Shown here piece after piece: positions 1 to 23,853 of a DNA stretch of 23,853 bases (the first letter of the stretch is position 1; each line of letters starts with the position of its first letter). The translations under genes were made by a program, and so were the position numbers. This stretch comes from a virus: the IMG/VR virus record IMGVR_UViG_3300010410_000008, positions 1 through 23,853 of that record; one strand, 5' to 3'. The notes beneath the pieces are model-generated. The model was not told the origin of the DNA. It ran no database searches and was given only the letters and a program-made list of their open reading frames with translations.

Positions 1-36
1 CATGTTGAGACGGTAGTATTGATAACAAGAAAATAA
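1..36 (+). CDS. 3' end of probable 23S rRNA uracil methyltransferase (RumA/RlmD, TrmA family), partial
   Basis: The first 33 bases read HVETVVLITRK in frame 1 and end in TAA at 34-36. A C-terminus of the form H-V-E-x-V-V-x-L closes many TrmA-family 23S rRNA (uracil-C5)-methyltransferases, where it follows the catalytic cysteine region; the rest of the gene would lie left of the window. The 3' end of this gene (rum) is a known insertion site for some streptococcal elements, for example ICESp2905 and the phage Phi-m46.1. The identification rests on only eleven residues, so it is a proposal. It matters because it suggests where the chromosome ends and the mobile element begins. Confidence 0.5.
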   Translation, partial: HVETVVLITRK

Positions 37-49
37 AGAAGTGTGCTCG

Positions 50-80
50 GAAAGGCTTGATATAAGCCTTTCTTCGCGTT
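50..80 (+). terminator. Hairpin after the rumA-like 3' end, probable terminator
   Basis: A perfect 9-bp stem, GAAAGGCTT (50-58) with AAGCCTTTC (64-72), encloses the 5-base loop GATAT. It is followed by TTCGCGTTTT, a broken U-tract. It sits 13 bases after the TAA at 34-36, as expected for an intrinsic terminator of the preceding gene. The interrupted T run makes efficiency uncertain. Confidence 0.55.
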
Positions 81-159
81 TTAGGGCTTAAAACTAAAAG
101 CAGAAATAAGATGATTTTTTGTTCTGTGGGAACATGTCGAAGATGCCATAAAGCACTTG

Positions 160-240
160 TACAGAGTGGTTTAGATGTTTGATGGTTACTACAGAGTGAT
201 TTAGATATTTAGAATTACGAGAGATTGATTTAGATGTTTT
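160..240. repeat. Three imperfect direct repeats with a period of about 30 bases
   Basis: Copies begin at 160 (TACAGAGTGGTTTAGATGTT), 190 (TACAGAGTGATTTAGATATT) and 219 (GAGAGATTGATTTAGATGTT). The spacing is 30 then 29 bases, and a core close to GAGTGATTTAGATGTTT is shared. There are no spacers between copies and no palindromic core, so this is not a CRISPR array. The 37-382 interval has no gene apart from this: it holds the hairpin at 50-72, these repeats and the promoter and ribosome binding site of the next gene. The repeats lie at the presumed element tip and could be protein-binding sites, but the sequence does not say which protein. Confidence 0.65.
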
Positions 241-312
241 TGGGAAACACAAGAATTCGAGAGAATATGTTGGATGGAAAAAATGTGTGGGTTTTAATTA
301 GTAAAGTATAAG

Positions 313-321
313 TGATATAAT
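313..321 (+). promoter_or_regulatory. Extended -10 promoter of the metallophosphoesterase gene
   Basis: TGATATAAT at 313-321 is a perfect extended -10 element (TGN followed by TATAAT), 61 bases before the ATG at 383. No good -35 is seen 17 bases upstream (TTTAAT at 293-298), which an extended -10 can tolerate. A ribosome binding site GGGGGG at 371-376 lies 6 bases before the start. The gene therefore appears to have its own sigma-A-type promoter, separate from the phage transcripts on the other strand. Confidence 0.55.
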
Positions 322-382
322 AAGAAGTTGCCAAATAGAATGGAACTTTGAAATATTTTATCTTTTTATAGGGGGGTGCATC

Positions 383-2272
383 ATGAAGTGGCTACATTTA
401 TCGGATTTACATTTTAATCCTGTACATGATGGAACTGACACAAAATATATGCGCGAAAAACTGAAGGACTTTTTACTTAAAAGAGAAGTCCAAGTCGATA
501 AAATTTTTTTGACGGGGGATTTTAGAGATGCTAGCCGACAAGAGGATTCTGATGAAAATGCGGAGAAAGCAGTTCAGTATATCCATGAGATTTCAGAAAT
601 TGTAGGAATCGTGGATTATGAGAACATTCTCTGTGTTCCAGGGAATCACGATTTAGATCGAAATAAAAATGACCGGCAAGAACTAATATGCAAAACTAAA
701 AAGTCATACAGGACCAAAGAAGGCACCTTCGAAAATACATCAGTTTTGGTAGAAGCGTTTACGTTTTATAAGCGAGTATTAATTCAGTTATATGGTAAAG
801 AGTACACGGAACGTCTTTTTAATACTTATAAAGTAAATCCTCAAAGAATTTATCATTACAACGATTGTAATATTATGACGATGAACACTGAGTTGTTTGC
901 GGGAGAAATTGTGACAACAGGTGATGGGGGAAAAAAAGAAAATGATGCAGGAACAATGATAGTTGGTAGCAATTACGTGTTTTCATCGCTTTTTGAGATG
1001 AAGCAGACTGGCAATCCAACTATTGTTTTGGGACATAGAGGTTTGGATTTATTTGAATCAACCGAACGAAGGAAACTCCTTAGTATATTCAGGGATAACA
1101 ATGTTTGTTTGTATTTGTGCGGGCATAGTCATGATTTGTGGTATGAAAAAAATGGAGAAATCCCGCAAATTACTGTTGGGTGTATTAAAGAAGCCGAGGG
1201 GGCAAAGGCAGGTTTTACAATAGGAGAGTTTTGCCCTGAAAAAAACAATATCAAAATTACTGCTTTCACGTGGGATAATAATAATTGGAATGATTATTCC
1301 CATTTCTCGGAGCATGGTTCAACTTTAATTTTTGATATTTCTCAAAACGGGTTATTAACTGGTTCGAACTTTCCACTGGCTATCAAAATTGTGATAGATG
1401 GAAGAGTACGTGAATTTAACTGTCGGGTTCCTGAAAATGGGATGAAGTTTGGTGTGAAGCATTCGCCGATGATGTCTGTTGGTACAGGGGATTTGATGTG
1501 TGTAATAAGAAATAATCAATACTCAGATTTAATTACATATAATCACAGATTTATTTTATCAAAGGCCATTTGGGAAGTAATTGGAGTAGATACTACAACT
1601 CCCGGAGTTACGAAATTGACATGTAAACGGAAATTAAAAGGTCCATATGATGATTTGGAATTAAAGATTTCAGGGGTTAATCAAATTTCAAAGTTCAAAA
1701 TCGAATTGTTTGTACCTATTGATAATATAGGCCTAGGTCAACAAATGAAATTTACCCCTTATTTGATTAGAGATATAAAGCATATTAAAGATGCCAAATT
1801 ATGTGTTAGTGTCGCTGATGAAAGTGTTTTAGCTTATAACGGAATAAATATTACTGGTGTATTCTTAGGGGAGACAGATATAACTGTTTATTGGGACGAT
1901 GATAAAGAGATTTGTGAGACTTTTCATGTAGTAGTTGTCAGTGAACCAGTTTCGAATACTTTCTATCGAGTTTATAAACAAGATATTAAATTTAACAATA
2001 AATCATACTTTGATTTCAATGTTATAACGTGTAATGATGTACATTTTGGCATTGAAAAGTATGTGAATTGTGGATTAACTGATATGGATAAAACTTTCAG
2101 TTTTTATATTAAAAGAATTAAAGATGAAGCATTAATTCCTGTAAGACCCGAGGGTAATAGTGAAATTAAGGTCAAAGGTTCAAGCTTGGATATAGGTGAA
2201 AAATATATACTAATAATTACAGGCGAGAAGAGGTCAATGCAATTTGAGTTTAAAGGTTTGGGTCTATTTTAA
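383..2272 (+). CDS. Calcineurin-like metallophosphoesterase with unknown C-terminal region
   Basis: The 629-residue protein opens with the metal-binding motifs of the calcineurin-like phosphoesterase superfamily: DLH (Asp8, His10), TGD (Asp46), GNHD (87-90), then a GHRG and a CGHSH motif near residues 220-250. The N-terminal 300 residues should be a dinuclear-metal hydrolase; the substrate (nucleic acid, nucleotide or phosphoprotein) cannot be read. The remaining 330 residues are unfamiliar and look beta-rich, with no membrane segment or signal peptide, so the protein is probably cytoplasmic. It is on the strand opposite to the phage genes, has its own promoter, and is conspicuously richer in A and T than the phage genes. 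It lies between the rumA-like end and the recombinases, so it may be element cargo (lysogenic conversion or defence) or a host neighbour; the first is slightly preferred. Confidence 0.85.
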   Translation: MKWLHLSDLHFNPVHDGTDTKYMREKLKDFLLKREVQVDKIFLTGDFRDASRQEDSDENAEKAVQYIHEISEIVGIVDYENILCVPGNHDLDRNKNDRQELICKTKKSYRTKEGTFENTSVLVEAFTFYKRVLIQLYGKEYTERLFNTYKVNPQRIYHYNDCNIMTMNTELFAGEIVTTGDGGKKENDAGTMIVGSNYVFSSLFEMKQTGNPTIVLGHRGLDLFESTERRKLLSIFRDNNVCLYLCGHSHDLWYEKNGEIPQITVGCIKEAEGAKAGFTIGEFCPEKNNIKITAFTWDNNNWNDYSHFSEHGSTLIFDISQNGLLTGSNFPLAIKIVIDGRVREFNCRVPENGMKFGVKHSPMMSVGTGDLMCVIRNNQYSDLITYNHRFILSKAIWEVIGVDTTTPGVTKLTCKRKLKGPYDDLELKISGVNQISKFKIELFVPIDNIGLGQQMKFTPYLIRDIKHIKDAKLCVSVADESVLAYNGINITGVFLGETDITVYWDDDKEICETFHVVVVSEPVSNTFYRVYKQDIKFNNKSYFDFNVITCNDVHFGIEKYVNCGLTDMDKTFSFYIKRIKDEALIPVRPEGNSEIKVKGSSLDIGEKYILIITGEKRSMQFEFKGLGLF

Positions 2273-2341
2273 CATTTGATTATAAAGAAAAATTGAATTT
2301 ATATACTTCGAATATAGTTTACATAGAATCAACTCTGGGAC

Positions 2342-2378
2342 AAAAAAAGGCACCCTACGCTGTAATCATGTAGAGTGC
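2342..2378 (-). terminator. Terminator of the recombinase operon, possibly bidirectional
   Basis: Read on the minus strand, GCACTCTAC (2378-2370) pairs with GTAGGGTGC (2358-2350) over 9 bp with one U-G wobble. The loop is 11 bases, and the stem is followed by C and seven T. It sits 17 bases past the TAG stop of the last recombinase. In the plus direction the same stem is followed by a weaker T-rich stretch and could also end the phosphoesterase transcript. Confidence 0.8.
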
Positions 2379-2394
2379 TTTGAATATTTTGGGA

Positions 2395-3963
2395 CTATGC
2401 TTCTGTATCCACCGTCAATCCAGATTTGAATTCTACAGTGAAATTGTCCTCAAAGACTGTGACCTTCTCAATCAATCTCCGAACCAGAGCCTCATCATAT
2501 TCAGCTATGGAGGTTGGTTGTTCCTTCAGGAATGAGCTCATATCGGTGATACGTTTTCTGACTTCATCTTTCCCAGCGCTTTCCGCTTGGATTTTCTGTT
2601 TCTCATCGCGCAGATTGTGGATTTCATCACCAACATCCTCGTACTCTGATTTACTGTTGGCCAGTTTAAGCAGTTCGATTTGTAGTTGCTCTAGACGCTT
2701 ATCAATTTTTGTTAGAGCCTGATTGTTATCCTGGCTTATTACCGCTGCAATATTATCTTCAAGAGTGGATAGGAAGGCATCCTTCTTGCCCAGTGTTTCA
2801 TTGATGGCCTTAACAATGACCTCCTCAATTGTACTCTCTTGAACAGTTCGGGCATCGCAGAAGAGGCCGGTGTTTTCAAGCCTGCTGACGCATCGCCAGA
2901 CGATGGATTTCTTACCTCGGTTGTTCCAGTGGACCCTACGGAATATCTCACCACAAGTGCCGCAGATAACGATTTGAGAAAAGCAGTGGGTGCTGCTAAA
3001 AGTTCTTTTTTTACCACTGGGGCTGGTATGAACGACTCGGCGGCGAACAAGTTCTTCTTGCACCTGCATGAAAATTTCACGCGGGATGATGGCTTCATGA
3101 TTGTTTTCTACATAATACTGCGGGACGAGACCATTGTTTTTGACCCTCTTCTTTGAGAGAAAATCAACGGTGTAAGTTTTCTGAAGGAGTGCATCTCCAA
3201 TGTATTTTTCATTTCGCAGAATCTGGTTTATGTTGCTGGAGTACCATTTTTTTCTACCTGCACCGTTTCGAATACCATCCGCTTCTAAACCTCGAGCAAT
3301 CTTTTGCATGCTGGCGCCTTCGAGATATTCTCGGTAGATGCGCTTTACAACCTCTGCTTCTTCTGGAACAATGACAAGTTTCTTATTCTCATCTTTAGTG
3401 TAACCCAGAAACCATCTGCAGTTGATTTGAACTTCTCCTTGTTGGTAGCGATACTGAAGGCCCATCTTAACGTTCTGGCTTAAGGATTGGCTTTCTTGCT
3501 GCGCGAGGGAAGCCATAATGGTGAGCATGACCTCGCCTTTGGAATCCATCGAATTGATATTTTCCTTTTCAAAGAATACTGCGATGTTCTTATCCTTAAG
3601 CTTGCGGATATATTTTAGGCAGTCCAGGGTATTCCTAGCAAATCGACTGATGGATTTGGTAATGACCATGTCAATGCTGCCTGCCATGCATTCATCAATT
3701 AAGCGGTTGAACTCTTCACGTTTCTTAGTGTTAGTTCCTGATATGCCGTCATCTGCAAATATCCCTGCAAGCTGCCAGTCGGGATGACCGTTAATGAATG
3801 CTGTGTAGTGCTCGATTTGGGCTTCGTAGCTGGTGGCCTGCTCTTCGCTATCGGTGGAGACTCTGCAGTAAGCGGCTACGCGTAGCTTTGGTTTTTCTTC
3901 ACCTTTATTCCTGCGTGAGTGTTTTCTGGCCGGAATGATTGTTACATTTTTACTGACTTCCAT
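2395..3963 (-). CDS. Large serine recombinase, third gene of the trio
   Basis: This site-specific recombinase of the large serine (resolvase/invertase) family is expected to integrate or excise the prophage. The N-terminal resolvase domain contains YCRVSTD with the nucleophilic serine (Ser36 from the start used here) and the later motif SRFARN. A recombinase domain, a zinc ribbon with CGTCG and two further cysteines, and a coiled-coil-like Glu/Lys/Gln-rich segment follow. ATG at 3963 is preferred over the in-frame ATG at 3969 because the GGAGG ribosome binding site is 9 bases away from the former but only 3 from the latter. The 5' end overlaps the preceding small gene by about 14 bases, implying coupled translation. 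One oddity: the usual PYGY signature of the recombinase domain is replaced by WFLGY. Confidence 0.92.
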
Positions 3964-4381
3964 TTTCATTCACCTCCGTTGCTATTAAACTGTAGGCGTA
4001 TTCTGCCTGCTTAAATGGATCATCAAATTGTTGAGATCCTTTTCTGAAATGAAACACAGTGGGGATGGGCATCTCACTTTGTTTTGTTTTTTCACGGATG
4101 CGACCCAGTTTCTCAGCTCTTTTGAAACGTTCTTCCTGAACTGCTGAGAAGGTTTCAAGATCAATGATTGCAGGATAAAAGGTATCTCCGACATATCGCT
4201 TATTTTTCAGCATGTTGCCTATTCCAGCATGAAAGGCTTTTATGTCAGCATCTTTAGCAGCGGCTGATAAGGAAGCACCTGATAGATATGACTTGAATAA
4301 CATTTTTACTTGTATTGAAGCCTCTTCATTAATAACCGCTTTTCCATTTTCAATTTTGTAGCCATAGGGCGTATGTCCCAT
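3950..4381 (-). CDS. Recombinase-domain protein lacking the serine catalytic domain
   Basis: The 143-residue protein starts directly at the motif that opens the DNA-binding recombinase domain ([13 protein letters not shown]) and ends with a basic, charged region. The whole catalytic resolvase domain with its serine is absent, and so is the zinc ribbon. It aligns in order with residues about 170-300 of both flanking recombinases (for example NKRYVGDTF here against NEKYIGDAL and NEKYTGDAI there). Its ATG follows directly after the TGA of the upstream recombinase (TGAATG), and its 3' end overlaps the next one, so all three should be made together. It cannot catalyse strand exchange; a DNA-binding accessory or directionality role is an inference. 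It does not look like a recent pseudogene, since the frame is clean and the coupling intact. Confidence 0.85.
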
Positions 4382-5944
4382 TCATTTCACCAACCTTTCT
4401 TTCAGGGTGGTACCGCATTTTAAGTGGAATCCAATCTCTGAGCGTGAGTAGACAATAATGTGATCCACAAAGCGACCAAATAAATCACTATCAAATTCTG
4501 ATAACATGGCCGATTTGCTTGTAAAGCGCAGAAGCTTATTGACCTCTTTGGCGGTCTTATCGTCGCTGTTTAACAATCGAATCCAGGAGTCCTTTTGCTG
4601 CTGTAATTGTTCATTTTCCTGCAACAGCTCGTTATTTCCTTTGTTGTAAACCGGTGGGTCAAGATAGCCTTTAGTCATGAGGCTGACAAGTACCTTTTGT
4701 TGCTCTGCATTTTCTTCTAGTTTCTTATCAATTTCCTGGATGACTGCCATGCTATCTTTGGCATTGACACCTTTTAGACTATCGAATAAAGGCTTCAGTA
4801 TTGTCTTGTGGCCAAAGATAAGTTTGTTCATCATAGTGGTAAAAGCATATTCAATGCTAAAGTCAGATATAGATTTCATTGAGCACTGGTCAATATCTGA
4901 AATATGAGTTGAGCAAGACCAGACAATCTTACGTTTGCCACTAGTCAGAATTTTTCTCTTAAATTTTCCACCGCACTCTCCACAGATGATTTTGCCTGAA
5001 AAAGGATAGCGGTTCATGTATTTGGAATGATTCTTTTTAACGCCTTTTTCTTTGCCTGATTGTTCTATGATGGCCTGTGCGGATTCAAAATCCTCATGGC
5101 TGATGATGGTTTCATGATGATTTCTGAATAAGTACTGATCTTTCTCCCCAGCATTAATATGTCTGTTGAAGGAGCTGTCAGTGTAGGTTTTTTGGAAAAT
5201 GGCATCACCGGTATATTTTTCATTACTGGCCATGCCACGAATGGTTGTTGATCCCCAAATAACATTTCTTTTAGTTGGAACCCCACGTCGATTCAACTCA
5301 TCCGCAATTTTCTGTGTGCCTTTTCCAGACAAAATTTCAGTGAAAATGAATCGGACTATTTCTGCTTGAGCCTTGTTAACGATTAGCTTTCCATCAACTG
5401 CATCATAGCCATAGGGAGGGCTGGAAATCTTGTAGGTCCCATTCTGAAATCGCCGTTTTATAGACCACTTGTTATTTTCTGAAATAGAAGTGGATTCATT
5501 TTCAGCCAGCCCACTCAGGATTGACAGCATGAGTTCGCTTTCCATTGAGCCGGTATTAATGTTTTCCTTCTCGAAATAAATGAAGATGCCATGGCCAGTC
5601 AGCTTTCTGACAAGTTCCAAACAGTCAGTGGTATTTCTGGCAAATCTACTGATAGACTTGGTTACAATGAAGTCAATTTTCTTATCTTCGCAATCAGAAA
5701 TCATTTGAAGCAGCTCGGGCCTTTTTTCTTTTTTGGTCCCCGTAATTCCCTCATCGTAATACACGCCAGCAAGATCCCAATCCGGATTTGCCTTGATATA
5801 GGATTCATAGTGCTTAATCTGTGTATCGAGGCTTTGAAGTTGATCGTTAGAGTCTGTAGAAACCCGGCAATAAGCTGCGACGCGAAGCTTTGAATGTTTC
5901 CGATAATTATCTGGAATTTGATTGATTTTTGTTACCTTTTTCAA
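4382..5944 (-). CDS. Large serine recombinase, first gene of the trio
   Basis: The 520-residue serine recombinase has YCRVSTD with the nucleophile Ser29, SRFARN, a recombinase domain starting at PPYGYDAVDGKLIVN, a zinc ribbon (CGECG with a later C-x-C-type pair) and a C-terminal coiled-coil region. The start is TTG at 5944, not ATG: AAGGAGG ends 9 bases upstream of it and no nearer start exists. It is the first of three overlapping or abutting recombinase genes, as in systems where two serine recombinases are needed together, such as the CcrA/CcrB pair of SCCmec. Its sequence is clearly related to, but well diverged from, the 2395-3963 gene, so the two are not recent duplicates. Confidence 0.92.
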   Translation of the reverse strand: MKKVTKINQIPDNYRKHSKLRVAAYCRVSTDSNDQLQSLDTQIKHYESYIKANPDWDLAGVYYDEGITGTKKEKRPELLQMISDCEDKKIDFIVTKSISRFARNTTDCLELVRKLTGHGIFIYFEKENINTGSMESELMLSILSGLAENESTSISENNKWSIKRRFQNGTYKISSPPYGYDAVDGKLIVNKAQAEIVRFIFTEILSGKGTQKIADELNRRGVPTKRNVIWGSTTIRGMASNEKYTGDAIFQKTYTDSSFNRHINAGEKDQYLFRNHHETIISHEDFESAQAIIEQSGKEKGVKKNHSKYMNRYPFSGKIICGECGGKFKRKILTSGKRKIVWSCSTHISDIDQCSMKSISDFSIEYAFTTMMNKLIFGHKTILKPLFDSLKGVNAKDSMAVIQEIDKKLEENAEQQKVLVSLMTKGYLDPPVYNKGNNELLQENEQLQQQKDSWIRLLNSDDKTAKEVNKLLRFTSKSAMLSEFDSDLFGRFVDHIIVYSRSEIGFHLKCGTTLKERLVK

Positions 5945-5988
5945 ATTATCACCTCCTTGCTAGTATCACATATTAACTCTGAAGCGAA

Positions 5989-6213
5989 CTAATAGCAACG
6001 CTTTTCAGGCATAATCTGTGCTAGGGCAGGGGTGAAAGACTGGCGGTTAAGCTTTGTGATTTTATCGAACTCAGATTCAGAAATAAGACCTGCATCAAAG
6101 AGAGTTTCTATAATCCGTTGCGCTCTAATATAATCGTATTCTAGCTGCAACTGTTCTTGTGAAATAGATTTTTTCTCAAAATTGATTTCTGGAATTTTAT
6201 CAGTTACTTTCAT
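5989..6213 (-). CDS. Small SHOCT-like protein heading the recombinase operon
   Basis: The 74-residue protein runs from MKVTDKIPEI to EKRCY. The segment RAQRIIETLFDAGLISESEF followed by DKI resembles the short helical SHOCT motif (leu-rich helix, G-L-I-S-x-x-E-F). Small proteins of this kind are common beside Firmicute integrases; their function is not known to me. The open frame extends upstream to 6363, but translation should begin at ATG 6213, because GGAGGAG lies 5 bases before it and the longer frame runs through the amidase terminator. It lies 44 bases before the TTG of the first recombinase and is probably co-transcribed. A role in excision or regulation is possible from position alone. 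Confidence 0.75.
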   Translation of the reverse strand: MKVTDKIPEINFEKKSISQEQLQLEYDYIRAQRIIETLFDAGLISESEFDKITKLNRQSFTPALAQIMPEKRCY

Positions 6214-6220
6214 GAATTCT

Positions 6221-6247
6221 CCTCCAATCGGAGGGCAGAAAACCCTC
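6221..6247 (-). promoter_or_regulatory. Two mutually exclusive hairpins over the ribosome binding site of the SHOCT-like gene
   Basis: On the minus strand the leader reads GAGGG, UUUUCUG, CCCUC, then CGAUU and GGAGG before the ATG. CCUCC (6234-6230) can pair with the GGAGG ribosome binding site (6225-6221) over a 4-base loop. The overlapping CCCUC (6235-6231) can instead pair with GAGGG (6247-6243) over a 7-base loop and free the site. Both stems are perfect 5-bp pairings. This is seen in sequence; a switch function is inference. Confidence 0.45.
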
Positions 6248-6283
6248 TCACAATCCAAAGGACAGAAGAAGTGGCTATGAGTA

Positions 6284-6329
6284 TCAAAAAACAAAAATAG
6301 CCGCTGGGTCAAAGAAGGCTCCCAGCGGC
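6284..6329 (-). terminator. Intrinsic terminator after the amidase gene
   Basis: On the minus strand a perfect 9-bp GC-rich stem GCCGCTGGG (6329-6321) with CCCAGCGGC (6308-6300), separated by a 12-base loop, is followed by TATTTTTGTTTTTTG. It begins 11 bases after the amidase stop at 6341, and is the strongest terminator in the window. It separates the lysis genes from the recombination operon. Confidence 0.9.
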
Positions 6330-6340
6330 AAAGATAAAGT

Positions 6341-7027
6341 TTATTCAGTTTTAATAAAGGCATCAGTAAAACCAGCGGCTTTCACTCGGGCGAGCATTTC
6401 ATCGGCATTTGTTTTGATAGAATAAGCTCCAACCTGGACCCGGTAGAGTTTTTTAGATGTGGGGGAAGGGGAGAGCAACTTTTTAACATTGGATCGGAAA
6501 GTATCCATGTTCTTACCGTGTCGTGAAAACCAGTGACCGGGGTCGCTATGATTGCTTGCGATTCCTTTTTGATAACCTTCGTAGTGGCCAATGATATCCT
6601 GTTCCGAAAGACCATAGAGTTTGCATAGATGAACACAAAGCTCAGTGGCTTCTTTATAAACCGCATTGAAATACGAGGCGTCGGTCAAATCGTCCTCGCA
6701 GATCTCAAATCCAATATACCCGTTATTTGCTAAACCACCAGCATGCCAACCTCTATGATCCCAGGGCAATGTTTGATATGCTGCTACTGTACCATCTTCA
6801 AGTTTTCCGATGAAGGCGTGGACACAAACGTATCTGCAGCTTGGCTTATTTTGATTCCAGTGGTTATTGTAGCGATTTTCTCCAAGGTAGCCATCGTCTG
6901 GTCCAACGTACCTTTTTAAATAAGGATTATTGGCGCCAGTACTATGGACCATAATGCCTTCCGGCTTGATTTTTCTGCCTGCTTTATAGCATGCATTTTC
7001 TGTGAAAATTAGCTTCTTAAGATTCAT
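6341..7027 (-). CDS. Endolysin: N-acetylmuramoyl-L-alanine amidase with SPOR-like C-terminus
   Basis: The 228-residue zinc amidase has the amidase_2/peptidoglycan-recognition fold and should cleave the bond between N-acetylmuramic acid and L-alanine at lysis. Visible residues are VHST with His28, the GFE motif with Glu108, GHYEG with His148 and SDPGHW with Asp162; the first and last two are the likely zinc ligands and catalytic partners. Residues 194-228 (LYRVQVGAYSIKTNA onward) resemble about half of a SPOR peptidoglycan-binding repeat. There is no signal peptide, as expected of an endolysin released by a holin. The start is ATG 7027, with GGGAGGA 7 bases upstream. The gene follows the holin by 30 bases. 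Confidence 0.93.
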   Translation of the reverse strand: MNLKKLIFTENACYKAGRKIKPEGIMVHSTGANNPYLKRYVGPDDGYLGENRYNNHWNQNKPSCRYVCVHAFIGKLEDGTVAAYQTLPWDHRGWHAGGLANNGYIGFEICEDDLTDASYFNAVYKEATELCVHLCKLYGLSEQDIIGHYEGYQKGIASNHSDPGHWFSRHGKNMDTFRSNVKKLLSPSPTSKKLYRVQVGAYSIKTNADEMLARVKAAGFTDAFIKTE

Positions 7028-7057
7028 AGATTCATCCTCCCGTCAGGTGAACAATCA

Positions 7058-7474
7058 TTATTTACTCCCATCTTTATCACCACCATCTTTTAATTGCTCC
7101 AAAATATCTCGAAGTTTCTCTGGAATGGGTAGACCCAGTCTTGTTGCATTTTCAATAATGCTGATACCTTCATTCGATAAATAGAAGAAGATTACTGCAG
7201 TCCTAATAGCGCTTCCATCACCGATAATGTTCTGATCAATTATGTGTGCCACACTGACTAAAGAAAAAATAACGACCTTCTTAAAAATACCTTGAGCGCC
7301 AATATCACTGGATAGATGTTTTTCTATCACTGCACACATGACACCCATTAGATAATCAATCACCACAAAGGCAATCAGAGCATATAAAAACCCATCGTAA
7401 CCTCCTAAAAAATAACCCAGCCATCCACCGACGGCTGCAAAAATCATTTGAACAACATTCCATATTTCTTTCAT
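7058..7474 (-). CDS. Phage holin, TcdE/phi29-like family
   Basis: The 138-residue membrane protein has hydrophobic segments at about residues 10-45, 65-80 and 88-105 (FAAVGGWLGYFLGG, LYALIAFVVIDYLMGVMCAV, VVIFSLVSVAHIID, AVIFFYLSNEGISIIENA). The motif NEGISIIENAxxxGxPIPxxL near the end is typical of the phage_holin_4 (toxin secretion/phage lysis) family, and the tail is charged. It forms membrane lesions that release the amidase encoded 30 bases downstream. A GAGGT ribosome binding site precedes the ATG. Confidence 0.93.
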   Translation of the reverse strand: MKEIWNVVQMIFAAVGGWLGYFLGGYDGFLYALIAFVVIDYLMGVMCAVIEKHLSSDIGAQGIFKKVVIFSLVSVAHIIDQNIIGDGSAIRTAVIFFYLSNEGISIIENATRLGLPIPEKLRDILEQLKDGGDKDGSK

Positions 7475-7504
7475 CGTTTTACCTCACTTTCTTATCAGTT
7501 GTAT

Positions 7505-7540
7505 ATAAAAAGACGCCTATGAGACTCTTCATAAACGTCT
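7505..7540 (-). terminator. Terminator-like hairpin between receptor-binding protein and holin genes
   Basis: On the minus strand AGACG-TT-TATGA (7540-7529) pairs with TCATA-GG-CGTCT (7522-7511), a 12-bp stem with two U-G wobbles and a 6-base loop, followed by TTTTTATA. It lies 16 bases past the upstream stop and just before the holin ribosome binding site. It could end or attenuate the tail transcript before the lysis genes. Confidence 0.75.
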
Positions 7541-7555
7541 TGAAGTTTAGCTTTA

Positions 7556-8629
7556 TTAATAAGATGCGTGATACACATAGCCGCTAGCTTTTACATAGAA
7601 ACCATCTCCTGGAACATAAATTGCTCCACCAAATGTGTCGTACTGGGTTACAGTGAATCCTGGTTGAGCTACTCCTTCCCAAGTCAGTCCATCATCGGAA
7701 ACATAAAGCATTCCTTCTGAAAAGAGAGCAAATTTACCCCAGTCCTCCATCCAGATAATGTTCTGTGGATTTGGATTATGATTATCCGCAAGATCACCAA
7801 CACGACTAAGATTTGTTTCTGTCAGCACAGTCGCAGTATCATTTAAAACGCATAGGGTAACATAATAGGTATATTCTCCACCCACATTGGTATAGGTATA
7901 TTTCATCACAAAGAGTACATCGTGAACTGAGCGAATATACATATAACTTGTCTCATTCACATCTTCTGGAATGGTCGTGGTCCATGATCCAGGACTTGCT
8001 GTACTGGCAGCAGCTATAGATTTATCTCCGCCGACAACACCGACGAATAAACCTTTATGGGTCGTTAGGTACTTAAAGATTGGAACTGAAGTTCCATCCG
8101 AGCCTACCAAAGTCCACTCTGTTCTTTCTGTTAAAGAATCAAAACTGTAATAAACCGGGGACATATAATACCACCAACTAACTATGCCTGAGCTCCTTGT
8201 AACATCATAAGCCCCACAAGTCATAGCATTATGAGCCCCTGCACAATACCCTGCATTATGCCAAGTAATGCCATCGAATGAAGCGATGATGTTTGCCATA
8301 CCAGTAATCTTTGCTAAGAAGACGCCACCACCTGCCCATAGAATGACCGGAGCACCGTAGCCCCAGTAAGGGCTGCTTACAACAGTCCACTGCTTTGTCG
8401 TATGGTTAAAGTAGGACATATAAGGTGTTTTTGCCTGATATACAGCGATTTGAGCACTACCATTATCATAAATATCAATCCTTGTTTCACCGCCATACTG
8501 GGTATAGCCAAAATCACTATAGTACATCTTGGACCAGGAGAGGGTTGGAATACCAAAGACTACTTCACCTCTGCCACCAAGGGCCGACCAGATGGCTAAG
8601 GCATTATTAAAATTCTTATCATAACTCAT
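7556..8629 (-). CDS. Putative tail fibre or receptor-binding protein with Asp-box-like repeats
   Basis: The 357-residue protein is rich in Tyr, Trp, Gly, Ser and Thr. It carries several copies of a sialidase/BNR-type Asp-box-like pattern S-x-D-G-x-T-W: IASFDGITWHN, YSFDSLTERTEWTL, GSWTTTIPED and YVSDDGLTWEGV, spaced at roughly 50-110 residues. This predicts a beta-propeller. The position directly after the tail-associated protein and before the lysis genes is where phages keep receptor-binding proteins. A classical sialidase catalytic set cannot be assigned, so binding is more likely than hydrolysis. AAAGGAGG lies 7 bases before the ATG. Confidence 0.7.
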   Translation of the reverse strand: MSYDKNFNNALAIWSALGGRGEVVFGIPTLSWSKMYYSDFGYTQYGGETRIDIYDNGSAQIAVYQAKTPYMSYFNHTTKQWTVVSSPYWGYGAPVILWAGGGVFLAKITGMANIIASFDGITWHNAGYCAGAHNAMTCGAYDVTRSSGIVSWWYYMSPVYYSFDSLTERTEWTLVGSDGTSVPIFKYLTTHKGLFVGVVGGDKSIAAASTASPGSWTTTIPEDVNETSYMYIRSVHDVLFVMKYTYTNVGGEYTYYVTLCVLNDTATVLTETNLSRVGDLADNHNPNPQNIIWMEDWGKFALFSEGMLYVSDDGLTWEGVAQPGFTVTQYDTFGGAIYVPGDGFYVKASGYVYHASY

Positions 8630-8643
8630 CTAAAGGCCTCCTT

Positions 8644-9771
8644 TTATACCTTGCTGACGCTGGTGATTCGACCACTCGCATCTGTCGTGTAGTTATAAGT
8701 CGCTTCAGTAAAATCCGCATAGATAATTTCAAAGTTCGTACTGTTTACAGTTAACTGTGAAACCTCTTTTAATAGAAGCTCTGAGAAAATATCATTTAGT
8801 GTAATGCTGGTAATTCTACCGCTGCCATCTACTGTATAAGAGTATTCAGCATGATATTGTTCAACAGCTCCATTTTCTACAGCGTAGGTCACATCAATGG
8901 TACTTTCATTTACCACAATATCGGAAACAATAGTATAAGATACGCCCAGATCATCAACCTGAGTTTGAATATCACTTACTGAGCTTCCTACACTTGAGAT
9001 AGAATTTTCCAACCTGTAAAAGGTATCAGAAATGCTAGGCCTGTAATTTCCAACTTCTACTCTGATGTTATAGCGGTAAAATGGGTTATATTCTAAGGAA
9101 ATAATTCTGGTCTTAACATTGATGCCCAAGGGATAGAAGATGATGTGGACGTTATCGCCTACAGCCAAATTCATTAGTTTAAAGAAGGAGATATCATAGG
9201 ACGATGCATTTTCCCTGGAATCGTATGATACTGCTACATTGGTGACATTCTTTGATCCCATAACTGCAATATATTCAGCAGAACCCCTATGATTACGAAT
9301 GTTGATGTTATAACCGTTGTACTCAATTTCACCACCAAGGATCGCAATGTATTGCATGAGGGCCGCTCGCCTTGTAACTTTCTGATTGATTTTCATGGTG
9401 ATGTTTTCTGTAAAATCTATGACACCTGTGGAGAAGGGAGTCCCAGCAAGTAACTGAGATAATCCCGTAGCTGGATCTCCGGTAAAATCAAATTCTGTGA
9501 TGGTATACATTTCGTGGTTGAGCAGGTAGGAAACGTGTTCACAGAGAACAGAACATACTGGAAGACTCCCTTGGATGGATTTACTAATCTGGACCATTTC
9601 AAAATACTGATTGTCTAGTTTTGCAATTTGCTTTGTTTTGAGTGCTAGGGCTGACTTTGCCATAACACTAAAGGAAAGGGTAAATTCACCATCCAAAGTT
9701 TCTCTTAAATTGGAGCTCATTACTTTCTGAATGGATTGAATCAACGTCGCGCCTGAGTATATCTCAATCAA
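8644..9771 (-). CDS. Tail-associated (tip) protein, prophage endopeptidase tail family
   Basis: The 375-residue protein matches the layout of gp27/Tal-like baseplate hub proteins: an N-terminal domain (EIYSGATLIQSIQKVMSSNL), a central ARRAALMQYIAxLGG-like region seen in prophage-tail proteins, and a YxPFYRYNIRVEVGNYR segment. The start is TTG at 9771: AAAGGAGG ends 7 bases before it, whereas the ATG at 9840 would lie inside the tape-measure gene and has no ribosome binding site. Residues about 300-375 hold two copies of a Y-x-Y-T-x-D-x-SGRITS motif, a short internal duplication. The family's peptidase domain is not evident here, so a structural hub role is safer. Confidence 0.8.
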   Translation of the reverse strand: MIEIYSGATLIQSIQKVMSSNLRETLDGEFTLSFSVMAKSALALKTKQIAKLDNQYFEMVQISKSIQGSLPVCSVLCEHVSYLLNHEMYTITEFDFTGDPATGLSQLLAGTPFSTGVIDFTENITMKINQKVTRRAALMQYIAILGGEIEYNGYNINIRNHRGSAEYIAVMGSKNVTNVAVSYDSRENASSYDISFFKLMNLAVGDNVHIIFYPLGINVKTRIISLEYNPFYRYNIRVEVGNYRPSISDTFYRLENSISSVGSSVSDIQTQVDDLGVSYTIVSDIVVNESTIDVTYAVENGAVEQYHAEYSYTVDGSGRITSITLNDIFSELLLKEVSQLTVNSTNFEIIYADFTEATYNYTTDASGRITSVSKV

Positions 9772-9788
9772 GGGTATGCCTCCTTTCG

Positions 9789-12059
9789 TTAATTTCCTGA
9801 AACACCTAAATTCCTGACTGTAACGGTGTTCTGATTCCACTGAAGCTGGGCAATCACCCGGGTTAAGATATTCCCATCAATAGTCAGTGGAATGGTAACA
9901 TCAAAGATTGCTCCTTCAGAACCATTAAAGGATCCTGATACTTGAGAGTTCAGATCCAAATCAAAATCTGTTGGAATGGCTCCTTGCATATCTTTTTCCA
10001 CACCACTCATAGCTTCAGAAAAACCTTCTCCGATGCCTTCACCCATATTGGAACCAATACCGGCAAAGACTCGTGATGGAGAATGAATCCCGAGAACATT
10101 TTTGACTCCTTTGACAATGCCGCCGACCATGCTATCTACCTTGTTTTTAAGCCAGCCAATCATGGATGAAATCCCATCCCATAAACCTCTAGAGATATTC
10201 TTGCCCACATCCATCATGGATGGAATGGCACTTCCTAGTCCCGTTACAATGGCTGTAATTATCTGAGGAAGCTGGGCTACCAGCTGCGGTATCGCTTTAA
10301 TAAGTCCCGCAGCAAGCTGGATGGTTAGCTGCACACCAATCTCAATAATCTTTGGTAGGTTGCTTGTTATGAAAGTGATGATGCTGTTGATAATTTGTGG
10401 CAATGCTTCTATCAAAGTAGGGAGAGAGTTTAGTAGTCCCTGCGACAATCCACTGATAATTTGAAAAGCTGCATCTAGCACCAAATCAAGATTATTGATC
10501 AGCGTCTGAGCAATAAGAATCACCGCTTCAACGATAGACGGGATCAATTCAGGGAGCGCTTCACCAAGGCCAGTGGCCAGGGTTACGATCATCACGAGGG
10601 CTGCTTCCACAAGAGCCGGTAGATTTGTAATAATGCCGTCTACTAAAGTGAGCACCAGTTGAAGTGCACCATCTGTAATCTGTGGTAGGGCCTCAATGAG
10701 CCCGCCCACGATGGTCATGATAATATTGTTTGCCGCTTCAATAAGTGTAGGCAGATTATCTAAAATACCATTCACAAGAGCAAGAACTAAATCCGGTGCC
10801 ACTTCAGCAATGGCAGAAATGAGTCCTGTCACCACATCTAAAATCTGCGGCAGGATTACGGCAATCTGTTCTACCGTTTCTCTTGCCCCTTCTTTAAGTT
10901 GTTCTGCAGCGCCTTCCTGTCCAGTAATTAGACCCGTTAAGCCATCAAGGACCATCGTGAAGCCTGGTAGAAGCTGAGAGGTTATGTTGTTTTTTACGCC
11001 GGCAAAGGAGCGGGTGAGATTATCCATGGCATCCGTATAATTGACAGCGGCATCAATGGATTCATCACTCATTACCAGACCCAGTTCACTGGCTTTATTC
11101 TTAAGAGCATCCGTGCTTTCTGCAGTCTGGTTCAAGAGCGCTCCAAGTTCAACAGATGATGTGCCGAGTAGGTCGTTGGCAATAGCCGCTTTTTCACCTT
11201 CATCGGAGATGTCTTGTAGGCCTCTAATGGTCATATCGAAAACTTCTTCACGGGATTTGCCTTGAAGATCTTCCATTGAAATGCCAAGGCGCTGAAACTT
11301 TTCAGTGGCAGATGAGCTTCCATTGATGGCATCATCTACGGTGCTGTTAAGTTTTTTCATTCCAGTTTCTAAAGATGAGACACTGGCGCCGTTTTGAGAA
11401 AGTACATACTCCCATTCCTGATATCCTTGTCTCGAAAGACCCAGTCGTTGACTGGCTTTATCGACTTCATCTCCCGCAGCGGCTGCATCATTTGCCATAT
11501 CATATAGTTTTTTTCCTGCACTTACTGCTGCGGTTCCAATGGCAGCCATTGCAACACCGATACCTGCGGCTACACCTTTCATAACAGACCCTAGTTTTTC
11601 AAACTTATCACTGGAATCATTTGCTACTTTCGCTGACTTTTTAATTTCATCTCCAAACTTGTCAGCTTCTTTACCTGCATCTCCAAATCCATCACTGGAT
11701 GTATCAAGAGCTTTATTATTATCATCAAGCTCCCGTTCCATCTTGTTAAGATTTGCATTGGCGTTATTTAGCTGAATCTGCCATGCTTTGGTTCGTTTAT
11801 CATTCTCTCCGAAGGATTCGGCGGCATTTTTAAGGGCAGATTCTAAAGTGCCAATTTTACTCTTTTGGGCATCAATCTCTTTATTTAAAACTTCATTTCG
11901 TGCAGTTACTGCTTGTAGGGATTTGTCCTGCTTGTCGAACTGAGATGTGACCAGTTTCATTTCAGAGCCTAACACTTTAAAATCTCTATTGATCTCTCTA
12001 AGTGAATCCTTAAATTCACGTTCGCCTTCAACACCGATTTTCAGACCAAAATCTGACAT
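9789..12059 (-). CDS. Tail tape measure protein
   Basis: The 756-residue protein sets tail length and is ejected with the DNA. It begins with a coiled coil (about 30-120), then a Gly/Ala-rich hydrophobic stretch (about 160-182), an EYVLSQNG-type region conserved in Firmicute tape measures, and eight 22-residue hydrophobic helical repeats (436-611). The typical end region has GLWDGISSMIGWL and GIHSPSRVFAGIG. At the rule of thumb of 0.15 nm per residue it predicts a tail of roughly 110 nm. No lytic domain is seen. AAGGAGGTGA precedes the ATG. It is the gene after the frameshifted chaperone, as in lambda-like tail modules. Confidence 0.95.
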   Translation of the reverse strand: MSDFGLKIGVEGEREFKDSLREINRDFKVLGSEMKLVTSQFDKQDKSLQAVTARNEVLNKEIDAQKSKIGTLESALKNAAESFGENDKRTKAWQIQLNNANANLNKMERELDDNNKALDTSSDGFGDAGKEADKFGDEIKKSAKVANDSSDKFEKLGSVMKGVAAGIGVAMAAIGTAAVSAGKKLYDMANDAAAAGDEVDKASQRLGLSRQGYQEWEYVLSQNGASVSSLETGMKKLNSTVDDAINGSSSATEKFQRLGISMEDLQGKSREEVFDMTIRGLQDISDEGEKAAIANDLLGTSSVELGALLNQTAESTDALKNKASELGLVMSDESIDAAVNYTDAMDNLTRSFAGVKNNITSQLLPGFTMVLDGLTGLITGQEGAAEQLKEGARETVEQIAVILPQILDVVTGLISAIAEVAPDLVLALVNGILDNLPTLIEAANNIIMTIVGGLIEALPQITDGALQLVLTLVDGIITNLPALVEAALVMIVTLATGLGEALPELIPSIVEAVILIAQTLINNLDLVLDAAFQIISGLSQGLLNSLPTLIEALPQIINSIITFITSNLPKIIEIGVQLTIQLAAGLIKAIPQLVAQLPQIITAIVTGLGSAIPSMMDVGKNISRGLWDGISSMIGWLKNKVDSMVGGIVKGVKNVLGIHSPSRVFAGIGSNMGEGIGEGFSEAMSGVEKDMQGAIPTDFDLDLNSQVSGSFNGSEGAIFDVTIPLTIDGNILTRVIAQLQWNQNTVTVRNLGVSGN
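10227..10754 (-). repeat. Eight tandem 22-residue (66-base) repeats inside the tape measure gene
   Basis: From residue 436 the protein can be cut without gaps into eight units of exactly 22 residues, such as LPTLIEAANNIIMTIVGGLI+EA, LPQITDGALQLVLTLVDGII+TN, LPALVEAALVMIVTLATGLG+EA, LPELIPSIVE..., LDLVLDAAFQ..., LPTLIEALPQ..., LPKIIEIGVQ... and IPQLVAQLPQ.... Consensus: LPxLIEAAxQIIxxLVxGLIxA. The DNA copies have diverged, so this is an old expansion. Confidence 0.85.
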
Positions 12060-12084
12060 ACTAAATCACCTCCTTCAGGGCATG

Positions 12085-12107
12085 AAAAAGACACCTTTAT
12101 AGGTGCC
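12085..12107 (-). terminator. Terminator-like hairpin before the tape measure gene
   Basis: On the minus strand GGCACCT (12107-12101) pairs with AGGTGTC (12096-12090) over an ATAA loop, with one G-U pair, and is followed by TTTTT. It starts 17 bases past the frameshift-product stop and 25 bases before the tape measure ATG. With no promoter visible downstream it may act as a partial terminator that lowers tape measure expression, or as an mRNA 3'-end stabiliser. Confidence 0.6.
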
Positions 12108-12123
12108 GATTAAGATATTGTTG

Positions 12124-12327
12124 TTATAAAAATTCTGGGATAATGTCATCGATATAGTAATTTATTTTTGGTTTTGAAATACCAATGAACTGTTTGTGGC
12201 ATTCCCAAAGATCCATCAGATAGCCAATAGGCATCAACCACACCTCATCTTCGCTGCGCATCAAATGGACTGTACCGTAATAGATAAGTCGGGTAAAGAC
12301 CTCCTGATCACTTACCCGACTACCTCG
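12124..12327 (-). CDS. Extension of the tail chaperone made by -1 frameshifting (GT-type)
   Basis: In the -1 frame relative to the chaperone gene, 67 codons are open after the slippery site and end at TAA 12126-12124. The product begins RGSRVSDQEV, continues with stretches such as FTRLIYYGTVHLM and IGYLMDLWECHKQFIG, and ends DDIIPEFL. It has no start codon or ribosome binding site of its own that would fit, but it is compositionally protein-like and fills the otherwise unexplained space before the tape measure gene. Joined to residues 1-132 of the chaperone it gives a 199-residue protein, analogous to lambda gpGT, whose T part binds tail subunits while the G part coats the tape measure. Confidence 0.85.
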   Translation of the reverse strand, partial: RGSRVSDQEVFTRLIYYGTVHLMRSEDEVWLMPIGYLMDLWECHKQFIGISKPKINYYIDDIIPEFL

Positions 12328-12333
12328 TTTTTT
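12287..12333 (-). promoter_or_regulatory. Programmed -1 frameshift signal: slippery heptamer plus stem-loop
   Basis: In the zero frame (TCA AAA AAC) the heptamer A AAA AAC occupies 12333-12327. After a 5-base spacer comes a perfect 10-bp stem, AGTCGGGTAA (12321-12312) with TTACCCGACT (12296-12287), enclosing a 15-base loop that contains AGGAGG. Slippery site, spacer length and stem all match the classical -1 signal. The zero-frame TAA lies inside the stem. Confidence 0.85.
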
Positions 12334-12722
12334 GAGTCTTCACTCTCCACATTTCTCATTGTGCCCTTCATCATGCTGGCCATAATCGCATTTTTGTAGC
12401 CCGCCAGATCAAATGGGGTGGTAAGAAGTTCGACTTCTTCCTCAGTGAGCAACTCCTTCTTGTCATTTTTATTCTTGATGTTATGAATTTGGATGGATTG
12501 GTTGGAGAGAAGGGTGATGAGCCACACTACCTCTGCAAGGGCCATTTCAAAGTTCTCTGTCTTCATTAGTTTTTCGCCTAAGTTTTCAAGCCCGCCGTAG
12601 CGCCCAGCAATTTCTTTTGTTGCTTTTGTGGTAAGAATCAGTTTGAATTTAGTACCCCCGATTTTAATGGTGGTGCTTCGTTCTTCTGCAGCTTCATTTA
12701 ATATCAATTTTTCTTCTGGCAT
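12312..12722 (-). CDS. Tail assembly chaperone, short form (gpG-like)
   Basis: The 136-residue acidic protein lies between the major tail protein and tape measure genes, the standard place for the siphovirus tail assembly chaperone. Its N-terminal half has a beta-like segment (TTIKIGGTKFKLILTTKAT) followed by helices (LGEKLMKTENFEMALAEVVWLI), as seen in Firmicute TAC proteins. In the zero frame it ends in KNEVVG; a -1 shift at codons 131-132 bypasses this stop. It should bind the hydrophobic tape measure protein during assembly and be absent from the virion. GGGAGG lies 9 bases before the ATG. Confidence 0.82.
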   Translation of the reverse strand: MPEEKLILNEAAEERSTTIKIGGTKFKLILTTKATKEIAGRYGGLENLGEKLMKTENFEMALAEVVWLITLLSNQSIQIHNIKNKNDKKELLTEEEVELLTTPFDLAGYKNAIMASMMKGTMRNVESEDSKNEVVG

Positions 12723-12738
12723 AATTATTTACCTCCCA

Positions 12739-13620
12739 TTAGGATACAGTTACTGTAGCCACTGTTGTAGTTGCATCACTAGCACCAACAAGACTCAGCA
12801 CGCAGTAGTAATAATATGTGTCTGCCACAAGATCAGTTGGGATATCATAGCTGGCAGAGGTTTCTCCATTGATAAGGGTACCGCCTGACGCACTATCGAT
12901 GGTGTTTTCATACCACTGATAAGTTACCGGATCACTGGTATTGGATTCTGCCACCACAGAAAGACTTCCTGTTATGCTGCCGGCTGTAGCTTCAGTCAAT
13001 ATAGCAGGCTGAGTTGTAATTGTAATCGTCGGTGTTACCGGGGTAAAGTCAGGTTCATAGACATTTGTAAACCAGCCGGAGATGGTTTCAGTTGCCACAC
13101 CGTTGTCGCCTTCAGTTACTTCGGCTTTCCAAGGATGTTTGTTTTCGCTGTCCAGTTTATTTCGTCTGAATACCGTACCTTCTATGGTGGGACTGCTGAA
13201 TGTAATGGAATCTCCTTTGGTGGCAAGACTTGTAGCTGGAACGCTGAAAATAACTCTGTAAAGCCAAAAATATCTGTATTTTCCATTGGCCTTCTTAGCA
13301 CGAAATCCAATAGCCACTGGACTTCCGCCATCTTCGCTTCTTGAAACCACTACATTATTGCTGTCAATTTTGCAGCCCGTTAAGTCCTGCGTTACTAGAG
13401 AACCGATATCATCAATTCCCAAGCTCAGTGAACCGCTCTTAAACTCCTTGATTACTTCTGATGCGCCATCATCGGCGTAGAGAATTGCTTCAATAAGTTC
13501 AATGCTTAATTCAGCAGTCATGGCTTTTGCCAGTACTGTGGGTGTGCCATAGGTTTCAATGCCGTTTTGATCTTCTGTGATCTTGGCATAATAAAGACTA
13601 TCTAATCCGATTGTTGCCAT
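12739..13620 (-). CDS. Major tail protein with C-terminal Ig-like domain
   Basis: The 293-residue tube-forming protein has an N-terminal beta-rich domain (about 1-190, from ATIGLDSLYYAKI) of the phi13/TP901-type major tail protein group. It contains the features KANGKYRYFWLYRVIF and VATETISGWFTNVYEP near its end. Residues about 195-293 start with TPTITITTQP and contain TYQWYENT and YYYYCVLSL; they look like one Ig-like beta sandwich of the kind displayed on phage surfaces and capable of weak binding to glycans. The ATG directly follows the TAA of the upstream gene (TAAATG), with GGAGG inside that gene's end. High expression is expected. Confidence 0.85.
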   Translation of the reverse strand: MATIGLDSLYYAKITEDQNGIETYGTPTVLAKAMTAELSIELIEAILYADDGASEVIKEFKSGSLSLGIDDIGSLVTQDLTGCKIDSNNVVVSRSEDGGSPVAIGFRAKKANGKYRYFWLYRVIFSVPATSLATKGDSITFSSPTIEGTVFRRNKLDSENKHPWKAEVTEGDNGVATETISGWFTNVYEPDFTPVTPTITITTQPAILTEATAGSITGSLSVVAESNTSDPVTYQWYENTIDSASGGTLINGETSASYDIPTDLVADTYYYYCVLSLVGASDATTTVATVTVS

Positions 13621-13965
13621 TTAATCTTCCTCCGTTTCATATTCTTTCATTACGTCGATGGCGTAATGATGAAATTTTGTATCGTGTTCATAACCTACAT
13701 ACTGCCGATCTGTTATGGTTATTCCTCCTGATTGAAGAGCCTTTGTTAGATCCTTTTTAATTTTAACGTAGTTTTTCTTAGTAAAAAGGGACAGTCTGGC
13801 TTCTGAAACAATCATATATGCCTCATTATCCGCAAAGAGATCCAGTCTATCAGACATAGGAGTGATGACAAGATATTCATCGGGGGGCATGTCAGAGAAT
13901 AAGCCTGTTTCTACAGGGATGCCAAAGGGGGCAAGTATGAGGTTTAAATCCTTTAATAAACTCAT
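13621..13965 (-). CDS. Probable tail terminator / tail completion protein
   Basis: The 114-residue protein sits between the HK97 gp10-like gene and the major tail protein gene, the position of the tail terminator in siphoviruses. It has alternating beta and alpha segments (EYLVITPMSD, EARLSLFTKKNYVKIKKDLT, HHYAIDVMKEYE) fitting that small fold, but I see no diagnostic motif. The start overlaps the upstream stop as ATGA. The function is assigned by order and size. Confidence 0.65.
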   Translation of the reverse strand: MSLLKDLNLILAPFGIPVETGLFSDMPPDEYLVITPMSDRLDLFADNEAYMIVSEARLSLFTKKNYVKIKKDLTKALQSGGITITDRQYVGYEHDTKFHHYAIDVMKEYETEED

Positions 13966-14393
13966 AGTTTTTCAATCTCCTTATCAAGCTTAATTTTCAT
14001 GGTTTCAATGCAAACTTTGCGGGAAGCTGATTTAGCCGGCTTCAAAAATGGTTTTGGTGGCTGACCCGATTTGCCGTATTCAAGAACATTTGCGATCTTT
14101 GCATTGGAATCTCCGTCACTTCTGGGTTCACTAAAACCAATCTTCACGTTGAAATTTCCGTTTTTATCTACCTTAGTTGGGGAGAGACCCAGTGAAGAAA
14201 TAAGTTCACCAGTAGAACGGTCTTTTTCTTTTGTCTGACTACCGATGATGCCTTTTAGGTTAATCTTCACTTTATCAAGAACAACCTCTCCGCCTGATTC
14301 CAAGACTTTTGATACAATCTCATCGGTTTTATTACCGAGCTTAGAAAGCTTCTTTTGAAAATCATCAGGCATTCGCATGGTTGCTTTAGCCAC
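13962..14393 (-). CDS. HK97 gp10-family head-tail joining protein
   Basis: The 143-residue protein shows the family hallmark near its C-terminus, A-x-V-L-E-Y-G-x-S-G-x-P-P-x-P-F-L-x-P (residues about 101-120), with a basic N-terminal helix region. It is thought to act at the head-tail junction or in tail completion. The start is GTG at 14393, supported by AAGGAGGTG placed 7 bases upstream; the later ATGs have no such site. It ends in an ATGA overlap with the next gene. Confidence 0.85.
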   Translation of the reverse strand: MAKATMRMPDDFQKKLSKLGNKTDEIVSKVLESGGEVVLDKVKINLKGIIGSQTKEKDRSTGELISSLGLSPTKVDKNGNFNVKIGFSEPRSDGDSNAKIANVLEYGKSGQPPKPFLKPAKSASRKVCIETMKIKLDKEIEKL

Positions 14394-14718
14394 TTGGAAT
14401 CACCTCCTTAGCCAGAACTTCAATATACATTCCGCGGCCTTTTACATCTTCAACGGATGTAATATCAAATTTCTTGTCTTTGACAACGATCACCATTGAT
14501 GTTGTTATGGTTTGACCAGGAATATGGCGAAAGCGAAAGAGGTCTGTGGCTTCAGAAAATGAAGCTCTGTTGGACCATTTCTCATTGCCATGACGCCCTT
14601 CTCGGTAGGCTCTAACAGAGGCTATAGTATTATCAACTTCCGTTTTGAACCCTTCAGCATCTTTAGTGGTGTCGTGTTCAACAATATCGATAAAGGTATT
14701 CATTTTTCCAAAGCTCAT
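14386..14718 (-). CDS. Head closure / head-tail adaptor protein
   Basis: The 110-residue protein starts MSFGKMNTFIDIVEH and has the small beta-barrel pattern of the phage head-tail joining family (Phage_H_T_join), including FRFRHIPGQTITTSMVIVV and FDITSVEDVKGRGMYIEVLA. It closes the portal-connector channel after packaging. ATG 14718, 5 bases behind a GGAAGGTG site, is preferred over the in-frame TTG at 14733. It overlaps the following gp10-like gene by 8 bases and follows the connector gene with a 2-base gap. Confidence 0.85.
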   Translation of the reverse strand: MSFGKMNTFIDIVEHDTTKDAEGFKTEVDNTIASVRAYREGRHGNEKWSNRASFSEATDLFRFRHIPGQTITTSMVIVVKDKKFDITSVEDVKGRGMYIEVLAKEVIPSG

Positions 14719-14720
14719 GA

Positions 14721-15029
14721 TTACACCTTCCAATCCCGGTCAAGGCGAAGCAGTAGGTTGACTGTATTCCATACTTGCTGCCCAGCTTGAACATTATCAG
14801 AAAAAAAGCCACCGGTGCTGCCGTCCCTGGATTCATAAAAATGGGACGTCAGCATGATGATGGCTTGCTCTGTGGTAGAGGGCATAGGTGTTTCAATATA
14901 GTGATTTTCAGGAAGATGCTGATAACTTTCTGCGTACCGCGTGGCGGCTATGATATACATTTCAAGAAGTTCATCATCGGCCGAGTGATCTAGAATTAAG
15001 TTTGCTTTTACTTTTTCAATGAGTGTCAT
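14721..15029 (-). CDS. Head-tail connector (gp6-like) protein
   Basis: The 102-residue helical protein starts MTLIEKVKANLIL and has the pattern of the phage_connect/gp6 adaptor family: an N-terminal helix, DDELLEMYIIAATRYAESY, then EQAIIMLTSHFYESRDG and LLLRLDRDW. It joins below the portal ring. It lies between the head fibre and head closure genes in the canonical order. Confidence 0.87.
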   Translation of the reverse strand: MTLIEKVKANLILDHSADDELLEMYIIAATRYAESYQHLPENHYIETPMPSTTEQAIIMLTSHFYESRDGSTGGFFSDNVQAGQQVWNTVNLLLRLDRDWKV

Positions 15030-15053
15030 ATCACCACCATCCTTTCGTTAACA

Positions 15054-15269
15054 TTATTCGTCAGCTGTCATAAGTCCGGCAGCTTTAAGCTTTGTCAGTA
15101 ATGCATTAAAGTCCACCACCAAATCCTCTACGGTAGCAGCAGTACTTGTGGGTTGATTATCAAGAATAGGGAGGCCGGTGACGATCGCCCCATCCTTGAT
15201 TTCTAGAGTTCCACCAATGACGGTTTTCTCTCCGCCCTGCTCAGTATAATTCTTTGTGTTATAAGTCAT
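15054..15269 (-). CDS. Head fibre protein
   Basis: The 71-residue protein begins MTYNTKNYTEQGGEKTVIGG, the recognised opening of the small phage head fibre family (phi29 gp8.5-like N-terminus). The helix FNALLTKLKAAGLM closes it. Such proteins decorate the capsid and are usually dispensable. It directly follows the capsid gene by 12 bases, with GGAGGTG upstream. Confidence 0.8.
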   Translation of the reverse strand: MTYNTKNYTEQGGEKTVIGGTLEIKDGAIVTGLPILDNQPTSTAATVEDLVVDFNALLTKLKAAGLMTADE

Positions 15270-15281
15270 AGTGCACCTCCA

Positions 15282-16490
15282 TTACGCTTTCTGCTGAAGC
15301 ACTTTAATGGCTTCAGGAAGAATGAGTTTTCCATCGACACGCTGAGTGGCAACAAAGCCCACTTGACCAGAGGCTGCATAAAGCTCGTTCAGTCTTTTGA
15401 AAACTCGACCTTGACGATCTGCAACCCAGTAGTAGCTAAAGTCGCCGAAGATGATGGATTTTGCAGATGCAGCAATGGTTGGTACATAAGCTGAAGTGTA
15501 AACAGGTCTGTTCAAAATTGTATCTGGCGTTCCGGCTTGAAGCGAAGGTTGCCAGATATACTGTCCCTGGCCATCTTTAAGCTTTCTAATTGCTTTGATA
15601 GTCGCATCATTCATAACGAATACCGCTTTGTTTCTATATGGCGATTTCAAAGAGTAGAACAGGTCAAGCACTTCATCAATGGTAATGACAGTAGCACTTG
15701 CCGCAGTGACACCAACCTGAGCACCACCTGTAGCTGCCAGAATCCCTGTTGGTTTACCACTACCATCGCCAGTGAAGAAGGCATCTTCTTCCTTATTACC
15801 AATTCGTCTTGCGAACTCTTTGGCAATGTAGGATTCAAGGTTAAATACGTTGTCATTCAATAGCTCTTCTGAAACCTTGAGCATGGTTCCCAGTTTATAA
15901 GCACCGATGGAAACCTGTCCGAAGCTGTCATCACTTTCTGTAATGGCGCCTTCTTCATCAATCCAAGAAGCAGTGCCTTTGGAAGCCACAACTGGAATTT
16001 TACGATCACCTGAAGAAGTGGATATGACATTTGCCAGCTTTCTGAATATGTTCTCTGCATCCAGGGATTCGATCAGAGTACGTTCGAATTCATCTGGGAC
16101 GAGATATCCACCTTCGGTGTCGGTACCGATCTGCAAGGCGTTCTTAATCAACGGATCAAGACCTTCACCGGAACGGGTGCGCATAGCATTCCAGAAAGCT
16201 TTTTGATATTCGGTAGAAGCTCTACCGTTTTTAGCTTCCATCCCTTGAAAGATAGGTTTCCCAGTTAGTGGAGTATTCAAGGGTTTTGATAGCTCGCGAT
16301 CTAGTGCCTCTTGTTTTTCTAGACGATCAATTTCTTTACCAAGAGCTACTACATCAGATTCCATTTTTTCATAAGTTGTAGTGTCTTCAGGGGATACAAT
16401 CCCATCAGTACCACGTTTTGTGTCAAGAAAAGCCTTAGCAGCTTCCCAAGATTTTGTTCTTTTTTCTCGCAGTTCAAGAATCTTATTCAT
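15282..16490 (-). CDS. Major capsid protein, HK97 fold
   Basis: The 402-residue protein has a coiled-coil N-terminal delta (scaffold) domain of about 110 residues (ELREKRTKSWEAAKAFLDTK). The HK97 capsid core follows, with GTDTEGGYLVPDEFERTLIE, AFFTGDGSGKPTGIL, IFGDFSYYWVADRQG and FVATQRVDGKLI. The prohead protease encoded just upstream should remove the delta domain. AGGAGG lies 8 bases before the ATG. Confidence 0.97.
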   Translation of the reverse strand: MNKILELREKRTKSWEAAKAFLDTKRGTDGIVSPEDTTTYEKMESDVVALGKEIDRLEKQEALDRELSKPLNTPLTGKPIFQGMEAKNGRASTEYQKAFWNAMRTRSGEGLDPLIKNALQIGTDTEGGYLVPDEFERTLIESLDAENIFRKLANVISTSSGDRKIPVVASKGTASWIDEEGAITESDDSFGQVSIGAYKLGTMLKVSEELLNDNVFNLESYIAKEFARRIGNKEEDAFFTGDGSGKPTGILAATGGAQVGVTAASATVITIDEVLDLFYSLKSPYRNKAVFVMNDATIKAIRKLKDGQGQYIWQPSLQAGTPDTILNRPVYTSAYVPTIAASAKSIIFGDFSYYWVADRQGRVFKRLNELYAASGQVGFVATQRVDGKLILPEAIKVLQQKA

Positions 16491-16508
16491 AATATTTTCC
16501 TCCTAAAT

Positions 16509-17207
16509 TTAGTGTTGAATTAAAGAAAGCCGCTTTTCTAGCGACTTAAGTTGTGTTCCAGTATGTTCTTTTGCTAGTTTAGGTTTTACCTTGTCGAGTA
16601 AGGAGTTTGTTACGGCCCTGCGACTGAATGCATAGGTGAAGTCCTCAGTCTGTTCACGTTTCTTTTCATCATCCAAGATGCCATCCGCAAAACCAAGTTC
16701 GATGGCCTTTTTCGCATTTAGCCAGGTTTCTGCGTCCATAAGATGAGAAAGCTTCGTTCTTGATTGTTCAGTTTTGATTTCGTAAGCATTGATAATGCTC
16801 TCTTTAACTTCAGAAAGCATGGCGATAGCTTTCTTCATTTCTTCGCTGTCGCCAATGGCCACAGTAAGGGGGTTGTGCACCATCATCAGGGCGGTCGGGG
16901 CCATGAGTACAGTTGTCCCCGCCATAGCGATGACAGAGGCAGCTGAAGCGGCTATGCCGTCAATCTTGACGGTTACAGAGCCTTTGTAATCCATTAGCAT
17001 AGAGTAAATCTGACTGGCTGCAATGCAATCACCTCCAGGAGAATTGAGCCAAATAACAATGTCGCCTTCGCTAGCATTAAGCTCTGATTTAAATGCCTTA
17101 GGGGTGACGTCGTCATCAAACCATGATTCTTCAGCAATGACTCCGTCTAGGTAGAGTGTTCGAACGCCAGTATTTTCATCTCGCGCCCAGTTCCAAAATT
17201 TCTTCAT
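16509..17207 (-). CDS. ClpP-like prohead protease (S14 family)
   Basis: The 232-residue protein has the ClpP fold: WLNSPGG oxyanion region (53-59), nucleophile Ser88 in GIAASAAS, His111 in MMVHNP, and a later Asp in the LMDAETWLNAKKAIELGFAD region. It cleaves the capsid scaffold domain, and perhaps other head proteins, during maturation. Its start overlaps the portal stop (ATGA), and GGAGG at the portal 3' end serves as ribosome binding site. The final 45 basic residues are typical of phage forms. Confidence 0.95.
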   Translation of the reverse strand: MKKFWNWARDENTGVRTLYLDGVIAEESWFDDDVTPKAFKSELNASEGDIVIWLNSPGGDCIAASQIYSMLMDYKGSVTVKIDGIAASAASVIAMAGTTVLMAPTALMMVHNPLTVAIGDSEEMKKAIAMLSEVKESIINAYEIKTEQSRTKLSHLMDAETWLNAKKAIELGFADGILDDEKKREQTEDFTYAFSRRAVTNSLLDKVKPKLAKEHTGTQLKSLEKRLSLIQH

Positions 17208-18460
17208 TCGGGTTCCTCCGTTTCTTTAATATTTGCGAATGCGCCTGCATCCTGCAATTTTGTCATTGCGCCATTGATGAGGTAGAGATTGCCGCCTAAG
17301 TCTTCTGAAATTTTATCCAGATTTTCAAGCTCTCTAATATCATTGGTGCTCATCCAACCGTTCTGACGAGCGGTGGCATAGCCATTCATTCGGCTTACGT
17401 AATCGCCTCGAAGAAGCCCATCTACGTTGAACTTTATAAATATTTTTGATTTCTCGCTTTCCATAAGAAGCGCGCGGCACATGGACTGTTCCCAGCGGAC
17501 AACCCAGGGATCAAGGGTGTATTTCACAAACTCAAGTGATTGTTGCTCGATATTACTAAAAGATGATTTTTCAAGATCTGCAAGCATGTGAGGGGGCACT
17601 CTGAAAATACGAGCAATCTCATTGATTTGAAACTTTCTCGTTTCCAAGAACTGCGCTTGTTCAGGAGAAATACCAATAGGCTGATATTTCATGCCCTCTT
17701 CAAGGACGGCTACCCTGTGAGAATTTCCGCTTCCTTGATAAGCTGCGTTCCAGGACTCTTTTATTTTTGCAGGGTCCTTGATGGTACCAGGATGCTCAAG
17801 AACACCACCGGGTGAAGCACCATTCGCGAAGAATTTAGCCCCGTATTCTTCAGTGGCGATGGCAAGACCCACAGCATTTTTTGCCATTGCAATTGGCGAG
17901 TAACCCACCAATCCATCAAACCCTAAACCAGGAATATGAAGGACGTCTGATGGGGATAGATACACTTGACTCTCTTTTCCAAGAGAAGGTACGTCTTCAC
18001 TGCCACGCTGATACAAATAGAAAAGCCGACCATTTGAATCTCGGTCGACTGTCATTTTGTTTGGCATGAGTGGGTAGAGGGCGATAACTTCCCCTCTGGC
18101 GTTTCGAATGATCTGAGTGTAGGCATTACCCCATAATAAAAGATGACTCATTAACGTCTCTCTAAACGCAAAGGAAGTCATCTCGGGGTTTGGCTCATCA
18201 TGAAGCAGCTTGTATAGTGGGTGTTTGAGAATCTTTTCTTTGCCTCCTGAATCATTGTATTGATAGACATGAAGCGGTAGACCTGCCAAAGTCTCTGATA
18301 ATATTCTCACACAACTATACACAGCAGTCATTTGCATAGCAGTTTGTTCGTTGACTGGTTTTCCTGCGCTGGTACTTCCAAAAAGGAAGCTGTAGTAACT
18401 TCCTAAAAGCGTATTTTTAGGTTTATCACGCGCTTTGAATATTCCTTGTAGTATTCCCAT
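17204..18460 (-). CDS. Portal protein, HK97 family
   Basis: The protein of about 418 residues carries phage portal family landmarks: TAVYSCVRILSETLAGLPLHVY near the N-terminus, LLWGNAYTQIIRNARGEVIALYPL, HIPGLGFDGLVGYSPI and the loop region RIFRVPPHMLADLEKSSFSNIEQQS. It forms the dodecameric DNA channel. ATG 18460 (MGILQGIFK) is preferred because the AAAGGAG site is about 10 bases away; ATG 18466 and GTG 18469 lie in frame but too close to it. Confidence 0.96.
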   Translation of the reverse strand: MGILQGIFKARDKPKNTLLGSYYSFLFGSTSAGKPVNEQTAMQMTAVYSCVRILSETLAGLPLHVYQYNDSGGKEKILKHPLYKLLHDEPNPEMTSFAFRETLMSHLLLWGNAYTQIIRNARGEVIALYPLMPNKMTVDRDSNGRLFYLYQRGSEDVPSLGKESQVYLSPSDVLHIPGLGFDGLVGYSPIAMAKNAVGLAIATEEYGAKFFANGASPGGVLEHPGTIKDPAKIKESWNAAYQGSGNSHRVAVLEEGMKYQPIGISPEQAQFLETRKFQINEIARIFRVPPHMLADLEKSSFSNIEQQSLEFVKYTLDPWVVRWEQSMCRALLMESEKSKIFIKFNVDGLLRGDYVSRMNGYATARQNGWMSTNDIRELENLDKISEDLGGNLYLINGAMTKLQDAGAFANIKETEEPE

Positions 18461-18478
18461 AGACATCACTCTCCTTTC

Positions 18479-20080
18479 TTAGAATACAAATAGTCCACGT
18501 TCATCATAAACAGAACTGCCAGTTTCTCCACCACAGCGGATTGCTCTGTCTAAAGCCATAATGGTAGCTACTGCACCATCAATCTTTTCTGTGGACTTTT
18601 CTTTATCTGCTTTAATGTTTCCAGCAGGATCAGTTCGAATAAAGATATTGTCAATCATCCAGCGAAGGACAGGATGACCACCATGAGCAATTTTTTCTTC
18701 TAGAGTTAGTTTCATCAATTCCTTTGTAGGTGGAGACATATCTTTAAAGCCCTGACCAAAAGGAACAACGGTGAAGCCTAAGTTCTCTAAGTTTTGCGTC
18801 ATTTGAACAGCACCCCAGCGGTCAAAGGCTATTTCTCTAATGTTATATTTTATTCCGAGATCTTCGATGAAGGTTTCAATGAAACCGTAGTGGACCACAT
18901 TGCCTTCGGTGGTTAGCAAGAAGCCTTGTTTCTGCCAGACATCATAGTTCACATGATCTCGTCTAACCCGAAGATCGATGCTGTCCTCCGGTATCCAGAA
19001 GTAGGGGAGAACCACATACTTGTCTTCTTCATCAAGTGGAGGGAAAACAAGAACAAAAGCTGTAATGTCGGTAGAGGAGGATAGGTCAAGACCACCATAA
19101 CAGACACGACCATTAAGCGATTCAGGGTCAACAGGAAAAGCACAAGCATCCCATTTATCCATAGGCATCCAGCGAATCGCCTGCTTAACCCACTGATTTA
19201 ATCGCAGTTGTCTGAAGCTATTTTCTTCAGCTGGGTTTTGTCTTGCGGATTCATAAGCGACTTTTACCTTTTCCATTTTGACGGTAATCCCGAGAGAAGG
19301 ATTTGCTTTTTTCCACACTTTTGGATTGGACCAGTCATCTTCAAGGGCAGCACCATAGATGACAGGGTAGAAGGTAGGATCAGTTTTTCTACCGTTCATA
19401 ATATCCAAGGCCTTTTGATGGATTTCCCAGCAGATACTGTTTTGATTATCGCCTGCAGTCGTAATAAGAAAGTATAGCGGCTGCATCCTGGCATCGCCAC
19501 TTCCTTTTGTCATAACATCAAAGAGCTTTCTGTTTGGTTGTGTGTGCAGCTCGTCAAATACGACGCCGTGGGTGTTGAAGCCGTGTTTATTTCCAACATC
19601 AGCAGAGAGCACTTGATAAATACTCCCGGTGGGCTGGAAGATAAGTCTTTTCTGTGAGTCCAGAATTTTTACTCGCTTAGATAAAGCTGGGCACATTCGT
19701 ACCATATCTGCCGCCACATTAAATACAATGGAAGCCTGATTACGATCTGCAGCGCAGCCATAAACCTCTGCACGTTCCTCGTTATCGCCACAAGTGAGTA
19801 GTAGGGCAACAGCCGCCGCAAGCTCACTTTTTCCCATTTTCTTCGGTATTTCTACATAAGCCGTATTAAACTGGCGATACCCATCTGGTTTTAAAGTACC
19901 GAAAAGATCCCGGATGATTTGCTCTTGCCAGTCAATGAGTTCAAATGGCTTTCCTGCCCAGGTTCCCTTGGTGTGAGAGAGACATTCTATGAAACCAACT
20001 GCATAGTCCGCCATCTCCTTACTGTAATAGGAATCTTTCATCATATAGGTCGAGGGTTTATATTTCTTTAATTTACGGAT
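18479..20080 (-). CDS. Terminase large subunit, probable ATC start
   Basis: This packaging ATPase and nuclease has the deviant Walker A KKMGKSE, Walker B VVFDELH, the nuclease Asp in GGLDLSSSTD and DRWGA in order. It translocates DNA through the portal encoded next. The first in-frame ATG is 20044, but that has no ribosome binding site. Twelve further in-frame residues upstream (including RKLKKYKPSTY) match how related terminases begin, and a perfect AAGGAGG (20096-20090) lies 9 bases before an in-frame ATC at 20080. No ATG, GTG or TTG is in frame there. The ATC start gives about 533 residues. If it is wrong, the protein is 521 residues from 20044. Confidence 0.93.
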   Translation of the reverse strand: MRKLKKYKPSTYMMKDSYYSKEMADYAVGFIECLSHTKGTWAGKPFELIDWQEQIIRDLFGTLKPDGYRQFNTAYVEIPKKMGKSELAAAVALLLTCGDNEERAEVYGCAADRNQASIVFNVAADMVRMCPALSKRVKILDSQKRLIFQPTGSIYQVLSADVGNKHGFNTHGVVFDELHTQPNRKLFDVMTKGSGDARMQPLYFLITTAGDNQNSICWEIHQKALDIMNGRKTDPTFYPVIYGAALEDDWSNPKVWKKANPSLGITVKMEKVKVAYESARQNPAEENSFRQLRLNQWVKQAIRWMPMDKWDACAFPVDPESLNGRVCYGGLDLSSSTDITAFVLVFPPLDEEDKYVVLPYFWIPEDSIDLRVRRDHVNYDVWQKQGFLLTTEGNVVHYGFIETFIEDLGIKYNIREIAFDRWGAVQMTQNLENLGFTVVPFGQGFKDMSPPTKELMKLTLEEKIAHGGHPVLRWMIDNIFIRTDPAGNIKADKEKSTEKIDGAVATIMALDRAIRCGGETGSSVYDERGLFVF

Positions 20081-20108
20081 ATGCGGACACCTCCTTACAA
20101 AGTGACAT

Positions 20109-20219
20109 AAAAAATAGACCTCGATGGGTCTTGTAAAACAAGGAAAAGGGTCGGTTGACCCTATTCCAAGATTAGTAGGTTAATCTTCAATTGCGGTATA
20201 CTGCCAACGCAAGTTGGCA
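20109..20219 (-). other. Structured non-coding gap with four hairpins before terL
   Basis: Between the stop at 20229 and the terL ribosome binding site lie four successive inverted repeats in minus-strand order: TGCCAAC/GTTGGCA (20202-20219), AAGATTA/TAATCTT (20168-20187), AGGGTC/GACCCT (20147-20162) and AGACC/GGTCT (20116-20131). The last is followed by six T on the minus strand (20114-20109) and looks like a terminator; the third is followed by TTTTCC. The third hairpin's GGGTC can also pair with GACCC just before the fourth. Candidate roles are attenuation of the late transcript or a cos/pac site; the sequence does not decide. Confidence 0.5.
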
Positions 20220-20228
20220 AGAGTTTCT

Positions 20229-20912
20229 TTACTTATCTGCTTCATTAGGAGTACTTTCTTTGAAAGCGCTGCTTCCAGAAAGATTTCTAAGGAGAATTTT
20301 TCGCTCAGTTTTATATTCTGCACCAATGAAGCCGAGGCGGAGAAGAAAGCATCGAAATGCATATTTTTCATTCTCGACATCTTTTGCTTTTACTGTGATT
20401 CTCTTTTGATTTTGTACCATTGCGCAAAGTTTAGTGATGAAAAGAGAATAAGATTTTATCTCATCTGGACTTGGCAACTCAGAAAACCAAGGGAAGCTGA
20501 TACGTTCTTCATCCGTTTCGATGGGAAGAGCATCTATATCAAGTGCCTTCTTGATGAGGTTTCCTTTTGCTTCTAATAGCTTATTGAGATTCTCAAGAGC
20601 TACATTGGTAAAAGGTGCCATTGGCATCTGAATGGTCAGTCCGGTCTCTTCAGGTTTTTCTTCAGGAAAAATCAAATCATTCTCCTCAGCTTCAAATCCT
20701 GCATCAAGAAGCTTCTCTATAAGTTCCTTGATGTCTTTACGACCCACTTCGCTGTCAGTGGTGAGTTCACCATTTCTTCCGATGGTGAAGGGGCCGACCT
20801 CATAAGCGCAGGATGGCACTCCAAGATATTTTGGAGTTACTTCTGTGATTTCGCTGATAATCTTTACCAGTCTTTTGCGTTCATCTTTTGTTACATTAAA
20901 ATTCATTGTCAT
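20229..20912 (-). CDS. Phage/ICE 'virulence protein' family gene, function unknown
   Basis: The 227-residue acidic protein begins MTMNFNVTKDERKRLVKIIS. I recognise it as the conserved Firmicute prophage and ICE protein usually labelled 'virulence protein', with features TPKYLGVPSCAYEVGPFTI and CFLLRLGFIGAEYKTERKILL; no activity is established that I know of. No signal peptide or membrane segment is seen. The ATG at 20912 is preferred over the frame's extension to 20969, since AAAGGAGG is 8 bases upstream. It occupies the position where a small terminase would be expected, but its sequence shows no helix-turn-helix typical of TerS. Confidence 0.75.
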   Translation of the reverse strand: MTMNFNVTKDERKRLVKIISEITEVTPKYLGVPSCAYEVGPFTIGRNGELTTDSEVGRKDIKELIEKLLDAGFEAEENDLIFPEEKPEETGLTIQMPMAPFTNVALENLNKLLEAKGNLIKKALDIDALPIETDEERISFPWFSELPSPDEIKSYSLFITKLCAMVQNQKRITVKAKDVENEKYAFRCFLLRLGFIGAEYKTERKILLRNLSGSSAFKESTPNEADK

Positions 20913-20971
20913 AGCATAGACCTCCTTTTTGATTACTACATTCATCACTCTAAGCGATGTAAATAGCAAGT

Positions 20972-22225
20972 CTATTTATTCATAGATGTGTTATTTCTAT
21001 CAGGAAGGTCTTTATAGCAGTATTCTTTGCCATTGCGAAGAAGAAACACTTCATCTGCAGTTTCTGCATTTGAAATGTAGCGTTCAATAATAACATCACA
21101 AAATTTCTCATCTAATTCAATCGTGTTGCAGATCCGATGCGTTTGCTCACAGGCAATAAGGGTGCTACCAGAGCCTCCAAAAGGATCAAGGACGATACAG
21201 TTGCTAAGGCTCGAATTAAGAATAGGGTGGGCCACAAGAGCAACTGGCTTCATTGTTGGATGGGATCCATTCTTCCTTGGTTTTTCAAATTCCCAGATAG
21301 TTGTTTGCTTTCTATCGGCGTACCAGTTATGTTTGCCTTTTTTCTTCCAGCCAAAGAGCACGGGTTCATGCTGCCACTGGTAAGGGGATCTGCCCAGTAC
21401 CAAAGATTGCTTTTTCCATATGCAAGTGCCTGATAGGTAGAACCCAGCGTTGGAGAATGCTTTTCTAAAATTGAGGCCTTCTGTATCTGCGTGGAAGACA
21501 TAGATAGAAGCATCCTGTGTCATCACAGCTTCCGTATTGGTAAATGCAGCTAGTAGGAAATCATAAAAAGCTGAATCGGACATATTATCATTTTTGATTT
21601 TTCCAGCAGACCCTTCATAGTTCACATTGTAAGGGGGATCTGTTACCACGAGGTTTGCTTGCTTTCCGTCCATCAGAAGCGTGAAGGTTTCTGCCTTGGT
21701 GGAGTCACCGCAGACCAGTCTATGGGGACCAAGCTTCCAGACGTCACCCAGTTTTGTCATGGCGGGTTTTTCCAGCTCTGCATCCACATCGAACTCATCA
21801 TCGTGAATGCCTTCCTTCAGGGAATCCTTAAACAGGTCATCCAGTTCAGAAGGATCAAAACCTGTAAGAGAAACATCAAAGTCAGCACCTTGGAGATCAG
21901 CGATAAGAAGGGCTAGCTTATCCTTATCCCAATCGCCAGAAACCTTATTCATTGCAACGTTTAATGCTTTTTCCTGTTCAGTATTCAGGTCTACTACAAC
22001 GCAGTCTGCTTCTGACTGACCCAGGTGCTTAAGCACACTAAGCCTCTGATGGCCTGAAATCACAGTGTTGCTGTTTTTTGCATTAACGACGATTAGTTCT
22101 ACGTACCCAAAATTCTCAATGGAGGCTTTAAGTTTTTCAAACTCTGCATCTCCTGGCTTTAACTCTTTACGAGGATTGTATGCTGCCGGATTCAGATCTG
22201 ACAGTTTTATTTTTTGTATATTCAT
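20972..22225 (-). CDS. ParB-like nuclease domain fused to DNA adenine/cytosine-N4 methyltransferase
   Basis: The N-terminal 100 residues form a ParB/Srx-type domain (LNPAAYNPRKE, SGHQRLSVLKHLG). Residues from about 155 form a beta-class amino-methyltransferase: catalytic DPPY (about 196-199) precedes the SAM-binding VLDPFGGSGST (about 345-355), with an intervening target-recognition region. It should methylate phage DNA at adenine N6 or cytosine N4, probably for protection from restriction or to mark packaging or regulatory sites. ATG 22225 overlaps the HNH stop as ATGA; a GTG at 22234, with AAAGG 5 bases upstream, is the alternative. The SAM synthetase two genes upstream could supply its cofactor. 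Confidence 0.92.
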   Translation of the reverse strand: MNIQKIKLSDLNPAAYNPRKELKPGDAEFEKLKASIENFGYVELIVVNAKNSNTVISGHQRLSVLKHLGQSEADCVVVDLNTEQEKALNVAMNKVSGDWDKDKLALLIADLQGADFDVSLTGFDPSELDDLFKDSLKEGIHDDEFDVDAELEKPAMTKLGDVWKLGPHRLVCGDSTKAETFTLLMDGKQANLVVTDPPYNVNYEGSAGKIKNDNMSDSAFYDFLLAAFTNTEAVMTQDASIYVFHADTEGLNFRKAFSNAGFYLSGTCIWKKQSLVLGRSPYQWQHEPVLFGWKKKGKHNWYADRKQTTIWEFEKPRKNGSHPTMKPVALVAHPILNSSLSNCIVLDPFGGSGSTLIACEQTHRICNTIELDEKFCDVIIERYISNAETADEVFLLRNGKEYCYKDLPDRNNTSMNK

Positions 22226-22830
22226 ATCAAACACATCAACCTTTCTTTTATCAATAAACGAGCTATTTGCCAGTCTCCAATAATTTCATTAACTTTCTTA
22301 CCCTCATGTTCAACAGTTCTATGACATGAGGAGCATAACGTCACAAGATTATGGAGGTCTCTTGATCCATTAGCACTAACTGGAATAATATGATGAACAT
22401 TAAGATTATCTTTAGTACCGCATCGACGACAAACTTGACCTTGTTTGATTGTGGCACTCAATTTATTCCACTCGTAATCATATGGACCATAGGTGCGCTT
22501 TTTTATTGCATTGTTTCGTAGAACTTGAATCATACGGTCACGCTGTTCATCATTATATTCATTCCATCTCAGGGAGGTGGCTTCTCCAATCTTCTTTTTA
22601 GTTTCCTTTGAGTGATAGTCAGAGCCTAGTCTTTTCTTTCGAGCCTTCAATCCTTCACTCACTTTTTTTCTGAAATGAGGGTCTTTATTTTTCTCAACTA
22701 TATCTTTACGTGTTTTTTGCCAGACATTCTGACAGGCAACTGAACAGAAGAAGTGTGATGGAATCTTATGAGCAGCATATCTTCGTGAATTTTCTTTTCC
22801 ACATGTTTCGCAAACGTAGTGAATCTTCAT
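22222..22830 (-). CDS. HNH endonuclease with N-terminal zinc finger and NUMOD-like region
   Basis: The 202-residue protein has three parts. CETC and CSVAC (Cys7, 10, 29, 33) form a zinc finger. A basic segment with DPHFRKKVSEGLKAR and HSKETKKKIGEATSLRW (about 50-90) resembles NUMOD3 DNA-binding repeats of homing endonucleases. The HNH nuclease follows, with C134-x2-C137, His146-His147 and C166-x2-C169-H170. It may nick DNA during packaging, like HNH proteins beside terminases, or be a free-standing homing endonuclease inserted between metK and the methyltransferase. The ATGA overlaps at both ends favour an integrated operon member. Confidence 0.88.
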   Translation of the reverse strand: MKIHYVCETCGKENSRRYAAHKIPSHFFCSVACQNVWQKTRKDIVEKNKDPHFRKKVSEGLKARKKRLGSDYHSKETKKKIGEATSLRWNEYNDEQRDRMIQVLRNNAIKKRTYGPYDYEWNKLSATIKQGQVCRRCGTKDNLNVHHIIPVSANGSRDLHNLVTLCSSCHRTVEHEGKKVNEIIGDWQIARLLIKERLMCLI

Positions 22831-23853
22831 ATCTTTTCACGCTCTTCATAGAATTTTTCTGCCACCTTTCTTAAGTTTAGATTGAAATCCACGTTCTCCC
22901 AAGGGAAGAGAGAGGAATTGAAGTGTCCATAGGTTGCTGTGTCTGAGTAGATTACATTTCTGAGGCGCAGCTTTTCTATGATGGCAGCTGGACGTAAGTT
23001 GAAGATCTCTTTTACCAGTTCAATTAAATCCTCATCACTAATTTTTCCCGTACCAAAGGAGGTCACATTTACTGAAACTGGATTTGCTTTTCCGATGGCA
23101 TAAGAAATAGCGACCTCGCATTTATCAGCAAGCCCGCTCCAAACAATATTCTTAGCAATGTACCTGGCCATATAAGCTCCACTTCTATCAACCTTAGTTG
23201 GATCCTTTCCGCAGAGTGCGCCGCCACCATGCGAAGCCAGACCACCATAGGTGTCCACCATGATCTTTCTGCCAGTCAGCCCGGTATCAGCAGCAGGGCC
23301 TCCTTCAACAAATCTGCCAGATGGATTGATGAGTATTTCGGTGTCATCATCCAGTGGGAAATCCTCAAAGCACTGCCAGAGCACATTATTTAAAATATCT
23401 GATTCTAATCTCTTTTGAGTTTTGTCCTTATGGTGCTGAACAGAAACCACAACAGTCTTAACGCGGATAGGTTTATCTCCGTCATACTCGACCGTTACTT
23501 GGGCTTTGCCATCTGGCAGGATGCCCTTGATTATTTTTCCTTTGCGACATTCATCAATACGCTTTACGATTCTATGAGAGAGAAGTAAAGGTAGAGGCAG
23601 CAGCTCACGAGTTTCATTGGTAGCATAGCCATAAACAGTGCCTTGATCACCAGCACCGATGGAACCATAAGGATCAATAATTCCATTTCTTGCTTCAAGT
23701 GCTGTATCCACACCAGCAGCAATATCTACACTTTGATGATGTACAAACACAAATACTGTAAATTTCCAAGGATTATAGCCCACCTCACGAAGTACATTTT
23801 TGACGATAAGGCGGATGTTGATTTTTTCGCTGCAGGTGATCTCGCCCGCCACG
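22827..23853 (-). CDS. metK: S-adenosylmethionine synthetase (MetK), N-terminus cut by window edge
   Basis: Residues correspond to the protein from about position 55 onward; the first ATP- and Mg-binding segment lies beyond the right edge. Visible family motifs are GAGDQG, LPLPLLLSHRIV, RFVEGGPAADTGLTGRKI, the P-loop-like GGGALCGKDPTKVDRSGAY and SYAIGKANPVSV. It makes SAM from methionine and ATP. The usual GGPxGDAGLTGRKI reads GGPAADTGLTGRKI here: Gly-Asp becomes Ala-Asp and Ala becomes Thr, a change near the active site, though the Asp and Lys remain. It ends in an ATGA overlap with the HNH gene, placing it in the phage operon. The apparent Val start codon at the edge is not a real start. 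Confidence 0.95.
   Translation of the reverse strand, partial: VAGEITCSEKINIRLIVKNVLREVGYNPWKFTVFVFVHHQSVDIAAGVDTALEARNGIIDPYGSIGAGDQGTVYGYATNETRELLPLPLLLSHRIVKRIDECRKGKIIKGILPDGKAQVTVEYDGDKPIRVKTVVVSVQHHKDKTQKRLESDILNNVLWQCFEDFPLDDDTEILINPSGRFVEGGPAADTGLTGRKIMVDTYGGLASHGGGALCGKDPTKVDRSGAYMARYIAKNIVWSGLADKCEVAISYAIGKANPVSVNVTSFGTGKISDEDLIELVKEIFNLRPAAIIEKLRLRNVIYSDTATYGHFNSSLFPWENVDFNLNLRKVAEKFYEEREKI

Follow-up and report, generated by a model that had tools for sequence, protein, structure and literature searches.

The minus-strand stretch 12722–12124 of the viral record IMGVR_UViG_3300010410_000008, of which positions 1 to 23,853 were analysed (the window, 23,853 nt), very probably encodes a tail assembly chaperone of the lambda G/GT type, whose longer product would be made by a −1 ribosomal frameshift. 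The shorter, zero-frame product is referred to here as G, the −1 frame extension as T and their fusion as GT. The positions of the relevant features are given in Table 1.

We re-read the frameshift site from the sequence, and the heptamer, the 5-nt spacer and the 10-bp stem all lie exactly where the preliminary description had placed them. The zero-frame codons AAA (12332–12330) and AAC (12329–12327) are preceded by an A, so the phase of the heptamer suits a tandem −1 slip. The first arm of the stem, AGTCGGGTAA (12321–12312), pairs perfectly with the second, TTACCCGACT (12296–12287). Folding of the RNA from 12327 to 12270 gave −23.3 kcal/mol with a z-score of −4.1, and no shuffled sequence was equally stable. 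When the whole window was shuffled 100 times with its dinucleotides preserved, A AAA AAC with a perfectly paired stem of 9 bp or more 4–9 nt downstream did not occur at all, and any of the scanned slippery heptamers with a stem of at least 10 bp occurred 0.02 times per shuffle. The −1 frame is open for 67 codons and ends with TAA at 12126–12124; the 67 codons and the fusion of 199 residues (132 + 67) proposed earlier were thus confirmed. A search of Rfam found no family for the frameshift stem. One other match of a heptamer and a stem was found in the window, at 6286 on the plus strand, opposite to the strand of the neighbouring genes; it was rejected as a frameshift site, since on the gene strand it reads as an ordinary terminator.

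Table 1. Features of the G/T region and its neighbours in the window
Feature	Position	Strand	Basis
Major tail protein, expected partner of T	12739–13620	−	TIGR01603 maj_tail_phi13, E 1e-24; phrog_88
G, tail assembly chaperone, 136 aa, residues 1–132 common with GT	12312–12722	−	ORF; phrog_2115; fold
Possible Shine-Dalgarno-like stimulator GGAGAGTGAA	12339–12348	−	Energy of duplex with anti-SD; inferred
Slippery heptamer A AAA AAC (P-site AAA, A-site AAC)	12327–12333	−	Sequence; 266/268 homologous loci
Spacer GAGGT, 5 nt	12322–12326	−	Sequence; spacing kept in 121/125 distinct relatives
Stimulatory stem-loop, 10 bp, 15-nt loop	12287–12321	−	Sequence, folding, covariation
Zero-frame stop TAA, top of 5' stem arm	12312–12314	−	Same offset in 264/267 loci
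T, 67 aa and stop, C-terminal domain of the 199-aa GT	12124–12327	−	phrog_10988; dN/dS 0.12, 0.09
Terminator-like hairpin GGCACC-N-GGTGTC and T tract, accessory, outside the shift signal	12090–12107	−	Similar in several relatives
Tail tape measure protein, expected client of the chaperone	9789–12059	−	phrog_58 and others, E down to 1e-64

The preliminary description had proposed to look among homologues for the heptamer, the −1 frame and compensatory changes in the stem, and had taken loss of the first two as grounds against frameshifting. To this end homologues of T were drawn from viral contigs, bacterial genomes and annotated phages; as these searches overlap, the figures count loci, and distinct sequences are stated separately. 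The relatives keep the heptamer and the −1 frame almost without exception. AAAAAAC was present in all 81 loci of the first set and in 266 of the 268 loci with a readable site overall. T, counted from the heptamer, is 69–71 codons long in 265 of 267 loci. In 223 of the 267 a −1 frame stop lies 1–3 codons upstream of the heptamer, and entry into the −1 frame is therefore limited to a few codons. From the first base of the heptamer to the zero-frame stop the distance is 19 nt in 264 of 267 loci and 22 nt in the remaining 3. Of the unusual packing of the stem remarked on earlier, the stop codon is a feature of the family, and AGGAGG in the loop is largely particular to the present phage. A special role for AGGAGG was rejected, as GGAGG is found in the loop of only 5 of 153 distinct relatives and no start codon is usefully placed for it.

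The stem is conserved as a structure, and its covariation and compensatory changes were indeed present in the relatives. At least 9 of the 10 pairs are formed at equal spacing in 121 of 125 distinct site sequences, and the other four carry insertions of whole codons and still form a long stem. Among 31 divergent sequences, 98.7% of the cells were paired, compared with 24–52% when the partner was slid by 1–3 columns, a control that retains the relatedness of the sequences. Cells changed on both sides of the stem numbered 17, compared with 4.1 in shuffles (none of 500 shuffles reached as many), these covariation counts including related sequences and not being probabilities. Three stem pairs showed compensatory change; at columns 18/42, for instance, G-C is replaced by A-U in 7 sequences. 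RNAalifold, unaided, predicted the identical helix.

A few loci depart from the rule. AAAAAAT (L113:1201–1207) and AAAAAAA (L235:1501–1507) stand in place of AAAAAAC; they may be rare natural variants or sequencing errors, an error being a particular possibility for L235. At L187:1107–1674 the heptamer and the stem are deleted and G and T form a single ORF, so that there is no separate G. This single ORF may be genuine or may stem from misassembly; read as it stands, it would count against the G/GT frameshift.

It was also considered whether T is a separate gene with its own internal start, as is implied by hypothetical proteins of 30–60 aa in public records. Such a fragment is usually called in the 12124–12311 interval, so the expectation that a gene caller would leave this interval empty proved wrong. 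In none of the 12 annotated phage stretches examined are G and T joined in one gene, and 11 of them, with a standard G–T junction, show G and a shorter downstream CDS apart, the exception being the intron-bearing L109. The pattern of selection nevertheless makes a separate start very improbable. Over bases 24–75 of T, which in most relatives reach from the zero-frame stop to the first usual start, the −1 frame had a median dN/dS of 0.12, compared with 1.2 and 1.9 for the two other frames, and the value for the −1 frame of the remainder of T was 0.09; these are rough values from the computable subset of pairs, with synonymous sites near saturation. Of the 153 distinct relatives, 128 have no ATG, GTG or TTG before offset 36, and a first start is most frequent at offset 90, preceded by the invariant T residues V7, F13, R15, L16, Y18 and G20. 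By these substitution patterns the −1 frame is under purifying selection upstream of the usual starts in most relatives, and separate initiation fails as an explanation because the selected residues upstream of the starts would stay untranslated. It would also leave the heptamer and the covarying stem unexplained.

Equally small is the chance we give to transcriptional slippage on the run of six A, by which mixed mRNAs would yield the fusion with no ribosomal shift. The run is present in nearly every relative and RNA polymerase slippage on A runs is known in bacteria, but six A is short for efficient slippage. In addition, transcriptional slippage requires neither a covarying stem at a fixed spacing nor the phase of the heptamer, and both fit slippage of the ribosome. 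That the hairpin, stable as it is, should be an intrinsic terminator or attenuator with an incidental overlap of frames can be practically dismissed: there is no T tract 3' of the stem, its position is fixed relative to the heptamer and the stop, the downstream frame shows coding selection, and a separate terminator-like hairpin is present after T.

Ribosomal frameshifting is consequently the reading that we follow here, and its course in the host, including the rate of slippage, is what we infer. Most ribosomes would read G and stop at its TAA. A minority would pause with AAA in the P site and AAC in the A site while the 10-bp stem resists entry, and the P-site tRNA-Lys and the A-site tRNA-Asn would slip back by one base onto AAA AAA. 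The −1 frame would then be read for 67 codons, giving the 199-residue GT, in which the G–T junction would read SKNRGSRV. The stretch GGAGAGTGAA upstream of the heptamer may add to the stimulation. Its mean duplex energy with the anti-SD was −9.7 kcal/mol, compared with −4.1 kcal/mol for control windows of G (93 distinct relatives); a plain SD tetramer is absent in 33 of the 93. The stretch also encodes conserved residues, and this evidence is inconclusive because the motif overlaps the conserved codons.

G matched the PHROG profile phrog_2115, annotated as 'tail protein', with an E-value of 7e-24, and 7 of 55 diverse G homologues matched phrog_183, 'tail chaperone protein'. For structure prediction G and T were folded as separate chains. 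The predicted fold of G (pLDDT 81.5) is a beta hairpin followed by helices, and it matched nine viral predicted structures with E-values up to 0.001; three of these carry the name tail assembly chaperone and another three 'tail tube protein'. In homology or fold, G is similar to tail assembly chaperones. Pfam and NCBIfam have no family for G or T; a weak, non-significant relation to Phage_TAC_11/GTA-gp10 (Pfam) was seen in 2 of the 55 G members, and searches of solved structures, whether by sequence or by fold, turned up no meaningful match. T matched phrog_10988, a PHROG family of unknown function, with an E-value of 1e-25. It was predicted to consist of helices and had no significant match of its own in the fold search or in Pfam. 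The phrog_10988 family thereby gains a likely function: it would supply the T domain that frameshifting adds to the phrog_2115 chaperone.

The gene for G and T sits between that of a phi13-type major tail protein and that of the tape measure protein, and the comparison with lambda made in the preliminary description holds for position, direction of the shift and gene order. Both phages have the order major tail protein, G, T, tape measure protein, with a −1 shift near the end of G, a T stop shortly before the tape measure gene and two products with a common N-terminal part. The end of T is near the tape measure gene, as had been stated, although not immediately before it, since a gap of 64 nt with a terminator-like hairpin lies between them. 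The heptamer of lambda is G GGA AAG and differs from A AAA AAC, which is followed here by a strong conserved stem that holds the G stop codon. Neither lambda G nor lambda T showed sequence similarity to the present proteins in searches with the Pfam and NCBIfam libraries. Of the lambda chaperone, the G part is bound to the tape measure protein and the T part to the major tail protein, with the products made in a ratio of 30:1 (PMC5009743). By analogy, G would bind the tape measure protein encoded by the next gene and the T domain would recruit the major tail protein encoded by the previous one, these roles being transferred on the basis of gene order and family.

The signal itself resembles that of dnaX, which consists of an A AAA AAN heptamer, a short spacer, a stem of 10–11 bp and an SD-like element about 10–14 nt upstream. 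The type of heptamer, the short spacer and the stem are common to the present site and to dnaX-type signals (E. coli dnaX, IS3-family elements), and the SD-like element is possibly so. However, dnaX has A AAA AAG and a shorter shifted product, whereas the present site has AAC as its A-site codon and would give a longer one. From its heptamer and the covarying stem downstream, the site is classed as a putative dnaX-like programmed −1 signal. On E. coli ribosomes, A AAA AAC is reported to shift less readily than A AAA AAG, and it is the g-t site of the haloarchaeal virus HCTV-2 (PMC5009743). The lower shiftiness of this heptamer in E. coli counts against frameshifting in the present case. The family offers a large, well-conserved example of A AAA AAC with a covarying stem on which frameshift rules outside E. 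coli can be tested. One might go further and regard the family-wide position of the G stop inside the stem and the near-exclusive use of A AAA AAC as a tuned module, in which terminating or shifting ribosomes would melt the stem, ribosome traffic would thereby set the G:GT ratio and slippage would follow other rules than in E. coli, where A AAA AAG is preferred; we consider this unlikely.

The principle of tail chaperone frameshifting is textbook knowledge, to which this G/T family adds a further case. Conserved tail-gene frameshifts in dsDNA phages were reportedly surveyed by Xu, Hendrix and Duda in 2004, and tail chaperone frameshifts form the training set of PRFect (PMC10885494). The recoding proposed here is of that kind, again within tail assembly genes of dsDNA phages. 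Among the papers that our literature searches covered, none describes the phrog_2115/phrog_10988 family. Its carriers are phages of Bacillota, including Ca. Heliusvirales, and the Ca. Heliusviridae paper (PMC9226167) is silent on frameshifting and chaperones in its main text. Homologues are also present in the genomes of Anaerotalea alkaliphila and Lacticigenium naphthae. The G/T gene is split in public records of a widespread group of Bacillota phages that includes Ca. Heliusvirales of the gut.

More than 300 nt separate T from the tape measure gene in 36 of 228 relatives, and this junction (12060–12123 in the window) looks like an insertion hotspot. By eye, the translations of the inserted DNA include toxin-antitoxin-like pairs (L060, L254), an AraC-like regulator (L086) and a cysteine-rich protein (L012). 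The hairpin at 12090–12107 may attenuate expression of the tape measure gene or mark the hotspot. In one relative, L114 (IMGVR 15682261; PV036457.1), a group II intron of 2471 nt (1588–4058; Rfam RF00029) that carries a reverse transcriptase gene is inserted within T just 3' of the stem. The insertion leaves the entire frameshift signal intact, and when the intron was removed computationally, the expected T family protein was obtained in the −1 frame, which lends the frameshift reading independent support. With the intron in T, GT of this phage would need both splicing and frameshifting.

Other genes of the window were also noted. Three tandem serine recombinase genes (2395–5944; 524, 143 and 520 aa, the middle one a fragment-sized Recombinase domain) are likely an integration module. 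At the end with the head genes (20972–23852), an S-adenosylmethionine synthetase, an HNH endonuclease and a ParB-N/N6-N4 DNA methylase fusion are found together, and the synthetase possibly supplies SAM for methylation. Beyond the recombinases, at 383–2272 on the opposite strand, lies a calcineurin-like phosphoesterase with a long C-terminal region.
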